Notes: generated by a model from the letters alone, not told the origin. A stretch of DNA of 64,000 nucleotides from a bacterium (GCA_022072165.1 JAJVIF010000001.1:310001-374000); one strand, 5' to 3'; shown: positions 1 through 64,000, numbered from the stretch's first letter. Numbers and translations: made by a program.

Positions 1-1839
1 CGCGAAGAGGCGTTCTCCCTGGATGGTTAGTCCAGGCAGTCCCCGGGGGACGCCGCTGAATGTGCCGAGCTTCAGGCCGGTCAGGAAATCGCCGACCACC
101 AGCTCTGGAGCGAGACCCGCTTCCAGTGCCAGGAACGGATGCGCTCCCGGATACCCGCTGCTGGGCAATTGTCCGATACTGGGGTGCAGATAAAACGTGT
201 CTTGCAGCGGACGAGGAATCCGTCGGAATGGATGACTCTGCTGAATCCCGGAGCGATCAAGCGAGTTCAGATCCCCAGCTGGCCCGATCAGCATCAGTTG
301 CCGCGCTTGTGGGCCTACGAACTCGGCAAAAGCAGTACCGAAGACCACACCCATACTCCCCGGAACGACCTCACGAAATGGCAACAACTGGACCAGCCTC
401 GTGGTGCCGCCGCCGAGCAGCGTCGCGGTCGATGTCGCCAAGAGCACCTCATTGCTGTCCGGTCCTGCCCCGCCTTTGATCAGCTGGTAGCTCCGGATGG
501 GAACCGCACGCTCCGCGCTCGGGAGCAGGGTGCCCGGCTCGACCCCGAAGCGATAGTTCGCTGCCTGCGGATCGCTGTCTTCGGGGTCGATGACTCGCAC
601 CAGCCCATAGCTGTTCCCAGCGCCAACGGTAAATTCTGACGTTATCGTCCCGGAATACCGCAAAGGCGTCAGCGGACCACCATCGCCCGCCACATGTGTC
701 AGTTGCTGTGGGGTAGAGGTCAGTCCGTCAAGAAAGACCTCCACGACGGGCACACCGCTTGCCCCTGGCTGCACCAGCTGTACGTCTGTTTCATCGCTGA
801 GATTGGCATCGCCTGCTTCCTGCGCGAAGGTGTCCCAGTCGCGGATGGCGGTGACAAAGGTGGCAGTGGATCCGGCATTAAGCCCAATCTCAGTCATCCC
901 AGGCACGATCACCTGCGACACATCAAGGGCGTTGTAGGGGAGGCGATAGGCGAAGAGCAACGGATCGCCGGATTCGGCAGGGAAGCGGCGCGTGATCCCC
1001 CCTTCACCGCGGGGGTCGGTCCACTTGGCGAGGAGGGCAAAGGTCAGCGTCCAGGGGACCGCAATCCCCGGACCTTCCAGCAGCAGGACCCCTTCGGTCT
1101 GCTGCCCGCCATGCAGATAGTCATAGCCGGTCCAGCCGATGTTTTCCGCGCCGATGTTGCTGCGCTGCCAGCCGCCACCATCCCCATCATAGGAACCGGT
1201 CATGAGTCCCTCATTGCTGACATTGGCGCGCGAGTCGTATGCCTCGTTCACCAGCAGCCAGGCCGGGAAGAGGTCCCCGGGATTGATGAAATTTTGCGGC
1301 GGCACAGGCACGAGCCCCTCAATCTCCACATACGCATCCGGCAGAAGGGCACCATCATTACGGACTCCCTGACCATCGTAGGTGCCGATTTGATCTTTGG
1401 AAATCAGGACGAGATACCCCGTGTACCCCAGGTCGGCTCGATTTTTCCCACTGATGGGGGCCTCGAAGTTTGGCGCCGGGAACGGGTGCGCGTGACGCCA
1501 TTCGAGAAGCAACGAACCTGCCGGACCCCGCCGGACACTGGTGATGCGGAAATCAACCGGTTTCACGAACGGGCTGATGTCGATCTGATAGCTCAGCGCT
1601 TGCGGCGGCTGGGCCGCCAGGAGCCGGGAGGGCTCCACCTGTGCACTGAGTGACAGCGGGTCGATGGTGACATTAAACATCCCGATGGTGGCGAGATCAG
1701 TCCGGACCTGGGATTCCGGAACGTGCTGGGGCACCGATGGCAGCCGGTTTCCTGCCTGGCAGGCGAACAGCATCCAGGGAAGCGTGAGCAGCCCCAGCTT
1801 CAGGGACCACTGCGAGTAAAAGAGGGGATTGGCGGCCAT
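1..1839 (-). CDS. secreted lipoprotein, C-terminus beyond window edge
   Basis: An uninterrupted minus-strand frame of 613 codons runs from ATG 1839 off the left edge. The start has a GAGGA ribosome site 7 nt upstream. The N-terminus is a hydrophobic signal ending in a lipobox L24-F25-A26-C27, so the protein should be a lipoprotein outside the cytoplasmic membrane. No enzyme motif is recognised. Residues about 60-135 contain a module with a D-I-S-x-F segment, an R-R-G turn, an H-P-F-P-x-P motif and a later G-Y-L. The same module occurs in the 937-residue lipoprotein at 44214-47027, so the two are homologous in that part. The remainder is rich in Gly, Thr, Val and Pro, as in extracellular beta-structured proteins. 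Function is unknown. Confidence is high that it is a gene and low for any role. Confidence 0.85.
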   Translation of the reverse strand, partial: MAANPLFYSQWSLKLGLLTLPWMLFACQAGNRLPSVPQHVPESQVRTDLATIGMFNVTIDPLSLSAQVEPSRLLAAQPPQALSYQIDISPFVKPVDFRITSVRRGPAGSLLLEWRHAHPFPAPNFEAPISGKNRADLGYTGYLVLISKDQIGTYDGQGVRNDGALLPDAYVEIEGLVPVPPQNFINPGDLFPAWLLVNEAYDSRANVSNEGLMTGSYDGDGGGWQRSNIGAENIGWTGYDYLHGGQQTEGVLLLEGPGIAVPWTLTFALLAKWTDPRGEGGITRRFPAESGDPLLFAYRLPYNALDVSQVIVPGMTEIGLNAGSTATFVTAIRDWDTFAQEAGDANLSDETDVQLVQPGASGVPVVEVFLDGLTSTPQQLTHVAGDGGPLTPLRYSGTITSEFTVGAGNSYGLVRVIDPEDSDPQAANYRFGVEPGTLLPSAERAVPIRSYQLIKGGAGPDSNEVLLATSTATLLGGGTTRLVQLLPFREVVPGSMGVVFGTAFAEFVGPQARQLMLIGPAGDLNSLDRSGIQQSHPFRRIPRPLQDTFYLHPSIGQLPSSGYPGAHPFLALEAGLAPELVVGDFLTGLKLGTFSGVPRGLPGLTIQGERLFA

Positions 1840-1954
1840 GGCGACGTCCTCGTGCAGGAGATGCCAGAGATTGTAGGCCCCCGGAGCACCCCCGAGACAT
1901 TGATTCGACATTCTGTCGGCTGGCACCATTGCGGTACGCTTCATCGCGCATCCT
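1840..1954. promoter_or_regulatory. divergent promoter region
   Basis: This short gap separates two divergent genes. On the minus strand a TACAAT hexamer (1870-1875) lies 30 nt before the lipoprotein ATG. On the plus strand a TACGCT hexamer (1935-1940) lies 14 nt before the GT2 ATG. Both match the TANNNT pattern seen before many genes here. No convincing -35 elements were found. Prediction by eye only. Confidence 0.45.
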
Positions 1955-2980
1955 ATGGCCACGACTCGCACCGCCCCGGCTCCCGCCCCCAGTCCGCTCC
2001 CTGTCGCTGAGCGCGAGGCGTCGCCCTGTCTCGACATCTCGGTCGTCATTCCGCTGCGCAACGAAGAGGGGTCGCTCCGGGAATTGCATCGGCAGCTCAG
2101 CGAGGTCCTCGGAGCGTCGGGGCTCACATTCGAGCTGCTCTTCATTGATGACGGGTCCGACGACGGTAGCGACACCATCCTGCGGGATTTGCACCGTACC
2201 GATGACCGGGTCACCGTCGTGACCCTGCGTCGTAACTTCGGCAAAGCGCAGGCTCTGGCGACCGGCTTTGATCTGGCTCGCGGACGCATCATCCTGACCA
2301 TCGATGCGGACCTGCAGGACGATCCTCACGAAATCCCTGAGTTCCTGAAGACCCTGGACACCGGTTACGACCTCGTGGTGGGCTGGAAACGCCGTCGCCG
2401 CGACCGGGTCACCCGGGTCCTGGCGAGCCGGGTGTTTAACCTCGTGAACCGGGTCTGCTTTGGGTTGCCTTTGCACGACATGAACTGCGGCTTTAAGGCC
2501 ATCCGACGGGAGGTCTTAGGCGAACTGGGGCTCTACGGCGAGTTGCATCGGTACATCCCCATCTATGCGCACGCCCGGGGCTTTCGGGTCACGGAGATCC
2601 CGGTCCTGCATCATCCGCGGAAGCACGGACGCAGCAAGTACGGACTGGAGCGGTACCTCCGCGGATTCTTCGACTTCCTCACCAGTCTGCTCCTGACCCG
2701 CTTCGCGAAGCGGCCGCTGCACTTTTTTGGCGGCGTGGGGTTCACCGTAGGGACCATCGGGCTCGCGATCTGTATCGTGCTGACCCTGCAATGGCTCCGG
2801 GGCAACACCGCGCTGTCCGAGCGCCCGCTGCTCATCCTTGGGGTGATGCTCATCATTCTGGGGGTCCAGACCATCTCCATCGGACTGGTCGGGGAAATGC
2901 TGATTCATCGCGAAGAAACCCGCAGCACTCAGGGCCAGCATCCGATCCGGGCGTTGCTGCGCCGGGCCGCTGTCAGCTGA
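1955..2980 (+). CDS. GT2 family polyprenyl-phosphate glycosyltransferase (ArnC/GtrB/DPM-like)
   Basis: Predicted to transfer a sugar from a nucleotide donor to a polyprenyl phosphate at the inner face of the cytoplasmic membrane. Of 341 residues, 28-245 form the GT-A domain: the VVIP strand at 30-33, IDDGSDDGS at 64-72, and the donor/metal motif DADLQDDP at 117-124. A charged linker is followed by two membrane segments (about 256-281 and 291-314), the usual ArnC/GtrB arrangement. The N-terminal 25 residues are a Pro/Ala-rich extension. It is followed 4 nt later by a second glycosyltransferase, so it heads a polysaccharide operon of four genes. The acceptor and sugar cannot be read from sequence. 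The family call is firm; substrate specificity is unknown. Confidence 0.9.
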   Translation: MATTRTAPAPAPSPLPVAEREASPCLDISVVIPLRNEEGSLRELHRQLSEVLGASGLTFELLFIDDGSDDGSDTILRDLHRTDDRVTVVTLRRNFGKAQALATGFDLARGRIILTIDADLQDDPHEIPEFLKTLDTGYDLVVGWKRRRRDRVTRVLASRVFNLVNRVCFGLPLHDMNCGFKAIRREVLGELGLYGELHRYIPIYAHARGFRVTEIPVLHHPRKHGRSKYGLERYLRGFFDFLTSLLLTRFAKRPLHFFGGVGFTVGTIGLAICIVLTLQWLRGNTALSERPLLILGVMLIILGVQTISIGLVGEMLIHREETRSTQGQHPIRALLRRAAVS

Positions 2981-2984
2981 CAAC

Positions 2985-3830
2985 GTGGCTGCTGCACCGC
3001 TCCCCCTCGCGATATGCCTCGTTACCTGGAATCACTGGGCAGACACCGCCGAGTGTCTCGCTTCCCTAAAGGCCGCAGATTGCGATCCTCCCCCTGAGGT
3101 TTGGGTGGTCGACAACCAGTCTGCCGATGACACAGTTGAGCGCATCCGCCACGAATTTCCTGACATCCGACTTCTGGAGAACGCCTGGAACGCCGGATTT
3201 GCGGTCGCCATGAATCAGGCCCTGGGTGCGGTGCTGGCAGCGACCCCAGCTGACCAGGACCGGCTGATCCTGTTGTTAAACAACGACACCCTGCTCGCCA
3301 CCTCCTGCCTGACCCAACTCACCACCGGGTTGGAATCGCAGCCCGTCGCCGGGATCGCAGCCCCCACGATCTACTACCACGCATCCCCGGAACAGGTCTG
3401 GTATGCCGGCGGGGGCCTTGATTCGGTGCGCTGTCGCGCCTGGCACGAGGGGCTCCGGACAGTCGCAGCACCGTCAGGGCCACCGACACCTACGGGCTAT
3501 GCCACCGGGTGTGCACTCCTGGTGCGGGCCAGCGTCCTGCGCCAGGTGGGGCTCCTCGATGAGGGGTACTTCATGTACTGGGAGGATGCCGATCTCTGCT
3601 GTCGCGCCAGAGCGGCAGGCTGGGAAGTCCTGTGGATTCCCGAGGCCCGTCTCTGGCACAAAGTCTCCACCTCCACGGGTGGCAACCTGGCTCCACGGAA
3701 ACTCTGGCGAAAGTTCGCCAGTGGCTGGCGATTCTGGTCGCGATGGCATGAGCGTCCCCTCTGGCCCCTCGCGTACCTGCAGACTTCGTGGCAGGACTTC
3801 CAGCGTGCGCGACAGGCGACCGCAGGATGA
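2985..3830 (+). CDS. GT2 family glycosyltransferase (rhamnosyltransferase-like)
   Basis: A cytosolic GT-A glycosyltransferase of 281 residues that should add a sugar to a growing glycan. The start is GTG 2985, only 4 nt after the previous stop, giving an N-terminus that runs straight into the first beta strand (AICLVTWN). Visible motifs are VVDNQSADDT (about 39-48), LLNNDTLL in the metal-binding position, the C-terminal acceptor-side motif YWEDADLCCRARAAGW, and WHKVS near the end. These are typical of WbbL/rhamnosyltransferase-type GT2 enzymes. It is coupled to the following GT-B gene with a 4-nt gap. The donor and acceptor are not known. Confidence 0.88.
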   Translation: MAAAPLPLAICLVTWNHWADTAECLASLKAADCDPPPEVWVVDNQSADDTVERIRHEFPDIRLLENAWNAGFAVAMNQALGAVLAATPADQDRLILLLNNDTLLATSCLTQLTTGLESQPVAGIAAPTIYYHASPEQVWYAGGGLDSVRCRAWHEGLRTVAAPSGPPTPTGYATGCALLVRASVLRQVGLLDEGYFMYWEDADLCCRARAAGWEVLWIPEARLWHKVSTSTGGNLAPRKLWRKFASGWRFWSRWHERPLWPLAYLQTSWQDFQRARQATAG

Positions 3831-3834
3831 CCCC

Positions 3835-5193
3835 ATGACCGCACCGCTCAACGTGCTCCTCGTGACCTATGCCTTCCCACCCCGGGGGGGAGTCGCGGTT
3901 CAGCGGGTCCTCTCCTGGGCGCGGCACCTGCCAGCGCATGGCATTCGGCTTACGGTCCTGACGGCCACGCCGCCGCTGGGAACCGTTCAGGCCGACACGT
4001 CCCTGCTGACGGAGGTACCGGACGACGTACGGGTTATCCGGACCCCATCGCTGGAGCCCTACCGGCTCTACCGCGCGCTGGGAGGGAAGCGAGCCCAGGA
4101 TGATCCTCGTCAGCGCGCGACACAAGTTGCAGGATCGAGACAACAAGGGGGAGTAGGGGAGCGAATCTATCGCTGGGTGCAGGAGCGCTGGCTGGTCCCG
4201 GACCCGAAAATCGGATGGTTCCCCTTCGCGCTGGAAGCCGCAAGGGGACTGCAAGAGGAAGGCTATCGCCCCGATGTCGTTCTTGCTACGCAGCCGCCGG
4301 CGACTGCCCTGGTGATCGGTGATGCCCTCGCCCAGCGCTGGAAGGCGCCCCTGGTGGTGGACTACCGGGACCCCTGGAACAGTGGGTACTACCCGCTGGA
4401 TCGACCACCAGCTGTCGCGGACCGGGAGATCGCCCTGGAGCGCCGGGTGCTCCAGCGTGCAGCTGCGGTCGTGACGGTCTCCGCCAGCTTCGCCGAAAAG
4501 CTTTCTAGATTAGTACAAGATGATTCAGGTTTAATGGAGAAACTGGCGCTTATTGAGAACGGTTATGATCCTATTTTTGGTGAAAACATAGAGTCAATTG
4601 GGGAAAACAGGCCAGTGCTCCTACACGCTGGATCGCTCTATGCCCAGCGTTCCCCGGAGCCCTTCTTCGCTGCCCTGCGTGCACTGACAACCGAGGATCC
4701 TGCCCTGACCGCTGACTGGACCCTGCGGCTGCAAGGGAATGTCGCGCCGGATTATCTTCGCGATGCCGAGGCGACTGGTGTCCGCGTGCAATTCGACGGC
4801 TTCGTGAGCCATCGCGATGCCCTCCTGGCGCAGCGGCAGGCTGAGATTCTGCTCCTTTTTACCGAGGGGATGCTCACCGCCAAGGTCTACGAGTATCTGG
4901 CAGCGCGCCGACCGATCCTCGCCATCGGTCCTGCGCCAGATCTGGACGCGCTCCTGCAGTCCTGGGGAGCTGGTCGCTGTTACGACCCTGCAGACAATAA
5001 GGGGATCCGGGACGCCCTCAAAACGCTGATGCAGCACCGAAATGCGACGGGGCAGACAGCTCCGCTCTCGCTCCACAAAGACCTCGCCACGATTCAACGG
5101 TCGGCATTAGCGGGCGATCTCGCCAGACTCCTCTACCGGGTGGCCGGCCGGCCAGCACCGGTGCACACGTATACTCCCTCATCCCATGCCTGA
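3835..5193 (+). CDS. GT-B glycosyltransferase (GT4-like)
   Basis: A retaining-type glycosyltransferase of 452 residues. The frame is open further upstream, but the N-terminal fold begins at ATG 3835 (VLLVTYAFPPRGGVAVQR, the Gly-rich loop of GT4 enzymes), directly after the stop of the preceding gene, so I chose that start. The N-terminal domain ends near residue 220. The C-terminal domain begins at LLHAGSLY and includes the FDGFVSH and LLLFTEGMLTAKVYEYLAAR segments, the donor-binding E-x7-E region of the family. Residues about 223-260, at the junction of the two Rossmann domains, are encoded by an AT-rich stretch unlike the rest of the gene. The gene overlaps the downstream flippase by 8 bp, so it is translationally coupled to export. 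Confidence 0.88.
   Translation: MTAPLNVLLVTYAFPPRGGVAVQRVLSWARHLPAHGIRLTVLTATPPLGTVQADTSLLTEVPDDVRVIRTPSLEPYRLYRALGGKRAQDDPRQRATQVAGSRQQGGVGERIYRWVQERWLVPDPKIGWFPFALEAARGLQEEGYRPDVVLATQPPATALVIGDALAQRWKAPLVVDYRDPWNSGYYPLDRPPAVADREIALERRVLQRAAAVVTVSASFAEKLSRLVQDDSGLMEKLALIENGYDPIFGENIESIGENRPVLLHAGSLYAQRSPEPFFAALRALTTEDPALTADWTLRLQGNVAPDYLRDAEATGVRVQFDGFVSHRDALLAQRQAEILLLFTEGMLTAKVYEYLAARRPILAIGPAPDLDALLQSWGAGRCYDPADNKGIRDALKTLMQHRNATGQTAPLSLHKDLATIQRSALAGDLARLLYRVAGRPAPVHTYTPSSHA
4501..4615 (+). other. AT-rich patch inside the GT-B gene
   Basis: For about 115 bp the sequence changes from strongly GC-rich to AT-rich, with codons such as AGA, TTA, GTA, TCA, GGT and ATA that are rare on either side. 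The reading frame is intact and the encoded residues (ENGYDPIFGEN among them) fit the GT-B fold. It may be a short recombined segment or a local composition fluctuation. The edges are approximate. Confidence 0.6.
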
Positions 5194-7603
5194 ACCCCCC
5201 GTCACGACAGGGGGAGACCCGGAGTCCCATCGCGAGGACCCGGCGTCTCAGACTGCTCCTGCTCCGGACTCCACATCGCCGTCGAACGCCGCCGCCGGTG
5301 ACCCGGGGATCGGGATGGTGCGGGATTCTGTCCAGACCTTTCTCGCGCAGCTGGTTTCCATCGTCGTTGCGATCGTCTCCTCCGTCCTGCTTGGGCGGAC
5401 CCTCCTTCCCACCGGAAAAGGACTCTTTTCCATCCTCATTCTGATTCCCAAGAGTGCCTGGACCTTCGGCACGCTGGGTCTCGATCAGGTCAACACCGTC
5501 TACGCCGGCCGCGACCCGGAGCGTCGGCATGAACTCGCCACGACCAGCCTGTTTCTCGGCATGGCGATTTCGATTCTTGCCTGTCTGCTGGTGGCGATTT
5601 TCCTCTACTGGCCCGGACGCGGCGCGGCCAGGGTCGACATCCAGCCTGGGGATTTCCTGGTCGCAATCGATGGCGTACCGGTCGCGCCAGGCTCTCTCGA
5701 ACCCCTGGCCTACACCCCCTTTGGCCGGGAGGTACCGGTCACGATCTGGCGGCAGGGGACCTTGCTGGAGCGGAGCATCCCGGCTGAAGCGGTTGATGGA
5801 CCATTCGCCATCGAGCAGGAGTTCCGGCTCTCGGCCCTGAATACCTGGCGGTTTGGCCTGACCGTCAACCCGCTCTTTAGCCAGCAATACTGGGTTCCCG
5901 CGCTGAATGCCGGACTGGTGCCTTTGACTCAGGAGCACTGGGATGAACTCGCAGCCCGCCGCGAGGCCGGGCTCCTGCCATCGGACATCCCGTTCCCTGA
6001 TCCGCAGCCCGCCTATCTGGTGGGTGATGTCGGCGAAAGTGGGCGGCTGGAACGCCTCCGCGGCGAAAGACCGTCCGCCACTGACCTGCGTCGGGGCGAT
6101 GTCATCCTCGCCATGAACGGCGCACCCCTGCGACCCGTGCTGATGGATGTCGCGCCGGAAGTGCCTCGTGGTGGGTCGCTGACATTGACCGTGTTTCGGC
6201 AGGGAGCATCGGTGGACATCACGGTGACTCCTGAAGCTACCGCAGGCTCCCCGGAACCACGGGGACTGCAACTTTCGCAGCCCGGACTCCGGGAATTGGG
6301 CCTGTTGAAAAATCTGCACTGGCAGGAGCAGCAGTACTTTCCAGCAAGCGGCATCGCGGTGGCGTTTATGACCCCGGATCGACAGCAGGATCTGCGTTTG
6401 CGGGCTGGACTTCCCGGGGTCTTCGCGGTCGGCACGACAGTCCCGGATGGCCCCGCCGCCCTGGTCTGCCAGGTGGATTACCCCTGGTTGCGGCGGTGGT
6501 CCCAGGACCTGCCCCGCAATCTTTTCATGCTGACCATGCTCTTTTTTCCGCTCACCGCTGCGGCGTACCTTATGGACAGCATCCTGTATGGCCTCAATCT
6601 GATTCGCCTGCGCAATCAGAAAGCGGTCATCACCAACATCGTGCTGGCGCTGCTCTACTTTTTCGGGCTCTATCTCTATGGTCATCAGCATCTCGCCCTT
6701 ACCCCCCGGAGCGCGGAGGGGCTGCTCCAGCTCATTGAGATTGCAGTCTGGATCACCCTGATTCATGGAGCGTTCATCGCGCTCTACTCCTGGTACCTCA
6801 TCGCCCCCCGGGCGAAATTTGCCCGTAAGTTTCTCAATCTGCCCTACGTCTTCGACTGCTTCCGGCACATCGGCTGGCAGTCCTATGTCGCCAACTCGGC
6901 GTCGTACCTCTTTTACGACGTCGACATCTTCATCATCACGTCCATCATCGCGCACGGCACTACGACCCTGACGCTCGACAATCTGGGGAACTACACGCAG
7001 GCGACCAACATCGTGGAGCGGGTCTGGATTGTCCCCGGGGCCATCGCCACCGCATTGCTCCCGAAGCTCACAAACTTTGGAGTGGCGAAGGCGGGGGAAC
7101 TGACACCCAAGGGGATCCGCCACACACTGATTCTCACCATCGCAATTCTGGTTCCCCTCTGTATCGTGATGCCGTGGCTGATCCCGGTGCTCTGGGGACC
7201 GGAGTTCCTGCCGACTTTGAGCCCGTTCTATCTGTTGGCTCCTGGCATCCTGCTCTTCTCGTTGAGCAAGGTCTACTCGGCACACTTACTCGGCATCGCC
7301 AAGCCGGTGTACGCCATGTGGTACTCGATCCTGGCAGTCATCGTGAACGTGGTGATGAACTACCTGCTCATCCCGCAGGAAGCCATCGTCATGGGCGTCG
7401 CGATTGGTGGGATCAACGGCGCGGCGATCGCCTCGACTGTCGCGTATTCTCTGCATTCGTTTCTCATGCTCTCGGCGTACTGCAAAGAAGCACAGACCAC
7501 ACCAGCGCAAATCTTCCGATTCACCAAAGATGACTGGTACCTCTATGTACGCGGGGCGCAGGCTGGCATCAGCATTGTCCGGAAGCTCCTGCGATGGTCC
7601 TAA
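5186..7603 (+). CDS. Wzx/MATE-type polysaccharide flippase with large PDZ-containing insert
   Basis: An 805-residue integral membrane protein, about 350 residues longer than ordinary Wzx flippases. A disordered N-terminus (1-45) precedes membrane segments 1-3 (about 50-70, 79-100, 120-142). Residues about 145-440 are soluble and hold PDZ-like modules: one around 150-200 with the carboxylate-loop-following motif DIQPGDFLVAIDGVPV, and one around 280-350 with DLRRGDVILAMNGAPL followed by SLTLTVFRQG. Residues 360-425 may hold a third, degenerate one. Membrane segments resume at 443 and continue to the end as in polysaccharide transport proteins. With a cytosolic N-terminus the insert would face outwards, in the loop between segments 3 and 4. 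Its neighbours are glycosyltransferases, which supports a role in lipid-linked glycan export. The role of the PDZ part is unknown. Confidence 0.85.
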   Translation: MPEPPVTTGGDPESHREDPASQTAPAPDSTSPSNAAAGDPGIGMVRDSVQTFLAQLVSIVVAIVSSVLLGRTLLPTGKGLFSILILIPKSAWTFGTLGLDQVNTVYAGRDPERRHELATTSLFLGMAISILACLLVAIFLYWPGRGAARVDIQPGDFLVAIDGVPVAPGSLEPLAYTPFGREVPVTIWRQGTLLERSIPAEAVDGPFAIEQEFRLSALNTWRFGLTVNPLFSQQYWVPALNAGLVPLTQEHWDELAARREAGLLPSDIPFPDPQPAYLVGDVGESGRLERLRGERPSATDLRRGDVILAMNGAPLRPVLMDVAPEVPRGGSLTLTVFRQGASVDITVTPEATAGSPEPRGLQLSQPGLRELGLLKNLHWQEQQYFPASGIAVAFMTPDRQQDLRLRAGLPGVFAVGTTVPDGPAALVCQVDYPWLRRWSQDLPRNLFMLTMLFFPLTAAAYLMDSILYGLNLIRLRNQKAVITNIVLALLYFFGLYLYGHQHLALTPRSAEGLLQLIEIAVWITLIHGAFIALYSWYLIAPRAKFARKFLNLPYVFDCFRHIGWQSYVANSASYLFYDVDIFIITSIIAHGTTTLTLDNLGNYTQATNIVERVWIVPGAIATALLPKLTNFGVAKAGELTPKGIRHTLILTIAILVPLCIVMPWLIPVLWGPEFLPTLSPFYLLAPGILLFSLSKVYSAHLLGIAKPVYAMWYSILAVIVNVVMNYLLIPQEAIVMGVAIGGINGAAIASTVAYSLHSFLMLSAYCKEAQTTPAQIFRFTKDDWYLYVRGAQAGISIVRKLLRWS

Positions 7604-8613
7604 GTCGGAACAGGAAGCTCAGCCGGGCTGACTGGCCGCACTACGGGCTTCCCGTCCGCTGACAGTTCTGACCCCATCACAAATTCCCGATTGGCCATTA
7701 GCCCGGTTCGGATGGGATGCTGGCTCGCGCCAATCCGGGCCAGCTTGCCAAACCGCAGGACCCCCGCCTTGATGCGGAGCGTGGCGTCGAGGGAGCGAAA
7801 GGTGGAACGGGCCGCCCGGACTCCATAATGCTTTGCCAGATACTGGAAGGCTGACCGGAAAAAGCGCTCATGCACCACGATCTGCGCGGCTTCATCGTTG
7901 CCCGATGAGCCGCCCCCTTCGTGCATCGCCACAATGTCAGGATGCACCATCACTTTCCAGTGGGTTTGATGACACCGGGTTGCCCAGTCGGTCTCCTCGA
8001 AGTACAGAAAGAAGCGTTCATCAAACGGTCCCACCTCCTCCCACGCGGACCGTCGCAAGAACCACATCGCTCCACAGGGATAGCCCACCTCGAAGGGCTG
8101 GTCCGTACCAGGAGCCAGGCCTCGACCCAGATCCCAGGCCGGGTTGGCCAAAAGACGCCGGAGTCCGGAGTAGGCGAACCAGAGTTTGAACGGGGACGGC
8201 AGAGCCCCGTAGACCAGCTCGGAGGTACCGCGTGGATTCAGGAGATTGCCCCCGACCAGTCCGACCTCCGGAGTGGCATCCAGATACGCGCAGGCGCGTT
8301 GCAATGTTTCGGGTCGCAGCTCCAAATCCGGGTTGAGTATCCCCAGGTAGTCGCCGCCGACATTCCGGGCGATGGTATTGACCCCCCCGGCATACCCCAC
8401 GTTGTCGGGGCGGGCGATGAGCCGGAAAGGAGCCCCCGGCCAGCGTTCTGCCAGATAGGCTGCCGTGCCATCTGGCGAAGCGTTATCTACCACCACCAGA
8501 TCCACGCCCGGCTCCGCTTCCATCGCCCGGAAGACCGATTCCAGACAGCGATCAATGTGTCGCCGGGAGTTGTACGTGATGATCCCCAGCCCAAGCCGGG
8601 TGTTGCTGTTCAC
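7600..8613 (-). CDS. GT2 family glycosyltransferase
   Basis: A soluble GT-A glycosyltransferase of 337 residues: LGLGIITYNSRRHIDRCLES at the N-terminus, VVVDNASPDGT (about 40-50), NPDLELRP in the metal-binding position, and YFEETDWATRCHQ as the C-terminal acceptor-side motif. This is the rhamnosyltransferase-like layout also seen at 2985-3830. It is the last gene of the minus-strand der-plsY-gpsA group, 7 nt after gpsA, and its end overlaps the end of the flippase gene by 4 bp on the opposite strand. It probably serves the same surface glycan as the genes at 1955-7603. Substrates are unknown. Confidence 0.88.
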   Translation of the reverse strand: MNSNTRLGLGIITYNSRRHIDRCLESVFRAMEAEPGVDLVVVDNASPDGTAAYLAERWPGAPFRLIARPDNVGYAGGVNTIARNVGGDYLGILNPDLELRPETLQRACAYLDATPEVGLVGGNLLNPRGTSELVYGALPSPFKLWFAYSGLRRLLANPAWDLGRGLAPGTDQPFEVGYPCGAMWFLRRSAWEEVGPFDERFFLYFEETDWATRCHQTHWKVMVHPDIVAMHEGGGSSGNDEAAQIVVHERFFRSAFQYLAKHYGVRAARSTFRSLDATLRIKAGVLRFGKLARIGASQHPIRTGLMANREFVMGSELSADGKPVVRPVSPAELPVPT

Positions 8614-8620
8614 CCGTGGA

Positions 8621-9619
8621 TCACCAGACTTCCATCTTCCAGCTGCGAGTCATCAACGCTCCCACGGTGTCTGCCACGGACCGCTCCCCCTGCACGACGG
8701 CTGCGACGCCTGCCGTGATGGGGAGGTCCAGCCCCTCGCTCGACGCATACGCCGCCACATGCCGGGCCGTACCCGCCCCTTCGGCGATCCCATTGATCCG
8801 AAGCGAGGCTTCATCAAACGTCAGCCCCTGAGCCAGGGCATGTCCCAACTGGACATTGCGGGAGAGGGGCGACAGCGCCGTGCAGATGGCATCGCCCAGC
8901 CCGGCGATGCCCAGCAGCGTGTTGGGATCAGCGCCCAGCGATGCCCCAAGCTGGGTCATTTCCGCCATCCCCCGGGAGAGCAACGCCGCCTGGGTGTTCA
9001 TCCCGAATCCCACGGCACTGGCGATGCCAGCCGCGATCGCGAGGATGTTCTTTACCGCCCCGCCGAGTTCGACGCCTGTGACATCCCGGGAGCCGTAGAG
9101 CCGGAACGTGGCACTCCCAAAGTACGCTCGAAAGACATCGATGGTGGCTTCCGAGTCCGACGCCACCACCGAAACACTCGGGTCCCCGCGCAGGACTTCC
9201 CGCGCCAGATTCGGTCCGGAGAGTGTCGCGTACGGATGCGCTCCCAGCACCTCCGGCAACCCCTGCGACACCCGGCGCAACTGGTCATCGAGGAATCCCT
9301 TCACCGATGAGCAGACAGGCAGGTCAGGAGAGGTCAGCCAGGGAGCCAGGGGTGTCAGGGCACCGAGGAGGTGCTCGCTGGGAATCGCGATCAGCACGGC
9401 ATCCGCCGCAGCGAGTGCTCGCTCGGGGTCTGCGGTGAAGTGCACCGACTGGGGCAGCTCAATGTCGTCCAGATAGGCCAGATTGCGGTTCGTCGCCTGG
9501 TAGCGCTCCATCGCGATGGGATCACGGCCCAGGATGTGGACCGTATGCCCATTCCGTGCCGCGAGGGTGGCCAGTGTGGTTCCCCAGGCCCCCGCGCCGA
9601 TGACCCCCAGCTTAGCCAT
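8621..9619 (-). CDS. gpsA: NAD(P)-dependent glycerol-3-phosphate dehydrogenase
   Basis: Reduces dihydroxyacetone phosphate to sn-glycerol 3-phosphate, the backbone precursor of phospholipids, in the cytosol. The 332-residue protein begins MAKLGVIGAGAWGTTLA, the GxGxxG dinucleotide-binding motif. Conserved SVKGF (active-site region) and GGAVKNILAIAAG (catalytic Lys) are present. The frame is open 20 codons further upstream, but ATG 9619 places the Rossmann motif at the N-terminus as in the family and overlaps the plsY stop by 8 bp. PlsY uses the product of GpsA, so the pair makes the first two steps of phospholipid synthesis from one transcript. Confidence 0.96.
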   Translation of the reverse strand: MAKLGVIGAGAWGTTLATLAARNGHTVHILGRDPIAMERYQATNRNLAYLDDIELPQSVHFTADPERALAAADAVLIAIPSEHLLGALTPLAPWLTSPDLPVCSSVKGFLDDQLRRVSQGLPEVLGAHPYATLSGPNLAREVLRGDPSVSVVASDSEATIDVFRAYFGSATFRLYGSRDVTGVELGGAVKNILAIAAGIASAVGFGMNTQAALLSRGMAEMTQLGASLGADPNTLLGIAGLGDAICTALSPLSRNVQLGHALAQGLTFDEASLRINGIAEGAGTARHVAAYASSEGLDLPITAGVAAVVQGERSVADTVGALMTRSWKMEVW

Positions 9620-10316
9620 GTCCGGGCTCCGGCAGCGGCTGTCCCGCCCGCTTTTGCCCGATGCGCGGCTCGGTGCCATTCAGCAGGCGTCTGATGTTCT
9701 GGGCATGTTTGAGCACGAGGAACAGTCCAATGAAGATGGCGAAAACGAGAAAGGTCCGGTTGCCAGCGGGGTCACTTTCGGGGAAGACCCGGTGTTCGGT
9801 CGTAGCTCCCACGAGAAACAGGACTGGCACCGTGATGCCGCCACAGATGCTGGCGAGCGAGACATAGCGCGTGACCAGCAGCGTCACCAGGAACACACCG
9901 ACCGGAATCAGCATCCATTTCCCCGCGATGGCGACCATGACCCCGAGTCCGGTAGCGACAATCTTGCCCCCCCGAAACTGAAACCAGACCGGGAAGGCGT
10001 GGCCCATGATGGCCGAGAGTCCGACGAGGCAAATCACGGAAGACCACAACAGTCCGTTGTTGCCGAATTCATCCAGCCGAACTGTCCAGAGCGCGGATGT
10101 CACGGGCAGCAGCCCTTTGGAGAAATCGAACAGCAGCGTCACAGCGCCGGGGAACGCCCCCAGAGTCCGCCAGACATTGGTCGCGCCTATGTTGCCAGAC
10201 CCATGCTCCCGGATGTCGATGTCCCCATAGGCCCACGCCACCAGATACCCAAAAGGTATCGACCCCACCAGGTAGGCGAGGATGATCAGTAGCAGCGCTT
10301 TGGTGGCGGGATCCAT
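9612..10316 (-). CDS. plsY: acyl-phosphate:glycerol-3-phosphate acyltransferase
   Basis: An integral membrane enzyme that transfers an acyl group from acyl phosphate to glycerol 3-phosphate, giving lysophosphatidic acid. The 234-residue sequence has the PlsY signatures: GSIPFGYLVA at the start, then HGSGNIGATNVWR (the Ser-Gly-Asn-Ile-Gly motif), FDFSKGLLPV, and GHAFPVWFQFRGGK later. Five or more hydrophobic segments are visible. ATG 10316 is used here; an in-frame GTG 6 nt upstream (10322) is equally possible. A GGAG site is about 20 nt upstream, which is distant. The C-terminal tail overlaps gpsA. Confidence 0.95.
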   Translation of the reverse strand: MDPATKALLLIILAYLVGSIPFGYLVAWAYGDIDIREHGSGNIGATNVWRTLGAFPGAVTLLFDFSKGLLPVTSALWTVRLDEFGNNGLLWSSVICLVGLSAIMGHAFPVWFQFRGGKIVATGLGVMVAIAGKWMLIPVGVFLVTLLVTRYVSLASICGGITVPVLFLVGATTEHRVFPESDPAGNRTFLVFAIFIGLFLVLKHAQNIRRLLNGTEPRIGQKRAGQPLPEPGHG

Positions 10317-10388
10317 GAGCACAGCGGGCGGGCAGACGTCTCCTTCCGGGTCGCGCAGGGATTATGCCCCAAGCCCCAGCAAAGGCCG

Positions 10389-11825
10389 CTACTCTGCGGC
10401 CTTCCGCTTCCTGGCCCTGTAGCTCACCCGAATGGGGCTGCCTGGGAGTTGCAGGGTCTCATGCAGCGCTTTGTAGAGATAGCGACGCCAGGAGTCGACA
10501 AAGAGCACCGGATTGTTCACCGAAAGCACGATGTGGGGCGGCGAGACCCCCACTTGCGTGGCGTAGTAAATCTTCCCGCGCCGATTCCGCCAGACCGCCG
10601 GCGGGTTCTGATCCCAGATGGCCCCGACGATGCCGTTGAGCTCGCTGGTCCCTATCCGCTTGTTGAATGATTCATGCGACTTCCTGATGGCGATCAGGAG
10701 GTCGGTCAGACCCTCCCCCTCCAGCGCCGAGGCAAACACTACCGGCGCAAAGAAAAGGTAGTGCAGCTGGTCGTGGATATGGCTGATGAAGGCCTGCTGA
10801 TGCTTCGACTTCCCCTCGGACAAATCCCACTTGTTCGCCACAATGACGCATGCCCGGTGACTGTCCCTGATCAGTGCGCCGATTTTCTGATCAAGATCGG
10901 TAATCCCCAGCGAGACATCCAGCACCAGGACCGCGACATCGGCCCGGGTCAAAGCCTGCTCCGCCCGACGCATGGAGTAGAAGTCGACATCGGTGTCGAT
11001 CTTGTTCCGACGCTTCAGCCCCGCGGTATCAATCGAGCAGAACTCCCGGCCCTTCCACTCGAACCGCGCATCGATCGCATCCCGGGTCGTCCCGGCCAGG
11101 GGCGAGACGATCGCTCGTTCGCTTCCCACCAGCTGATTGAACAGGCTCGACTTCCCGGCATTCTGGCGCCCCAAAATAGCGAAGGTCAGGGCCGTCTCTT
11201 CGGCGGGGACGGAGTCCGCTGGGGCCTCAGTGGCTTCCTCCATCGTCTGGTGCAGGAACGGCTGGGTCGCTTCGAGGAGTTCGACAATCCCCCGGCCATG
11301 GATCGCGCTGATCGGCCAGGGATCGCCGAATCCCAGCTCGTAGCAGTCGTACAGCATGTCGTCATGGAGCGGATCATCGGCCTTGTTGGCGATCAGCAGG
11401 ATCGGTGTCCGGTCCCGTAACGTGCGGAGGCGCTGGGCAAGCTGCTTGTCCTCGGACGTGATACCCGCCTGACGATCCACCACAAACCAGATGACATCGG
11501 CCTCCCGCAGGGCTAAATCAATCTGCCGGTTCATTTCCTCGCGGAAAGGATTTTCCCCCGCTGCTTCCCAGCCTGCCTGGTCAGTGAGGGCAAAGTAAAC
11601 CCCTTCCCAGTCAGCGGTCCGCTTCAGACGGTCCCGGGTGACCCCCCGGGCTTCATGGACAATCGCTTCCCGACCCCCAATCACCCGGTTGAAAAGGGTG
11701 CTTTTCCCAACATTGGTCCGGCCCAGGATCACCACCTGGGGCAGGTCTTCGGGGGCTGGACGCTCCCCGGACGGATTCGGACGAGTCGGGGGAGCCAGCT
11801 TTGGGGCGGAACGTGCGCGTGCCAT
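10389..11825 (-). CDS. der: ribosome-assembly GTPase Der (EngA)
   Basis: A tandem GTPase needed for 50S subunit assembly. The 478-residue protein has two G domains: GRTNVGKSTLFNRV ... NKADD, and GRQNAGKSSLFNQL ... DTAG ... NKWD, followed by the C-terminal KH-like domain ending in a basic tail (SYRARKRK). The G3 motif of the first domain reads DQAG rather than the usual DTGG/DTAG, a conservative oddity. ATG 11825 was chosen; GTG 11843 is an in-frame alternative. An N-terminal extension of about 30 residues rich in Pro and Arg precedes the first G domain. Der, PlsY and GpsA are often neighbours in bacteria, which supports all three calls. Confidence 0.96.
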   Translation of the reverse strand: MARARSAPKLAPPTRPNPSGERPAPEDLPQVVILGRTNVGKSTLFNRVIGGREAIVHEARGVTRDRLKRTADWEGVYFALTDQAGWEAAGENPFREEMNRQIDLALREADVIWFVVDRQAGITSEDKQLAQRLRTLRDRTPILLIANKADDPLHDDMLYDCYELGFGDPWPISAIHGRGIVELLEATQPFLHQTMEEATEAPADSVPAEETALTFAILGRQNAGKSSLFNQLVGSERAIVSPLAGTTRDAIDARFEWKGREFCSIDTAGLKRRNKIDTDVDFYSMRRAEQALTRADVAVLVLDVSLGITDLDQKIGALIRDSHRACVIVANKWDLSEGKSKHQQAFISHIHDQLHYLFFAPVVFASALEGEGLTDLLIAIRKSHESFNKRIGTSELNGIVGAIWDQNPPAVWRNRRGKIYYATQVGVSPPHIVLSVNNPVLFVDSWRRYLYKALHETLQLPGSPIRVSYRARKRKAAE

Positions 11826-12003
11826 ACCCCCATTGTGCGCCACGAAGCAACGAAGGGGTAGTTTCTCCAGATGCTGTTTCAGTACCAGACTTTCCTGCTG
11901 GATAATGCCCTCAGGGTCAACCAGGACCGCGGCGAAGCGCTCTTAGAGGCTGAACGCGCCCTGGCAGCCGGGCGTATTTACGCGTCAACACGAGGAGCCA
12001 CCC

Positions 12004-13596
12004 ATGAGTCTGCGGACCGTCCAGACAGGTCACACCCGCCACCCGCTCTATCCCCTGTTCCTGGGCATTTTCGGAATTCTCTGTGTGATCGCAGGCGTCA
12101 TCTTCGCCGCGGAGTTCCGTCCACCCAATCCAGCTTATGCCGATGAGCCCGAAGCGCTGACCCTGCAGACTGCGGTCAACGTGCCCGGCAACTTCACCAA
12201 CAACCCCTTCCGGGAAGTCGTGCGGCAGGTGAAGCCCGCGGTCGTCAACATCGAAACGGACCGCAAAGTCGCTGCTGGCTCGCGCAATCAGAACCCCTTC
12301 GGCGACCTGCCGTTCCAGTTCGGACCGCCGCAGCGGCCGGAGGCGAAACCTTTTGGCGATGAGCCCGAAACTGTCCCGACCGGAGGTTCCGGCTTCATCG
12401 TGGACCCCAGGGGCTACATCATCACGAACAACCACGTCATCGAGGAAGCCGTTCGGATTCGGGTCACGCTGGATGATGGACGGGTCCTGGATGCCGATAT
12501 CGTCGGACGGGACCCCAACACTGATGTGGCGGTCCTGAAGCTAAAAAATCCCAAAGGGACCCTGCCGTTCCTGAAGCTGGGTGACAGCGATGTCGCCGAA
12601 ATCGGCGACTGGGTCATCGCAGTTGGCAGCCCCCTGGGGCTTTCGCAGTCAGTCACCGTCGGTGTGGTAAGCGCCAAGAACCGTAATTCGGTCAACATCC
12701 CTGGTGCGGGAGCCAAGTACAGCGATTTCATCCAGACCGATGCCGCGATTAACTTCGGCAACTCCGGCGGCCCGCTGCTGACCATCGATGGCACCGTACT
12801 CGGCATGAACACCGCCATCGCTGGCGGACAGGGTGTCAGCGGGATTGGATTCGCGGTCCCGGCGAACAAGATCAAGTTCGTCTACGACAACCTCATTCGC
12901 GAGGGAGTCGTTCGACGGGGCTACATCGGCCTGCTCGTCCAGCCAGTTTCGCTGAATGAAGCGAAAGCCAATGGCCTGGAAATCGCCAAGGGCGCAACCG
13001 TCGCCCGGGTCGAGCCCAAAGCCCCCGCTGAGCGAGCCGGCCTGGAATTCGGCGACCTCATCACCCACGTCGATGGCATCGAAGTCCAGAACAACCAGCA
13101 TCTGGTGAATCTCATCGCGGAAAAAGGCGTCGGAGTCACCATCAAGCTCAAAGTACTGCGCGATGGCAAGCCACTGGAAAAGACCCTCCGCACCGAACAG
13201 CGTCCCGATGAGCTGGATCAGGCGCAGCCCGCGTCTACCCCAGGCGCAGCCCCCGATGATGAGGCTCCCCCGCGGGAAGCCACCCTCATCCTCCAGGACC
13301 TCGGGCTCCAGCTGAGCGAGATCGATCCCGCCCTGAGTCGGCGACTCGATCTGCCCGCTGGTACGACCGGCGTCTATGTCGAGGCCGTGAAGCGAACCTC
13401 GCCTGCTCATGACGAAGGATTTGCGGAAGGCGACATCATCACCCACATCGACCGAACCGCTATCACTGGGCTCGCCGGTTTCGAGGACACCCTCAGGCAG
13501 GCGGGATCGGGGACTGGCTTTGCCCGACTTACCGTCAAGCGCCTGCTGCGGGGCGAGTGGGTAAGCTTCCCCTTCCGGCTCCCAGTCGAGCAGTAG
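12004..13596 (+). CDS. periplasmic serine protease DegP/HtrA (Do-like)
   Basis: An envelope quality-control protease/chaperone of 530 residues. A membrane anchor or signal (15-35) precedes a trypsin-like domain with the full triad: His144 (TNNHV), Asp174 (NTDVAVLK) and Ser254 (GNSGGPL). Two PDZ domains follow, at about 290-395 (GLEFGDLITHVDGIEVQ) and about 430-525 (GFAEGDIITHIDRTAI). The start ATG 12004 has a GAGGAG ribosome site. A Pro/Asp-rich linker separates the PDZ domains. A rho-independent terminator follows within 30 bp, so it is probably monocistronic. HtrA and DegQ cannot be told apart from sequence alone. Confidence 0.95.
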   Translation: MSLRTVQTGHTRHPLYPLFLGIFGILCVIAGVIFAAEFRPPNPAYADEPEALTLQTAVNVPGNFTNNPFREVVRQVKPAVVNIETDRKVAAGSRNQNPFGDLPFQFGPPQRPEAKPFGDEPETVPTGGSGFIVDPRGYIITNNHVIEEAVRIRVTLDDGRVLDADIVGRDPNTDVAVLKLKNPKGTLPFLKLGDSDVAEIGDWVIAVGSPLGLSQSVTVGVVSAKNRNSVNIPGAGAKYSDFIQTDAAINFGNSGGPLLTIDGTVLGMNTAIAGGQGVSGIGFAVPANKIKFVYDNLIREGVVRRGYIGLLVQPVSLNEAKANGLEIAKGATVARVEPKAPAERAGLEFGDLITHVDGIEVQNNQHLVNLIAEKGVGVTIKLKVLRDGKPLEKTLRTEQRPDELDQAQPASTPGAAPDDEAPPREATLILQDLGLQLSEIDPALSRRLDLPAGTTGVYVEAVKRTSPAHDEGFAEGDIITHIDRTAITGLAGFEDTLRQAGSGTGFARLTVKRLLRGEWVSFPFRLPVEQ

Positions 13597-13621
13597 CTCC
13601 CTGGAGGTTGGTCAGACACCA

Positions 13622-13660
13622 GCGCGCCCTTTGCTGAGCAGGGGGCGCGCTTGTTTTGTT
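13622..13660 (+). terminator. rho-independent terminator after htrA-like gene
   Basis: An 8-bp GC stem (13622-13629 GCGCGCCC with 13643-13650 GGGCGCGC) is followed by the T-rich run TTGTTTTGTT at 13651-13660, 25 bp after the protease stop. Confidence 0.85.
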
Positions 13661-13685
13661 CATCTGGAGCGTGCGGCCAACAGGC

Positions 13686-14072
13686 TCAAAACGTAAGCGC
13701 AGACCGCTGGGGCCGAAAACAGGCGATGAGGGCATCCAGCTCCTGTGAGGTCAGGGCCAAATCATCGTTCGCGCTGGTCGCGGGAAGTGCATTCAGGGCA
13801 TCTGCCAGATCAGTCTCCATCACTGTCGCGAACAACGATTCTGGATCCCAGCCTGTGGCTCCTGGGAGCGTCATCGCAGGAACATCAGCCAGGATCGCTG
13901 GCGGAGAGCAGGCTGATAGTCGATCAAGCAGCTGCGATTCCAGCAAAATCGAGGTTTCCTCAGAATCCGGTGGAAGCACGGGGATTTGGGCGTAGCGATC
14001 CCATGCCATACTCCCCGCGCCAGTGGCGAGGACCAGTCCGGACAACATCAGCAGGCCGAGGGCTCCGCGCAT
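13686..14072 (-). CDS. small membrane-anchored protein of unknown function
   Basis: A 128-residue protein not recognised as any family. Residues 1-25 form one hydrophobic segment (RGALGLLMLSGLVLATGAGS), a signal anchor; the rest is acidic and Leu/Ala-rich with two cysteines (SACSPP and IACFRP) that could form a disulphide. The frame is open 19 codons further up, but ATG 14072 gives a standard signal start and lies 9 nt after a TATGCT -10-like hexamer. It stands alone between convergent htrA and the tRNA-Arg gene. Codon use looks native. Likely real, function unknown. Confidence 0.6.
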   Translation of the reverse strand: MRGALGLLMLSGLVLATGAGSMAWDRYAQIPVLPPDSEETSILLESQLLDRLSACSPPAILADVPAMTLPGATGWDPESLFATVMETDLADALNALPATSANDDLALTSQELDALIACFRPQRSALTF

Positions 14073-14081
14073 CGTAGCGGA

Positions 14082-14087
14082 AGCATA
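14082..14087 (-). promoter_or_regulatory. TANNNT -10 element, leaderless type
   Basis: TATGCT on the minus strand sits 9 nt before ATG 14072, with no ribosome site between. It fits the leaderless pattern seen at eight other genes in this window. Confidence 0.4.
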
Positions 14088-14203
14088 CAATGCCTTGGAC
14101 TGTGATTCACCAGGGCGGGGAAGGCTCACACTACTAAGCTCAGCAGTCGGAGTGCCAGAGTTGCACGGGGGACCCGGCGGGCATCCAAATCATCCGAACG
14201 GGG

Positions 14204-14278
14204 TGGCGGGCGCATGAGGAATCGAACCTCAATCTACGGCTCCGGAGACCGTCGCACTATCCGTTGTGCTATGCACCC
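14204..14278 (-). tRNA. tRNA-Arg (anticodon CCG)
   Basis: A complete cloverleaf on the minus strand. The acceptor stem is GGGTGCA with TGCGCCC, the anticodon stem ACGGT/GCCGT encloses loop CTCCGGA (anticodon CCG, reading CGG), and the T arm is TGAGG/CCTCA around TTCGATT. The discriminator is G and the CCA end is encoded (14204-14206). Confidence 0.95.
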
Positions 14279-14380
14279 GCGGCTGCCCCATCTCCGTCAG
14301 GATCACTGGCAGCGACGCCAGCGACCGACGGACTGGATGATGGGTTGTACCGCCCCTGTGCGCCGATTGCAAGAGGCAAC

Positions 14381-15913
14381 ATGAGTTCTTCAGTCCCCGA
14401 CATCCTGCAGCGCTTCCTCAGCCGTCCGGAAACCCTCGGGACCCGGCAGGAGGAAATTCCGCCTCAGGAACGCTGGCCCCTCCTGCTGGCAGCGGTCTCC
14501 GGCGGAGCCGACTCCATCGCGCTCTTCGACGCTCTGGACAGCCTCCGGGAGCCCCTGCAATTCCGTCTGGAGATCATCCATGTCCATCATGGACTCCGGG
14601 GAGAAGCCGCAGACCAGGATGCTGCCTTTGTCCGGCGACTGGCGGAGCAGCGACAGGTGCCGTTTCACCTGGAAAGAGGTGATACCCGAGCGCTGATGAC
14701 CCAGGAAAACCTGAGCATGGAAGAGGCGGCGCGGGCAATCCGGTACCGCGCCTTTTGCCAGATCGCGACACAGCGCCATGCCACAGCAGTCGTAGTCGCC
14801 CATCACCTGGATGACGATGTCGAGACCCTGCTAATGCGGCTGATGACCGGTGCCAGTCTCCAGGGGCTGGCCGGCATGGATGAGATCACCTGGCGGCAGT
14901 CCACGGCGATTTGGCGGCCCTTCTTGCGGACCCCGCAGGCCGTGCTGTACCGGCACTTGCAGGCCCGCCAGCTCCCCTGGCGCTTTGATGCCTCTAACCT
15001 CGAGACGGGGCATCTGAGAAATCGCATCCGGCAGGAACTCCTGCCACGACTCCAGACCGACTTCAATCCGCAAGTGGTCCGGACACTCGGCAAGCTCCTG
15101 CAGGAACTCAAGCAACTCCGGACTATGGAACTCCCCGGTCAGGAGCCAGGCAATGCGCTCACAGTCAGTGAAGTGGGGAAGCAACTCCCCATCGGTGATG
15201 AAGGGCTACATATCGGAGCGCAGCTGGTGCCGGTTGAAGAATGGCAGTTTCCCGTGGCGGCGGTGCAGGGCCTGGAGCAGCGCGAACGCTGGGCCCTCTG
15301 GCGGGCGGTGCTCCGGGGGCTGGGTATCCCGCCAAAAGAACTACAGCGATCCCTTTTTGACGACCTGGACACGCTCATCAGTCGTACCTACGGCACTCTC
15401 GCCATTGACCTGCCCGGAGGTCTGGAAGCGCGACGCACCTACGGCACGCTGATCTTCGGGACCCGGCAAGTGCCCGATGAGCCCCCCATGCCAGTTTCTC
15501 TCTCGCTTGCACCCTGGTCATGGACCGATCGCTATGCCGGGTGGGTGCTCATGGCGGAGTTACTCGACGGGGAAGTCCCGGTGGTCGCTTCACCTCTACA
15601 GCTGGGGAAACGTTGGTGGGAGCGCGCCCTCTTTCAGGCCCAGGTCAGCATTCCCGAGATCACGTCTGAGCTGCAGATTCGTTCGCGACAGCCCGGCGAT
15701 ACCCTGGCGCTGCCCCAGGGGGGACATACCAGCCTCAAGGAATGCTTCATCGATCAGAAGCTGCCGCAACTCTTTCGGGAACGCTGGCCGGTCATTGCCC
15801 TCCCGGAAGGGGATATCCTGTGGGTCCCTGGCTGGCCTCCAGCAGCCGTAACTACCGGCTCCAGATCACGCAAATGGCAGTTCACGGCGGTCAAAACTGC
15901 CCATTGGGGGTAG
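14381..15913 (+). CDS. tilS: tRNA(Ile)-lysidine synthase
   Basis: Converts C34 of the CAU anticodon of tRNA-Ile2 to lysidine, so that the tRNA reads AUA as isoleucine. The 510-residue protein has the N-type ATP-pyrophosphatase P-loop AAVSGGADS (about 37-45), followed by HVHHGLRGEAADQDA and the AHHLDDDVETLLMRL segment. Conserved RPFL and the substrate-binding C-terminal domain follow (from about residue 300 on, ending RSRKWQF). The frame is open upstream across the tRNA gene, but ATG 14381 has an AGAGG ribosome site and matches the family start. The substrate, tRNA-Ile2(CAT), lies at 44012-44084. Confidence 0.95.
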   Translation: MSSSVPDILQRFLSRPETLGTRQEEIPPQERWPLLLAAVSGGADSIALFDALDSLREPLQFRLEIIHVHHGLRGEAADQDAAFVRRLAEQRQVPFHLERGDTRALMTQENLSMEEAARAIRYRAFCQIATQRHATAVVVAHHLDDDVETLLMRLMTGASLQGLAGMDEITWRQSTAIWRPFLRTPQAVLYRHLQARQLPWRFDASNLETGHLRNRIRQELLPRLQTDFNPQVVRTLGKLLQELKQLRTMELPGQEPGNALTVSEVGKQLPIGDEGLHIGAQLVPVEEWQFPVAAVQGLEQRERWALWRAVLRGLGIPPKELQRSLFDDLDTLISRTYGTLAIDLPGGLEARRTYGTLIFGTRQVPDEPPMPVSLSLAPWSWTDRYAGWVLMAELLDGEVPVVASPLQLGKRWWERALFQAQVSIPEITSELQIRSRQPGDTLALPQGGHTSLKECFIDQKLPQLFRERWPVIALPEGDILWVPGWPPAAVTTGSRSRKWQFTAVKTAHWG

Positions 15914-16017
15914 GTTCCTACAGGAAACAGGTCGAACCTCGTCGCTTTTATGGACTCTAATCTCATACCTGCCGGCGCGTGACCCTGAATTTTCACGGTC
16001 TGGCCGCATCCGTGCAG

Positions 16018-16104
16018 TATATTGAGACCGCGAACGCCTGCGCCCAGGGTGGGACGAAGCGTGAGCGCTGAGCCCATCTGCGGGCTCCTCCGGGAAGGGC
16101 TGGC
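16018..16104 (+). promoter_or_regulatory. ftsH promoter and leader
   Basis: A good -10 element TATATT (16018-16023) with a weak TTCACG upstream precedes an 81-nt leader. The leader ends in a small hairpin (GAGCCC 16074-16079 with GGGCTC 16086-16091) close to the ribosome site, GGGAAGGG, which lies before ATG 16105. Confidence 0.45.
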
Positions 16105-18084
16105 ATGACCAAAAGCTGGAACAGCATCTTCATCCTCATCGTCCTCCTCCTGTTTGCCCTGCTTTACAGCTTCATCATCGCAAACAAGAAGACGACCCCT
16201 CTGACGGCTCCTGAACTGGTGCATCGCCTGGGACAGGGCGACACTATCATCAAGTCCGTCGAAGTCCATCCCGATGAGGGCTACATCAGCGGCGAATTGC
16301 TCCTCCCGCCCGGCAGTGAGCCGCAACCCTACCGGGTCGACTTGCCCAAGCCCATCTCGATGGAAGATGTCATGCGCCTCTATGAGCGCGCCGGCATCAA
16401 CCTGCAGGAAGAACCGGCCGGGATCCCCCTGCCGAAAGTCAAACCAACCCCGCTCTTCCTGTCGCTGGTGGGACCAATGATGGTCTTCATCCTGCCGGTC
16501 CTCCTCTTTGGGTTCTTCTACTTCTTTATGGTGAAGCAGGCGCAGGCCTCCGGTGGCCAGGCTCTGTCGTTCGGGAAATCCCGTGCGAAGCTCCTGACCG
16601 ATAAGCCCAACGTCTCGTTCAAAGATGTCGCTGGCGTGTCCGAAGCCGTCGAGGAACTGCACGAAATTGTGGAGTTCCTCAAAGAGAAAAAGAAGTTCAT
16701 CAGCCTGGGGGCCAAGATCCCCAAGGGTGTGCTCCTGGTCGGACCTCCCGGCTGCGGCAAGACTCTCCTGGCCCGGGCGATTGCCGGCGAGGCCGGAGTC
16801 CCGTTCTTCCACATGTCCGGGTCGGACTTCGTAGAGATGTTCGTTGGCGTCGGCGCGAGCCGCGTCCGCGACCTCTTCGAGCAGGCGAAACGACATGCCC
16901 CGGCAATCGTCTTCATCGACGAAATCGATGCCGTAGGACGGCAGCGTGGGACCGGCCTGGGTGGCGGTCACGATGAGCGCGAGCAGACGCTGAACCAGCT
17001 GCTGGTCGAGATGGACGGCTTCGACACAAACTCCGGTGTCATCCTCATTGCCGCCACAAACCGGCCTGATGTCCTGGACCCGGCCCTCCTGCGCCCTGGT
17101 CGCTTTGATCGCCGCGTGGTGGTCGATAAGCCGGACTACAAGGGCCGCGAAGAAATCCTCATCATCCATAGTCGGGAGACGCCGCTGGATGACGATGTCG
17201 ACCTCCGCCTGCTGGCGCGTCGCACTCCCGGGTTTTCCGGTGCCGATCTGCGCAACCTGGTGAACGAAGCCGCGATTCTGGCAGCCCGCGAAAACGGGAA
17301 AAAGGTCACGATGCATCACTTCGAGGAGGCCACGGAGCGGGTCATGGCAGGTCCGACCCGTCGCAGCCGCGTGATCTCCGAGAAGGAAAAGAAGGTCATC
17401 GCCTACCACGAGTCGGGACACGCCATGGCGATGTACTACTCCGGCGACCTCGACCCGATCCACAAGATCACCATCATTCCCCGCGGCATGGCCCTGGGCT
17501 ACACCATGCAGCTGCCCGGTGAGGATCGCTACCTCACCACCCGCAGCGAATTGCTTCAGAAGATCAAGGCCGCCCTCGGTGGCCGGGTCGCGGAGGAAGT
17601 CATCTTCCAGGAGCAGACCACCGGCGCATCCGATGACCTGCAACGGGTCACCGACCTGGCGCGTCGCATGGTTATGGACTTCGGCATGAGCACCAAGCTC
17701 GGTCCCATCACCTTCGGCAACCGGCATGGGGGATCGGTCTTCCTGGGGCGCGACATGATGGAAGAGCGCAACTACTCTGAGGAGATTGCGTATGAGATCG
17801 ACAAGGAAGTCGATGCCATCGTCACCTCAGCCTACGAAGATGTAAAGAGCATCATGTCGACCCACATCGACCGGCTCCACGCCCTGGCGACTGCCCTGTT
17901 GGAGCGCGAGACCCTCGACGCCGAAGAAGTCCGGCTCCTCATGGAGGGGCAGGAACTGCCGCCGGAGTCGGTCTCCCGACCCCAGCCGCCCTCCAGCGGG
18001 ACCCTGACTCCGGTGGAGGAGCCCGGGCGGGAGACCCCGCGACGGGAACCCGGCATCGGGGGGCTGGCACCCAGCCCCAGCTAA
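16105..18084 (+). CDS. ftsH: ATP-dependent zinc metalloprotease FtsH
   Basis: A membrane-anchored hexameric AAA+ protease that degrades misfolded membrane proteins and regulators. Of 659 residues, membrane segments lie at about 8-25 and 118-142 with an extracytoplasmic loop between. The AAA domain has Walker A GPPGCGKT (213-220; Cys where Thr is usual), Walker B VFIDEID (269-275) and the second region of homology [20 protein letters not shown] (317-336). The zinc site is HESGH (435-439) and the third ligand lies in the [16 protein letters not shown] region. The Pro-rich C-terminal tail is normal for the family. A strong terminator follows. Confidence 0.97.
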
Positions 18085-18112
18085 GCAACAGCAGCGTCTG
18101 CGACGAAAGCAC

Positions 18113-18145
18113 ACGACCCCCGGCGTACCCGGGGGTCGTTTCTGT
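18113..18145 (+). terminator. rho-independent terminator after ftsH
   Basis: An 11-bp stem (18113-18123 with 18129-18139) around loop CGTAC is followed by TTCTGTTGT. It lies 28 bp after the ftsH stop and also faces the end of the convergent gene at 18169. Confidence 0.85.
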
Positions 18146-18168
18146 TGTCGTTCATGCGAGTGGCGCTG

Positions 18169-18603
18169 TTAACCCCAGCCGTCATCATCCTCAGCAGCGG
18201 CACCAGGAGCGGTCCGGGTGCTCGCGACTGCGGGGCCGACCCCACACAGCTCATTCAGCTTGTCGAAGAGCGTCCCCGCTTCCTTCAGCAGGGCCAAAAA
18301 GTCGGGATACGACGTCGGTGATGACGTGCGCGACTTGTGGGCATAGCCGATGAACATCGACAGCTTAGTCAGTAGCTTGTGCGAGCCGAAGCCCAGGAGC
18401 GCCGAGAGGTCCTGTACCGGGCAGGCGCAGTAGAGCAATGCGCCGTAGACATACGCCCCCACATAGCAGTTCAGACGCTTGGCATCCGAGGTGGACAGCC
18501 GGGCGTACTCATCTTCCGGCCAGCGCTGGAGGTCAGAGAGGGGAATACCGGTCATGGGTTCCCAGCGAGCGGTGAACTGATCGATCGTGCGCCGTGGTTT
18601 CAC
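18169..18603 (-). CDS. hypothetical protein, 144 residues
   Basis: Not recognised. Start GTG 18603 is supported by an AGGAGG ribosome site 7 nt upstream. The protein is soluble and mostly helical by composition, with three cysteines (LNCYVGAYV, YCACPV) in the middle and an acidic, Ala-rich tail ending DDDGWG. No signal peptide is present. It sits between convergent ftsH and a divergent DUF72 gene, 101 bp from the latter's start. The strong ribosome site and native codon use suggest it is real. A role cannot be inferred. Confidence 0.7.
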   Translation of the reverse strand: MKPRRTIDQFTARWEPMTGIPLSDLQRWPEDEYARLSTSDAKRLNCYVGAYVYGALLYCACPVQDLSALLGFGSHKLLTKLSMFIGYAHKSRTSSPTSYPDFLALLKEAGTLFDKLNELCGVGPAVASTRTAPGAAAEDDDGWG

Positions 18604-18690
18604 GTTGCGCCTCCTGTTGGTCTTGCGAGGGTTCTACGGCATTTTCGGGAGCATTGCAAACGCTGGATGTCCGATTTTTGTGAGGTCGGG

Positions 18691-18696
18691 TACTCT
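18691..18696 (+). promoter_or_regulatory. TANNNT -10 element, leaderless type
   Basis: TACTCT lies 8 nt before GTG 18705 with no ribosome site in between. Confidence 0.45.
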
Positions 18697-18704
18697 TCCA
18701 CCTT

Positions 18705-19583
18705 GTGGACAGTGTGCCAGACTACGGTGAACTCTTTATCGGCTGCGCGGGATTCCAGTACGACGACTGGATCGGGACGGTCTACCCCCCGGGGACTAAA
18801 AAGTCTGAGATGCTGGAACTCTATGCCCACTACTTTTCGTTTCTGGAGCTCAATTTCACCTACTACCGGATGCCCACGACCGAATCTATCGCCCGGATCG
18901 CAGAGCGTGCGCCGGATCTCTGTTTCGCGGTCAAGGCACATCAGTCCATGACCCATAGTCGGGATGCCGATGCCGGAGCGTTTGCCAGCTTTGAAGCAGC
19001 GCTGGAGCCGTTGCTGGAAACCGGGCAGCTCCTCGTCTGCCTCCTGCAGTTCCCCCACAGCTTTCACTTTGGTCCCCCCGCCCTCCGCTGGCTCGAGTCA
19101 CTCCGTGCCGGACTCCCGGCACTGCCGTTGGTGGCCGAGTTCCGGAGCCGGGAATGGATTCGCAAGGACGTGCCCACGCATTTGCGCGACCTGGGCATCA
19201 GCTGGTGCGCGGTGGATGAACCCGATCTGCCTGGACTTATGCCCCCGCTCGCGGCGGTCACCGGGCCGACAGGCTATGTCAGATTCCACGGACGCAACGC
19301 GGCGCAGTGGTACGACCATGAACAGGCCTGGCAACGGTATGACTACCGCTACTCAGAAGAAGAACTGACAGGCTGGCTGCCACGACTGGAACGCCTCCTG
19401 CGGGAGACCGATCAGACGATTGTCGTGATGAATAACCACTACAAAGGACAGGCTGTGGAGAACGGGCAGATGCTGCGCGATCTGCTACCCCCAGCGATGC
19501 GGGAAGTCCTGCATGCCCCCGAAGAATTACTGCCCCGGGTGGACAGCAGGGCTGGGCGAACGGCGACTCCACCAGACCAGTGA
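18705..19583 (+). CDS. DUF72 (YecE-like) protein
   Basis: A 292-residue TIM-barrel-fold protein of the DUF72/YecE family. Family motifs are visible: IGCAGFQYDDW near the N-terminus (typical IGTSGWsY-DW), FTYYRMP, FAVKAHQSMTH, VAEFRSREW, YVRFHGRNA, and MNNHYKGQAVEN near the C-terminus. The biochemical role of the family is not established; it has been linked to nucleic acid or metal chemistry only by fold. The gene has no ribosome site, so GTG 18705 just after a -10-like hexamer is taken as a leaderless start. The end overlaps the convergent small membrane protein by 57 bp. Confidence 0.88.
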   Translation: MDSVPDYGELFIGCAGFQYDDWIGTVYPPGTKKSEMLELYAHYFSFLELNFTYYRMPTTESIARIAERAPDLCFAVKAHQSMTHSRDADAGAFASFEAALEPLLETGQLLVCLLQFPHSFHFGPPALRWLESLRAGLPALPLVAEFRSREWIRKDVPTHLRDLGISWCAVDEPDLPGLMPPLAAVTGPTGYVRFHGRNAAQWYDHEQAWQRYDYRYSEEELTGWLPRLERLLRETDQTIVVMNNHYKGQAVENGQMLRDLLPPAMREVLHAPEELLPRVDSRAGRTATPPDQ

Positions 19584-19913
19584 CGCCGCTACGAGCAATG
19601 GCAAAGGCAGCGTCGCGAGGACAAAGACCACAGTCGACACCGGAAAGCTTGGGTTGTTGGCCGCCAGATACCAGCCTGCCAACCCCAATCCCAGGATCAG
19701 CGCGCTCAGTGCCCCAGCGGTCGGCCAGCGCCACAGGAGCCAGGCCTGCACGACCACACCCGCAACAACTGCCGCGGGGTAGATCAATTGCTCCAGAGGC
19801 GGGACCGGATTCATACTGCTGGCGATGGCGAAGAAGCTCCACCAGGCAGCCCAGAGCAGGATGATGCCCCGGGCGATGACCAGTGGTCCAGGAGTTCGGA
19901 CAAGAGATGTCAT
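19527..19913 (-). CDS. small four-helix membrane protein
   Basis: A 128-residue integral membrane protein with about four hydrophobic segments (around 12-30, 40-60, 62-85, 92-115), short loops and a Pro-rich tail. It resembles the many uncharacterised DoxX/DUF-type small membrane proteins, but I cannot assign a family. The frame is open upstream through the end of the endonuclease IV gene; ATG 19913 is preferred because the hydrophobic core begins there and a TACACT hexamer lies 6 nt before it. The 3' end overlaps the DUF72 gene by 57 bp on the opposite strand. Confidence 0.65.
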   Translation of the reverse strand: MTSLVRTPGPLVIARGIILLWAAWWSFFAIASSMNPVPPLEQLIYPAAVVAGVVVQAWLLWRWPTAGALSALILGLGLAGWYLAANNPSFPVSTVVFVLATLPLPLLVAASLVWWSRRSPSPAVHPGQ

Positions 19914-19919
19914 AAGGAT

Positions 19920-19925
19920 AGTGTA
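19920..19925 (-). promoter_or_regulatory. TANNNT -10 element, leaderless type
   Basis: TACACT on the minus strand is 6 nt before ATG 19913, inside the gap after the endonuclease IV stop. Confidence 0.4.
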
Positions 19926-19962
19926 TCTGCCATCTGGACCTGGTGCACGACCCGGCGAGGCT

Positions 19963-20892
19963 CTACGCTGCTGCCGCCTGAGTCGTCCGGGTTCCCCGGG
20001 CCATCGCGCTCGCGGCTTGGACCGCTTTCGCGACCGCGGCAGTGCTCCTTTTAGTCCGCAGGCCCCGCAGGGTCGCCAGGTTGGTGACGTCCATGTTGTC
20101 GACTTTAGGGGTCTCCAGACACATCGGGACGTCAAAAAACCGGGCATCGTTCACCAAAAAGCGAAACGCCTCCAGGCCAACAAATCCCTGACCGATATGC
20201 TCGTGGCGATCCACCCGGGAGCAGCAATCCTTCTTGGAGTCGTTCATGTGAAAGACCCGGATCCTGTTGATACCGATCAGCCGGTCGAAGTCCGCCATCG
20301 TGGTGGCATACCCCTCAGCCGTACGGAAGTCGTAGCCACCCGCCAATGCGTGACAGGTATCGAAGCAACAACCGAATCGCTCCGGCTCCTTCACCCCCTC
20401 GAGAATCGCACCGATGTGCTCGAAGCGATACCCCAGATTCGAGCCCTGCCCGGCGGTGTTCTCGATCAGGATCTGGGTCGGATTTCCCTCGGTCGCCTCT
20501 AAAATGCGATTGAACGCAGCAATGATCCGCTGGATGCCGAAATCTTCACCTTCGCCCACATGCGCGCCGGGGTGCATCACGAGGTAGGGGATGCGCAGTT
20601 GCTCCGCCCGGTGCATCTCCTCGACAAACGCCGCGATGCTCTTTTCCCACAACTCATCTTTGGGCGATCCCAGGTTGATGAGGTAGGAATCGTGAATTAC
20701 CGCCTGCCAGACATCTGACTTCTCCCAGGCATCAAGCCACTTCTTAATGGTGGTGTCTTCCAGCGGACGCGCGTTCCATTGGTTGTTGTTCTTGCTGAAC
20801 AGCTGGAGCACCTGCGCCCCGACCGCTGTGGCCTCCGTGATGGCATTTTGAGGACCGCCAGCAGCGGACATGTGGGCACCGAGGTTATCCAT
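19963..20892 (-). CDS. nfo: deoxyribonuclease IV (AP endonuclease)
   Basis: A zinc-dependent AP endonuclease that cuts 5' of abasic sites in base-excision repair. The 309-residue TIM barrel starts at ATG 20892 (MDNLGAHMSAAGG), matching the family N-terminus; the open frame upstream is not used. All zinc-site motifs are present: GAHMS, HPGAHVGEG, LIENTAGQG, CFDTCHALAGGYD, FHMNDSKKD, RHEHIGQGFVG and LETPK. A C-terminal Ala/Thr-rich tail of about 25 residues is unusual but harmless. An AGGGAG sequence 10 nt upstream could be the ribosome site. It is divergent from the coiled-coil protein at 21038. Confidence 0.95.
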   Translation of the reverse strand: MDNLGAHMSAAGGPQNAITEATAVGAQVLQLFSKNNNQWNARPLEDTTIKKWLDAWEKSDVWQAVIHDSYLINLGSPKDELWEKSIAAFVEEMHRAEQLRIPYLVMHPGAHVGEGEDFGIQRIIAAFNRILEATEGNPTQILIENTAGQGSNLGYRFEHIGAILEGVKEPERFGCCFDTCHALAGGYDFRTAEGYATTMADFDRLIGINRIRVFHMNDSKKDCCSRVDRHEHIGQGFVGLEAFRFLVNDARFFDVPMCLETPKVDNMDVTNLATLRGLRTKRSTAAVAKAVQAASAMARGTRTTQAAAA

Positions 20893-20976
20893 GGATGTGC
20901 GGGCTCCCTGCAGTTGACATACTGGCATCTTACCCGGCCTTCGATTCACACAGCGGGCGTTCAGTCCCCGGTGAAA

Positions 20977-21017
20977 CCCGGATATTATTACCGGGGGGGA
21001 ACTCTCATCCGGAGAGT
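20977..21017 (+). promoter_or_regulatory. promoter flanked by inverted repeat, plus leader hairpin
   Basis: A TATTAT -10-like hexamer (20983-20988) lies between the arms CCCGG (20977-20981) and CCGGG (20991-20995), so a dimeric regulator could cover it. A small hairpin, ACTCTC (21001-21006) with GAGAGT (21012-21017), follows in the leader of the 21038 gene. Confidence 0.35.
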
Positions 21018-21037
21018 CTCTGCCGCCACCAGTCGCT

Positions 21038-21613
21038 ATGGATATCCGCATCTCCACCGGTCTGAATCCGCGCCCCCTGACACCCCGTCAGGAACAGCAG
21101 GCACGCCTCGACCGCTGGCGGGCAGGTGCGTCGGATTTGGCGCAGGCTCCGCAGCCCGTTGCGCCCGCAGCGAGCAGCGCGCCTCCGCAGAGTGTACCGT
21201 CCAATCCGGACCCCTTCCCGTATGTCCAGATTCCGTTCGGGGGCTATCAGGAAGCGGACCCGGCGCAGGCTTTGCGACGGAGTCGGCAGGCAGCCGCGCA
21301 GGAGGATTCTCCGGAAATCCCGTTCCGTCGACCCAGCGAAATGGACGACACGGCCGCTGCCAAAGAAATCAGCCGTGCCTTGAGCGAGGCGATTGAGAGT
21401 GAAGCGCGTGAAGCCGACGCCCGGGCGGAAGCGGCCCGGGAAGCTGCGGCGGCTCTCGAAGCTGCCGCAGAAGCGCGTCGACCGCTCCAGGAACGCCAGA
21501 CCGCAGCGCTCCGGGAACGGGTTCAGCAGTTGGGATCTCTGATGGAACTGGTGGTGGGCCGCTACGGTATGCCCCCTGGTCCGGCCTCGCCGGACACCTC
21601 GCGTCAGGCATAA
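21038..21613 (+). CDS. coiled-coil protein of unknown function
   Basis: A 191-residue soluble protein not recognised as a family. Residues 1-30 are basic and polar, 31-100 are Pro/Ser/Gln-rich and probably disordered, and about 105-170 are an Ala/Glu/Arg-rich heptad-like helix, a likely coiled coil. The C-terminus (QLGSLMELVVGRYGMPPG) could be a short folded cap. Start ATG 21038 has no obvious ribosome site; a -10-like TATTAT lies 50 nt upstream. Its low-complexity composition means coding is less certain than for neighbours, but the 191-codon frame fills the gap between two firm genes on one strand. Confidence 0.55.
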   Translation: MDIRISTGLNPRPLTPRQEQQARLDRWRAGASDLAQAPQPVAPAASSAPPQSVPSNPDPFPYVQIPFGGYQEADPAQALRRSRQAAAQEDSPEIPFRRPSEMDDTAAAKEISRALSEAIESEAREADARAEAAREAAAALEAAAEARRPLQERQTAALRERVQQLGSLMELVVGRYGMPPGPASPDTSRQA

Positions 21614-21698
21614 AGCCCACACAAAGGCTGGTGATATACTCGCTTCGCGCTCCCAGCTTCCATGCCGGAATCCATGCGCACGTCCGGAATACTGCCGC

Positions 21699-22442
21699 AT
21701 GCGGATCGGCTTCGTCTCCGACATCCACAGCAATCGCGCCGCTCTCGATGCCGCCCTCGCGGAGCTCGACAGCTACGGCATTGACACGCTCTATTGCATG
21801 GGCGACATCGTGGGTTACGGTCCGGAGCCAAACTACTGTCTGGAAGTGATCCGGGAGCGGGCGAGTGCGGTCGTGATGGGCAACCACGACTACGCGGTCC
21901 TGCATCTGGAATATGCTGAGCACTTCAACCCCTACGCCAAAGCTGCTGCCCAGTGGACCGCCGGGGAACTCTCCGAAGAGAATCTGGCGTTTCTCGGCAG
22001 TCTCGAAACCGTCCAGATGCGGGATGAGGTGACCCTGGTCCATGGGTCGCTCCGTAATGGGGGCAACTTCGAGGAGTATGTTCAGGAAGTCCCGCAGGCG
22101 AAGAAGAGCTTTGAAGAACTCCAGACGAAGCTCGTCTTTGTCGGACACACCCACTACCCCGAGATTTACCTCTTCGATCCGGAGTCCCGTCAGGCGCGAC
22201 ATACCGGTCTGTACAGCTCCGGCTTCCTCTTCCTAGAAGAGGCCAGGCAGTACTTCGTCAATATCGGCTCCACCGGCCAGCCCCGGGACGGGGATGCCCG
22301 GTCCAGTTGCTGCTTATATGACTCGGAGGAGGGAACCATCGAGATCATTCGCGTGGTGTATGACATCGATGACACCGCGCAGAAAATTCTCGCCGCCGGC
22401 CTTCCCGAGTTTCTCGCCCAGCGGCTCTATGTCGGCCGGTAG
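21699..22442 (+). CDS. YfcE-like calcineurin-family metallophosphoesterase
   Basis: A 247-residue cytosolic phosphoesterase with all the dinuclear metal-site motifs in order: D-x-H (SDIHSN, 7-12), GDIVGYGP (about 34-41), GNHDY (about 61-65), VHGSL and GHTHYPE. These are typical of the diadenosine/phosphodiester-cleaving MPE group found beside many bacterial housekeeping genes. The natural substrate cannot be read. A TATACT hexamer at 21635-21640 is a plausible -10 element with a 50-60 nt leader. The next gene, a small transporter, has its own leaderless-type -10, so the two may not share a transcript. Confidence 0.9.
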   Translation: MRIGFVSDIHSNRAALDAALAELDSYGIDTLYCMGDIVGYGPEPNYCLEVIRERASAVVMGNHDYAVLHLEYAEHFNPYAKAAAQWTAGELSEENLAFLGSLETVQMRDEVTLVHGSLRNGGNFEEYVQEVPQAKKSFEELQTKLVFVGHTHYPEIYLFDPESRQARHTGLYSSGFLFLEEARQYFVNIGSTGQPRDGDARSSCCLYDSEEGTIEIIRVVYDIDDTAQKILAAGLPEFLAQRLYVGR

Positions 22443-22469
22443 CCCTTTTCCGACCTCCCGTAGAGCCGG

Positions 22470-22475
22470 TAGAAT
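22470..22475 (+). promoter_or_regulatory. TANNNT -10 element, leaderless type
   Basis: TAGAAT lies 9 nt before ATG 22485, with no purine-rich ribosome site between. Confidence 0.4.
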
Positions 22476-22484
22476 CCCACCGCC

Positions 22485-22973
22485 ATGACCGCCGCCCAAC
22501 AAGCCGTTTCGAACCTGTCAGCCATCCCCCTCATCCTGATGTCGGTGGTGCTGGGAGCCCTGGGACAGCTGACCATGAAGAACGGCTTCTCGATCCTCGC
22601 GAGCAAACAGCATCTTGCCGAACTGACCTACCTGCAGAAGCTTCCCCACATTTTCACCCAGCCCTTCGTGCTGGCTGGGCTCACTATGTATGTCATCGGG
22701 ACCTTTGTCTGGTTTGCGGTGCTTCTGAAGGCAGAACTGTCGTTCGCCTATCCGTTCATTGCCCTGGCGTATGTCATCACCGTGATCGGCAGCTACTACC
22801 TCTTTGATGAGCACCTGAACATCTGGAAGATCGCCGCGCTGTGCCTGATCATTTGTGGTGTCCTCTGTCTGGCCCGGGGAGCGCAGGTGGCGGCGCAACA
22901 GCAGGCGCAGGCCCGGGGACTGAAACCAGATCTCGCCGAGCAACCGGTCCTGGATACCCTGCCTCCTGTCTGA
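22485..22973 (+). CDS. SMR/EamA-like small membrane transporter (ArnE-like)
   Basis: A 162-residue protein with four predicted membrane helices (about 12-30, 55-78, 85-108, 112-130), the size and layout of small multidrug resistance and ArnE/ArnF-type proteins. The LGQLTMKNGF motif in helix 1 corresponds to the conserved G-x-x-x-x-K-x-S/G-x-G-F of that group, and LSFAYPFIALAYVI to the SxAYAxW-like helix 3. A polar, Gln/Ala-rich tail of 30 residues follows. Relatives act as drug exporters or move undecaprenyl-phosphate sugars across the membrane. The ArnC-like and ArnT-like enzymes in this window favour the latter (inference). Confidence 0.75.
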   Translation: MTAAQQAVSNLSAIPLILMSVVLGALGQLTMKNGFSILASKQHLAELTYLQKLPHIFTQPFVLAGLTMYVIGTFVWFAVLLKAELSFAYPFIALAYVITVIGSYYLFDEHLNIWKIAALCLIICGVLCLARGAQVAAQQQAQARGLKPDLAEQPVLDTLPPV

Positions 22974-23001
22974 CTGGCAGGTCAATCCCAGTTATGTCGC
23001 C

Positions 23002-23030
23002 TTGCCTGAACCTTTCTCGCTGGCTACTAT
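23002..23030 (+). promoter_or_regulatory. promoter of the Gld-type ABC operon
   Basis: TTGCCT (23002-23007) and TACTAT (23025-23030) with an exact 17-bp spacer form a sigma70-type promoter. The leader to ATG 23193 is about 155 nt, GC-rich, with no gene recognised in it. Confidence 0.6.
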
Positions 23031-23192
23031 CCTAGGGTTAGGCTTCCGCTCTCAGGCGGTGGCCTTTTGTGCGACCCGCGCTTCACGGGGGACTGGGCGA
23101 CAGGCGTCCTGTCCCAACGGAAGCCTCTCGACTCTCAACTTTGCACGACTCGCGCCGGTGCTGACCGCACCGGCTCCCGTCCGGAGGTCGCG

Positions 23193-24332
23193 ATGATCGA
23201 CGTCCGTCATATCACCAAGCGCTTCGGCCCCGCCGTCGCCGTGAACAACGTCACCTTCAGCGTGGCGAGCGGGGAGGTCGTCGGCTTTCTTGGTCCCAAC
23301 GGGGCCGGGAAATCCACGACGATGAAATGTATTACCTGCTACCTCGCGCCGGACCAGGGAACCATCAAAGTCAACGGCTTCGATGTCTTTAAGCAGCCGC
23401 TGCAGGTCCGGCGGCAGATCGGCTACCTCCCGGAGTCCAACCCCCTCTATTATGAGATGGGCGTCACCGACTACCTGGGATTTGTCGCCGACGTGCACGA
23501 TGTGCCGGTCAACGAACGAAAGCGCCGCATCGAGAGCATCATCGACCGGGTCGGACTGACCCGGATGCGACACAAGGACATCGGCGAGCTCTCCAAGGGA
23601 TACAAGCAGCGGGTGGGGCTCGCGCAGGCGATGGTCGCCGACCCGCCGGTCCTGATTCTGGATGAGCCCACGACCGGCCTCGACCCCAACCAGATTGTGG
23701 AAATCCGGGCACTGATTCGCGAGCTGGGGCAGGAAAAAAGCGTCATTTTGTCCACGCACATCCTGCCGGAAGTCCGGGTCACCTGTTCCCGCATCATCAT
23801 CATTGCCGAGGGACGGGTCGTTGATGAAGGCACTCCGGAAGATCTGATTGATCGCGCGAAGGGCGAGCAGATCTACACCGTCACGTTCGTGACCCCGGAT
23901 GGGGACGCAGTCGACCGCGCACTGGCGGAGCATCCCCTGATCGCCTCGTATCGCCTCCTCGAGCTTCCGGTACCAGAGGCGGCCAAAGCGGCTGCTGCGA
24001 CGACTGGCGAGGCCCCCGCGCTGGCGGGGGAAGAAGCCGAGCTCGCTGCCGCTAACGGGGAGTCCGATCCGGACACCCACACCGCAGATGAGTCGGCTCC
24101 GCTGGTCCCGGTGTCGCAGCCCGCATCGGGGGGAGCCCTGGCCGTGGCAGGCCCATCAGACCGGCAGCGGTACGAAATCATCGCCAGTGGTACGGATGAC
24201 ATCGGGATGGACCTGTTCGAAATGGCCGTCCGCCATGGCTGGCGCCTCTCAGAACTGACCCGCAAGGAAGTCTCGCTGGAGCAGGTCTTCCAAAAGCTCA
24301 CCATCAAGGAGACCACCAGCCATGCTGCGTAG
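23193..24332 (+). CDS. ABC-2 transporter ATP-binding protein (GldA-like)
   Basis: ATPase of a gliding-motility-type (Gld) or general ABC-2 exporter, 379 residues. Walker A GPNGAGKST (34-42), signature LSKGYKQRVGLAQ (133-145), Walker B VLILDEPTTGLDP (153-165) and the H-switch STHI (187-190) are all intact. From about residue 265 to 325 an Ala/Glu/Pro-rich low-complexity insert interrupts the C-terminal accessory domain, whose conserved end (RKEVSLEQVFQKLT) resumes after it. ATG 23193 has a GGAGG ribosome site 7 nt upstream, overriding a longer open frame. It overlaps the permease gene by 11 bp. Confidence 0.93.
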   Translation: MIDVRHITKRFGPAVAVNNVTFSVASGEVVGFLGPNGAGKSTTMKCITCYLAPDQGTIKVNGFDVFKQPLQVRRQIGYLPESNPLYYEMGVTDYLGFVADVHDVPVNERKRRIESIIDRVGLTRMRHKDIGELSKGYKQRVGLAQAMVADPPVLILDEPTTGLDPNQIVEIRALIRELGQEKSVILSTHILPEVRVTCSRIIIIAEGRVVDEGTPEDLIDRAKGEQIYTVTFVTPDGDAVDRALAEHPLIASYRLLELPVPEAAKAAAATTGEAPALAGEEAELAAANGESDPDTHTADESAPLVPVSQPASGGALAVAGPSDRQRYEIIASGTDDIGMDLFEMAVRHGWRLSELTRKEVSLEQVFQKLTIKETTSHAA

Positions 24333-25047
24333 AACCGGGGCCATTTTCCGCAAAGAGTTTGGGGGGTATTTCAGTACGCCGGCGGGCTACATCTACCTCT
24401 TCCTCTTTCTCGTCATCTCCATGGGCTTCTTTTTCGGGGGCCAGGACTTCTTCACCCGGAATCAGGCAAGCATGCGGGGGTACTTCCTCTTCCTGCCGAC
24501 CATGTTCCTCTTCTTTATCCCCGCAGTGGCGATGCGGCTTTGGGCGGAGGAGCGGGCCCGGGGCACCCAGGAAATTCTGCTAACACTCCCGGTTACGGAT
24601 CTGGAAGTCATCGTTGGTAAGTTCCTGGCAGCGGTGGCCTTTATCGGGGTGGCGCTGGTGCTTTCGCTCTCCCTCCCCGTGACCCTGAGCTTTATCGGAC
24701 GTCCCGACTGGGGTCCCATCATCGGTGGCTACCTTGGGGCGGTACTCATGGGGTCGGCCTTCCTCTCCATCGGCATCTACATGAGTGCTGTGAACTCCAA
24801 CCAAATGATGGCCTTTCTGGGTGCGCTGGTGGTCTCCGCACTCTTCATGCTGGTGAGTGCCGAGTTCCTGACCCAGCATCTGCCGGAGAGCATCCGCCGA
24901 TTCAGCCAGTACTTCGGCATGGGGTACCACTTCGCCAACATCGGTAAAGGGGTCGTGGACCTCCGGGATGTCCTTTACTACGTCTCTATCATCGTGTTCT
25001 TTCTCTTTATGACCGTCCGCGCGGTGCAGAGCCGCCGCTGGGCGTAA
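24322..25047 (+). CDS. ABC-2 transporter permease (GldF-like)
   Basis: The membrane subunit of the exporter, 241 residues, with six hydrophobic segments. The N-terminal RRTGAIFRKEFGGYFSTPAGYIYL is the typical GldF/ABC-2 start (a short amphipathic helix entering helix 1), and RLWAEERARGTQEILLTLPVTDLEVIVGKF is the conserved cytosolic coupling region. The start ATG lies inside the end of the ATPase gene, so translation is coupled. The GldG-like protein follows after 15 bp. In Bacteroidetes the GldA/F/G complex is required for gliding; elsewhere the same set is widespread with unknown cargo. Confidence 0.92.
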   Translation: MLRRTGAIFRKEFGGYFSTPAGYIYLFLFLVISMGFFFGGQDFFTRNQASMRGYFLFLPTMFLFFIPAVAMRLWAEERARGTQEILLTLPVTDLEVIVGKFLAAVAFIGVALVLSLSLPVTLSFIGRPDWGPIIGGYLGAVLMGSAFLSIGIYMSAVNSNQMMAFLGALVVSALFMLVSAEFLTQHLPESIRRFSQYFGMGYHFANIGKGVVDLRDVLYYVSIIVFFLFMTVRAVQSRRWA

Positions 25048-25062
25048 CTGGAGGCACCCCCC

Positions 25063-27957
25063 ATGAACGCCAGACGCGTTGGCCTCGGAGCCTTCACCTT
25101 CATCGAAATCGGTGTGCTGCTCGCCGTCCTCATTGTTCTCAATGCGCTGGCGTGCAATAACACGGTCCGCTTCGACCTCACGGAGAACCGCGAGTACACC
25201 GTCTCACCCGCGACTCGCAAGGTCCTCAGCAGCCTCGATGAGATCGTCAATGTCCGGGCCTATCTCTCCGATGATCTTCCGGCGGACTATCTGCCCCTGC
25301 GGACCGAAATCTACGACCAGCTCCGGACTTTCGAGGAACTGGCGAACGACAACTTCCGGCTCACCATCGTTGAGAAAATCGATCCCGCGAAAGAGATGCT
25401 CGACATCAAGGGTATCCAGCCGATCAACTTCACCGTCCGCAAGGAAGGGGAGTCCACTGAGAAGCGCGGCTTCATGGGGATTTTCCTGGAGCGGGTGAAT
25501 AAGACCGATGCCCTGCCTGTGGTCCTCTCCACCGAAAGCCTGGAATACGACCTCATTTCGGCCATCGTCCGGCTCTCCAAGAAAGAATCCGACACCGGAA
25601 AAATCTCCATCACGCAGGGGAATGGCGAGCCGGATATGGAGTCCCCGGAGGGTGTGCAGCAGTTCGTAAAAGACCTGCGAGCCGCCAAGTACACGGTCTA
25701 TCCCACGACGCTTGATGACAAAACCGAAATCCCCAGCACGGCCCGAACCCTGCTGGTGCAGTCGCCGACCAAACTGACTGACTTCGACAAGTACCAGATC
25801 GATCAGTTCCTCTTGCGAGGGGGCAATCTGGTCGTCACGATTGATCGCTGGGAACTGCCTCGCAACGAACAGGGACAGCCGGAACTCAACGGGAAGCCGA
25901 CCATTCGCAATTTCGCCGCGGCAGACCTGCTGGAGTTCTACGGCGTCCGGGCAGAAGCCAAGGTCATCGGCGACCCCTCTTCGGAGGCAGCGCAGTACCA
26001 GACTGGACGCATCATCAACAACCATCCATATCCCCTCTGGATCCGGGTGAATCAGAACAATCTTTCTGACAAAAACCCCGCCGTCAGTAAGCTGGAAGCG
26101 GTGGGATTCCCCTGGGCCAATCCTCTGCGGCTCATCGATGACAACATCAAGCAACATCCGGATGTCGAGGTCGACATCCTGGCGCAGTCGACCCCTGCCG
26201 CCTGGGCGGTCGCGCCTGATGATGATGAGTTCCGGGGCCTCGGTCCCTGGGACTACAAAGACTTCGCCTCCATTCGTCCGGACAACGTGCAGTACCCGCT
26301 GGCGGTGGAACTCACCGGTACGTTTAAGAGCTTCTTTGCCGGAAAGCCTGATCCGGTGGGCGAGCGAACGGTCTCGCAGGATCGCCCCCGCCTGGATCAA
26401 TCGGAAAAGCCCGGGCGCATCATCGTGATCGGAACCGGGAAATGGCTCACCGGACCGGAACAGGTCGGCTGGTGGGCGCAGTTCCGCACCAACCAGATCT
26501 TCATGTACAACCTCATGGACTACCTGAATCTGGGCGATGAGCTCCTCGGGCTCCGGAGTCGCCAGATCAAAGTCCGTCCCCTGGAAAAGCAGTGGGTTCC
26601 TGAGAATCAGGTGAAGGAGCGTCGGCTGACCCCGCAGGATGAGAACACCATCACGCTGCTGAACATCCTGCTCATGCCGGGCCTGTTGGTGCTGTTCGCC
26701 ATGAGCGCCTTTACGCTGAAGGCCCGCCGCAAGCAGTCCTATGAGTCCCGTATGCGCTCCGAACTCGCCCTGGACAGCCAGCTGACCGCAGCCGAACGGG
26801 CTGAAATGGCACTCTCTGCCGAAGATCGTGGCGGCTTCAGGCTGCCCCTCGGTTCCGTGGCTGCGCTGTTGCTCGCCTTTGCCGGGATTCTCGGCCTGGT
26901 CATGTGGCAGCTGAAAACCGAGCGGAGTCAGCGGGAAGCGATTCTGGGCGAAGAGGCCTCAGCCCTCTTCCCCGACTTCGCGAAGTCCGACATCGAGAAG
27001 ATCGAAATCTGGGAGATTCTCGGCAAGTACGTCATCCAAAAGAGTGGTGATAACTGGATGATCGGCCATGTCGGGTACACCCCCGACAAGTCGGAGGAGG
27101 AGCGGGGCGCGGCAATGCCCACCGACTTTGCCCTCGCCGACTCCCGCGCCATTGAAGCCGTCCTGACCGGAACCGAGCAGATGCAGACCGGGGTGCTGAT
27201 CACCCGCAATGATGTCAACGCGGTGCAGGCCTATGTTGGACGCATCGGTTCGGAGTACCGCATGTTCGACTCCAAGGGCCGACTGGTCGCGAAGTTCGTC
27301 GTGGGCAAGAACACCGATGACTTCACCGGTACCTACGTCCAGGTTCGTCCGCCAGAGCAGAGCGAGAACTTCGCGGTCTACAAGGTCCCCGGATACCTGG
27401 AGCCGACCTTTAAGAAGAAGTCGGTGCTGGACTGGTGGGATCGCAAGCTCTTCGCCATGAAGCCCGAGAGCATCCAGCGCATCACGGTTACCAGACCCGG
27501 ACAGCCCCGCCTCGTGGTGGAGAAGGCCGCCACCGGCTGGCGTCTCGCAGAGCCCGCCGGCTGGACCGCCGACAGCGCGAAGCTCGCGGACTGGATGGAT
27601 GCCGTGGCTGGCCTGGAAGTCGACAGCTGGCTCGAGCAGTACATGCAGTTCGAGCTGCAGCAGAATCCTCCCAACTGGGATGCCGCGGAGTACACGATTT
27701 CGGTCCTGCCGGTGGGAGCGACTGATCCGATTCCGACGCTGCGAATCACGACCGCCGACATGGAGCGGATTGGAGCGAAGAATCTCGCCCGGGTCGGGGA
27801 GGGGATCATCTTCCACGTCAAGGAGTCCGACTTGCGCCGGCTCTCCGCGACTGCCGCGGACTTCCAGGCCGAGTCGGCAGCGCCTCCTGCCACTGCGGAT
27901 CCGGCGGAGGTTGCTCCCGACGAGACTACGACAGATGAATCCGCGACCCCGGAGTAG
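25063..27957 (+). CDS. GldG-type ABC accessory protein fused to DUF4340 domain
   Basis: A 964-residue protein that combines two modules usually encoded by separate neighbouring genes. Residues about 10-30 are a membrane segment; 35-520 form the extracytoplasmic GldG/IFT52-like domain (RFDLTENREYTVSPATRKVL, then the ITQGNGEPD region and a FLLRGGNLVVTID segment). A second membrane helix at about 531-551 is typical of GldG ends. A third at about 596-620 then leads into a DUF4340 domain (about 637-930: KSDIEKIEIWEILGKYVIQK, DNWMIG, and the later WRLAEPAG). The tail is acidic and Ala/Pro-rich. The start has a GGAGG site. The cargo of the transporter is unknown. Confidence 0.88.
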   Translation: MNARRVGLGAFTFIEIGVLLAVLIVLNALACNNTVRFDLTENREYTVSPATRKVLSSLDEIVNVRAYLSDDLPADYLPLRTEIYDQLRTFEELANDNFRLTIVEKIDPAKEMLDIKGIQPINFTVRKEGESTEKRGFMGIFLERVNKTDALPVVLSTESLEYDLISAIVRLSKKESDTGKISITQGNGEPDMESPEGVQQFVKDLRAAKYTVYPTTLDDKTEIPSTARTLLVQSPTKLTDFDKYQIDQFLLRGGNLVVTIDRWELPRNEQGQPELNGKPTIRNFAAADLLEFYGVRAEAKVIGDPSSEAAQYQTGRIINNHPYPLWIRVNQNNLSDKNPAVSKLEAVGFPWANPLRLIDDNIKQHPDVEVDILAQSTPAAWAVAPDDDEFRGLGPWDYKDFASIRPDNVQYPLAVELTGTFKSFFAGKPDPVGERTVSQDRPRLDQSEKPGRIIVIGTGKWLTGPEQVGWWAQFRTNQIFMYNLMDYLNLGDELLGLRSRQIKVRPLEKQWVPENQVKERRLTPQDENTITLLNILLMPGLLVLFAMSAFTLKARRKQSYESRMRSELALDSQLTAAERAEMALSAEDRGGFRLPLGSVAALLLAFAGILGLVMWQLKTERSQREAILGEEASALFPDFAKSDIEKIEIWEILGKYVIQKSGDNWMIGHVGYTPDKSEEERGAAMPTDFALADSRAIEAVLTGTEQMQTGVLITRNDVNAVQAYVGRIGSEYRMFDSKGRLVAKFVVGKNTDDFTGTYVQVRPPEQSENFAVYKVPGYLEPTFKKKSVLDWWDRKLFAMKPESIQRITVTRPGQPRLVVEKAATGWRLAEPAGWTADSAKLADWMDAVAGLEVDSWLEQYMQFELQQNPPNWDAAEYTISVLPVGATDPIPTLRITTADMERIGAKNLARVGEGIIFHVKESDLRRLSATAADFQAESAAPPATADPAEVAPDETTTDESATPE

Positions 27958-27987
27958 GGGACACTGACCGGGCTACCGCGAACACAA

Positions 27988-28014
27988 AACCCCCCGTGCA
28001 CTGCACGGGGGGTT
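27988..28014 (-). terminator. terminator hairpin, best oriented for the tRNA-Thr transcript
   Basis: A stem of AACCCCCC plus GTGC (from 27988) pairs with GCAC plus GGGGGGTT (to 28014), around a 3-nt loop. On the minus strand the 3' arm runs into TTTTGTGTT, so it should stop the tRNA-Thr transcript 10 nt after its CCA. On the plus strand the following bases are TTCGTG, but the hairpin may still help end the ABC operon 30 bp after its stop. Confidence 0.75.
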
Positions 28015-28023
28015 CGTGAATCC

Positions 28024-28099
28024 TGGAGCCGATGAGCGGATTTGAACCGCTGACCTACGCATTACGAGTGCGTTGCTCTACCAGCTGAGCTACATCGGC
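28024..28099 (-). tRNA. tRNA-Thr (anticodon CGT)
   Basis: A complete cloverleaf on the minus strand. The acceptor stem is GCCGATG/CATCGGC, the anticodon stem ACGCA/TGCGT encloses CTCGTAA (anticodon CGT, reading ACG), and the T arm is AGCGG/CCGCT. The discriminator is T and CCA is encoded. Confidence 0.96.
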
Positions 28100-28166
28100 A
28101 CAAGGGGTGAGTGTACCGTTACCCGCCCGCCCTTCCAAGAGGCAATGACGGGCTTTTGCCTGCACG

Positions 28167-28682
28167 CTACTGGTCGAGCGTGCACTCCCAGGTGCCGGTC
28201 CGGACGGTTTCCACCACGCTCCCGCTGCCATTGACGACCCGCAGGGTCGCGGTCCCATTGGCGGCATCCGGATCGTCGGTGAAGGCTCCCTCGATGAGGA
28301 TTTCCAGCCGGTTGCCAGCCGACAGTTGCTCAGCAGAGACTTCCGGGTAGCAGGCTGCCGAGTTCAACCGCTTCGCCGGGAATGGGACCGTCCCATCATC
28401 GGCGGGGGCCAGCAGCCCGTAATCCAGATCAATGACACAGCCTTCCGCCGTCTCCAGCCTGAGGGTCCAGCGCACTGCATCCGGACGTCCCGGAGAAGCC
28501 GGATTCTGGAAGACAGACCAGAACATGGTCTGGGTCCCGGCATCAGATGCCCAGACAAGATTGCCTCGCCAGGCTCCCTCGATCCCGACATTGCCACCAC
28601 CGCCACATCCTGAAACCAGGAGCAGCACCAGGGGGAGCAGGCAGGTCAGTACGGTGAGTCGGAACCGGTGCACGAGTGACAT
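28167..28682 (-). CDS. lipoprotein of unknown function
   Basis: A 171-residue protein with a classical lipoprotein signal (hydrophobic 10-23, lipobox LVSGC) followed by a Gly-rich spacer. The mature part is beta-rich, starts with EGAWRGNLVWAS (as in small extracytoplasmic barrel or lipocalin-like domains, which I cannot confirm), and has several cysteines (EGCVID, SAACYP, WECTLD) that could form disulphides outside the membrane. AGAGG upstream of ATG 28682 may be the ribosome site. It is 25 bp downstream of meaB on the same strand, possibly cotranscribed. Confidence 0.75.
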   Translation of the reverse strand: MSLVHRFRLTVLTCLLPLVLLLVSGCGGGGNVGIEGAWRGNLVWASDAGTQTMFWSVFQNPASPGRPDAVRWTLRLETAEGCVIDLDYGLLAPADDGTVPFPAKRLNSAACYPEVSAEQLSAGNRLEILIEGAFTDDPDAANGTATLRVVNGSGSVVETVRTGTWECTLDQ

Positions 28683-28707
28683 AGCGTGGACCTCTCAGGA
28701 GGCGGGA

Positions 28708-29703
28708 TCAGTGACTGTCAGGCAGAACGGCGGCGAGCCATTCGGTCGCGATTGTATAGGGATCGATCTGCCGCGTCGCCAGTGCGCTCCAACGGTCTGC
28801 TCCGGGGGCGGCACTATCGAGCCGTGCGCCGAACGAGACCCGTAGCTCGGCTTCCGCGAGTTGCCGTACTAATCGCTGGCGCTGGGTTGCACGGAGCTGC
28901 TCCAGGCTGCCGGTGGAAGCCGCGACGGCAAACCAGGACTCCAGGCTGGACCAGAGCGCTTCCAGCCCGGTCGACTCGCTGGCGGACGTGAGCAGGATGG
29001 GCGGGACCGGACGGCTCGCATCACGCCCCGCTGCTGTCGCGATTTCCAGGGCCCCCTCGAGGTGATCCCTGAGCGCCAGGGCACCCGGACGATCCGCTTT
29101 GTTGATGACATACAGATCAGCCATTTCCAGCAGCCCCGCCTTCAGCATCTGCACCGCATCCCCTGACTCCGGATTCAGCACCACCACGAGGCAATCGACC
29201 GTATCCGCGATGTCCGTCCCAATCTGTCCCACCCCGACAGTTTCTACCAGCACCCGATCAAAGCCGACGGCATCGAGGAGGCTCACACAATCGCGGGTTC
29301 CGGCGGCGAGTCCCCCGAGGCTCCCCCGGCTAGCCATGCTTCGGAGAAACAGATTGTCCGCCGTCTGATGCACCGACCAGCGAATCCGGTCGCCGAGGAT
29401 CGCACCACCGGTCAGCGGCGACGTGGGATCCACTGCCACCAGGGCAGTCCGTTGCTGTGTCGACGCGCGAAAGTGGGTGAGGGCGTGATGCAACAGGCTC
29501 GATTTGCCAGATCCCGGCGGACCCGTGAATCCGATGCGCTGACTCCGGCCACCCGCAGGGTCCAGATGTTGCAGCAGCTGTCGGGCTGCCCCTCCACCAG
29601 CCTCCACCACCGAGCAGAGACGGCCCAGCGACCGGGGGTCCCCTTCGCGCGCCCCTTCCAGCAGCAGCAACAGCGATCCGGGCAGGGGGGCCGACTCGGG
29701 CAC
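28708..29703 (-). CDS. meaB: MeaB/ArgK-type G3E GTPase, B12-enzyme chaperone
   Basis: A 331-residue GTPase that in known systems protects adenosylcobalamin-dependent mutases and gates delivery of the cofactor by the adenosyltransferase. Motifs in order: P-loop GFTGPPGSGKSSLLHHAL (about 58-75), VAVDPTSPLTGGAILGDRIR (family signature, about 89-108), ETVGVGQ (about 154-160) and NKAD (about 200-203). A C-terminal helical dimerisation part follows. GTG 29703 overlaps the stop of the upstream CobA-like gene by one base (TAGTG), so both are translated together, as expected for B12 trafficking partners. No mutase gene lies in this window. Confidence 0.92.
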   Translation of the reverse strand: MPESAPLPGSLLLLLEGAREGDPRSLGRLCSVVEAGGGAARQLLQHLDPAGGRSQRIGFTGPPGSGKSSLLHHALTHFRASTQQRTALVAVDPTSPLTGGAILGDRIRWSVHQTADNLFLRSMASRGSLGGLAAGTRDCVSLLDAVGFDRVLVETVGVGQIGTDIADTVDCLVVVLNPESGDAVQMLKAGLLEMADLYVINKADRPGALALRDHLEGALEIATAAGRDASRPVPPILLTSASESTGLEALWSSLESWFAVAASTGSLEQLRATQRQRLVRQLAEAELRVSFGARLDSAAPGADRWSALATRQIDPYTIATEWLAAVLPDSH

Positions 29704-30239
29704 TAGCGGTCAAATCCCTTACGGGGCTCCTGCGTCTGGAGGTGATGCCGCGGACAGTCGAAACGAATCAGCGTGTGGGCGAATGCCTGGATCTGCTCCG
29801 GGCAGGCAGTCCCGGTGAGCGTGACATGCATGTAATCAGGCCGCTCTATGAGCAGCTGCTCGAGGTCTTCCCAGGAGAGCATCCCCCGGTCGCAGCAGGT
29901 GAGGATCTCATCGAGGACGATCAGGTCGTACTCCCGCGACTGCCAGCTCTCCCGGGTCAGCTTCAGTCCACGCTCGACTTTGTGCTGGATTTCGTCTGCA
30001 GGAGGCTGGACACCGTAGTCCACCGCCGGGCGCATGGGAAAGAGATCGATAAACTCCTCCAGGCCCGCCAGCCCGAACTCCTCGCCCTGGTAGTCCGGCG
30101 ATTTCAGGAACCAGACCGCCAGGACCTTCATGCGTCGGCCGGCTAGCCGGACACACTGTCCAATCCCAGCGAATGAGGTCTCCGGCGGGGAGCCGTAATA
30201 GATCGAGACGATGCCGGGGAGATCGGACTCGCTGCGCAT
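29703..30239 (-). CDS. CobA/BtuR-family corrinoid adenosyltransferase homologue lacking the P-loop
   Basis: A 178-residue protein collinear with CobA/CobO/BtuR ATP:corrinoid adenosyltransferases: GIVSIYYG at the start, RLAGRRMKVLAVWFLKS, YDLIVLDEIL, VTLTGTACPEQI, and the C-terminal GFDR. The nucleotide-binding loop is lost. Where BtuR has GNGKGKTTAAFG this protein has GSPPETSFAGIG (residues 16-27), so the P-loop lysine is absent. Catalysis by the usual mechanism is therefore unlikely. Overlap with meaB suggests a B12-binding, sensing or scaffold role (inference). ATG 30239 lies 6 nt after a TAGAAT hexamer, a leaderless-type start, divergent from the repressor gene. Confidence 0.8.
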   Translation of the reverse strand: MRSESDLPGIVSIYYGSPPETSFAGIGQCVRLAGRRMKVLAVWFLKSPDYQGEEFGLAGLEEFIDLFPMRPAVDYGVQPPADEIQHKVERGLKLTRESWQSREYDLIVLDEILTCCDRGMLSWEDLEQLLIERPDYMHVTLTGTACPEQIQAFAHTLIRFDCPRHHLQTQEPRKGFDR

Positions 30240-30245
30240 CGGTGC

Positions 30246-30251
30246 ATTCTA
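30246..30251 (-). promoter_or_regulatory. TANNNT -10 element of the CobA-like/meaB operon
   Basis: TAGAAT on the minus strand sits 6 nt before ATG 30239. The gap to the divergent repressor gene is only 78 bp, so the repressor's operator could influence this operon too. Confidence 0.45.
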
Positions 30252-30278
30252 ACCCGCTCATCTCGTCGTCCTCTGCCT

Positions 30279-30309
30279 ATTGTCCTGCGACAATGAAAAC
30301 GAGTACGCT
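30279..30309 (+). promoter_or_regulatory. operator palindrome and promoter of the LexA-like repressor
   Basis: A perfect inverted repeat ATTGTC (30279-30284), CTGC, GACAAT (30289-30294) overlaps a -35-like TTGTCC (30281-30286). TACGCT (30304-30309) follows at a 17-bp spacing and lies 8 nt before ATG 30318. The arrangement suggests autorepression. Confidence 0.6.
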
Positions 30310-30317
30310 TTCCCCCT

Positions 30318-31157
30318 ATGGGTCCCGCAGACCTCAGCCCCTTCGGTCTCACCCTGCAGCTCCTCCGTCAACAGCAGGAGTTGTCGCTCAATGCCCTCGG
30401 ACGCCTGGCCGGGGTGGATCCGGCCTACCTCTGGCGGCTTGAGCGGGGAGAGAAGCAGGACCCCTCTCTGAGCGTGGTCCGACGTATCGCCATTGGGCTG
30501 GGGATGTCGCCACAGGCGTTTCTCAGTCGGCTGTTCCAGGTAGAAGCCGCCATCGAGGCGGGCAAACCGCTGTCACTCGATGCCACAGCTTTGATAACTC
30601 CTGAGGCGGACGCCGACACCCTGATTTTTGCCGAAGTGCTCAGCGAACGGGAACAGAAGGCCGCGCTCCGACAGCAACTCGCCGACTCCTGGCCCCGGCT
30701 GCTCCCGCTGGCAGCCACGCAGGGCAAGGGACGTCGTACGGTGCCGATCCTGGGGCGCATTGCAGCAGGTCTGCCGCTGCGGGTAGAAGACGCTGAGGCG
30801 GTCGGGACTCTCACGATCCAGTCCGCTGGATTACCGGCAGACCCGGATCTCTTCGCACTGGAAGTCGATGGAGACTCCTTGCTGGGGGACAACATTCGCC
30901 CAGGCGACCTGGTCCTCTGCTCGCCCCGGCTGGTCCCGGACCTCACCTCGGGCCAGGTCGGAGTTTGCCGTCTCTATGGCGCGGATCTGACCCTCAAGCA
31001 TGTGTATCGCACGCCGGCAGGGGTCCTGCTGCGGGCATCCAATCCAGCCTATCCGGATCTGGAGGTGCCAGATCAGGACATCGACATCCTGGCGGTCGTC
31101 TTGCGCGCGCTGCCGCCACCTGAGGAGACGCCACAGGAGGAAGACGGGGTAGACTAG
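30318..31157 (+). CDS. XRE-family repressor with LexA/CI-type self-cleavage domain
   Basis: A 279-residue cytosolic regulator. Residues 9-70 are an XRE helix-turn-helix (SLNALGRLAGVDPAYLWRLERGE), 71-135 a linker and 142-265 an S24 peptidase domain. The expected autoproteolysis parts are in place: cleavage site Ala150-Gly151 (GRIAAGLP), catalytic Ser187 (VDGDSLLGDNIRPGD) and Lys227 (TLKHVY), with spacing close to LexA. Such proteins are cleaved after RecA activation in DNA damage. A perfect palindrome over its own promoter is the probable binding site. Phage CI-like repressors look similar, but no other phage gene is nearby, so a chromosomal stress regulator is favoured. The C-terminus is acidic. 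Confidence 0.88.
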   Translation: MGPADLSPFGLTLQLLRQQQELSLNALGRLAGVDPAYLWRLERGEKQDPSLSVVRRIAIGLGMSPQAFLSRLFQVEAAIEAGKPLSLDATALITPEADADTLIFAEVLSEREQKAALRQQLADSWPRLLPLAATQGKGRRTVPILGRIAAGLPLRVEDAEAVGTLTIQSAGLPADPDLFALEVDGDSLLGDNIRPGDLVLCSPRLVPDLTSGQVGVCRLYGADLTLKHVYRTPAGVLLRASNPAYPDLEVPDQDIDILAVVLRALPPPEETPQEEDGVD

Positions 31158-31210
31158 GGGAATTCGAGGCTCGACCCCCTCGCCATCCCGCAATTGCCCC
31201 ACCCAGCGAC

Positions 31211-31657
31211 GTGCAAATCCTCGACATCATCCTCGGCAGCACAAAGTGGCTCTTCCTGATCGCGGTCCTCGCGTTCTACGCCATCGGCTGGGTCGCCTGG
31301 CGCGTGCAGAACGACTGCATCCAACGGGGGTATGGGCCGGTTGCGACCACCTTCTGGAGTGTCGGGACCCTCTTCTGTTTCTTTCCATGTTTTCCGCTGT
31401 ATGTCCTGCTGCGATCCCGGATGGGAGTCAAGACCGGTGCTCTCATCGAGGATGCCCAGACTGAGACCGCTCTGACGCTGCTCTGCATGAAGTGTGGGCA
31501 GGACACCCCCGCCGACCTGACGTCCTGCGTGCACTGTGGCCAGCCCGTAGCTTCCGGTGAGGAGAGTCCCAGGGTGGGGACGGTCGCATGTCTGGTCTGT
31601 GGTACGCAGAACCCGGTGGGAAGCCAGACTTGCGTTACGTGCGGTCAGTGGCTGTAG
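31211..31657 (+). CDS. membrane protein with two C-terminal zinc ribbons
   Basis: A 148-residue protein with two hydrophobic segments (about 12-30 and 45-68) and a cytosolic tail carrying two zinc-ribbon halves: CMKCG with CVHCG (about 92-110) and CLVCG with CVTCG (about 127-145). The layout resembles other small DUF-type zinc-ribbon membrane proteins of unknown role. Start GTG 31211 was taken from the open frame; a TAGACT hexamer overlapping the repressor stop (31150-31155) could provide a promoter. Function unknown. Confidence 0.7.
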   Translation: MQILDIILGSTKWLFLIAVLAFYAIGWVAWRVQNDCIQRGYGPVATTFWSVGTLFCFFPCFPLYVLLRSRMGVKTGALIEDAQTETALTLLCMKCGQDTPADLTSCVHCGQPVASGEESPRVGTVACLVCGTQNPVGSQTCVTCGQWL

Positions 31658-31757
31658 CTGAAAATTTCTGCGCTAACCCACCCTGACACTCCTGATATGT
31701 CACCTGGTCTCGTAAAATGGAGTGGTCCAGTTCCGCGCTTCTGCAGGACATTAAAGA

Positions 31758-31815
31758 CGTATGCAGTTCGGTTAACCCCGAACAGGCATACGCTGGCTGC
31801 CGCAGACTCTACTCT
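31758..31815 (+). promoter_or_regulatory. long imperfect palindrome ahead of a -10 element
   Basis: Arms CGTATGC (31758-31764) and GCATACG (31786-31792) enclose GTTCGG (31766-31771) and CCGAAC (31778-31783) around the loop TTAACC. The right arm ends exactly 17 bp before TACTCT (31810-31815), the presumed -10 of the M48-like gene, so the palindrome covers the -35 region. It may be an operator or an RNA hairpin if transcription starts upstream. Confidence 0.55.
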
Positions 31816-31829
31816 CGAGGTCGTAATCC

Positions 31830-32720
31830 ATGCCTGCCCCCCTGCGCTGGATCGTACTGCTCGCCCTGACCTTCGGCGCACCTTTTCTGCTGATCTCCCA
31901 GCTCGCCTGGTTGTTTGTGCGCGATGAAAGTCTGTCACGCATGATCGGTCTGGGAGTCGGTGGCGCTTACTTCCTCGCGACCTGGATCGTGGCGAGTCAG
32001 TTACCCCGGCTGTATGCGAAGTACTACGAGGCCAAGAAGATCTCCGGGAGTCAGTACCAGAACCATTTGCGCGCATATGCCCAGAGTTGTGAGAAGTTGA
32101 AGATCAGCGCACCAGAACTCCTGATCATCAACGATGGTGCGCCGATTGCGATGGGTGTCGGGCTCTCCGCCGCTGGCGGGAAGATCATTGTCACCCGGGG
32201 ACTCTTCGATGGGCTGGAGCCAGATCAGTTCCAGGCGTATCTCAATTTCATCCTCGTGCAGTTCGCGAAAGGGCACATGGCACCGATGACTTTCGGTTGC
32301 GCTGCTGCCTGGGTTGCCCTGTTGCCATTGAAAATCGCCGACATCACAGACAGTGAGCCACTGCGCGTGGTACTGACGATTATCTTCGGATGGCTGGGAG
32401 CCCTGTATCTGCAGGCGAGCGGGATGCGGTCGCAGGCGTACGAAATCGACCAGCTGGCTGGCGCGAGCCATGGCCATGGCGGTCATCTGGCGCTGGGATC
32501 GGCCCTGAACCAGGCGGATAAGGTCCTCTTCAAGTATGGACTGGAGCGGATCGACTATTCCTCTTCGCCTCTCTGGGTGGTCAATCCCCTGGGCTCAAAA
32601 GGTGTCGCTGCCATTTTCGCGACCCATTCCCCGACTCCGAAGCGGGTCAAGAAGTTGCAGCGTGCAGGCACGAAAGTTGTGGGGAAAGAAGCCGTGGCGA
32701 AGTCCAAGGGGCTTGTCTGA
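31830..32720 (+). CDS. M48 (HtpX-like) pseudo-peptidase
   Basis: A 296-residue protein with two N-terminal membrane segments (about 7-30, 37-57) and one or two more around 155-200, as in HtpX. Residues 121-152 align column for column with HtpX around its active site (VTRGLFDGLEPDQFQAYL, then AKGHM), but the HExxH zinc motif is replaced by F140-I-L-V-Q144. The third-ligand region (SR-x-RE-F-x-AD) is RSQAYEID, with the Glu also lost. The C-terminal FATHSPTPKRVKKL matches the HtpX FSTHPPT-x-RI motif. The fold is thus kept without a catalytic centre. A short leader with GAGG precedes ATG 31830. A terminator follows. Role unknown; perhaps a membrane quality-control adaptor. Confidence 0.75.
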   Translation: MPAPLRWIVLLALTFGAPFLLISQLAWLFVRDESLSRMIGLGVGGAYFLATWIVASQLPRLYAKYYEAKKISGSQYQNHLRAYAQSCEKLKISAPELLIINDGAPIAMGVGLSAAGGKIIVTRGLFDGLEPDQFQAYLNFILVQFAKGHMAPMTFGCAAAWVALLPLKIADITDSEPLRVVLTIIFGWLGALYLQASGMRSQAYEIDQLAGASHGHGGHLALGSALNQADKVLFKYGLERIDYSSSPLWVVNPLGSKGVAAIFATHSPTPKRVKKLQRAGTKVVGKEAVAKSKGLV

Positions 32721-32753
32721 TTCCTCATGCCGCCGTTGCAAAATCGCAGATCG

Positions 32754-32779
32754 CTCCCCTGTCACTACGGGGGAGTTTT
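32754..32779 (+). terminator. rho-independent terminator after M48-like gene
   Basis: Stem CTCCCC (32754-32759) with GGGGAG (32770-32775), then TTTT. It is followed directly by a TACGCT hexamer (32782-32787), the likely -10 element of the HIT gene. Confidence 0.75.
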
Positions 32780-32828
32780 GCTACGCTCATGGCAGTTCCC
32801 CATACCCAAACACTCAGTGAGAGCGACC

Positions 32829-33182
32829 GTGGATCTATCGTGCCTGTTCTGTCGCATCGCCGCCGGGGAGATTCCGGCGGACATCCTCTATCAGGATGAG
32901 TCGGTCGTGGCTTTCCGCGACATCGCGCCGCAGGCCCCGACGCATCTGCTCCTGATTCCGCGGAGGCATGTCGCCTCTACCCTCGACCTCTCGGGGGATG
33001 ATGCGCCACTGGTCGGACAGCTGGTGACAGTCGCGACCCAGCTTGCCCAGGAAGCGGGCTTCGGCTCCATAAGCGAGGGGTATCGGCTGGTCATCAACAC
33101 CGGCGATGCGGCAGGGCAGTCGGTCCATCATCTGCATCTGCATCTGCTGGGCGGACGCCACCTCGCGTGGCCTCCGGGTTAG
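32829..33182 (+). CDS. HIT-family (HINT-like) nucleotide hydrolase
   Basis: A 117-residue histidine-triad protein. CLFCRIAAGEIPA at the N-terminus (with the structural CxxC), FRDIAPQAPTHLLLIPRRH in the middle and the catalytic triad VHHLHLHLLGGR near the C-terminus are diagnostic of HINT-type purine nucleoside phosphoramidases. GTG 32829 is preferred because the family begins four residues before the CxxC; GTG 32817 is in frame and possible. It is convergent with the NtrC-like gene, 18 bp apart. Confidence 0.92.
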   Translation: MDLSCLFCRIAAGEIPADILYQDESVVAFRDIAPQAPTHLLLIPRRHVASTLDLSGDDAPLVGQLVTVATQLAQEAGFGSISEGYRLVINTGDAAGQSVHHLHLHLLGGRHLAWPPG

Positions 33183-33200
33183 CCCCAGCTGCTGTCAAAT

Positions 33201-34658
33201 TCAGTTGGTACTCGCGGAGGGAGAGCCATCAGGCTTCTCTTCAGCCAGTCGCTCCCGACCATGATCGGTGAGTCCGTACTGGGCGAGCTTGCGCAGGACC
33301 GTATGCCGACTGATACCCAGCAGCTTCGCCGCCCGGGAGACATTCTGATTCGTCATCTCCAGTGCACGCATGATGTGTGCCTTCTCCACGGCATCGAGAG
33401 TCGGGAAGACCGTAATGCCGGCCGCCATTTCAAGGCGGCTGGCGGCTGAAGCGGTGGTCGCCCCGCCTGTAGCCAGTTTGCGGAGGGCATCAGGCAGATA
33501 CTCTGGTTTGATGATCCGGCCATCTTCCAGGATCATCACGCGCTCGATGGTATTCCGGAGTTCCCGCACATTCCCCGGCCAGGAGTGCGCCCGGAACGCC
33601 CGGACGACCTCCGGGGCCAGCCCCTGAAAGTCACGACCCAACTCGCCGTTGAAGAGCTTCATGAAGTGATGCGCCAGCGGAATGATGTCTTCCACCCGCT
33701 CCCGCAACGGCGGCATCTCGATGGGGATCAGATTAATGCGGTAGTAGAGGTCCTCCCGGAACCTGCCAGCCCGCACCTCCGATTCCAGGTGCTTGTTTGT
33801 GGCGGTGATCAGCCGGAATTCCACATGCTGCGACCGGGTGGCTCCCAGTGGGGTGAATTCCTTTTCCTCTATGACTTTCAGAATTTTCGACTGCAGCAGC
33901 GGCGGCATGTCGCCGATTTCATCCAAAAAGAGGGTCCCCTGATGCGCCAGAGGGATCAGCCCCAGCTTCTTCTGATGGGCGTCCGTAAAGGCTCCCTTTT
34001 CATGCCCCATCAGCTCGCTTTCCAACAGCTCGCCCGGAATGGCGGCACAGTTGATGGCGACAAACTTCTCGGGGGCATTGCCCGACGCCACATGGATGGC
34101 TTTCGCCAGCTGACCCTTGCCGGTTCCGGACTCCCCGGTAATGAGAATCCGGGCGCTGGAGGAACTCGCCACCTTGCGGGCGATGTCGAAGACCCGTTCC
34201 ATGCGCGGGTCCTGCGCGACCAGATCGCCGAAAGTGAGCAGATGATCGATGGCCGCCTTCTGCTGGGCGACCTGGCTCCGCAGGCTGATGACCTCGACCG
34301 TGTTTCGGATCTTGGTCACTAACTCTTCGACTTCGAATGGCTTGAGCAGGTATTCCCGGGCTCCGAGGCGGATCGCCTTGATCCCAGTTTCCGCCGAGTT
34401 GTAAGCCGTCAGCATTAACACTGGCGGCGGATCCGGTGTTTGCATGATCGACGCTAGGACATCGAGACCGCTGATGTCCGGGAGGCCGATATCCAGCAGC
34501 ACGAGATCCGGGGCATCCTCGTGATACGACGCCAGCGCCTCGGTCCCGGAACTGGTAGCCGTCACGCGGTATCCCACTTCCGAGAGGGCCTCCTGGATGG
34601 TCCAGCGCAGGAGTTCCTCGTCGTCGCAGATCAGGATGTGGGGGACGCCAGTGTACAT
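33201..34658 (-). CDS. sigma54-dependent response regulator (NtrC/AtoC type)
   Basis: A 485-residue transcription activator. Receiver domain 1-120 with acidic pocket CDDEE (11-15), phospho-acceptor Asp56 (LLDIGLP) and Lys in LLKPFE. AAA+ domain about 145-390 with Walker A GESGTGKG, the sigma54-contact loop written GAFTDA (a known GAFTGA variant), LFLDEIGDMP and R-finger region FREDLYYR. The C-terminal Fis-type helix-turn-helix is NVSRAAKLLGISRHTVLRKL (about 440-460). It follows the histidine kinase gene by 37 bp on the same strand and is surely its partner. Target genes would carry -24/-12 promoters; I did not find a convincing one here. Confidence 0.95.
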   Translation of the reverse strand: MYTGVPHILICDDEELLRWTIQEALSEVGYRVTATSSGTEALASYHEDAPDLVLLDIGLPDISGLDVLASIMQTPDPPPVLMLTAYNSAETGIKAIRLGAREYLLKPFEVEELVTKIRNTVEVISLRSQVAQQKAAIDHLLTFGDLVAQDPRMERVFDIARKVASSSSARILITGESGTGKGQLAKAIHVASGNAPEKFVAINCAAIPGELLESELMGHEKGAFTDAHQKKLGLIPLAHQGTLFLDEIGDMPPLLQSKILKVIEEKEFTPLGATRSQHVEFRLITATNKHLESEVRAGRFREDLYYRINLIPIEMPPLRERVEDIIPLAHHFMKLFNGELGRDFQGLAPEVVRAFRAHSWPGNVRELRNTIERVMILEDGRIIKPEYLPDALRKLATGGATTASAASRLEMAAGITVFPTLDAVEKAHIMRALEMTNQNVSRAAKLLGISRHTVLRKLAQYGLTDHGRERLAEEKPDGSPSASTN

Positions 34659-34695
34659 ACGGCGAGTGAGTATACGGCTTGCGGTGACGTGCGAG

Positions 34696-37179
34696 TTAGC
34701 CCGGAGGCAGCACCATGAGCGGGGTGTCCGCGACGGCGTTCTCTGGCATCAGCGGTTCACTCGGACGTTTCACTTTCGGCAATAAAATCAGAAACTCCGT
34801 TCCCTCTGGAGTACTCACCACAGCCAGTGAAGCACCCAGACCACCCAGGATCATCTCGCACAGGCTTAAGCCCAGCCCAGTCCCCTGGCCCGGCTTCTTT
34901 GTAGTGAAGAAGGGTTCGAAGATGCGGGGCAGGATGTCCGCCGGGATGCCCGGGCCGGTGTCCCGGACCGAGATCAGCACCCGCTGAGCCGTCTCAAAAG
35001 TCCCCAGCGTGATCGATCCGGTCCCGCCCATCGCTTGCAGGGCATTAATGATCAGATTGGTCAGGACCTGGGCCAGACTCTCCCTGTCAGTTTGCGCGAG
35101 ACTCAGCGCGGGGGCGAGGTCAGTGTGAAACGCTACGTCCTTTGCCTGCGGATGAAACGCCTGCAGATCAATGATCTCGGTCACCAGCGCATTGATGTCC
35201 AGCGGCTGGAGGGTGGTCGGTCGCGGCCGGGCAAACTGCAGCAGACTCCGGATCGTGTCCGATGCGCGCCGCAGGTCCTTGATGGCTGTCTGAATCGGAC
35301 GCTGTTCAGCAGCCTCGGCTGGAAGACGCTTTGTCAGCATCTGGAGCAACCCGGACACCCCGGCGATGGGATTGTTCACTTCGTGGGCAATCCCCATCGC
35401 GAGCTGGCCCATCGCGGCGAATCGCTCCTGCTGCATGACTGTCCGCTGTAACTCCCGGGTTTCGGTCCGGTCCTCGACCGTCACCAGCACACCAGTCAGT
35501 ACATGATTGCGCAGTAGCGGCTGGAGTCGCAGCAGACACTCCCGCTTCCCCTGCGGACCGACCACTTCCGCAGCCAGCTCGACCCCTTCCTCCGAGGGCT
35601 TGGTGAGCATCTCCCGAATGATGCGCTGCAGTTGTTCCGGGCGCGTGGTCAGGGGGACTTCACCCAGATGGCTCCCGAGCCACGAAGCGGCTTTGGGTCC
35701 TGCCAGTTGCCGCACCAGCCGATTGATGGCGGTGATCCGCCCATCCGGACCGAGGAGCACGATGCCCAGAGGGAGGGGATCGAGGGCCGCTGTCCGGAAC
35801 CGGATGTCCGTGACCAGTTCTTCGATCTGCATCAGATCACGCAGCGCCAGGCTGGCCTGCTGCCCCAGCGCTTCCATCACTTCAAAGCCAGGCTGTCGAC
35901 CGCCAGGTAGCGACCGCAGATCCACGGCGATGGCACCGAGTGGTTCAAACGCCGGGCATCGCTGACAGGTCTTTAGGCGCTGAGGGAAATTACCGAGCCC
36001 CTGTTGGCAGACCCGGTCCGCCTGCCAGCAGGGATCGCTCTTCCAGGCGCTTCCCCGCTGGAGCGCCAGTTTGCTGGTATCTCCCCCAGGGGTATAACTC
36101 ACCCGGGGGGCTACCAGTGGGATCAGTACCACCTGCTTCGAGAAGCCGGTGAGATTCAGGAAGTCCTGGTCCAGCCGAATCGCCGACTGCCCTGCGTGAT
36201 ACGGATGCCCGGCCAGCACAATTTCGGTGAGGAACTGACGGCGCTCAAGGGGAATCTCGTCGGTGACCAGCGCCTGTCCTGACACGGGACTCTGTCGCCA
36301 GAGCTCCCACATCCCGCTGCTGGGATTGAGCAAAAAGACGACGCCCTGTTTGAGCCCAAAGGAAATCGTGAGCAAGTCAATGAGCGCAGTCACACAAGCC
36401 CGGATGCTCCCTGCCCGCAGGAGTGTCCCGGCCGCCGCATGGAGCTGCCGCATCCCCCTGGCCGAGACTTCCAGTTGCTCGGCAGTCTCTGACAACTCCC
36501 CTGCAATCGAGGTCAACTCGACCGTCACCAGCCGTACCGCCAGGGTCACTAACGCTGCCGATACCAGGACTTCACCAACGAAGATAAACGGCACCCACAC
36601 CTGCGCCAGCAAGTCGAAAAGTCCCCAGAAGCCAAAGCTCACGACTGCCAGACGCATCAGATCCCGGAAGGGATGCTCGGTCTGCCAGAGCAGGCGTGTA
36701 CCAACCGCCGCAAATCCCATCAGCAGCAGACTAAAGAGGATGCGCGCAGTCTGCGCTCCGGTGGGGATGCCGTAGATGTCCGGCATCTGATAGACGATAC
36801 CAATGACCAGGCCCGCGCCCAGGGCGATCCAGAGGACCGCCCGCGCAAAGATCGCCCCGTCGCCCGTATCTTCAGCTTCCAACAGCGAATGACAGTGCAT
36901 AAAGAGCGTGAGGAATGCTAAGGACCGAAACACGCCGAGCAGCGCTGCGATGAAGGGACTGAACAGGACACCTTGCGTTTCCTGCGAGGCGCTGAGGGTC
37001 CCCTGGACGCCCAGCACCAGAATCAGCAGGGCAAGCGATGTGGCCAAAGGACGCAGATGAAAGCGACGTCCGCGACGGTACTCCGCCCAGACCAGCAGTA
37101 GCGCGAGCCCCAGCAACAGCAACTCGGCGACCAGGGTCACCAGCCGGACCGTTAACAGCTGTGCAGTGAGTTCGGGCAC
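34696..37179 (-). CDS. membrane sensor histidine kinase with GAF and PAS domains
   Basis: An 827-residue NtrB-like kinase. Seven or eight membrane helices span about 10-220, followed by a GAF domain (about 245-425), a PAS domain (about 455-560), a HisKA helix with AHEVNNPIAG (phospho-His) and an HATPase domain with N box LTNLIINALQ, DTGPGIP, FFTTK and GTGLGLSL. The GAF domain contains four cysteines, C384, C391, C405 and C408 (the last two as CQRC), which could bind a metal or Fe-S cluster or form redox disulphides. GTG 37179 lies about 50 nt after a TATACT hexamer (37228-37233). It is paired with the downstream NtrC-like regulator. The signal is unknown. Confidence 0.93.
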   Translation of the reverse strand: MPELTAQLLTVRLVTLVAELLLLGLALLLVWAEYRRGRRFHLRPLATSLALLILVLGVQGTLSASQETQGVLFSPFIAALLGVFRSLAFLTLFMHCHSLLEAEDTGDGAIFARAVLWIALGAGLVIGIVYQMPDIYGIPTGAQTARILFSLLLMGFAAVGTRLLWQTEHPFRDLMRLAVVSFGFWGLFDLLAQVWVPFIFVGEVLVSAALVTLAVRLVTVELTSIAGELSETAEQLEVSARGMRQLHAAAGTLLRAGSIRACVTALIDLLTISFGLKQGVVFLLNPSSGMWELWRQSPVSGQALVTDEIPLERRQFLTEIVLAGHPYHAGQSAIRLDQDFLNLTGFSKQVVLIPLVAPRVSYTPGGDTSKLALQRGSAWKSDPCWQADRVCQQGLGNFPQRLKTCQRCPAFEPLGAIAVDLRSLPGGRQPGFEVMEALGQQASLALRDLMQIEELVTDIRFRTAALDPLPLGIVLLGPDGRITAINRLVRQLAGPKAASWLGSHLGEVPLTTRPEQLQRIIREMLTKPSEEGVELAAEVVGPQGKRECLLRLQPLLRNHVLTGVLVTVEDRTETRELQRTVMQQERFAAMGQLAMGIAHEVNNPIAGVSGLLQMLTKRLPAEAAEQRPIQTAIKDLRRASDTIRSLLQFARPRPTTLQPLDINALVTEIIDLQAFHPQAKDVAFHTDLAPALSLAQTDRESLAQVLTNLIINALQAMGGTGSITLGTFETAQRVLISVRDTGPGIPADILPRIFEPFFTTKKPGQGTGLGLSLCEMILGGLGASLAVVSTPEGTEFLILLPKVKRPSEPLMPENAVADTPLMVLPPG

Positions 37180-37275
37180 GGCTCAGGCGCCTTTGAAGAG
37201 GCGAAATCGGGGCGCGAGTAACTTAGCAGTATAGCCCGCGGTCGCTTCATCACATGCGAGGCATCTGAAAGCGAA

Positions 37276-37305
37276 AGCGGGCCTTCCTGGTGGGAAAGGC
37301 CCGCT
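37276..37305 (-). terminator. rho-independent terminator after pepA
   Basis: On the minus strand the stem AGCGGGCCTT (37305-37296) pairs with AAGGCCCGCT (37285-37276), followed by TTCGCTTTC. It lies about 30 bp after the pepA stop. Confidence 0.75.
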
Positions 37306-37333
37306 CGAGGCATTGAGTGGCCCGAGGACCGAG

Positions 37334-38869
37334 TTAGCTGGCGCTGGGCTTCTCGAAGTCCAGGACAAACTGTGCCAGGAGTCGGGCCCCGAAGCCGGTG
37401 GCTCCCTTATCCATGTACGCCTTGCCCTTCTCCTCCCAGGCCATGCCGGCGATGTCCAGATGCGCCCAGTTCATCTCGCCGACAAACTGCTGCAGGAAGA
37501 CACCAGCCGTGATGGAACCCGCTTCGCGCCCGCCGGTGTTCTTCATGTCTGCCACCGGAGTCTTGATCTGCTCGGCGTACTCTTTGTCGAGGGGGAGCTC
37601 CCACAGTCGCTCGTTAGTGACCCGTCCCGCGCGACTCAGCTGTCGCCCCAGATGCGCGTTGTTCGTCATCAGGCCGGCGTTCACCGATCCCAGGGCGATC
37701 ACAACTGCGCCCGTGAGCGTCGCCATGTCCACGCAGGCATCCGGCTTGTACTGCTGGGCGTACTCCAGGCCATCCGCCAGGATCAGCCGTCCCTCAGCGT
37801 CGGTGGAGATGATCTCGATGGACTTGCCCGACTGCGACCGGACGATGTCCGACGGATGCAGGGCTTTGCCCGACGGCATGTTGTCTGTCGCGGGAACAAT
37901 CCCGATGACATGCTTGTCGGGTCGCAGTTCCGAGACCGCTTTCATCGCTCCCAGGACCCCAGCACCGCCGGCCATGTCGTACTTCATCGACTCCATGCCC
38001 GCCGCTGGCTTCAGGCTGATGCCACCAGTGTCGAAGGTGATCGCCTTGCCCACCAATGCGATCGTCGGCAGATCCCCCTTCTTCCCCTTCGGCTTGTACT
38101 CCAGGATGATGAACCGGGGCTCGGTGTCGGTCCCCTGAGCCACGGAGAGGAATGACCCCATCCCGAGCTTGGCGCACTGGGCCCGATCGAGGACTTTGCA
38201 GGTCATGTGACCATCAGAAGCCTTCGCCAGCTCCTGCGCGCGTTCAGCGAGAAAGGTGGGGGTCTTCGTGTTCGGGGGATGAGTGACCAGGGTCCGGGCG
38301 AAGTTCGAGGCTCCGGCGAAAATGCTGCCGAGTTCGATCCCGGCTTCCAGCGCGGCCTTGCTCCCCTTTGCACAATGGAGCGTCAGTTCTTCCAGATGAA
38401 AGACCGGTTCTTTTTCCGTGCGATAGTCGGCGAATTCGTAGTCCCGCAGAATGACACCTTCGACAAACGCCTGCGTGCTCTGGGTCAGATCATCCTGGTC
38501 GAGGACGCCAGTGAAATGAAAGTCTCCGGGCTGAATCGACGCCTTCGCAAAGCGATGACGAGTCGCGGCGAGCACGAGATTGCCGCCCGCGTTCCGGAGC
38601 GTGTTCAGCTTGGCATCGGCCTGCTTCCCCAGTCCGATGAGCAGCAGAAACTTGGCTTTGGACTCCTTGCCCAGCGGGAGAAGGAGAATCTCGCCTTCCT
38701 TCCCCAGGTACATCCCGTTGCGCAGCAGTTTCGCCGCGACCCCGCCCGCCGCTTTGTCGATCTCCTTGGTCGCCGGGGCGAGACCCGCGTCCTGCCAGAC
38801 GAACCCGACCGCGACATCAGCGCGGGCTTCCGCCAGCGGCTTGTCCATACACTTAAAGAGAGGTGACAT
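37334..38869 (-). CDS. pepA: leucyl aminopeptidase (M17)
   Basis: A cytosolic hexameric dizinc aminopeptidase that trims N-terminal residues from peptides. The 511-residue protein has the N-terminal macro-like domain (1-170) and catalytic domain with VGKAITFDTGGISLKPAAGMESMKYDMAG (metal and catalytic Lys region) and STDAEGRLILADGL, the M17 signature with Ser in place of the usual Asn. The open frame continues 28 codons upstream, but ATG 38869 has an AAGGAG ribosome site 5 nt before it. It is 131 bp downstream of the lipoprotein of the CHAT cassette on the same strand but has its own terminator; whether it belongs to that transcript is open. Confidence 0.95.
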   Translation of the reverse strand: MSPLFKCMDKPLAEARADVAVGFVWQDAGLAPATKEIDKAAGGVAAKLLRNGMYLGKEGEILLLPLGKESKAKFLLLIGLGKQADAKLNTLRNAGGNLVLAATRHRFAKASIQPGDFHFTGVLDQDDLTQSTQAFVEGVILRDYEFADYRTEKEPVFHLEELTLHCAKGSKAALEAGIELGSIFAGASNFARTLVTHPPNTKTPTFLAERAQELAKASDGHMTCKVLDRAQCAKLGMGSFLSVAQGTDTEPRFIILEYKPKGKKGDLPTIALVGKAITFDTGGISLKPAAGMESMKYDMAGGAGVLGAMKAVSELRPDKHVIGIVPATDNMPSGKALHPSDIVRSQSGKSIEIISTDAEGRLILADGLEYAQQYKPDACVDMATLTGAVVIALGSVNAGLMTNNAHLGRQLSRAGRVTNERLWELPLDKEYAEQIKTPVADMKNTGGREAGSITAGVFLQQFVGEMNWAHLDIAGMAWEEKGKAYMDKGATGFGARLLAQFVLDFEKPSAS

Positions 38870-39000
38870 GAGCGCTCCTTCTTGCGCGAAGTGATGGGCG
38901 GCCAGCCCAGCCCGTCTGCCACAGCCGTGACAGTTCTGAGGCGCCCGGAGCATTATGCGCCTCGCGCAAGAGCGACTTCAACCGGCCGTGTCGTTGATTG

Positions 39001-39993
39001 CTACCGGTGGAGGTATGGATGCGATGCCGATCCGGCCGCAGTCAGACGCAGGCTCACCACCAGTTCCTCCCCGGACGTTGCCGTGACTGACGACATCTCC
39101 GGGAACCAGGATCCTGCCCCGGCCCAGACCGAGTAGCTCACACCGGCAGGGACCGCCGGGAAGGTCCAGCGTCCATCGCTACCTGTCACCCCGCCGATGC
39201 CGAAGCGATCGATCAGGGGTCGTTCAGGATCGCTCACCGCCAGGTGGACCGGGACGCCAGCCAGCAGCCGCCCATCCGTCGAGCGGACTTCCACGGTCAC
39301 CGTGCCGGCTGTCGCGCCCGTGGGAAGGAGTGATCGCAGCTCCACATCGCCGACTGTGAAGTCATCACCGATCTGCGGCAGCTCATCGAATGGGGATTCC
39401 ACCACGAAGGGCCGGAACCCTTCCTGCCCCACGATGAGCCGGACCGGATTCGCCGGAAGCCCAGTCAGTCGGAAGAAACCGTCCTCTTCCGGCGACCCTG
39501 CCGGAGCGGTGACTGCCCGCGCCAGCGCTCCATCGGCGTAGATGAGTAGGATTTCGCACTCATTCAGCCCGCGACCCTCGACATCTTTCACACGCCCTTC
39601 AAGCGCGTATGGCCCGCTTCCCAGGAGCGGCCAGGAGACCGTGACATCCGGCAGATTCGCTGCACCGATGCGTCCCAGGTCGATGTCCGGCTGCTCGTCC
39701 GGTTTCACTGTGATGGGCAGTGTCACCAGCGGCGTGTTCCATTTCGCTACCCGGATCGTGTAGGTCCCGGGGAGGATGCCAGGAATGGTGTAGCGTCCAG
39801 CTTTGTCGCTGACAGCAAACAAGTCTGAGGCGTTCAGGGAGACCCGGGCATACGGCACCGCGTTGACGTCGCCACCAATCGGTTGCCCCACGATGGCTGC
39901 TCCCGCCCCTTCGCCTGGTTGACCAGTCGTACAGCCGAGGCACAACGCCAGCGTCAGCCAGCAGAGGAAGGTCCGGATGGGTAGATATGTCAT
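39001..39993 (-). CDS. lipoprotein with three carboxypeptidase-regulatory-like beta-sandwich repeats
   Basis: A 330-residue lipoprotein (lipobox LCLGC, Cys21) made of about three tandem prealbumin-like/CarboxypepD_reg units at roughly 35-110, 128-200 and 232-310. Each has the family pattern of a small-residue strand, a polar turn, then SD-x-x-GRYTIPGILPGTYTI in the first, EEDGFFRLTGLPANPV in the second and TGSDGRWTFPAVPAGVSY in the third. Such domains are structural or ligand-binding and sit outside the membrane. ATG 39993 overlaps the TPR-CHAT stop (ATGA), so the two are translated together. The same fold is fused to the DNA-binding protein at 42585-43118. Confidence 0.82.
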   Translation of the reverse strand: MTYLPIRTFLCWLTLALCLGCTTGQPGEGAGAAIVGQPIGGDVNAVPYARVSLNASDLFAVSDKAGRYTIPGILPGTYTIRVAKWNTPLVTLPITVKPDEQPDIDLGRIGAANLPDVTVSWPLLGSGPYALEGRVKDVEGRGLNECEILLIYADGALARAVTAPAGSPEEDGFFRLTGLPANPVRLIVGQEGFRPFVVESPFDELPQIGDDFTVGDVELRSLLPTGATAGTVTVEVRSTDGRLLAGVPVHLAVSDPERPLIDRFGIGGVTGSDGRWTFPAVPAGVSYSVWAGAGSWFPEMSSVTATSGEELVVSLRLTAAGSASHPYLHR

Positions 39994-42470
39994 GACAAAC
40001 CTCTGACTTCCGGCATCGGACCGGTTGGGTGTGGCGAGGAGTGCGACTGTATGGTCAGCCGAAGTCTGGGAGTTCCCCAGGGCTGAAAGCCAGCCCAGAG
40101 ATAGGGATGCCGAGCGAAGCCTGCGCTCCGCAGCTCAAGGCACCCTGCCCGGACCCCTTCGGCCAGGGAACCCTCCAGCAGCAGGGTTTGATAGCACGAT
40201 GCCATAAAGAGCGCGGTGGCATCGTCGCGGACTTTCCAGCCTCCAGCGAGCATGGATCGCGTCCCGGTAGTCAGCAACGCCCGCAGGAAGCCCTCCACCA
40301 GCGATGCTGCTCCCTGTTGCAGACGAGCCGTTTCGCACGCCGCCAGGGTGACGAGTTCCAGGTGGTCGCCCTGCAGCCGACCAGCCAGAAAGTCATTGAC
40401 TGTGATCTGCTCAGTGCCTGTTTCAATGGTGCTGGCCAGTGGGTCAGTAGGGTCAAAAGTGCCGTGCCCTGCAAAATGCAGGATCCGGGCGGATGGGAGG
40501 ACTTCCTGGAGCCACGCGTGCACCTCGACTCCCGCAGGCGGACCGCTCACGACTCCCAGCGGCTGCAGAACATGGCTCAGAACTTCGAGTTCGCCCTGCA
40601 AATGGACCAGATCAGCAGCGTTTCCCGTCAGGAGGACCGCACGCGATGGAGCATCTGGCTGGTCCCGTTCCAGCCGACGTGGCTCCAGATGTGCGAAGTA
40701 GGGGACCAGCTGGATGGCACGCTGTTCGATGACCGGGGCTTGATCCGGACCCAGCAGCGCCAGCCAGGGGACCTCCAGCAACGGTCCATGCGGAGAAATG
40801 ATCCACGTACTCAGATCGCTCCAGTACGCCGGCAATCCTTCCAGCAGACCGTCGCTTAAAGGCACCAGCCAGTCGAGGACTGGCAGCGAAAGGGTCGACT
40901 GCTCCGCGACCGGTGTCTGCTCATACTGGTTGAGTTGATCGTTCCACTGACTCAGCAATGAAGTGAGCGCTGGGGGGGAGAGCCGCATCGTGTCGACCAC
41001 CACGCCCCGACTGGGGTGATAGGCGAAGCGGAAGATGCGCTTCTCAGCGACGAAGTAGTCCAGGAGTCCTTCCTGGGTGCCCAGGATGTCGTTCTCCCAC
41101 AGAACATTGAGCAGTTCGAGTCCCAGGTTGTGGGTGTAGGGGAGGCTCGGCAACGGCTCAGTCGGGAAGTCGCCGGGGAGTCCCGCGATCCATCCTGCCT
41201 GCTTGGCTTCCTGGGCCAGACTCCAGGCAAGCGCTGTGTCCTGCCGACTCAGCGCATTCTCAATGAGTGCCCCGTAGAGCCCGCGCTGCTGGACAAGAAA
41301 GCTCCGGCGTTCCTTTTCGCCCGTTAGCGACCCCTGCTGAGTCAGAAAACTATTGCGCGCCTGTTCCAGCAGTCGCCAGGCCCGGTCCATCGCTCCCCGC
41401 GCATGTTCAGTGAGAAAAATGCCGAGTCGCATCTGGGCTTTCCAAAGACGCTGGGGCAGCCGGTGCGACTCCGCCAGATCCAACGCTTGCTGATACTGTT
41501 CCAGGGCTTCCTGCCGCCATCGATCAGCTGCGATCTCGTCGCCAGCAGCCTGTGCCTTTTCGAGACGGGTTTCCGCCAGCGAGCCACGATTAGAGCAAAG
41601 GTATTGCTCTGCCACTGGATAGGGATGTCCCACCAGTAAGTCGCTGGCTGTCTGCAGGATCTTGTCAGCTTCATCGAAGCGGGACATTGCCTGGCAGATC
41701 GCGGCCATGTTGGAACAGGTCAACAGGCGGTTCAGGGAGGTCTCTCCCAGCTCGGCGTACCACTCCAGGGCCTTGTTGGTGAATTGCCAGGCCTCTTCGT
41801 AGCGTTTGAGCTCGAGGTAAATGAAACCGATGTTCTGCGCGACACTCGCCAGATGACGGACCCGCCCTAAGCGTTTGAAGCGCTGGAGCGCCTGCTGAAA
41901 AGATTCCGCCGCCGCGACATCGAGCCCCAGTTCCAGTTCGGTCAGCCCCTGGTTGTTCCAGATCGTCGCGACCTCTTCGTCCGTGCCCCCATACTGCGCC
42001 AGCGCTGTCTGGGCCGCCTCGAAAGCGGCCATCGCTGCTGGATAGTCGCCCCGCAGCCGCGCAATGAGACCCAAATACCCTGCAATCGGGGCTGACTTCC
42101 CGGGAATCTCGAGTGACTGGGCTTCCAGCAAAAGATCTTCAGCTCCCGCCAGTGCTGTTGGATCAGCCTGCAGCGACATCAGCAACAGACGCGCCCCGGT
42201 GATGCAGCTTGCTGCCCGGAGCTCCGCATGATTTTCTGTGACCTGATGGAGGGTGGACCAGAGTCGCTGCGCGAGGTCGCCCTCGCCGAGAATCGCGAGT
42301 GCCAGGACCCCGTGACAGGCTCCCGCAATGTCGCCCGGGTCCCGCAGCAAGGTGGCTTCCTGGATCAATGTCGCCCGACCAGCCGCATCCAGCCCGGCAA
42401 GCCGGGGGAGCCACTCGTCATAGGAGCCGGCGTGCCAGGGAATGGAGACCATGGTGGCTGGCGGATGCAT
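39990..42470 (-). CDS. TPR-CHAT caspase-like protease
   Basis: An 826-residue cytosolic protein. Residues about 30-420 are TPR-like helical repeats (for instance FQQALQRFKRLGRVRHLASVAQNIGFIYLELKRYEEAW split over neighbouring units); about 480-800 form a CHAT domain. The caspase-type dyad is intact: His669 in HFAGHG and Cys712 in LAACETA. CHAT proteases (separase, Craspase and gasdermin-type defence proteins) are usually activated by a partner and cut a specific target. No signal peptide is present. ATG 42470 has a GGGAGG ribosome site. It lies 114 bp downstream of the HTH/beta-sandwich gene and overlaps the following lipoprotein. Substrate unknown. Confidence 0.88.
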   Translation of the reverse strand: MHPPATMVSIPWHAGSYDEWLPRLAGLDAAGRATLIQEATLLRDPGDIAGACHGVLALAILGEGDLAQRLWSTLHQVTENHAELRAASCITGARLLLMSLQADPTALAGAEDLLLEAQSLEIPGKSAPIAGYLGLIARLRGDYPAAMAAFEAAQTALAQYGGTDEEVATIWNNQGLTELELGLDVAAAESFQQALQRFKRLGRVRHLASVAQNIGFIYLELKRYEEAWQFTNKALEWYAELGETSLNRLLTCSNMAAICQAMSRFDEADKILQTASDLLVGHPYPVAEQYLCSNRGSLAETRLEKAQAAGDEIAADRWRQEALEQYQQALDLAESHRLPQRLWKAQMRLGIFLTEHARGAMDRAWRLLEQARNSFLTQQGSLTGEKERRSFLVQQRGLYGALIENALSRQDTALAWSLAQEAKQAGWIAGLPGDFPTEPLPSLPYTHNLGLELLNVLWENDILGTQEGLLDYFVAEKRIFRFAYHPSRGVVVDTMRLSPPALTSLLSQWNDQLNQYEQTPVAEQSTLSLPVLDWLVPLSDGLLEGLPAYWSDLSTWIISPHGPLLEVPWLALLGPDQAPVIEQRAIQLVPYFAHLEPRRLERDQPDAPSRAVLLTGNAADLVHLQGELEVLSHVLQPLGVVSGPPAGVEVHAWLQEVLPSARILHFAGHGTFDPTDPLASTIETGTEQITVNDFLAGRLQGDHLELVTLAACETARLQQGAASLVEGFLRALLTTGTRSMLAGGWKVRDDATALFMASCYQTLLLEGSLAEGVRAGCLELRSAGFARHPYLWAGFQPWGTPRLRLTIQSHSSPHPTGPMPEVRGLS

Positions 42471-42584
42471 GAGGAGCGCCCCTCCCGCGATCTGACGATC
42501 GCGTCATCCGGATAGACAAGCATAGCTGAGCGCATCGGCGCGCTCCCTGGCTATGCGAACAGGACTGGTGCGGGGCAGCGAAAC

Positions 42585-43118
42585 CTAGAGGTCGAAAGCG
42601 AACTTGTCCCGACCTGGGCGGACATCGACCGGGACCACCCGCTCGCCGCCGAAAATGATGTATTCCCCGGCTTCGAGGTCCTTGAAGACAAACCGGCCTT
42701 CGCGACCAGAAACCGTCGAGTCGATCTTCTCCCCATCCCGGATCAGATGCACCGGCGTGTAGGGTCGCCGACTCCCCCCCGGATCGGTCAGGAAGCCTTC
42801 GATACGGTTTTCCCGGACTTCCACGGTCCCGGCTTCGCCCCCGGACCGGACCCCGGCCACGGCCAGGTTGCCATTGGAGATCACAATTCCCAGGGCTGTG
42901 ACTGCTGGCAGCGCGAACGCCGGGCTGGCGACCGTCTCCGGAAACACCTCGCCCAGCGGGAATCCCAGGGCATCGGCAATCTTCTGCTTCGACAGATCGC
43001 TGGGCTCGCAGTCGTTCCGTTCGATCTTGCTGATCGTCGGACGAGCCAATCCACTGGCCTGTGCCAGCTCTTCCTGGCTCATGTGGGACTTCAGACGGCA
43101 ATCCTTGACGCGGTTCAT
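42585..43118 (-). CDS. XRE helix-turn-helix protein fused to a beta-sandwich domain
   Basis: A 177-residue protein with an unusual architecture. Residues 5-60 are an XRE DNA-binding domain (SQEELAQASGLARPTISKIE). Residues 62-90 are uncharged and hydrophobic (PAFALPAVTALGIVIS), a possible but marginal membrane segment. Residues 104-177 match a carboxypeptidase-regulatory-like/prealbumin fold (IEGFLTD, TPVHLIRDGE, SGREGRFVFKDLEAGEYI). ATG 43118 has an AGGGAGG ribosome site. The promoter region carries five 10-bp-phased pentamers it may bind. It heads the operon-like group with TPR-CHAT and the beta-sandwich lipoprotein. It could be a repressor sensing a partner through the beta-sandwich, or a membrane-tethered regulator; neither is proven. 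Confidence 0.8.
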   Translation of the reverse strand: MNRVKDCRLKSHMSQEELAQASGLARPTISKIERNDCEPSDLSKQKIADALGFPLGEVFPETVASPAFALPAVTALGIVISNGNLAVAGVRSGGEAGTVEVRENRIEGFLTDPGGSRRPYTPVHLIRDGEKIDSTVSGREGRFVFKDLEAGEYIIFGGERVVPVDVRPGRDKFAFDL

Positions 43119-43159
43119 CGCGGCCTCCCTGCTGCCCAGTACTGGCGACCCTGAGCAGC

Positions 43160-43204
43160 TACCAGAAACTTACAGGACGTTACAGAAGCTGTCAAGACGT
43201 GTCA
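43160..43204 (-). promoter_or_regulatory. promoter overlaid by five 10-bp-phased pentamers
   Basis: On the minus strand TGACA (43204-43200), TGACA (43194-43190), TGTAA (43184-43180), TGTAA (43174-43170) and TGGTA (43164-43160) recur at exact 10-bp steps. A consensus -35 TTGACA (43195-43190) and a TAAGTT -10 (43172-43167) with a 17-bp spacer lie within them. Helical phasing ahead of a DNA-binding-protein gene suggests an operator array. Confidence 0.6.
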
Positions 43205-43310
43205 TCTGGAAATTCTGGGATCGCCAAGCCTGACTACCTCTGAGACTCTCTTTGAAGTAGGCGGGTTCGGACGCCAAGCCAATCGGGTTGACGTCAGGAC
43301 TAACAATGCA

Positions 43311-43334
43311 AACACCTCCCGTACAGGAGGTGTT
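43311..43334 (-). terminator. terminator hairpin after the SH3-like protein gene
   Basis: Stem AACACCTCC (43311-43319) with GGAGGTGTT (43326-43334), loop of 6 nt. On the minus strand it continues TTGCATTGTT, a weak U-rich tail, 29 bp after the stop at 43363. Confidence 0.6.
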
Positions 43335-43362
43335 GCTGAGCGGAAAGACTGGAGACTGTCTC

Positions 43363-43959
43363 CTAAGAGCCTTCCCTTCGCTTGCGGGCTTCTTCCAGCA
43401 GTTTGCGCTGCCGCTCCGCTTCTTTCTTCTGTTCTTCTCGACGCTTCGCGACATCTTCCTTAGCCTGCCCCCACTCCTTGGACTCATCAGAGGCGGCGGG
43501 CTTGGAGGCTCTGAGGTAATGCCCAAGCAGCCATCCTCTATGACGGAACTGCGCCTGGGTTTCGACCCGATACCAAGTGCCCCCCCGACCCTTCTTGATG
43601 TCGAGAACTTTGACTTTTGTGCCGTGGGTGACAGTCCAGGTTTCGCTCTGCCGATCTGTCTCACCGCTTCCTTCCCAAGTGTAGTGGAGCTGGATTTCAG
43701 TCTCATCCCAGCCCAGAACATCCTGCTTCCCCGCGACATACACGACGCTGCCGACCTGGAAGGTGCCCGGCTCCGGTGCTTCCTCGACAATCGGCTTTAG
43801 CTCGATGTAATCACTCATGTCTGGTGGTGGGGGCGGCGGTGGATCAGGATTGATATGGGTCTTATAGAGCGCGTAGAGCGTCGCCTGCTGCGACACTGCG
43901 CCGACCCCTATGCCCACCACGATGGCGAACAGCGCCAGCCACTTGAGTGGAGAATCCAT
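43363..43959 (-). CDS. membrane-anchored SH3-like protein with coiled-coil tail
   Basis: A 198-residue protein. One membrane segment (about 6-26), a Pro-rich linker with seven prolines in a row (about 39-46), an SH3-like beta domain (about 65-148: GSVVYVAGK, then WTVTHGTKVKVLDIKKGRGG, and GWLLGHYL) and a highly charged helical tail (150-195) rich in Lys, Glu and Arg. SH3b-like domains often bind peptidoglycan or partner proteins. If the N-terminus is cytosolic the domain would be outside. ATG 43959 has AGGAG upstream and lies 52 nt downstream of tRNA-Ile2 on the same strand. No family assignment. Confidence 0.72.
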   Translation of the reverse strand: MDSPLKWLALFAIVVGIGVGAVSQQATLYALYKTHINPDPPPPPPPDMSDYIELKPIVEEAPEPGTFQVGSVVYVAGKQDVLGWDETEIQLHYTWEGSGETDRQSETWTVTHGTKVKVLDIKKGRGGTWYRVETQAQFRHRGWLLGHYLRASKPAASDESKEWGQAKEDVAKRREEQKKEAERQRKLLEEARKRREGS

Positions 43960-44011
43960 GCCAGGGCTCCTGGAATCAGGGTGATGTCGTGTCAGACAAG
44001 TCAGCTGAGCG

Positions 44012-44084
44012 TGGGCCCAGCTGGATTCGAACCAGCGACCAAGGGATTATGAGTCCCCGGCTCTAACCACTGAGCTATGGGCCC
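44012..44084 (-). tRNA. tRNA-Ile2 (anticodon CAT, lysidine type)
   Basis: A complete cloverleaf on the minus strand: acceptor GGGCCCA/TGGGCCC, anticodon loop CTCATAA, T arm GCTGG/CCAGC. The anticodon CAT could mean Met, but the D arm AGCTCAGTGGTTAGAGC and the region GACTCATAATC followed by CTTGGTCGCTGGTTC match E. coli tRNA-Ile2 closely from memory. It is therefore the TilS substrate. The discriminator is A; the next bases are CGC, so CCA is not encoded, unlike the other two tRNAs here. Confidence 0.9.
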
Positions 44085-44160
44085 ACCCGCATTGGGAGAT
44101 TGTACCGAACAGCCATGGACGGTGAGCCCTCTGTGATGCCCTGAGAACCTAGACGCCAAA

Positions 44161-44186
44161 ACGCGCCCCGGAGTTCCGGGGCGCGT
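44161..44186 (-). terminator. terminator after the 937-residue lipoprotein gene
   Basis: A 12-bp GC-rich stem (44161-44172 with 44175-44186) is followed on the minus strand by TTTTGG, 28 bp after the stop at 44214. Confidence 0.75.
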
Positions 44187-44213
44187 GGTGCTTTTGTCCT
44201 GCAGGACCGGGGA

Positions 44214-47027
44214 CTAGAAGACGCGGGACTCGATGTTCTGCATCCTGGAGTAGACGCTCATCATGTCGCAGCCGTTCGGCATCATGACCAGCTGCATCCC
44301 GGGCCATGAGGGATTCGGGTTGGTGTCGTATACCTGCTCATCTGGCAGGAAGGTCGTGCCGTTGTCACCCGAGTAAGCCACGAAGCCCCGGTTATCTGCC
44401 CCCCACAGGGCCTTGAAGTAGGTGACATACAGGCCACCCTGCGCGTCGTACATCGCTCGCAGAATCGCGGGGTCACCGGGCAGGTACTCCGAGGTGGTTT
44501 CCACCGAGTTGTTGACATTGGTCCAGGATGCGCCGCCGTTGGTAGTGCGTGCCAGATTGATCCCCGGCGTACCAGCCCCACCTGCAGACACCCAGGCCCG
44601 GAACGCGTAGACCATCGTATTGCCAGTCGCATCGGAGGGGTCGATCGCGCCACTACCGCCCATCCAGTTGTTGGCGGGGTCGAGGAGCAGAGAACCGGTC
44701 AGGGTGAAAGAAGCGCCGGCATCAGTAGAGGTCTGCGCGCGGATGGCATCACCCGACGCATCGATGTAGGTCGACACCAGGTGCCCGTTGGGTTTTCGCA
44801 GCAGAGTCAGTCCATTTGGGCTGCCGCCGATAGGCGAGGTGAGGGTCCAGGGGCCAGCGGCTCCGTTGGTGGACCGCCATTGACGCACCCCGCTGTTCAT
44901 CCGGTTCTGGAGGATTACCAGGTTGGGAGTCACCGGGTCCACAAAAAACGTCCTGGAGTTCGGCTGGGCGGCGACGCTCGTATCGGCCATCGCGAGGTTC
45001 CAGCTGCCGCTACCATTGCCTGTAATGCTGTAGATGCGTGTTTCCCAGTCAGAGCCGTAGCTCCCGCCATCCTGTACCGCGAAGGTCAGATACACCGTGC
45101 CATCCGTGCCAGCAGCGAGCGCCTGATCGGCCCAGATAGGACCGTAGGGATTCACCGCGCTCACCGTCGGCAGCGGAGTCCAGCCGGACCCATCCGCCGT
45201 CCGCCAGACCCGGACCTCCGAGCTCGCTCCGGCAGTTGCACCTGAGCCGTTGTGGCGCTCGACAGCCACGAACACATAGTCCTGATTGGCGGAAAGCGTC
45301 ATAGCCGCCGAAGCCGTGTCGTGGTTGAAGTACTGCACCAGCGGATTCACCCATGGGGCAACGCTCACGACCGGCCCCAACGTGATGGGGTCAAAGACCA
45401 CCGGCAGGATCGCGATATCGCTGGCCCCATCGGGATCCGTCACGCGAACCCCCACGAAGCCCGGAGCCGGCTCAGTCGGGAACTGATGGCTGATGGTCGG
45501 GGTGGACTGCATCGGAGTGTCCGGGCTGAAGTTTGACGGATCCCCGCCAGGGACATCGAAGTCGAACTCGAAGTCCAGGTCGCCCGGATCTTCCAGGTCT
45601 GTCGACGGTGTCGCATCGACCGTCGCCGTACAGTTCTTGCAGGTCAGCAGCAGTTCCGTACCGGCGAAGGCAGCGGTCGGTGGGGTGTTCGGAGTCTGAT
45701 CAATGACTTCGACGGGGATCACGGTCCCGGTGTGGAAATCAGTGATGTTGACAGGCTGGATGTTCCGGTCGAGCACCGCTCCACCAGGTGACCGACTGTC
45801 GACTGCCTTCACATACAGGTAGTACGTTCCCTCGCCCGCACTGGCGGTGTTTGTCACCAGCGTGTTAAAGACGAGGTCATCGAACACCCCGGTCCCGGCA
45901 CCAGAACCCGGATCGATAGTCAGGGGCGTCGCCAGCAGGCCGGGGGCATAGACCCGCAGCGAGGCCAGACTGGACGCCCCCTTGATCTGATCCCGGGGAG
46001 TGACATCAAACTCCCAGGCAGGATCAACGGTCGCGCCAAGTTGCCAGTCCCGGAGCCGGATTTCCAACTCGGCAGAGGATGACGGGGTGTTCGGGGCCAG
46101 GGTGTTGTTGGAAACAGACGCCGTGACAGTCCAGGGAGCCTTGTGATGGAACTCTGGCAGGTAGTAGACCGGGTTCTGTCGCTGCCCGGGGAGGTTGCCA
46201 CGTCCCTGGGCCGGCTGACCCCAGGAAAGACCGACCGCGAAGCCCAGGCGCACCTGACCACTCGGCGGAACTTTCACGGTGTAGGTCACGGTATCGAAGT
46301 CCGCGCCCATCGACATCACGTTGTGACCCTGGGGATTCGCAGGATCCGCAAAGCCGTTGGCCGCGCTCCCATCGAAGTTGCCGGCGTTGGGGTCATTGAA
46401 GAAGACCCGATACGGATGCTCCGTGACATTGGGAGTCGGGAAGACAGCTGCGGTCGCTTCATCCAGCAGATCGGAATAGCCATCAGCGTTCATCAGGAAC
46501 AGCGGAGCTGCGGTGTCGCCATCACCCAGCGCAATCGGTGTATCACTGTTGCTCAGCAGGTAGCCCATAACATCGAAGGCGTGGAGATCGAGGCGACTTG
46601 CCAGCGTATACGGCTGGGTCGGCAGGGGGAATGGGTGGCGCATGGAGAAATCGACTTCGACTTCGTCCGGGCTCCCGCCGCGTCGTAACGCCGTCACCTG
46701 CAGGCAGTCGGCGCAGGGGGAGACGCGCAGGAAGTTGGTCGCGTCCAACTCGTAGGCATCACCCTTGGCGGTTGCGGTCCGGACCGGCATCAGTTCCACA
46801 GCTGGTGTCTCGCCGAGGGTCAGATCCAGGGTGTACACCCCGCTGACCAGCTGGAACGAACCACCGTCACCTGGCTCAGACGTGGGGATCAGTGGCAGCA
46901 CGACGTCAGCTGTCTGATGCGATCCCGCAGGAGCGGTGGGGCTGGAACTGCCCCCCTGACAACTCGCCAGGAACAACAGACTGACGGCTACGGGCAGGCT
47001 ACAGGTAAGACGAATCGCGCGACGCAT
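44214..47027 (-). CDS. large lipoprotein with PKD-like and BNR/Asp-box-like repeats
   Basis: A 937-residue secreted protein with lipobox LASC (Cys23). Residues about 70-150 contain the module shared with the lipoprotein at 1-1839: YELDATNF, ALRRGG, RHPFPLP, SRLDL and GYLLS. About 430-545 is a PKD-like domain (TPPTAAFAG ... PTISHQFP ... GVRVTDPDGASD). From about 555 a probable beta-propeller has several Asp-box-like motifs (STDAGASF, TTNGGASW, SGDNGTTF) as in sialidase/BNR-repeat proteins; sialidase catalytic residues were not identified. ATG 47027 has an AAGGAGG site and a plausible promoter. Probably cell-surface carbohydrate or protein binding; unproven. Confidence 0.85.
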   Translation of the reverse strand: MRRAIRLTCSLPVAVSLLFLASCQGGSSSPTAPAGSHQTADVVLPLIPTSEPGDGGSFQLVSGVYTLDLTLGETPAVELMPVRTATAKGDAYELDATNFLRVSPCADCLQVTALRRGGSPDEVEVDFSMRHPFPLPTQPYTLASRLDLHAFDVMGYLLSNSDTPIALGDGDTAAPLFLMNADGYSDLLDEATAAVFPTPNVTEHPYRVFFNDPNAGNFDGSAANGFADPANPQGHNVMSMGADFDTVTYTVKVPPSGQVRLGFAVGLSWGQPAQGRGNLPGQRQNPVYYLPEFHHKAPWTVTASVSNNTLAPNTPSSSAELEIRLRDWQLGATVDPAWEFDVTPRDQIKGASSLASLRVYAPGLLATPLTIDPGSGAGTGVFDDLVFNTLVTNTASAGEGTYYLYVKAVDSRSPGGAVLDRNIQPVNITDFHTGTVIPVEVIDQTPNTPPTAAFAGTELLLTCKNCTATVDATPSTDLEDPGDLDFEFDFDVPGGDPSNFSPDTPMQSTPTISHQFPTEPAPGFVGVRVTDPDGASDIAILPVVFDPITLGPVVSVAPWVNPLVQYFNHDTASAAMTLSANQDYVFVAVERHNGSGATAGASSEVRVWRTADGSGWTPLPTVSAVNPYGPIWADQALAAGTDGTVYLTFAVQDGGSYGSDWETRIYSITGNGSGSWNLAMADTSVAAQPNSRTFFVDPVTPNLVILQNRMNSGVRQWRSTNGAAGPWTLTSPIGGSPNGLTLLRKPNGHLVSTYIDASGDAIRAQTSTDAGASFTLTGSLLLDPANNWMGGSGAIDPSDATGNTMVYAFRAWVSAGGAGTPGINLARTTNGGASWTNVNNSVETTSEYLPGDPAILRAMYDAQGGLYVTYFKALWGADNRGFVAYSGDNGTTFLPDEQVYDTNPNPSWPGMQLVMMPNGCDMMSVYSRMQNIESRVF

Positions 47028-47098
47028 GGCGCCTCCTTCGTGAGGGCCCCCCGAATGGGCGGCAATCCAGTAAGGGCGGACGAGAGCTGGTGCTCCCT

Positions 47099-47128
47099 AT
47101 GATACAGAACCCGTGAGCTTTCCTACAA
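47099..47128 (-). promoter_or_regulatory. promoter of the 937-residue lipoprotein
   Basis: On the minus strand TTGTAG (47128-47123) and TATCAT (47104-47099) are separated by 18 bp, about 70 nt before ATG 47027. Confidence 0.5.
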
Positions 47129-47229
47129 ATCTGACCGGATGAACTCACCATCTGCGTACTGCGGGAGGAGTGTGGACCCCAATGGCTCTGGAGTCCCAGA
47201 CCTTTCTATGATTTTTCTTTAAGAGTGGA

Positions 47230-47259
47230 TTGACATCGGTTGACCATAGCTCCTACTAT
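47230..47259 (+). promoter_or_regulatory. sepF promoter
   Basis: TTGACA (47230-47235) and TACTAT (47254-47259) with an 18-bp spacer. It is the closest match to a sigma70 consensus in the window. A leader of about 53 nt precedes ATG 47319. The 47028-47318 gap otherwise holds only the divergent lipoprotein promoter. Confidence 0.65.
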
Positions 47260-47318
47260 GCCCCCTGCAGCTCAGGAATCAATAGCCGGGCGCTGGCAGA
47301 TCCCTCTGGAGGCCAGCT

Positions 47319-47795
47319 ATGGCGGCGCATCCCTCAGAATCCATCAAACCGACTCTCTTCTCCCAGATGATTCATGCCCTGGGCAAGATGTTCCTGGACG
47401 ACCAGCCAGGAACGCCTTCGCAGGCATCGGCTCAGCCCCATGCCACGGCAGGGCGACAGCAGCCCCGCGAGATACGAGTCCTGCGGAACAACTCTCCCGA
47501 ACCGGAGCCAATCCTGCATTCCATCTTCTACTTCCCCAAGACCTGGGAAGACATCCTGCTGGCGGCCGCCGACCTGAAAGCCGGTAATGAAGTCACGGTG
47601 AATGTCGCCAGGCTGAATGGCCCCATCCGCGACCATGCCCTCTGCTACCTGCGGGGCATCGTGGATGCTCTGGAAGGTCCCAGCCGTCAGACATCCGAGG
47701 ATGTCTACGAGTACGGCGTTCCTGGCGTGATCTACACCGATGCCAGCGGCACCGGCCGATCGACCCGCGAGCCCGACTACTTCCCTGGGATCTGA
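47319..47795 (+). CDS. sepF: SepF-like cell-division protein
   Basis: SepF anchors FtsZ to the membrane in many Gram-positive, cyanobacterial and archaeal lineages. The 158-residue protein has the usual layout: an N-terminal amphipathic stretch (MIHALGKMFLDD after a short lead), a Gln/Pro-rich linker (about 30-60), and a C-terminal domain (about 68-145) with FPKTWEDILLAAADLKAG, VTVNVARLNGPIRDHALCYLRGIVDALEG and VYEYGVPGVIYTD, parallel to the SepF pattern. The standard end GEGVFLLTP is altered. ATG 47319 was used; an internal ATG at the amphipathic helix is possible. Domain identity is by eye, good but not certain. Confidence 0.78.
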   Translation: MAAHPSESIKPTLFSQMIHALGKMFLDDQPGTPSQASAQPHATAGRQQPREIRVLRNNSPEPEPILHSIFYFPKTWEDILLAAADLKAGNEVTVNVARLNGPIRDHALCYLRGIVDALEGPSRQTSEDVYEYGVPGVIYTDASGTGRSTREPDYFPGI

Positions 47796-47905
47796 CATCC
47801 CTCGGAAAGCTTGAGTCGTCTCCAGCATGGGTCCATCTGCCCGGTGGTACGACACGGCGTGGAGCCGGTAGACTCCGGGCAGCCTGACGCCCGGAGGCCG
47901 CGCTG

Positions 47906-48055
47906 ATGACCCCGCCCAACGATTCCACTCCAGAGGTCCGACGTCCCGTTCCGGCGGACATGCCGGGGCGGGACGTTCTTGCGTTCTGGCTGACGGTTCT
48001 CTGGTTCGGTATCGTGGCGTTTGCCTATCTGAAGGCTTTCCTCACACACCGCTAG
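47906..48055 (+). CDS. 49-residue single-pass membrane protein
   Basis: A small gene with a strong GGAGG ribosome site (47893-47897) 8 nt before ATG 47906 and a TAGACT hexamer (47869-47874) upstream. The peptide has a polar, Pro-rich N-terminus (about 1-22) and one membrane helix (FWLTVLWFGIVAFAYL). Its stop overlaps the GTG start of the first glycosyltransferase (TAGTG), so the two are translationally coupled. It may be a subunit or stabiliser of the downstream membrane enzymes. Confidence 0.7.
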   Translation: MTPPNDSTPEVRRPVPADMPGRDVLAFWLTVLWFGIVAFAYLKAFLTHR

Positions 48056-50253
48056 TGCTCTGGACCGCCCCGTTCCTGGCCCTTGGACTCCTCCTGCTCC
48101 AGTGGGGTGTGGGGCGTATGGTCCTCCGCTGGCCGCTGGACGACGACTCCTGGCTGGAGCGCCATCTGTTACAGGGGGCGGTCGGCTTTGCGCTCACGAC
48201 CGTGCTGCTCTTTTGTTGTGCACTGACAGGGTGGTATCGCCCAGGGCTGCTGGTTCCGCTCTTCTGGCTGCTGCTACTGCTGGTCCTCTGGCGCGAGGGC
48301 CGTAGCCTGGTCACCTGGATCGCTGGTGGACTGCTGCGACTCTCCGACGAACACTGGACGCCGCTCGAGCGGGCTGCCATGCCAGCCCTGCTCCTCTTTC
48401 TCGGACTGTGCGCCTTCTATGCCTTGGCCCCGACCACCACCTGGGATCCCCTCGACTACCACTACGAACTTCCCCGTCGCTGGCTCGCCAACGGTCACTT
48501 TTTCCAGCAGTCCGGGATCGTGTATCACCAGTTTCCATCATCGACCGAACTGCACTTTGGCTGGCTGATGGCGTTGCACAGCGACCTGGCGGCTAACCAG
48601 TACACCATCCTCACCATCCTGACATTCCTGCTATCTGCGGCAGCAATCGGGATCCGGTACTGCTCCCGGCAAGCGGCGGTTGTCGGACTCCTGGGAGTCG
48701 CGGCGCTGCCTTTGGTCTACACCGAGCAGGCTCAGGGGGGGGTCATCGACTGCGCCCTCGGGACATTCATGCTGCTCGCCCTCTGGCTGGTCCTTCGGTG
48801 GCGGGACTCCCGGGAACTTCGTTACTTCCTGATGCTGGGACTTTGTGCGGGCATGGCGGTCGGCATCAAGCATTCAGGCTGGATGATCGCGTTCTTCCTT
48901 TTTGGATTCCTGTTGGTGGATGCCCTGCAGCGACGCGAAACACTCGGTCGCGGCCTGGAACGCGCCATCGGACTCGGGCTCATGGTGTTCAGTTTCGGAC
49001 TCCCCTGGTATCTGAAGAGCTACACGGAGATGGGGAATCCCGTCTGGCCCTTTGCGGATCATCTGTTCAACGGCACACCGAAGCACTTCGCCGACATCCT
49101 CTACTGGTCGAATCCGAATTTCACCAGGGAGCCCTGGGACCTGGTGACCTGGTGGTGGGATGTCACGACCCGGGTTGATCTGACACAGTATCGCTTCCGC
49201 CTGATCACGCCCTTCTTTTTAGGGCTGCTCCCGGCGGCCTGGTATCTCCTTCGAGCTCCTGGACCCCACCGGCCGTTACTGGCATTCTGCGCCTTCCAGA
49301 TCGGTGCGCTACTTTTCCAGGCTCCGGGCGAGCCCCGGTACATGATGCCGGCCTGGGCGCTCCTGGGGATGCTGCTCCTGCATGGGGCTGAGATTGCAGG
49401 ATGGACCCGACTCCGGTTTGGGCCTTTAGTGCTCGGCCTGATGGCCCTTGGTCCGATGGCCTGGACACTGGCGCATCTGCAGATGGAGTCGCGGGATCGC
49501 CTCCCGTTCATCCTGGGAGAGGAAACCCGCTGGGAGTCCTATGCCCGACGGGTAGAAACTGCGCCGGCGATTGCCTATGTCGAGGCTCATCTTCAGCCCG
49601 GAGAACGGGTCCTCCACGGCGACCCCCGGGTCTATCTCTATCAGGATCCTTCCGTGGTGGATATCGTGTATCCGATGGATCATCCAGGGGTCCCCAGCTT
49701 TAGTCGCGAGCCCCGGCGCATCCTGAAGCAGTGGCACGAGCGCAAAGTCCGGTTCGTCACGCTCTCAGCCGGCGCACATTACATGGGTCTGACCCGTGCG
49801 ACCCTCCTGGAGGCCCAGAAGGCGAATCCGGCTGGACCATCAGGACGGCTGGGCATTCGCTCGGCCTTCGATGACCAACCGCCCATGTTGTTTCGCCAGG
49901 GGAGTGAAGGTACCTGGGAACCGGTCGGACCGCTGCCAGAGTCGCCCCTCGGACCCCTCTCCCCCCGAGTGATGGAGCTGGGAGGCTTCACCACCTCGGA
50001 ACTGGTACCGGTCAGTAATCCACGTGTGACGACACCCCCTGCAGAAGAACCGAACTATCTCCTTACGGTCAAACCGCTCCAGCAGCGCTGGTCCGACATC
50101 GATGTCCGCATCATCCTGACCTGGCAATCGCTGATCCGCGATGGTGCCCTCGTGAAAGTACTGGACAACCCGGCCTGCCCTGTGTGGGAAGTCCGGTACC
50201 CAGCGTCCTGGGGACCACCCGGCACCGATCTGCGGGAGCACCGGCCCGGCTAA
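48055..50253 (+). CDS. GT39/ArnT-like integral membrane glycosyltransferase, copy 1
   Basis: A 732-residue polytopic membrane protein with about ten to twelve helices in the first 470 residues and a soluble C-terminal domain (about 480-732). The first large extracytoplasmic loop has LAPTTTWDPLDYHYELPRRWL followed downstream by FPSS, with the acidic residues expected for GT-C catalysis; NPVWPFADHLFNG lies in a later loop. GT-C enzymes use polyprenyl-phosphate sugars as donors outside the membrane. GTG 48055 is coupled to the 49-residue gene. The next gene is a paralogue sharing LAP-x-T-x-WD and the FPS segment. Sugar and acceptor are unknown. Confidence 0.78.
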   Translation: MLWTAPFLALGLLLLQWGVGRMVLRWPLDDDSWLERHLLQGAVGFALTTVLLFCCALTGWYRPGLLVPLFWLLLLLVLWREGRSLVTWIAGGLLRLSDEHWTPLERAAMPALLLFLGLCAFYALAPTTTWDPLDYHYELPRRWLANGHFFQQSGIVYHQFPSSTELHFGWLMALHSDLAANQYTILTILTFLLSAAAIGIRYCSRQAAVVGLLGVAALPLVYTEQAQGGVIDCALGTFMLLALWLVLRWRDSRELRYFLMLGLCAGMAVGIKHSGWMIAFFLFGFLLVDALQRRETLGRGLERAIGLGLMVFSFGLPWYLKSYTEMGNPVWPFADHLFNGTPKHFADILYWSNPNFTREPWDLVTWWWDVTTRVDLTQYRFRLITPFFLGLLPAAWYLLRAPGPHRPLLAFCAFQIGALLFQAPGEPRYMMPAWALLGMLLLHGAEIAGWTRLRFGPLVLGLMALGPMAWTLAHLQMESRDRLPFILGEETRWESYARRVETAPAIAYVEAHLQPGERVLHGDPRVYLYQDPSVVDIVYPMDHPGVPSFSREPRRILKQWHERKVRFVTLSAGAHYMGLTRATLLEAQKANPAGPSGRLGIRSAFDDQPPMLFRQGSEGTWEPVGPLPESPLGPLSPRVMELGGFTTSELVPVSNPRVTTPPAEEPNYLLTVKPLQQRWSDIDVRIILTWQSLIRDGALVKVLDNPACPVWEVRYPASWGPPGTDLREHRPG

Positions 50254-52406
50254 TGTTTCTCCTGGCATTCCCGGTCCTGGTGCTCGCCATGCTCGCTGCC
50301 GGACTCTGGCTCACCGAGCGGCTACGCCTTACCCCGTCCCATCCCCTCGAGCATGGCTGGATCGCCTCCGTGCTGGGGCTTCTCGTGCTGGGGTTGCTCT
50401 CCACAGCCCTGGGATTCCTGCAACTGCTGAGCCCCCTCTGGCTCTGGCTGGGGAGTGGCAGCTTGCTTGTCCTCGGATGGCGGGACCTGCGCTGGTTCCT
50501 CCGCCGGGACCTGTGGCAACCGGTCTCCACCGAATGGAAAGCACTCCACTGGATCTGGTGGGTGGTCAGCGCCATTACTGGGTTGCTTTGCCTGCTGCAT
50601 GGGCTGCTCGCCCTGGCCCCCAACACCCAATGGGACACGATGGCGCACCATTTCCTCGTCCCCGAGATGTATCTCCGCTGGGGAGGCATCTACGATTTCC
50701 AGCAGGTCCAGCAGTCGTACTTTCCGTCGCATTTACAAATGCTCTATGCCCTGGGAATGAGCATCGGGGGGGAACAGACTGCCAGTTTGCTGGGATGGTG
50801 GTGGTCGGTGCTGGTGCTAATCGGAGTGCTGGTCATTGGTCGCACCTGCTGGCAACTGGAAGCGGGTATCGCCGGCGCGATCATCATGCTCACCCAGGAG
50901 CTCTACTCCAAGCAGCTCCAGGGGGGCTGGGCCGACTCCGGGGTCGCGCTCTTTGTCTTGCTCGCGAGCTGGGGGCTCATCCGCTGGATGCAGTCCCAGG
51001 ATCGCGCCTGGCTTCTGACCGGCGCGCTCGCGATGGGGGGAGCCCTCGCCTCCAGCAAACACAATGCCCTCCTCCCCATGACCCTGATGCTCCTCGGCAT
51101 GGGCCTCTGGCCGCTGTTGCGACCCCGATTGCTGGAATCCGCTCCTCCAGTGTCGTGGAAAGGAGTTGCGACCGCCGTTGCGCTCTTCATAGGAGTCGCG
51201 CTCCTGCCACCCCTCTGCTGGTACATCAGGTCCCTGCACTACACCGGATCGCCCGTCTATCCCCTGACGCTCTTCGGCCTCTTCCCCGGTCCGGAGCTGC
51301 CGGTCTACGCTGAGAGTTCCTGGATCGACCTCAGCTATCGCCGGAATCTGATGGCGCTGCTGAGCTATCCCGTAATGCTGACTTTTAGTCCGTCGCTGCT
51401 GGAGGGATTCCAGGGACGTTTCCCACCGCAGTGGACCCTCCTGTTGCCGCTCCTGCTCTGGCGCAGCTGGCGGGTCCCGGTGGTGACCTGGTTCACGGGC
51501 CTGTGGGTCGGGACCCTCCTGCTGATGTTTGTCGTGGCTCCCAAAGAGACCCGCTACATGCTCTTCGCGGTCCCCTGGCTGGCGCTGCTCAGCGGTGGGG
51601 GAGTCCACCATCTGCTAGAGCTCCTCCGCCCTGCGCCACTCCGGCATCTCTTGCTGTTGCTCCTCCTGCTGGCACCGATCAGCTTGAGGCAGGGGGGGCT
51701 GCGTGAGGACATCATTCAGCGCTGGCGAGTGGTTGCGAAGCAGGAGAGTCGGGCGAAGTACATCGCCCGGGCGACCCCGGTCACGGCGTTCATCAACTGG
51801 ATGAACAACAACCTCCCGGAGGATGCCTTCGTCTTTTGCCTGGAGGACCGGACCTATCGCCTCGCTCCGGACTGGACCAACTACTACGCTGCCACCGAGG
51901 ACTTCCCGCAAACCGCCGAAGAGAGCTACACCTTCTGCTTCCGCCAGGGTGTGACTCATCTCTACCTCGGGGATGGGACCATCATTCAGGCTCAGGTGCT
52001 GAAGAACATCGTCGATCTCCCGCCAGATGAGCAGGGAATCACGCATTTCCGAATGGCGCAGGTGATGCGGAACCTCAAAGGGGAACTCATCCCGGCGAAT
52101 CGCCACTGGGTCGCCTGGTCGACTGTACGTCGATTCTTGCAGCGGGCTGGCTTTACGGTGAGTACGGACGAATTCGGCATTGAAGTCTTCAGCATCCCCC
52201 ACGACCGGCTCCTCTCTACTCCGGTCCAGCGGGCGCATTACAACGTCATGGGCGCGATGACGGAAATGTATGAGCGGGGGATGATGCGACTGCTCCGCTC
52301 TGATGGCCTCAATATGGTCTTTGAGTATGACTACGAGCCCATCGCGCTCTATGAAGACCCGGCCAACTTCGGCATCGGTCGTCCTGACTGGACCCGACGC
52401 CAATAG
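50253..52406 (+). CDS. GT39/ArnT-like integral membrane glycosyltransferase, copy 2
   Basis: A 717-residue paralogue of the preceding gene, starting at ATG 50253 within its stop (TAATG). Topology is the same: about eleven helices to residue 485, then a soluble C-terminal domain. Shared features include LAPNTQWDTMAHHFLVPEMYL followed by FPSHLQMLYALGM and, later, GSPVYPLTLFG. The C-terminal domain contains DAFVFCLEDRTYRLAPDW and an extended acidic end. The two enzymes could act in sequence on the same glycan or form a heterodimer. A GT-C role is inferred from fold-level features only; the family could instead be an uncharacterised DUF. Confidence 0.75.
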   Translation: MFLLAFPVLVLAMLAAGLWLTERLRLTPSHPLEHGWIASVLGLLVLGLLSTALGFLQLLSPLWLWLGSGSLLVLGWRDLRWFLRRDLWQPVSTEWKALHWIWWVVSAITGLLCLLHGLLALAPNTQWDTMAHHFLVPEMYLRWGGIYDFQQVQQSYFPSHLQMLYALGMSIGGEQTASLLGWWWSVLVLIGVLVIGRTCWQLEAGIAGAIIMLTQELYSKQLQGGWADSGVALFVLLASWGLIRWMQSQDRAWLLTGALAMGGALASSKHNALLPMTLMLLGMGLWPLLRPRLLESAPPVSWKGVATAVALFIGVALLPPLCWYIRSLHYTGSPVYPLTLFGLFPGPELPVYAESSWIDLSYRRNLMALLSYPVMLTFSPSLLEGFQGRFPPQWTLLLPLLLWRSWRVPVVTWFTGLWVGTLLLMFVVAPKETRYMLFAVPWLALLSGGGVHHLLELLRPAPLRHLLLLLLLLAPISLRQGGLREDIIQRWRVVAKQESRAKYIARATPVTAFINWMNNNLPEDAFVFCLEDRTYRLAPDWTNYYAATEDFPQTAEESYTFCFRQGVTHLYLGDGTIIQAQVLKNIVDLPPDEQGITHFRMAQVMRNLKGELIPANRHWVAWSTVRRFLQRAGFTVSTDEFGIEVFSIPHDRLLSTPVQRAHYNVMGAMTEMYERGMMRLLRSDGLNMVFEYDYEPIALYEDPANFGIGRPDWTRRQ

Positions 52407-52422
52407 CAGTGTGTCCTCGTGC

Positions 52423-52428
52423 TACGCT
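52423..52428 (+). promoter_or_regulatory. TANNNT -10 element, leaderless type, before scpA
   Basis: TACGCT lies 7 nt before GTG 52436, 17 bp after the preceding stop. Confidence 0.4.
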
Positions 52429-52435
52429 CCCCGAC

Positions 52436-53281
52436 GTGACTGAAACCCTGCGAATGCCTGAGCCTGACGCCGACCCTGGGGCGGAGTCCGTTGTCGCCGC
52501 CGAGGATGCCGGCTTCGATGGCTTTACGGTCCGCCTGCCGGCATTCGAGGGGCCACTGGACCTGCTGCTGCACCTGATCCGGAAGCACGAAATCGACCTC
52601 TTCGACATCCCGATTCACTTCATCACCTCGGAGTACCTGCGGCATCTGCAGCTGCTCGAAGAACTGGATGTGACGGTCTCATCTGAGTTCCTGGTGATGG
52701 CCGCGACCCTGGTCCACATCAAGAGCCAGATGCTCCTCCCCAGTCAGTTCCTCCGGTCGCTGATGACTGATGCGGAATACCGTAAGTCGCTGGCCCCGGA
52801 AGACCCCCGCTTCGAGCTGGTCCAGGCGTTGCTTTCGCGTCAGGCAGTGGACACTGCCGCTGCGGAACTGGGACGGCGCGATGAGCAGGCCCGGTGTATC
52901 TACTTTCCCGACTTTGAGCGGTCCCTCGAAGGCTTCGATGGGGAGTTAGAAATCGACCTCTCCGGACTCACCATTAATCGGCTGCTGACTGCCTTCGAGC
53001 GTGTCCTGACCCGGGAGCGGGATCCCGCCATGACAGTCATGGCAGCGCGCCTTTCCGTCGGAGATGTTATGCGTGAAATCCGGCATCTGCGGCAGCAGGG
53101 GCATCTGGCGTTTACCTTCCGGGACCTGATCCGGGAAGAGCCCCGGGGCTACCGTATCGTGGCCGTGTTCCTGGCGCTGCTCGAACTGGCACGTCAGGGG
53201 CGGCTACGGCTGGAACAGGAAGAGCCCGATGGTGACATCGCCGCCGCCTGGGAGGATCAGCCCTCCGGAGTCGCCGCATGA
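52436..53281 (+). CDS. scpA: segregation and condensation protein A
   Basis: The kleisin subunit of the SMC-ScpAB condensin. The 281-residue protein has the N-terminal SMC-neck-binding region (FEGPLDLLLHLIRKHEIDLFDIPI, cited here as the FEGPLDLLLHLI core), the helical SEFLVMAATLVHIKSQMLLP segment, a variable acidic linker and the C-terminal winged helix (FRDLI ... AVFLALLELARQGRLRLEQE) that binds the SMC head. GTG 52436 follows a -10-like hexamer by 7 nt; GTG 52409 and ATG 52454 are in frame alternatives. The stop overlaps scpB. Confidence 0.93.
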   Translation: MTETLRMPEPDADPGAESVVAAEDAGFDGFTVRLPAFEGPLDLLLHLIRKHEIDLFDIPIHFITSEYLRHLQLLEELDVTVSSEFLVMAATLVHIKSQMLLPSQFLRSLMTDAEYRKSLAPEDPRFELVQALLSRQAVDTAAAELGRRDEQARCIYFPDFERSLEGFDGELEIDLSGLTINRLLTAFERVLTRERDPAMTVMAARLSVGDVMREIRHLRQQGHLAFTFRDLIREEPRGYRIVAVFLALLELARQGRLRLEQEEPDGDIAAAWEDQPSGVAA

Positions 53282-54066
53282 AGCAGGAGGAGCAGGAGCA
53301 CGATATGACCGTCGCTGAAGCGCGTCATGCAGAGGAACAGGATTGCGACGAGCAGCCCGTTCCGGAGGCCGTTGATCAGTCGGATGATTCTTCCGAAGAG
53401 CTGGCTGAAGCGCCGGAACTGACACCCATTCCCTTTGAGCAGCAACTCATTGAGCAGCCGGTACTCCTCCAGCGGACCCTCCAGGCTTTGCTTTTTCTTG
53501 AGCCGGATGCGGTGACTGCTTCCAGGCTGGCCTCTGGACTCGGCATCGAAGTGAGCTATGTGGAAACGGCACTACAGGAACTCCGGACCTCCCTCGCTGA
53601 CCAAGGGATTGTCCTGCTGGAGGGGGGGGGAGTCTGGCGGCTCGGGACCCATCCGGAACTCGCGACCGCGATTGAGCGGTACTACAAGCGCTCACGACGT
53701 CGCAAGCTGAGTCGTGCCATGCTCGAAACCCTCGCCATCATTGCCTGTCAGGGACCGGTCACCCGGGCGGAAATCGAGGATGTCCGCCAGGTCAACAGCG
53801 ATGGGGTCGTGGCCCGCTGTCTGGAACTCGACTTCATCGAGGTGGTGGGCCAGAAGGAAACCCCGGGGCGTCCGTTGCTCTACGGCATCACTGAGGATTT
53901 CCTGCGGCATTTCGGCCTTGCCGACGCTGGCGACCTGCAAGCGTTGCTGCCCGTGGAGTGGGGGAGCCTGCCCCGTCAGACCCTCCTCCCATTGCAGGCA
54001 TCGCCCGCGGAAGCCAGCCCCGAAGTGGAGCCGGTCGGGAGTCTCGACACAGCGGCAGATTCATAA
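53278..54066 (+). CDS. scpB: segregation and condensation protein B
   Basis: The KITE subunit that dimerises on ScpA. The 262-residue protein has an acidic, Gln/Glu-rich N-terminal extension (1-60) and two winged-helix units: about 62-145 (LQRTLQALLFLEPDAVTASRL) and about 148-225 (SRAMLETLAIIACQGPVTRAEIEDVRQVNSDGVV, of which LETLAIIACQGPVTRAEIE is the family signature, then PGRPLLYGIT). A variable C-terminal tail follows. ATG 53278 overlaps the scpA stop by 4 bp (ATGA). Confidence 0.94.
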   Translation: MKQEEQEHDMTVAEARHAEEQDCDEQPVPEAVDQSDDSSEELAEAPELTPIPFEQQLIEQPVLLQRTLQALLFLEPDAVTASRLASGLGIEVSYVETALQELRTSLADQGIVLLEGGGVWRLGTHPELATAIERYYKRSRRRKLSRAMLETLAIIACQGPVTRAEIEDVRQVNSDGVVARCLELDFIEVVGQKETPGRPLLYGITEDFLRHFGLADAGDLQALLPVEWGSLPRQTLLPLQASPAEASPEVEPVGSLDTAADS

Positions 54067-54088
54067 CCTGACAGAGCGGTTTAGCCTC

Positions 54089-54153
54089 TTGGATTTCCCG
54101 GAGCCTTTGTTACAATCCTGGGCCACCGGGAGTCTCACGGACGAGACTCTCGG
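54089..54153 (+). promoter_or_regulatory. promoter and leader hairpin of the D-Ala-D-Ala carboxypeptidase gene
   Basis: TTGGAT (54089-54094), 16 bp, TACAAT (54111-54116). The roughly 140-nt leader then begins with an 11-bp hairpin whose arms are 54126-54136 and 54143-54153 (core GAGTCTC with GAGACTC, loop ACGGAC). There is no T run, so it looks like a regulatory or stabilising structure more than a terminator. Confidence 0.5.
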
Positions 54154-54264
54154 GAGTGGACTTTGTTGCAGCCAGAGTCCACCGGAGCCCCCAGCTTCGC
54201 CTCGCACCAGTTCACGGCTCACCGGGCGGCCGACACCAGACTTCCGCGGAGGATTCCACGGCTG

Positions 54265-55284
54265 ATGTCTGCACGACCACCTTCTGCACCGCTGCATTCC
54301 GGCTGGTTTGTCGCCGGACTTCTCTGGGCGCTTGTCGCCTATGGGCAGCCACCTATCACGCCTGCTTTTGCTGAGTCGACCGCGACTCCCGTTGCAGCAC
54401 GTCCTGCGGCCAGAGCAACTGTCCGCTATGCCATGCAGCCGCCACACATCGCGGCTGCCAGCGCGATCCTGATTGACCGGGTCACCGGCGAAGTGCTGTT
54501 TGAGCTCAAGCCCGATGAACAGCGCGTCCCGGCCTCCACCACCAAAATCATGACTGCCCTTCTGGCGCTCGAGAACAGCGATCCGGCGACACCGGTCGTG
54601 GTGAGTCCCCTGGCCACCCAGACCGGTGGTTCCCGTCTGCATATCTCCGCCGGGGAAGAAATCCCGATGGCAGACATGATCGAGGCGATGATGATCCGTT
54701 CCGGCAACGATGCGGCGGCGGCGATCGCGGAGACCATCGGCGGCGATCAGGCGCACTTCATCGAGATGATGAACATCCGGGCTGCCGAACTTGGGATGAC
54801 CAATACACGCTTTCAGAATCCCCATGGGATGCCCATGACTGGAGGCGGTAATCTGTCGACCGCCCGGGATCTGGCGAAGCTGGCGCAAGCCGCCCTGGAC
54901 TCGCCTCGTTTCTGCAGCATAGTCCAAAAGTCAAAGGTGGTCTATCCCACGTTCGGCATCCGCTCGGCGGTGGAGTTCACCAACACCAATCGCCTCCTCG
55001 AAGAGTTCCCCCTGACCACTGGTATCAAGACTGGTTACACTGACCTGGCGCGGCATTGCCTGGTCGCCAGTGCCCGCTTCCGGGACCGGGAAGTCATCGG
55101 CGTGATCCTCGGCGCTGAAAAAGCAACGATTCGGCCAGACATGGTCCGTCTCTTCGACTACGGCCTGAACGTGCTGGCGGACGACTACTGGATCTACCGG
55201 AAGTTCTCGCTGGAGCCGCAGGTCTATCCCTTTGAGGCACCGCCTGCACCGGTCATGGCCTCGGCATCGACGGTCATCCAGTAA
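54265..55284 (+). CDS. D-alanyl-D-alanine carboxypeptidase (S11, DacA-like)
   Basis: A penicillin-binding protein that trims the terminal D-Ala from peptidoglycan stem peptides outside the membrane. Of 339 residues, 12-36 form a signal peptide ending PAFA. The catalytic motifs are Ser91-x-x-Lys94 (PASTTK), Ser146-Gly-Asn148 and Lys255-Thr-Gly257 (GIKTGYT). The end (after about 320) lacks the usual PBP5 C-terminal beta domain and membrane helix, so it may be soluble. Start ATG 54265 was chosen because the signal peptide begins there, although the frame is open 34 codons further up. It follows scpAB, an arrangement also seen in Firmicutes. Confidence 0.92.
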   Translation: MSARPPSAPLHSGWFVAGLLWALVAYGQPPITPAFAESTATPVAARPAARATVRYAMQPPHIAAASAILIDRVTGEVLFELKPDEQRVPASTTKIMTALLALENSDPATPVVVSPLATQTGGSRLHISAGEEIPMADMIEAMMIRSGNDAAAAIAETIGGDQAHFIEMMNIRAAELGMTNTRFQNPHGMPMTGGGNLSTARDLAKLAQAALDSPRFCSIVQKSKVVYPTFGIRSAVEFTNTNRLLEEFPLTTGIKTGYTDLARHCLVASARFRDREVIGVILGAEKATIRPDMVRLFDYGLNVLADDYWIYRKFSLEPQVYPFEAPPAPVMASASTVIQ

Positions 55285-55291
55285 CCCCCGC

Positions 55292-55855
55292 ATGGAACTG
55301 CAGCCCTTTAATCCCCGCTTCGCTCCGCTGGTTGCGTCCTGGCTGCCCGACTCTCAGGCACTTCGGCAGGTCGACCCCCTGGCCGACAGCGCCATCACCG
55401 CCGACCTCATCCTGCGCTGGATGGAGCGGGCGGATTACCCCTTCATGCTCCTCCCAAGTCCGCAAAGCGACCCGGTTGGCTACGGGGAATTGCTCTATCC
55501 ACGCCACATGGCCGGGATGGTCGCCCAGCATGTCATGGTCGACCCCCGGGTCCGCGGGCAGGGCTACGGCTGGACCCTCATCGAGCGACTGGGGCATGTC
55601 GTCCACGCCCGCTTCGGGGAAGAGCGACTCGGCATCCAGGTGGAGCAGGCGCATGTCACCGCCATTGCCCTGTTAAGAGCCATGGGCTTCGCCGAAGTGA
55701 GTCCGGTCACGCTGATGCCCCCGTCTGGCGGGCAGGGGGTCTCAGCGATGCTCCTGAGTGCTCGTCTGCCTCTCGCACCGTTTCAGCATCGTGAGAAAAG
55801 CATCCCGGACCCTGGCGAAGAGCCAGGCTACGGCCGGGGACTGCGCTGGACCTGA
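55292..55855 (+). CDS. GNAT-family acetyltransferase
   Basis: A 187-residue acyl-CoA-dependent N-acetyltransferase. The acetyl-CoA pyrophosphate loop reads VDPRVRGQGYGWTLIERL (about 88-105), the R/Q-x-x-G-x-G/A motif A, followed by the IALLRAMGFAEVSP motif B region. ATG 55292 lies 7 bp after the carboxypeptidase stop, so the genes may be cotranscribed. A possible target is an amino group of a sugar or protein; the sequence does not show which. Confidence 0.88.
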   Translation: MELQPFNPRFAPLVASWLPDSQALRQVDPLADSAITADLILRWMERADYPFMLLPSPQSDPVGYGELLYPRHMAGMVAQHVMVDPRVRGQGYGWTLIERLGHVVHARFGEERLGIQVEQAHVTAIALLRAMGFAEVSPVTLMPPSGGQGVSAMLLSARLPLAPFQHREKSIPDPGEEPGYGRGLRWT

Positions 55856-55914
55856 AGTCGGGTCATCGAAGCGGCCTGAACTCCTGATTCATCCTCAGTT
55901 GATGCTGCCGTGCT

Positions 55915-55920
55915 TACAAT
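55915..55920 (+). promoter_or_regulatory. TANNNT -10 element, leaderless type
   Basis: TACAAT lies 7 nt before ATG 55928 with no ribosome site between. Confidence 0.5.
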
Positions 55921-55927
55921 CGGATCC

Positions 55928-56713
55928 ATGACTACGGGGACCCCGATCCGCCTCCAGAAGTACCTCGCCCGTGCGGGTGGGCTCTCTCGTCGCAAATGCG
56001 CCGACCTCATCGCCGCTGGAGGTATCCAGGTCAACGGGCAAGTGGTCCGGGAGCCCTACTTCCGCCTGCTCCTGGGAGTAGATGAAGTCCGGAGTGAAGG
56101 GGTGCTCCTCCGGCCAGCCCGCCCGGTCTACTACAAGTTCTACAAGCCGCCACAGTTTCTCTCGGCCATGGGGGATGACGGTCCCACCATCAGCAGTCTG
56201 CTCCCACCCGACATGACCAGGGTCTTTCCGGTCGGCCGACTCGACTTTGATGCCGAGGGGCTCCTGCTTCTGATGAACGACGGCGACCTGTCAAATCTGC
56301 TCCTGCATCCCCGCTATCACGTCGAAAAGGAGTATCAGGTCCGCCTGAAGCCCTGTCCCAGCCGGGGGCAACTGCGACGTCTGGAAGCGGGAGTCGAACT
56401 GGATGGCCGGATGACCAAACCGTCTACCTGGGAACTGCTTGAACGGCTCGATGGCGGACAACAGGGAAGCATCAGGGTCGTCCTCACCGAAGGGCGAAAG
56501 AATCAGATCAAGCGGATGGCGGAGCTGGTTCACAGCCATGTGCGGAGTCTGCTGCGGGAACGCTTCGGGCCGATCCGCCTCGGGCACATGAAGCCAGGAC
56601 AGTTCAAAAAGCTGGCACCGGGAGAACTGGCAGCGCTGCAGCGTCTGGCGGATCAGGCACGCCAGGACCTGGCGGGGGTCGAGGAAGATGACACTGAGGG
56701 CGATGACGACTAG
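55928..56713 (+). CDS. RsuA/RluB-family pseudouridine synthase
   Basis: Converts a specific rRNA uridine to pseudouridine. The 261-residue protein has an S4 RNA-binding domain (about 7-55: LQKYLARAGGLSRRKCADLI), a catalytic domain with GRLDFDAEGLLLL (catalytic Asp) and KEYQVRL, and the ending GRKNQIKRM of the RsuA/RluB/E/F group. The conserved tail is acidic. ATG 55928 sits 7 nt after TACAAT; GTG 55910 is a weaker alternative. Its neighbours scpAB and dacA match the Firmicutes order around rluB. RsuA and RluB cannot be separated confidently here. The end overlaps mgtE by 4 bp. Confidence 0.93.
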   Translation: MTTGTPIRLQKYLARAGGLSRRKCADLIAAGGIQVNGQVVREPYFRLLLGVDEVRSEGVLLRPARPVYYKFYKPPQFLSAMGDDGPTISSLLPPDMTRVFPVGRLDFDAEGLLLLMNDGDLSNLLLHPRYHVEKEYQVRLKPCPSRGQLRRLEAGVELDGRMTKPSTWELLERLDGGQQGSIRVVLTEGRKNQIKRMAELVHSHVRSLLRERFGPIRLGHMKPGQFKKLAPGELAALQRLADQARQDLAGVEEDDTEGDDD

Positions 56714-58047
56714 AGCAGGGTGCCCTGCAGCATAATCATGGCGACCGAGAAGAAGAGAATGATGCCGGTGACGTCGACAATGGTCGCGACAAAGGGCGCG
56801 GAAGCGCTGGCAGGATCCAGCCCCACCCTGCGCAGCAGCAGCGGCAGCATGGAGCCAGCGATCGTGCCCCAGATGACCACGCCGATCAGGCTGATGCCAA
56901 TTGTCAGGCCGATCGCTGCCCAGTGCGGACCGTAGATGCCCCAGAGCTTCTCCCAGAGATAGACCCGTAAGAAACCAATCGCACCCAGGATGAGTCCGAT
57001 CATGAAGCCGGTGAGGACTTCCCGGCGGAGCACCATGAGCCAGTTACGTCCGCGGACCTCCCCAAGCACCATGGCGCGAATGAGCAAGGTCGAGGCCTGT
57101 GACCCGCTGTTGCCGCCACTGGCGATGATCAGGGGAATGAACGTGCTCAGGACAATTGCCCGGGAAAGGGCCTCCTCATAGTTCGCCAGCGCTGTGGCGG
57201 TCATCATTTCCCCCAAAAACAGGATGACCAGCCAGGGTGCCCGCTTACGGATCATTTCCCCAAGGGAGATCTGCAGATACGGGGCTTCGATGTACTCCAT
57301 ACCGCCGAGCTTGTGAATGTCTTCCGTGACCTCTTCGGCCACCACATTCACCACGTCGTCGACCGTGATGATCCCTTTCATCACCCCCGCACCATCGACC
57401 ACCGGGATAGCTGCCAGCTCGTGCTCCTGAAAAAGCCGGCCCACCTCTTCCTGGTCGGTCTCTTCCCGCACGACCACCGGATCCCGGTGCATCAGTTCCT
57501 GCATCTGTTTTTGGGGCGGAGCGACCAGGAGTTCCCGAATCGAGAGGACACCGAGGAGGACCTGATGCTGATCCAGGACATACAGGTAGTACAGAGTTTC
57601 GATGGATTCAATCGCCTGCCGTCGCAGATAAGCGATGGCCTGGTCCGCTGTCATCTCTGGCCGCAGTCGGGCGAACCGGGGATTCATGAGTCCACCGGCA
57701 TCGTCCTCGGCGTACGCCATCAGGGCCGTAACCTCTTTGCGGTGCGCCTCATCGAGGAGTTGCAGCAACTCCTCCCGCTCATCGGGACTCGATTCCTGCA
57801 GCAGGTCCGCGGCATCGTCGGGTGCGAGCATCCGCATCCAGAGACGCCGTCGAGTGGGGTCAAGTGTGTGGATCAGGTCCGCCTGGTCCCTGGCATCCAG
57901 GTCAAGAAAAAACTTCAGCGCATCAGTAGTCGAAAGTTCCTCAAACCCTTCCAGCCGCTCCGCAGAGCCCATGGCTGGCCAGAGTTCACGCAGCACCTCG
58001 GGGGAGGCGCTGGGGTCGATCAGCAGGTCGCGTGACTGCGGCACCAC
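56710..58047 (-). CDS. mgtE: magnesium transporter MgtE
   Basis: A Mg2+-gated channel of the cytoplasmic membrane. The 445-residue protein has the N-domain (about 20-125), tandem CBS domains (about 130-250) and five membrane helices (from about 275). The pore signature is PLIIASGGNSGSQASTLLIRA and the last helix has PFVATIVDVTGIILFF, where the Asp of VDVTG faces the pore. GTG 58047 has AAGGAGG upstream. MgtE genes are often controlled by Mg2+ leaders, but the 104-bp gap to the next gene shows no obvious M-box. Confidence 0.95.
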   Translation of the reverse strand: MVPQSRDLLIDPSASPEVLRELWPAMGSAERLEGFEELSTTDALKFFLDLDARDQADLIHTLDPTRRRLWMRMLAPDDAADLLQESSPDEREELLQLLDEAHRKEVTALMAYAEDDAGGLMNPRFARLRPEMTADQAIAYLRRQAIESIETLYYLYVLDQHQVLLGVLSIRELLVAPPQKQMQELMHRDPVVVREETDQEEVGRLFQEHELAAIPVVDGAGVMKGIITVDDVVNVVAEEVTEDIHKLGGMEYIEAPYLQISLGEMIRKRAPWLVILFLGEMMTATALANYEEALSRAIVLSTFIPLIIASGGNSGSQASTLLIRAMVLGEVRGRNWLMVLRREVLTGFMIGLILGAIGFLRVYLWEKLWGIYGPHWAAIGLTIGISLIGVVIWGTIAGSMLPLLLRRVGLDPASASAPFVATIVDVTGIILFFSVAMIMLQGTLL

Positions 58048-58151
58048 AGGCCTCCTTCAGGCGATGTCTATGGACAGGGTCGTTCACAGCGGAGGCATCG
58101 TACTTTCTTTCAGGACACTCTGCGAGTTGCAGAGGCGTCACAACCGCAGGA

Positions 58152-58808
58152 TTAATCGAGCTGGCGGTCGACCAGTGACTCCTGGGGAGGCGCTTCGTAA
58201 TCCGCTGGTGGAGTCTTCCCGATGCCCTCTTTGATGACCAGTCGAGCCGCGATCGTGCGGGCGGGCACATCGTTGGGCAGCCGCGGATCAGTCGAGGCTC
58301 CGTTGTACTCCACCCAGTTGCGGGCTTCGAAAAAGGTGTCCGTATCTTCTTCCGATGGCCCATCAGCGCCAGTGTCGCCGTAGCCGAGGAACACAAAGCC
58401 CGCCTGAGTCCCATCCGGCATCACAATGGCCGAATAAGAGTAGTCTCCCGGATCGCTGCCGACGAAGCTCGGTTCCGGCTTCATGGGCGTCTGCGTGAAC
58501 GGATTCGTCGGGACCTGCCCATTCATGATCTCGTTCTCGATAAACATGACATGCGCCGGGAAGGGCTTGCCCGCCTGACCTGCTCCTTCGAGGAGGACCA
58601 GCATCTCCTCGAAATTCTGCCGACTCTGGGAGTTCAGGGCTGCAATGTCCGGCACATCGGCTGCAGGCTCATCCGATGCTGCTGCCTGCTGGGATGGGGC
58701 ATTGCTCGATTTCGTTGATGGTTCCGCGCCTTTGCTTGCCGGGGGATTGCCACCGCAACTCACCAGCAAGGCGATGACGGGTAGCAGGATCAGAACACTG
58801 AGGGGCAT
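58152..58808 (-). CDS. lipoprotein with a pseudopilin-like motif
   Basis: A 218-residue lipoprotein (signal about 3-17, lipobox LVSC) with a Ser/Ala/Pro-rich spacer (20-50). The mature part has a helix (about 54-80) then TNPFTQTPMKPEPSFVGSDPGDYSYSA, whose NPF-x-x-x-P ... GDYSY pattern resembles the calcium-loop region of type II secretion/type IV pseudopilins; no prepilin cleavage site is present. GGAGG lies before ATG 58808. Function unknown; it may be a substrate or partner of a secretion system (weak inference). Confidence 0.7.
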   Translation of the reverse strand: MPLSVLILLPVIALLVSCGGNPPASKGAEPSTKSSNAPSQQAAASDEPAADVPDIAALNSQSRQNFEEMLVLLEGAGQAGKPFPAHVMFIENEIMNGQVPTNPFTQTPMKPEPSFVGSDPGDYSYSAIVMPDGTQAGFVFLGYGDTGADGPSEEDTDTFFEARNWVEYNGASTDPRLPNDVPARTIAARLVIKEGIGKTPPADYEAPPQESLVDRQLD

Positions 58809-58883
58809 GGGTCAGGCCTCCGGGACGACGATCATGTCTGAGGAAGTACCTTACCCCAAACGCTGGACTCGGGGCGACCCCCC

Positions 58884-58889
58884 TACAAT
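58884..58889 (+). promoter_or_regulatory. TANNNT -10 element, leaderless type
   Basis: TACAAT lies 6 nt before ATG 58896. It is the closest and cleanest of the leaderless-type starts. Confidence 0.5.
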
Positions 58890-58895
58890 CAGGCT

Positions 58896-59741
58896 ATGCA
58901 CGACGCCCTCCCGCCGTTTCTGCTGATCTTCGACCTCGATGGAGTCCTCTATCGTCGGGATGAAGTCCTCCCCGATGCACCGGCGGTACTGCAACGGCTC
59001 CGGGAAGCGGGCTTTTTGATTGCCTTCTGCACCAACAACAGCTGGTTTCCACCCAGCGAGGTCGCGGCGCGGCTGGAGCGGATGGGCATCGCGGCTGCCG
59101 CGAACGAAGTCTTCACCAGCGGACAAGCCGCAGCCCGGCTGGCAGCGACCCGGTATCCGGGGGGCACTGCACTGGTGGTGGGAGGTCCGGGATTGCGGCA
59201 GGCGGCTACGGAAGCCGGGTTGACTGTTACGACTCCCGCTGAGCCGGAAGCGCCTGTGGATGTCGTGATCGCTGGCATCGACTGGGACTTCACCTATGCC
59301 ACGCTGGGACGCGCCCAGCATGCTCTGCTGGCTGGTGCGACTTTCATCGCAACAAACCTCGATCCTCGGTACCCGGTGGAGGAGGGGCGCTTCCTGCCGG
59401 GAGCGGGCAGCCTCGTGGCAGCGATCCAGGCCGCCGCTGGGGTCGAGCCGCTCCTGGCGGGCAAACCCGCTACGCCCCTTATTGAAGCCTGCATGTCGCA
59501 CTACGGCCGTGCGCCAAAGGAAAGTCTCGTCATCGGCGACCAGCTCGCCACGGATATCCTGGCGGGCAATCTCGCCGGATGCCGAACCGCCCTGCTGCTG
59601 ACAGGCGTGTCCAGCCGTGAAGAGGCGGAAGTCCGTCGGGGGAATGGACGCCCCACGTTCATCTTCGACGCGCTGTCCGATCTGGCACAGGCGCTCACGT
59701 CGGATGAGCTGCTCGTTGTCCAACGCCCCCCCAATCGCTAG
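58896..59741 (+). CDS. NagD-type HAD-superfamily phosphatase
   Basis: A 281-residue cytosolic phosphatase of HAD subclass IIA. Motif I LIFDLDGVLYRRDE (about 9-22, nucleophile Asp), motif II TNNSW (with Thr), motif III Lys in LLAGKPATPLIEA and motif IV VIGDQLATDILAG are all present, with a cap domain between II and III (about 60-180). NagD relatives dephosphorylate sugar phosphates or 4-nitrophenyl phosphate; the substrate is not readable. It is divergent from the lipoprotein at 58152, with 87 bp between. Confidence 0.93.
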   Translation: MHDALPPFLLIFDLDGVLYRRDEVLPDAPAVLQRLREAGFLIAFCTNNSWFPPSEVAARLERMGIAAAANEVFTSGQAAARLAATRYPGGTALVVGGPGLRQAATEAGLTVTTPAEPEAPVDVVIAGIDWDFTYATLGRAQHALLAGATFIATNLDPRYPVEEGRFLPGAGSLVAAIQAAAGVEPLLAGKPATPLIEACMSHYGRAPKESLVIGDQLATDILAGNLAGCRTALLLTGVSSREEAEVRRGNGRPTFIFDALSDLAQALTSDELLVVQRPPNR

Positions 59742-59785
59742 AATACCGGTAGCTCATACGTCCTTCCCGCCACGAGGTCCCTGAG

Positions 59786-60256
59786 ATGGAATTCCCGCAG
59801 CCAACCCCCCAGCACGAATGGCTCCGCCAGCTCATAGGTTCCTGGGAGTTCGAGGGGGGCGATGAGAACATGAAAACCGTAGGCTCGGAGACGGTCCGGA
59901 GCCTGGGCGACCTCTGGGTCATCATGGATGGGACGACGGAGATTGTCGGCGGCCCGAAAGGGCAGATGCAGATGACCCTCGGATTCGATCCCGCTATTGG
60001 CAGGTTTGTCGGGCATTGGATCGGCTCCATGATGACCAACCAGTGGGTTTACGAAGGCGAACTGGATGCCACCGGTCAGATTCTGACGCTGAACACCACG
60101 GGTCCCACCTGGGAAGAAGGTCAGATCGGACAAGCGGCGTACCAGGACATCATCGAACTTCATCCCGACGGTCGCCGGGTGCTCCGGAGCATGATGCAGA
60201 AAGCCGACGGCACCTGGATGGAGTTTTTGGTCGCGAACTATCGCCGTACCAGCTGA
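59786..60256 (+). CDS. DUF1579 family protein
   Basis: A 156-residue soluble protein with the DUF1579 pattern: HEWLRQLIGSWEFEGG at the start, GDLWVIMDG, MTLGFDPAIGRFVGHWIGSM and YRRT at the end. The fold is thought to be a beta barrel like lipocalins and bacterial ligand-binding proteins, but no function is established. A TAGAAT hexamer overlaps the stop of the HAD gene, and GAGGTCC before ATG 59786 may bind the ribosome. Confidence 0.85.
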   Translation: MEFPQPTPQHEWLRQLIGSWEFEGGDENMKTVGSETVRSLGDLWVIMDGTTEIVGGPKGQMQMTLGFDPAIGRFVGHWIGSMMTNQWVYEGELDATGQILTLNTTGPTWEEGQIGQAAYQDIIELHPDGRRVLRSMMQKADGTWMEFLVANYRRTS

Positions 60257-60299
60257 CAGCCGCTTCGATGCTGGTCTGTTGGGGACCTCGCCGCTGTGT

Positions 60300-60420
60300 T
60301 AGGATTCCCCTACGTGACACCGGATCCTCCCTCGATGCGTCACGTACCCGCCAGCTTCGTGGCTCCTCCGGTCCTCACTCGCACTTTTGCTGACGCTTCC
60401 GACAGGGGGCCTGACAGGCC
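60300..60420 (+). promoter_or_regulatory. pyrG promoter and structured leader
   Basis: TAGGAT (60300-60305) is a possible -10. Just after it, TACGTGAC (60311-60318) pairs perfectly with GTCACGTA (60339-60346) across a 20-nt loop. Directly before ATG 60421 a second hairpin, GGCCT (60408-60412) with AGGCC (60416-60420), would include the G-rich ribosome site. Both suggest control of CTP synthase at the RNA level; neither resembles the known GGGC-slippage attenuator. Confidence 0.5.
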
Positions 60421-62082
60421 ATGAGCAGCACGCCGCAAAAATTTGTCTTCGTCACCGGGGGAAATGTCTCCAGTCTCGGCAAAGGGATTGCCAGCGCGAG
60501 TCTGGGACGCCTCCTCAAGGCGCGGGGCTATTCGGTCACCGCCATCAAGATTGACCCCTATCTCAATGTCGATGCCGGCACTATGTCTCCCTACCAGCAT
60601 GGCGAAGTGTTTGTCACCAACGATGGGTCGGAAACCGACCTCGACCTGGGTCACTACGAGCGATTCATGGATGTCGAACTCGCCGAAGACAACTCCATGA
60701 CCACTGGCAAGGTCTACCAGAGTGTCATTGAAAAGGAACGCCGCGGTGACTACCTCGGCGCCTGTGTGCAGATCATTCCGCACCTCACTGACGAGATCAA
60801 AGACCGGATTCACCGGGTCGCCCGGGCCACCCGCGCGGATGTGGTCCTCGTGGAAGTCGGCGGCACGGTCGGCGATATCGAGGGCCTGCCCTATCTGGAA
60901 GCGATTCGTCAGTTCCGCAACCAGGTCGGACGCAATAACTGCGTCAACATGCACCTTACACTGGTCCCAGGAGTCGGTCCCGATGGCGAGCTCAAGACCA
61001 AGCTGACCCAGCACTCGGTCAAGGAACTTCGGGCCATCGGGATCCTCGCCGATGTCATTGTCGCCCGAACCCGGCGTCCGCTGACCAGGGAAATGCGACG
61101 CAAAATCAGCCTCTTCTGTGATGTTGCGGAGCGGAATGTCATAGTCGGCCAGGACTCCGATCACCTCTACGCTGTGCCGCTGGACCTCGAGCGGGAGGGC
61201 ATCGCCGACGCCATCCTGGAGCTGCTGGGACTGGAAAACACGACGCCGGATCTTGCCGAATGGGAAGCGATCAACCACACGCTGCGACATCCGAAGCGGA
61301 CTGTCCGGATCGCCCTTGTGGGGAAGTACACCCAGCTCAAGGATGCCTACATCAGCGTCCTGGAGTCGCTGACTCATGCTGGCATCGGCAATGAGGTGGA
61401 AGTCCTCACTGACCTCGTTCATTCGGAAACCATCGAGCCTGAAAACGCTGACAAGTACCTGCGCCACGCCGATGGCATCCTGGTTCCCGGTGGCTTTGGC
61501 GACCGTGGGACCAGCGGCAAGATCGAGGCGATTCGCTACGCCCGTGAGCATGGGGTCCCCTTCCTGGGGCTCTGCCTCGGTCTGCAACTGGCGGTCATCG
61601 AGTTTGCGCGACATGTCGCTGGTATCGCTGATGCCGACTCCACGGAACTGAATCCCATGACGCATGAGCCGCTCATTGACCTCATGCCCGACCAGAAACA
61701 AACGACCCTCAAGGGGGGCACCATGCGTCTGGGTGCCTACCCCTGCGTCCTGACTCCCGGCACCCTGGCGGCCCGTTCCTACGGGCAAATCGAGGTCCAG
61801 GAGCGACACCGTCATCGCTATGAAGTCAACAACGCCTACCGTGAAACGCTGAGTCACCACGGCATGGTTTTCTCCGGACTCTCCCCGGATGGGCAGCTCG
61901 TGGAAATCGTGGAAGTTCCCGGACATCCCTTCTTCCTCGCAACACAGTTCCACCCGGAGTTTCAGTCCCGGCCCAACCGGCCACATCCGCTTTTCCAGGC
62001 CTTCGTGAAAGCTGCGGTGGTCCGCGCACAGTCTCAGGGCTCCCGGACCTCGACCACCACCCTCGAAACCAGCGCCGAGTAG
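60421..62082 (+). CDS. pyrG: CTP synthase
   Basis: Makes CTP from UTP, ATP and glutamine. The 553-residue enzyme has the synthetase domain with [11 protein letters not shown] (the usual GGVVSSLGKG P-loop with Asn for Val) and [25 protein letters not shown], a linker near residue 270, and a glutaminase domain with GGFGDRG, nucleophile Cys in FLGLCLGLQ, and the His/Glu pair in [12 protein letters not shown]. Length is typical. The open start [11 protein letters not shown] agrees with the family. A structured leader lies upstream. Confidence 0.97.
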
Positions 62083-62125
62083 TCACTTCACACACGCACC
62101 GCTTTCTGTTCAGGGAGGAACCCCC

Positions 62126-63487
62126 ATGGCACTACGCCGTCATTGCTGGGGCTGGCTGCTGTTGTTGTCCATTTTTCTGATCGGTGGGTGCGCGGAGTCA
62201 TCCCGCAAACCATTCATCGGGCAGCAGAATCTCCAGTTCAAGCAGGTCTTTAAGGCCTCTGCTGGACAGACCATCAATGCCGTCCACAGCGCGATCTCAA
62301 TCGGCGCATCGACCTGCACGGTGTTCTCCTACACCGACAGCGGCACCCGGAAGCTCGCCTGGCTCATCGAGGCAGCCGCTGGGGCCGGTGCAGTAGGGAG
62401 CGGGTTCCTGGAGGGGCGTTTCGACTTCGACCAGCTGGAAGTGCAGATGGCGACCATCGGCACGCGCTGGATTCTCATCGCTGTCCGCTCCGGGAACGTA
62501 CTGCAGCTCCAGGTCGTGACCATCCTGCCAAGCACGCTTCCGCAGTTTCTTGTGAGTGACTGGGAAGTCCTGACGGACGGTGCGGGTGGTGCAGTCGGCC
62601 AGTTCCGACTGCTGGCCCATCAGGATGTCAACACCGCCTGGATCGGCTGGACCGAGTTCCCCGGAGGGACCCCCGAGGTAGGGGAAGAGGTCCGCTTCCA
62701 GATCCGACGCATCAACAACGTCACCAGTGGACCACCGGTGATCGGGAACGAGTACACCAGCCCGTTAAGCACCGCCGCAGCTCCCCTGATGCTCGACAGT
62801 GTCAGTTCCTGGGATGGGCAGCTCACCGGCGCCTGGCTTGATGCCAGTACCAACGCCCCCGCGTGGATCCTCGGACGCCTGGATGCCGGGAATGGTGAGC
62901 CCCTCGCGACCCCGGCCGCAGTCCAGTGGGATGGCACCGGACTCACCCCGCCACTCGGTACCAGCAACCTGTTCGCTGCCCCCCGACCCGCCGAGTCACA
63001 GTTCATCGGACCACCGACCATCGAGCCCTGTCCTGATCGCGATTCGTTCGAGTATCGCGATCGCTGGGTCACATCCCGCCGGAACTCCGGCCGGGTGTCG
63101 CTGGTCACCATCACGGAGCACAAGTACAACTGCCCGGAAGACCCGGAAGCATTGTTGTTCACCGGAACCAGCTGGGTGTTGGGAGCACTGGGCGGCTCCC
63201 CGCGTCGGTACAGCACGACCCCCCCCGTCACGCTTACAGAGGGAGGCAGCCGGCAGCGGGTTTTCGTGGCGCATCCCTCGGTGGTCGGTGTCGATGTCCT
63301 CCGGACCTCCAATCTCACCCGCCTGACCCGGATTGATTTCGACGAAAATCGGACTCCGCCGGGACTGGTCATCGGCCAGTTGCATGCGGTCGGACGGGAA
63401 GAGTACGAGCGAATCCGGGTGCTGGGTCATACAGCAGATGCCATCTATGTCGCTGAGCGTGAAGTCGGCGATCTGGTCTCGCAATAA
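62126..63487 (+). CDS. lipoprotein, possibly beta-propeller
   Basis: A 453-residue secreted protein with a lipoprotein signal (hydrophobic 9-20, lipobox LIGGC). The mature part has repeated short beta motifs with conserved Trp/Gly (SYTD-like, ISIGAST, IGTRWILIAVRSG, NTAWIGWTE, SWDGQLTGAWLD), suggesting a propeller of six or seven blades, though no catalytic or binding motif is recognised. A GGAGG site lies 8 nt before ATG 62126. It is 43 bp after pyrG and 31 bp before the polyphosphate kinase on the same strand. Function unknown. Confidence 0.75.
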   Translation: MALRRHCWGWLLLLSIFLIGGCAESSRKPFIGQQNLQFKQVFKASAGQTINAVHSAISIGASTCTVFSYTDSGTRKLAWLIEAAAGAGAVGSGFLEGRFDFDQLEVQMATIGTRWILIAVRSGNVLQLQVVTILPSTLPQFLVSDWEVLTDGAGGAVGQFRLLAHQDVNTAWIGWTEFPGGTPEVGEEVRFQIRRINNVTSGPPVIGNEYTSPLSTAAAPLMLDSVSSWDGQLTGAWLDASTNAPAWILGRLDAGNGEPLATPAAVQWDGTGLTPPLGTSNLFAAPRPAESQFIGPPTIEPCPDRDSFEYRDRWVTSRRNSGRVSLVTITEHKYNCPEDPEALLFTGTSWVLGALGGSPRRYSTTPPVTLTEGGSRQRVFVAHPSVVGVDVLRTSNLTRLTRIDFDENRTPPGLVIGQLHAVGREEYERIRVLGHTADAIYVAEREVGDLVSQ

Positions 63488-63518
63488 TCCGGACAGTTCA
63501 GGACGAAAGGCGAACTTC

Positions 63519-64000
63519 ATGAAGCATCATCCCGCACTGCAGCCGGTCACTCACAAGACACGTCTGGCAGCAATCAGTCCTGCTGAAACTTACGGTATGC
63601 AGCGGGAAGAAGCGGAAGCCCGCTATCTCGAGCTTCAGACACGGCTACGGGAGCTCCAGGAGCGCTTCTATGCTTCTTCAACGAATTCGCTGCTGCTGAT
63701 TCTGCAGGGGATGGACACTTCCGGTAAAGACGGCACCATCAAAAAGGTAGTCGATGCGGTGGACCCGCAGGGAGTTCGGCTGGCGAACTTCAAAGCGCCC
63801 ACATCCGAGGAACTCAGCCGGGATTTCCTCTGGCGGATCCACAAAGAAGTGCCCGCGAAAGGGCAGATTGGCATCTTTAACCGGTCGCACTATGAGGATG
63901 TCCTGATCGTCCGTGTGCGTGGCTTCGTGCCGCACGCGGTCTGGGAGAAGCGCTACGACCATATCAATGCCTTCGAGTCGCATCTGGTGGCATCGGGGAC
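63519..64000 (+). CDS. polyphosphate kinase 2 (PPK2), C-terminus beyond window edge
   Basis: The first 160 residues of a PPK2-family enzyme, which transfers phosphate between polyphosphate and nucleotides. Present are a helical N-terminus (EARYLELQTRLRELQERF), Walker A GMDTSGKDGTIKKV, VDPQGVRLANFKAP, the lid region ELSRDFLWRIHKEVPAKGQIGIFNRSHYEDV (cited as FNRSHYEDV core) and a start of the Arg-rich lid. ATG 63519 has AAAGG upstream. The class (I, II or III) needs the missing C-terminus. Confidence 0.92.
   Translation, partial: MKHHPALQPVTHKTRLAAISPAETYGMQREEAEARYLELQTRLRELQERFYASSTNSLLLILQGMDTSGKDGTIKKVVDAVDPQGVRLANFKAPTSEELSRDFLWRIHKEVPAKGQIGIFNRSHYEDVLIVRVRGFVPHAVWEKRYDHINAFESHLVASG

Follow-up and report, generated by a model that had tools for sequence, protein, structure and literature searches.

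A Wzx-like flippase with a predicted HtrA/DegP-type PDZ pair inserted between TM3 and TM4

The window, a stretch of 64,000 nucleotides of bacterial DNA (GCA_022072165.1 JAJVIF010000001.1:310001-374000), encodes a flippase of the MOP superfamily that is interrupted in the loop between its third and fourth transmembrane (TM) segments by a soluble insert with PDZ sequence. The gene (5186..7603, + strand) remains open for 805 codons and specifies a protein of 805 aa. We propose that an HtrA/DegP-type PDZ pair was inserted cleanly into the periplasmic TM3-TM4 loop in one lineage, that residues 389-425 at the far end of the insert pair with residues 149-205 at its beginning to form one domain, PDZ-A, with the second domain, PDZ-B, looped out between them, and that the pair may act as a periplasmic lid or docking site on a Wzx-like flippase. 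Taken together, we give this reading a probability of about 0.5. Its parts differ in strength: that the protein is truly a flippase and bears a PDZ pair in the periplasm is very probable; given that, the ring-like pairing is the favoured arrangement; and a lid or docking role, as opposed to that of a passive spacer or some other role, is put forward tentatively.

The flippase and the limits of its insert

Residues ~44-141 and ~436-792 make up one continuous 12-TM MOP flippase fold (Wzx/MurJ/MATE). The first part, TM1-TM3 (residues 44-141; 5315..5608, + strand), was assigned from alignment to L061-L063, from hydropathy and from the helices 40-72, 75-109 and 111-141 of an AF2 model, and the second, TM4-TM12 (residues ~436-792; 6491..7561, + strand), from an identity of 32-34% to insert-less orthologues, a match to the MATE family and the model range (36-770) covered by VIA-align. 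Same-class orthologues without the insert are 465-466 aa long and share 28-34% identity with residues 44-139 and 433-792, the middle being skipped. The full-length AF2 model, computed with three orthologues, has an overall pLDDT of 55 and was used for the membrane part only, where pLDDT is 53-89 per block. It shows helices at 40-141 and 442-804, and a Foldseek search with it gave 25 matches at E <= 0.001, all of them to MurJ, WzxE or MATE structures among the matches listed. With VIA-align, the model range 36-771, which spans both flanks across the insert, is covered, with Z 28.5 to WzxE (9g9o, 401 residues, model range 39-770), Z 25.4 to MurJ (6nc9) and Z up to 30.8 to MATE proteins, and the matches listed are to MOP members only; this list is filled by the flippase part, and the lack of PDZ chains in it therefore carries no information. 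The hallmark of MOP flippases, 12-14 TM helices in two six-helix lobes, is found in the model at moderate confidence. At the level of sequence families, no Pfam flippase family was found in the flanks of the 805-aa protein, and its match to TIGR00797 (matE), 26.7 bits, lies under the family cut-off; the orthologue L061, to which it is 32% identical, passes Pfam MurJ with 40.3 bits. The Wzx/MATE-type flippase of the preliminary description is thus borne out by the fold of the flanks. In the alignment, M44 (window position 5315) corresponds to the start of the insert-less orthologues, and residues 1-43, rich in Pro, Ser, Thr and Asp, may represent either an N-terminal extension or an over-called start.

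The limits of the insert (residues ~142-435; 5609..6490, + strand) were taken from the alignment with insert-less orthologues and lie close to the earlier placement at about 145-440 between TM3 and TM4. Twelve hydrophobic segments can be placed in the flippase. With the N-terminus inside, the inside loops from TM2 on carry 3, 2, 4, 3, 1 and 7 Lys and Arg residues, and the short outside loops 1, 1, 0, 0 and 0. By the positive-inside rule, this distribution assigns the TM3-TM4 loop and the insert to the periplasm, in line with the location outside the membrane that had been proposed for it.

All same-class orthologues lack the insert, including those of ~465 aa beside similar glycosyltransferase genes, and the flippases returned by searches of 385 genomes from about 260 families, and of a further 20 genomes from one phylum that has close homologues, showed none either. 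The preliminary description, which had stated that Wzx flippases have no such insert, is upheld by these relatives, and the search it had called for, for homologues with the same insert, returned none among the genomes searched. The longest open reading frames with flippase matches, considered as further insert-bearing flippases, proved to lack PDZ sequence: the one of 894 aa (L074) owes its length to a C-terminal glycosyltransferase fusion, and those of 891 aa (L075) and of 684, 648, 643, 603 and 580 aa (L080-L084) to upstream in-frame read-through. Viral contigs held no relatives of the flippase or of the insert, and the plasmids searched gave just two weak matches, to the membrane part. Each component has precedents: MOP flippases and PDZ domains are known, and so are loops of polytopic proteins that hold a permuted PDZ pair. 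Their combination in a flippase with an inserted PDZ pair is new in that it was found neither in the genomes searched nor in the literature covered, where a search for PDZ domains with Wzx or inserted in a transporter gave nothing relevant.

PDZ sequence within the insert

The insert contains the motifs DIQPGDFLVAIDGVPV at residues ~151-166 and DLRRGDVILAMNGAPL at ~300-315, and it scores above the curated cut-offs of Pfam PDZ_6 (29.9 bits, cut-off 27) and, in two stretches, of Pfam PDZ (26.4 bits, cut-off 23.2). As judged by these profiles, two cores in the insert have PDZ character. An AF2 model of the insert alone, from a single sequence, has a pLDDT of 38 and is too poor to be of use, which leaves sequence profiles as the basis of the PDZ assignment; in the full-length model, pLDDT of the insert is 27-54 per 10-residue block.

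Nineteen complete PDZ domains, of HtrA type or related to it, served to build a PDZ profile; an alignment to which the window's own HtrA PDZ rows had been added was discarded, MAFFT having placed these rows badly. Matched to the profile, the intact insert displays a second half of the fold at ~144-201 (18.4 bits), the second half of PDZ-B at ~299-349 (about 23.9-25.9 bits) and, as a weak match, a first half at 389-425. The second half of PDZ-A (residues ~149-205; 5630..5800, + strand), RVDIQPGDFLVAIDGVPV...IPAEA, corresponds to positions 11-54 of PDZ_6 and to ~32/39-91 of the HtrA-type HMM, and the terminal first half (residues 389-425; 6350..6460, + strand), GIAVAFMTPDRQQDLRLRAGLPGVFAVGTTVPDGPAA, to positions 2-36 of the PDZ HMM. 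Between them lies PDZ-B (residues ~222-354; 5849..6247, + strand), assigned from HMM positions 38-90 and from a match to the PDZ domain of a carboxy-terminal protease (L026), which covers residues ~243-348 contiguously with a domain E of 3.8e-6. The second half of PDZ-B is clear from TDLRRGD on, and its first half (RFGLTV...AYLVGDVGESG) is divergent, with long loops. A trimmed version of this first half did not raise the score significantly, as 82 of 1000 shuffles did equally well, and the first half of PDZ-B therefore rests on weaker evidence, namely the match to L026. Strands of the hydrophobic-Gly-hydrophobic type are present at FGL (222-) and GIAV (389-).

Of the at least two PDZ modules claimed previously, the two cores above the Pfam cut-offs hold up. 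They are not, however, a simple series of complete modules: from the first PDZ the initial half is missing, and a piece of this kind is located at the far end of the insert. The preliminary description had not noticed these complementary ends.

Complementary halves at the ends of the insert

By its profile matches, the insert opens with the second half of a PDZ domain (149-205) and closes with a first half (389-425). When 389-425 is put before 149-205, the two are recognized as one domain over model positions 2-91 of 94, with 34.5-35.4 bits versus 18.5 bits for 149-213 by itself. The joined score was not reached by any of 1000 shuffles of the first half (maximum 28.1) or by any of 2091 natural non-PDZ windows (maximum 27.9), and the best of all insert windows to join PDZ-A was the one beginning at 389. 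In phmmer searches of PDB sequences, which served as an independent check, the joined piece matches a DegP-like protease (22kg, E 1.7e-6) and AlgW (E 2.4e-4), and each of these matches has a segment that starts at residue 1 and crosses the junction, whereas the PDZ-A region within the intact insert attains only E 0.34. Moreover, DegP_htrA_DO (TIGR02037) aligns to positions 1 to 82 of the joined piece, and it matches PDZ-B too. We infer, with moderate support, that both terminal halves fold together as one HtrA/DegP-type PDZ. With its ends brought together in such a ring, the insert could enter a short loop without forcing TM3 and TM4 away from each other.

The pairing with PDZ-A is not unique, as 389-425 also lifts the second half of PDZ-B from 28.3 to 38.0 bits (0 of 1000 shuffles), and the order of the halves, second-first-second-first, allows for ring pairing as well as for a tandem of permuted domains. 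In such a tandem, 149-297 would constitute one PDZ and 298-425 another, both running second-then-first and contiguous, and no ring would be closed; a permuted PDZ pair has been described for RseP, going by the title of Inaba et al. 2008 as cited in PMC4597795. Against this arrangement, PDZ-B runs in natural order across its own middle, and its contiguous match to L026 (E 3.8e-6) through its own first and second halves is the reason why the ring is favoured. In addition, joining gains 17 bits with PDZ-A versus 10 with PDZ-B, a comparison in which PDZ-A, with its whole first half missing, had more to gain. We consider the permuted tandem unlikely.

Somewhat less probable again is that the insert is a slice of a longer PDZ array, in which a complete PDZ-B would lie between two fragments that do not pair, the whole being a passive and partly disordered spacer. 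Multi-PDZ proteins are common (L037 and L038 have three PDZ matches each), arbitrary cuts would give a pattern of this kind, and the insert was seen in a single genome; however, the insert is cut at one and the same position of the PDZ fold on either side, immediately behind the SPAA/GPAA turn, and the pieces complement each other without overlap or gap (model 2-36 and about 39-91), a fit that a random slice would rarely give. The frame is also intact, and codon use is normal.

The host genome (3.26 Mb in four contigs, 99.1% complete) contains the gene of the PDZ-insert flippase in single copy, and DNA and protein searches of it revealed no paralogous source of the insert, whether as a repeat of its DNA elsewhere in the assembly or as a close protein. 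GC3 is 0.66-0.80 in the insert versus 0.64-0.90 in the rest of the gene, and the codon-usage score of the insert, 0.184, lies between the lowest and highest values of 15 neighbouring genes (0.122-0.332) and above the scores of the other frames and the antisense strand (0.047, -0.107 and 0.111). Both junctions are in frame and within one loop, and hardly any flippase residues were lost, because the TM3-TM4 loop of the insert-less orthologues is only about 10-20 residues long. An assembly chimera or a recent non-functional insertion, which would account for the insert being carried by one genome only in collections that sample its phylum by just three further genomes, is made the least probable of the alternatives by the in-frame junctions in a loop, the single-copy insert DNA, and GC3 and codon usage like those of the rest of the gene and of its neighbours.

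Gene neighbourhood and possible role

The flippase is the fourth gene of a tight run GT2-GT2-GT4-flippase. The run starts with a GT2 glycosyltransferase with C-terminal hydrophobic segments (1955..2980, + strand; Pfam PF00535, 109.7 bits), followed by a second GT2 glycosyltransferase (2985..3830, + strand; PF00535/PF13632) and by a GT4-type glycosyltransferase (3826..5193 with a provisional start, + strand; PF13579/PF13439) that overlaps the start of the flippase. Behind the flippase lies a convergent GT2 glycosyltransferase (7600..8613, - strand; PF00535, 73.2 bits), and the two genes overlap by 4 bases at their stop codons. The GT4-flippase pair and a nearby GT2 recur at the locus of an insert-less orthologue (L002/L061). 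A profile search of the genome located a separate strong MurJ at G000:C1:568264-569580 (251.6 bits) and an additional weak MurJ-like protein. The possibility that the PDZ-insert flippase is itself the MurJ of this genome was rejected, because another gene is MurJ and the 805-aa protein is not among the matches. The lipid II flippase of the genome is therefore another protein, in keeping with a role of this one with lipid-linked glycans. On the basis of the GT2-GT2-GT4 run, the recurrent GT4-flippase pair and the separate MurJ, the best assignment is a Wzx-like role in the export of lipid-linked glycans made by the adjacent glycosyltransferases; this agrees with the earlier proposal, made from the glycosyltransferase operon around the gene, and the neighbours are confirmed as glycosyltransferases by Pfam. 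The genome also encodes two Wzy_C ligase/polymerase-type proteins, neither of which adjoins the flippase gene, and on the C-termini of these two no obvious hydrophobic PDZ ligands were found.

The flippase shares its 12-TM fold and its glycosyltransferase gene context with Wzx/MOP flippases such as WzxE and MurJ, but the same-class orthologues and the other flippases returned contain neither PDZ domains nor any other insert of ~290 residues. In function, the nearest parallel is offered by RseP; in it and in homologous site-2 proteases, a PDZ pair is likewise situated in a periplasmic region of a polytopic inner-membrane protein. According to PMC4597795, the PDZ tandem of RseP covers the membrane core and filters substrates, and a permuted PDZ order (Inaba et al. 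2008, cited there) is a further likeness. However, RseP is a metalloprotease with 4 TMs, and the cut point of its first PDZ differs from that of the flippase insert; the 805-aa protein has no Pfam peptidase match and its TM part has the MOP fold, which sets it apart from RseP-type site-2 proteases. The likeness is one of analogous architecture, and nothing but membership of the PDZ family points to shared ancestry.

The PDZ pair would cover the mouth of the N-lobe on the periplasmic side, much as the tandem of RseP does its membrane core, and serve as a tethered lid or docking site. There it could bind a partner in the periplasm or the inner membrane, e.g., a polymerase, ligase or protease, by its C-terminus or by an extended strand, and such binding might link the release of the flipped glycan to the enzyme that follows, or gate the transporter in its outward-open state. 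Docking of such partners, or gating through C-termini, had likewise been proposed in the preliminary description. A more specific version, which we regard as doubtful, is allosteric gating. As TM3 and TM4 would each be joined to one half of a single split PDZ, rocking of the flippase lobes might open or close its peptide groove, and the tail of a partner bound to the PDZ might lock the transporter. If this were the case, a link between transport and a partner enzyme would have been built by domain insertion.

The hand-over of flipped glycans from Wzx flippases to the polymerase or ligase in the periplasm is still poorly understood. A flippase with a periplasmic binding module of its own would provide a handle on this step, and the ligand of the module would name the partner. 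The proposed ring also suggests that a multi-domain insert is acceptable in a short transporter loop when its end pieces are complementary halves of one domain and, if confirmed, might serve as a template for building sensors into transporters.

Unlike the periplasmic proteases HtrA, DegP, DegQ and AlgW, the 805-aa flippase has no trypsin-like protease domain; it is nevertheless the PDZ domains of these proteases that are closest in sequence to the composite PDZ-A.

Possible N-terminal extension and 3' end of the flippase gene

As called from 5186, the flippase begins with a 43-residue extension rich in Pro, Ser, Thr and Asp (5186-5314) that is missing from the orthologues, the starts of which align with Met44; with this start the gene has 8 bases in common with the upstream glycosyltransferase gene. 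The extension is either a real cytoplasmic tail or the result of an over-called start. At the other end, the stop codons of the flippase gene and the convergent GT2 gene overlap tail-to-tail by 4 bases (7600-7603).

Antisense frame and neighboring protease

Most of the flippase gene is also open on the opposite strand, in an antisense frame of 755 codons (5018-7285, minus strand); since the codon usage of this frame is poor within the insert, it was taken as a G+C-rich artefact. The gene 4.4 kb downstream of the flippase gene (12004-13596, plus strand) encodes a serine protease of the HtrA/DegP type that carries two PDZ domains of ordinary form; judged by its sequence, it is not the source of the insert.

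Other apparent multidomain proteins

In an unrelated genome, the 894-aa ORF L074 (G210:C80), encountered among long flippase-matching ORFs, apparently encodes a fusion, with a Wzx-like flippase continuing in a single open frame into a glycosyltransferase at the C-terminus. Within the window, inspection by eye of an 826-aa protein (39990-42470, minus strand) suggests TPR repeats and, after them, a peptidase domain of the CHAT type.
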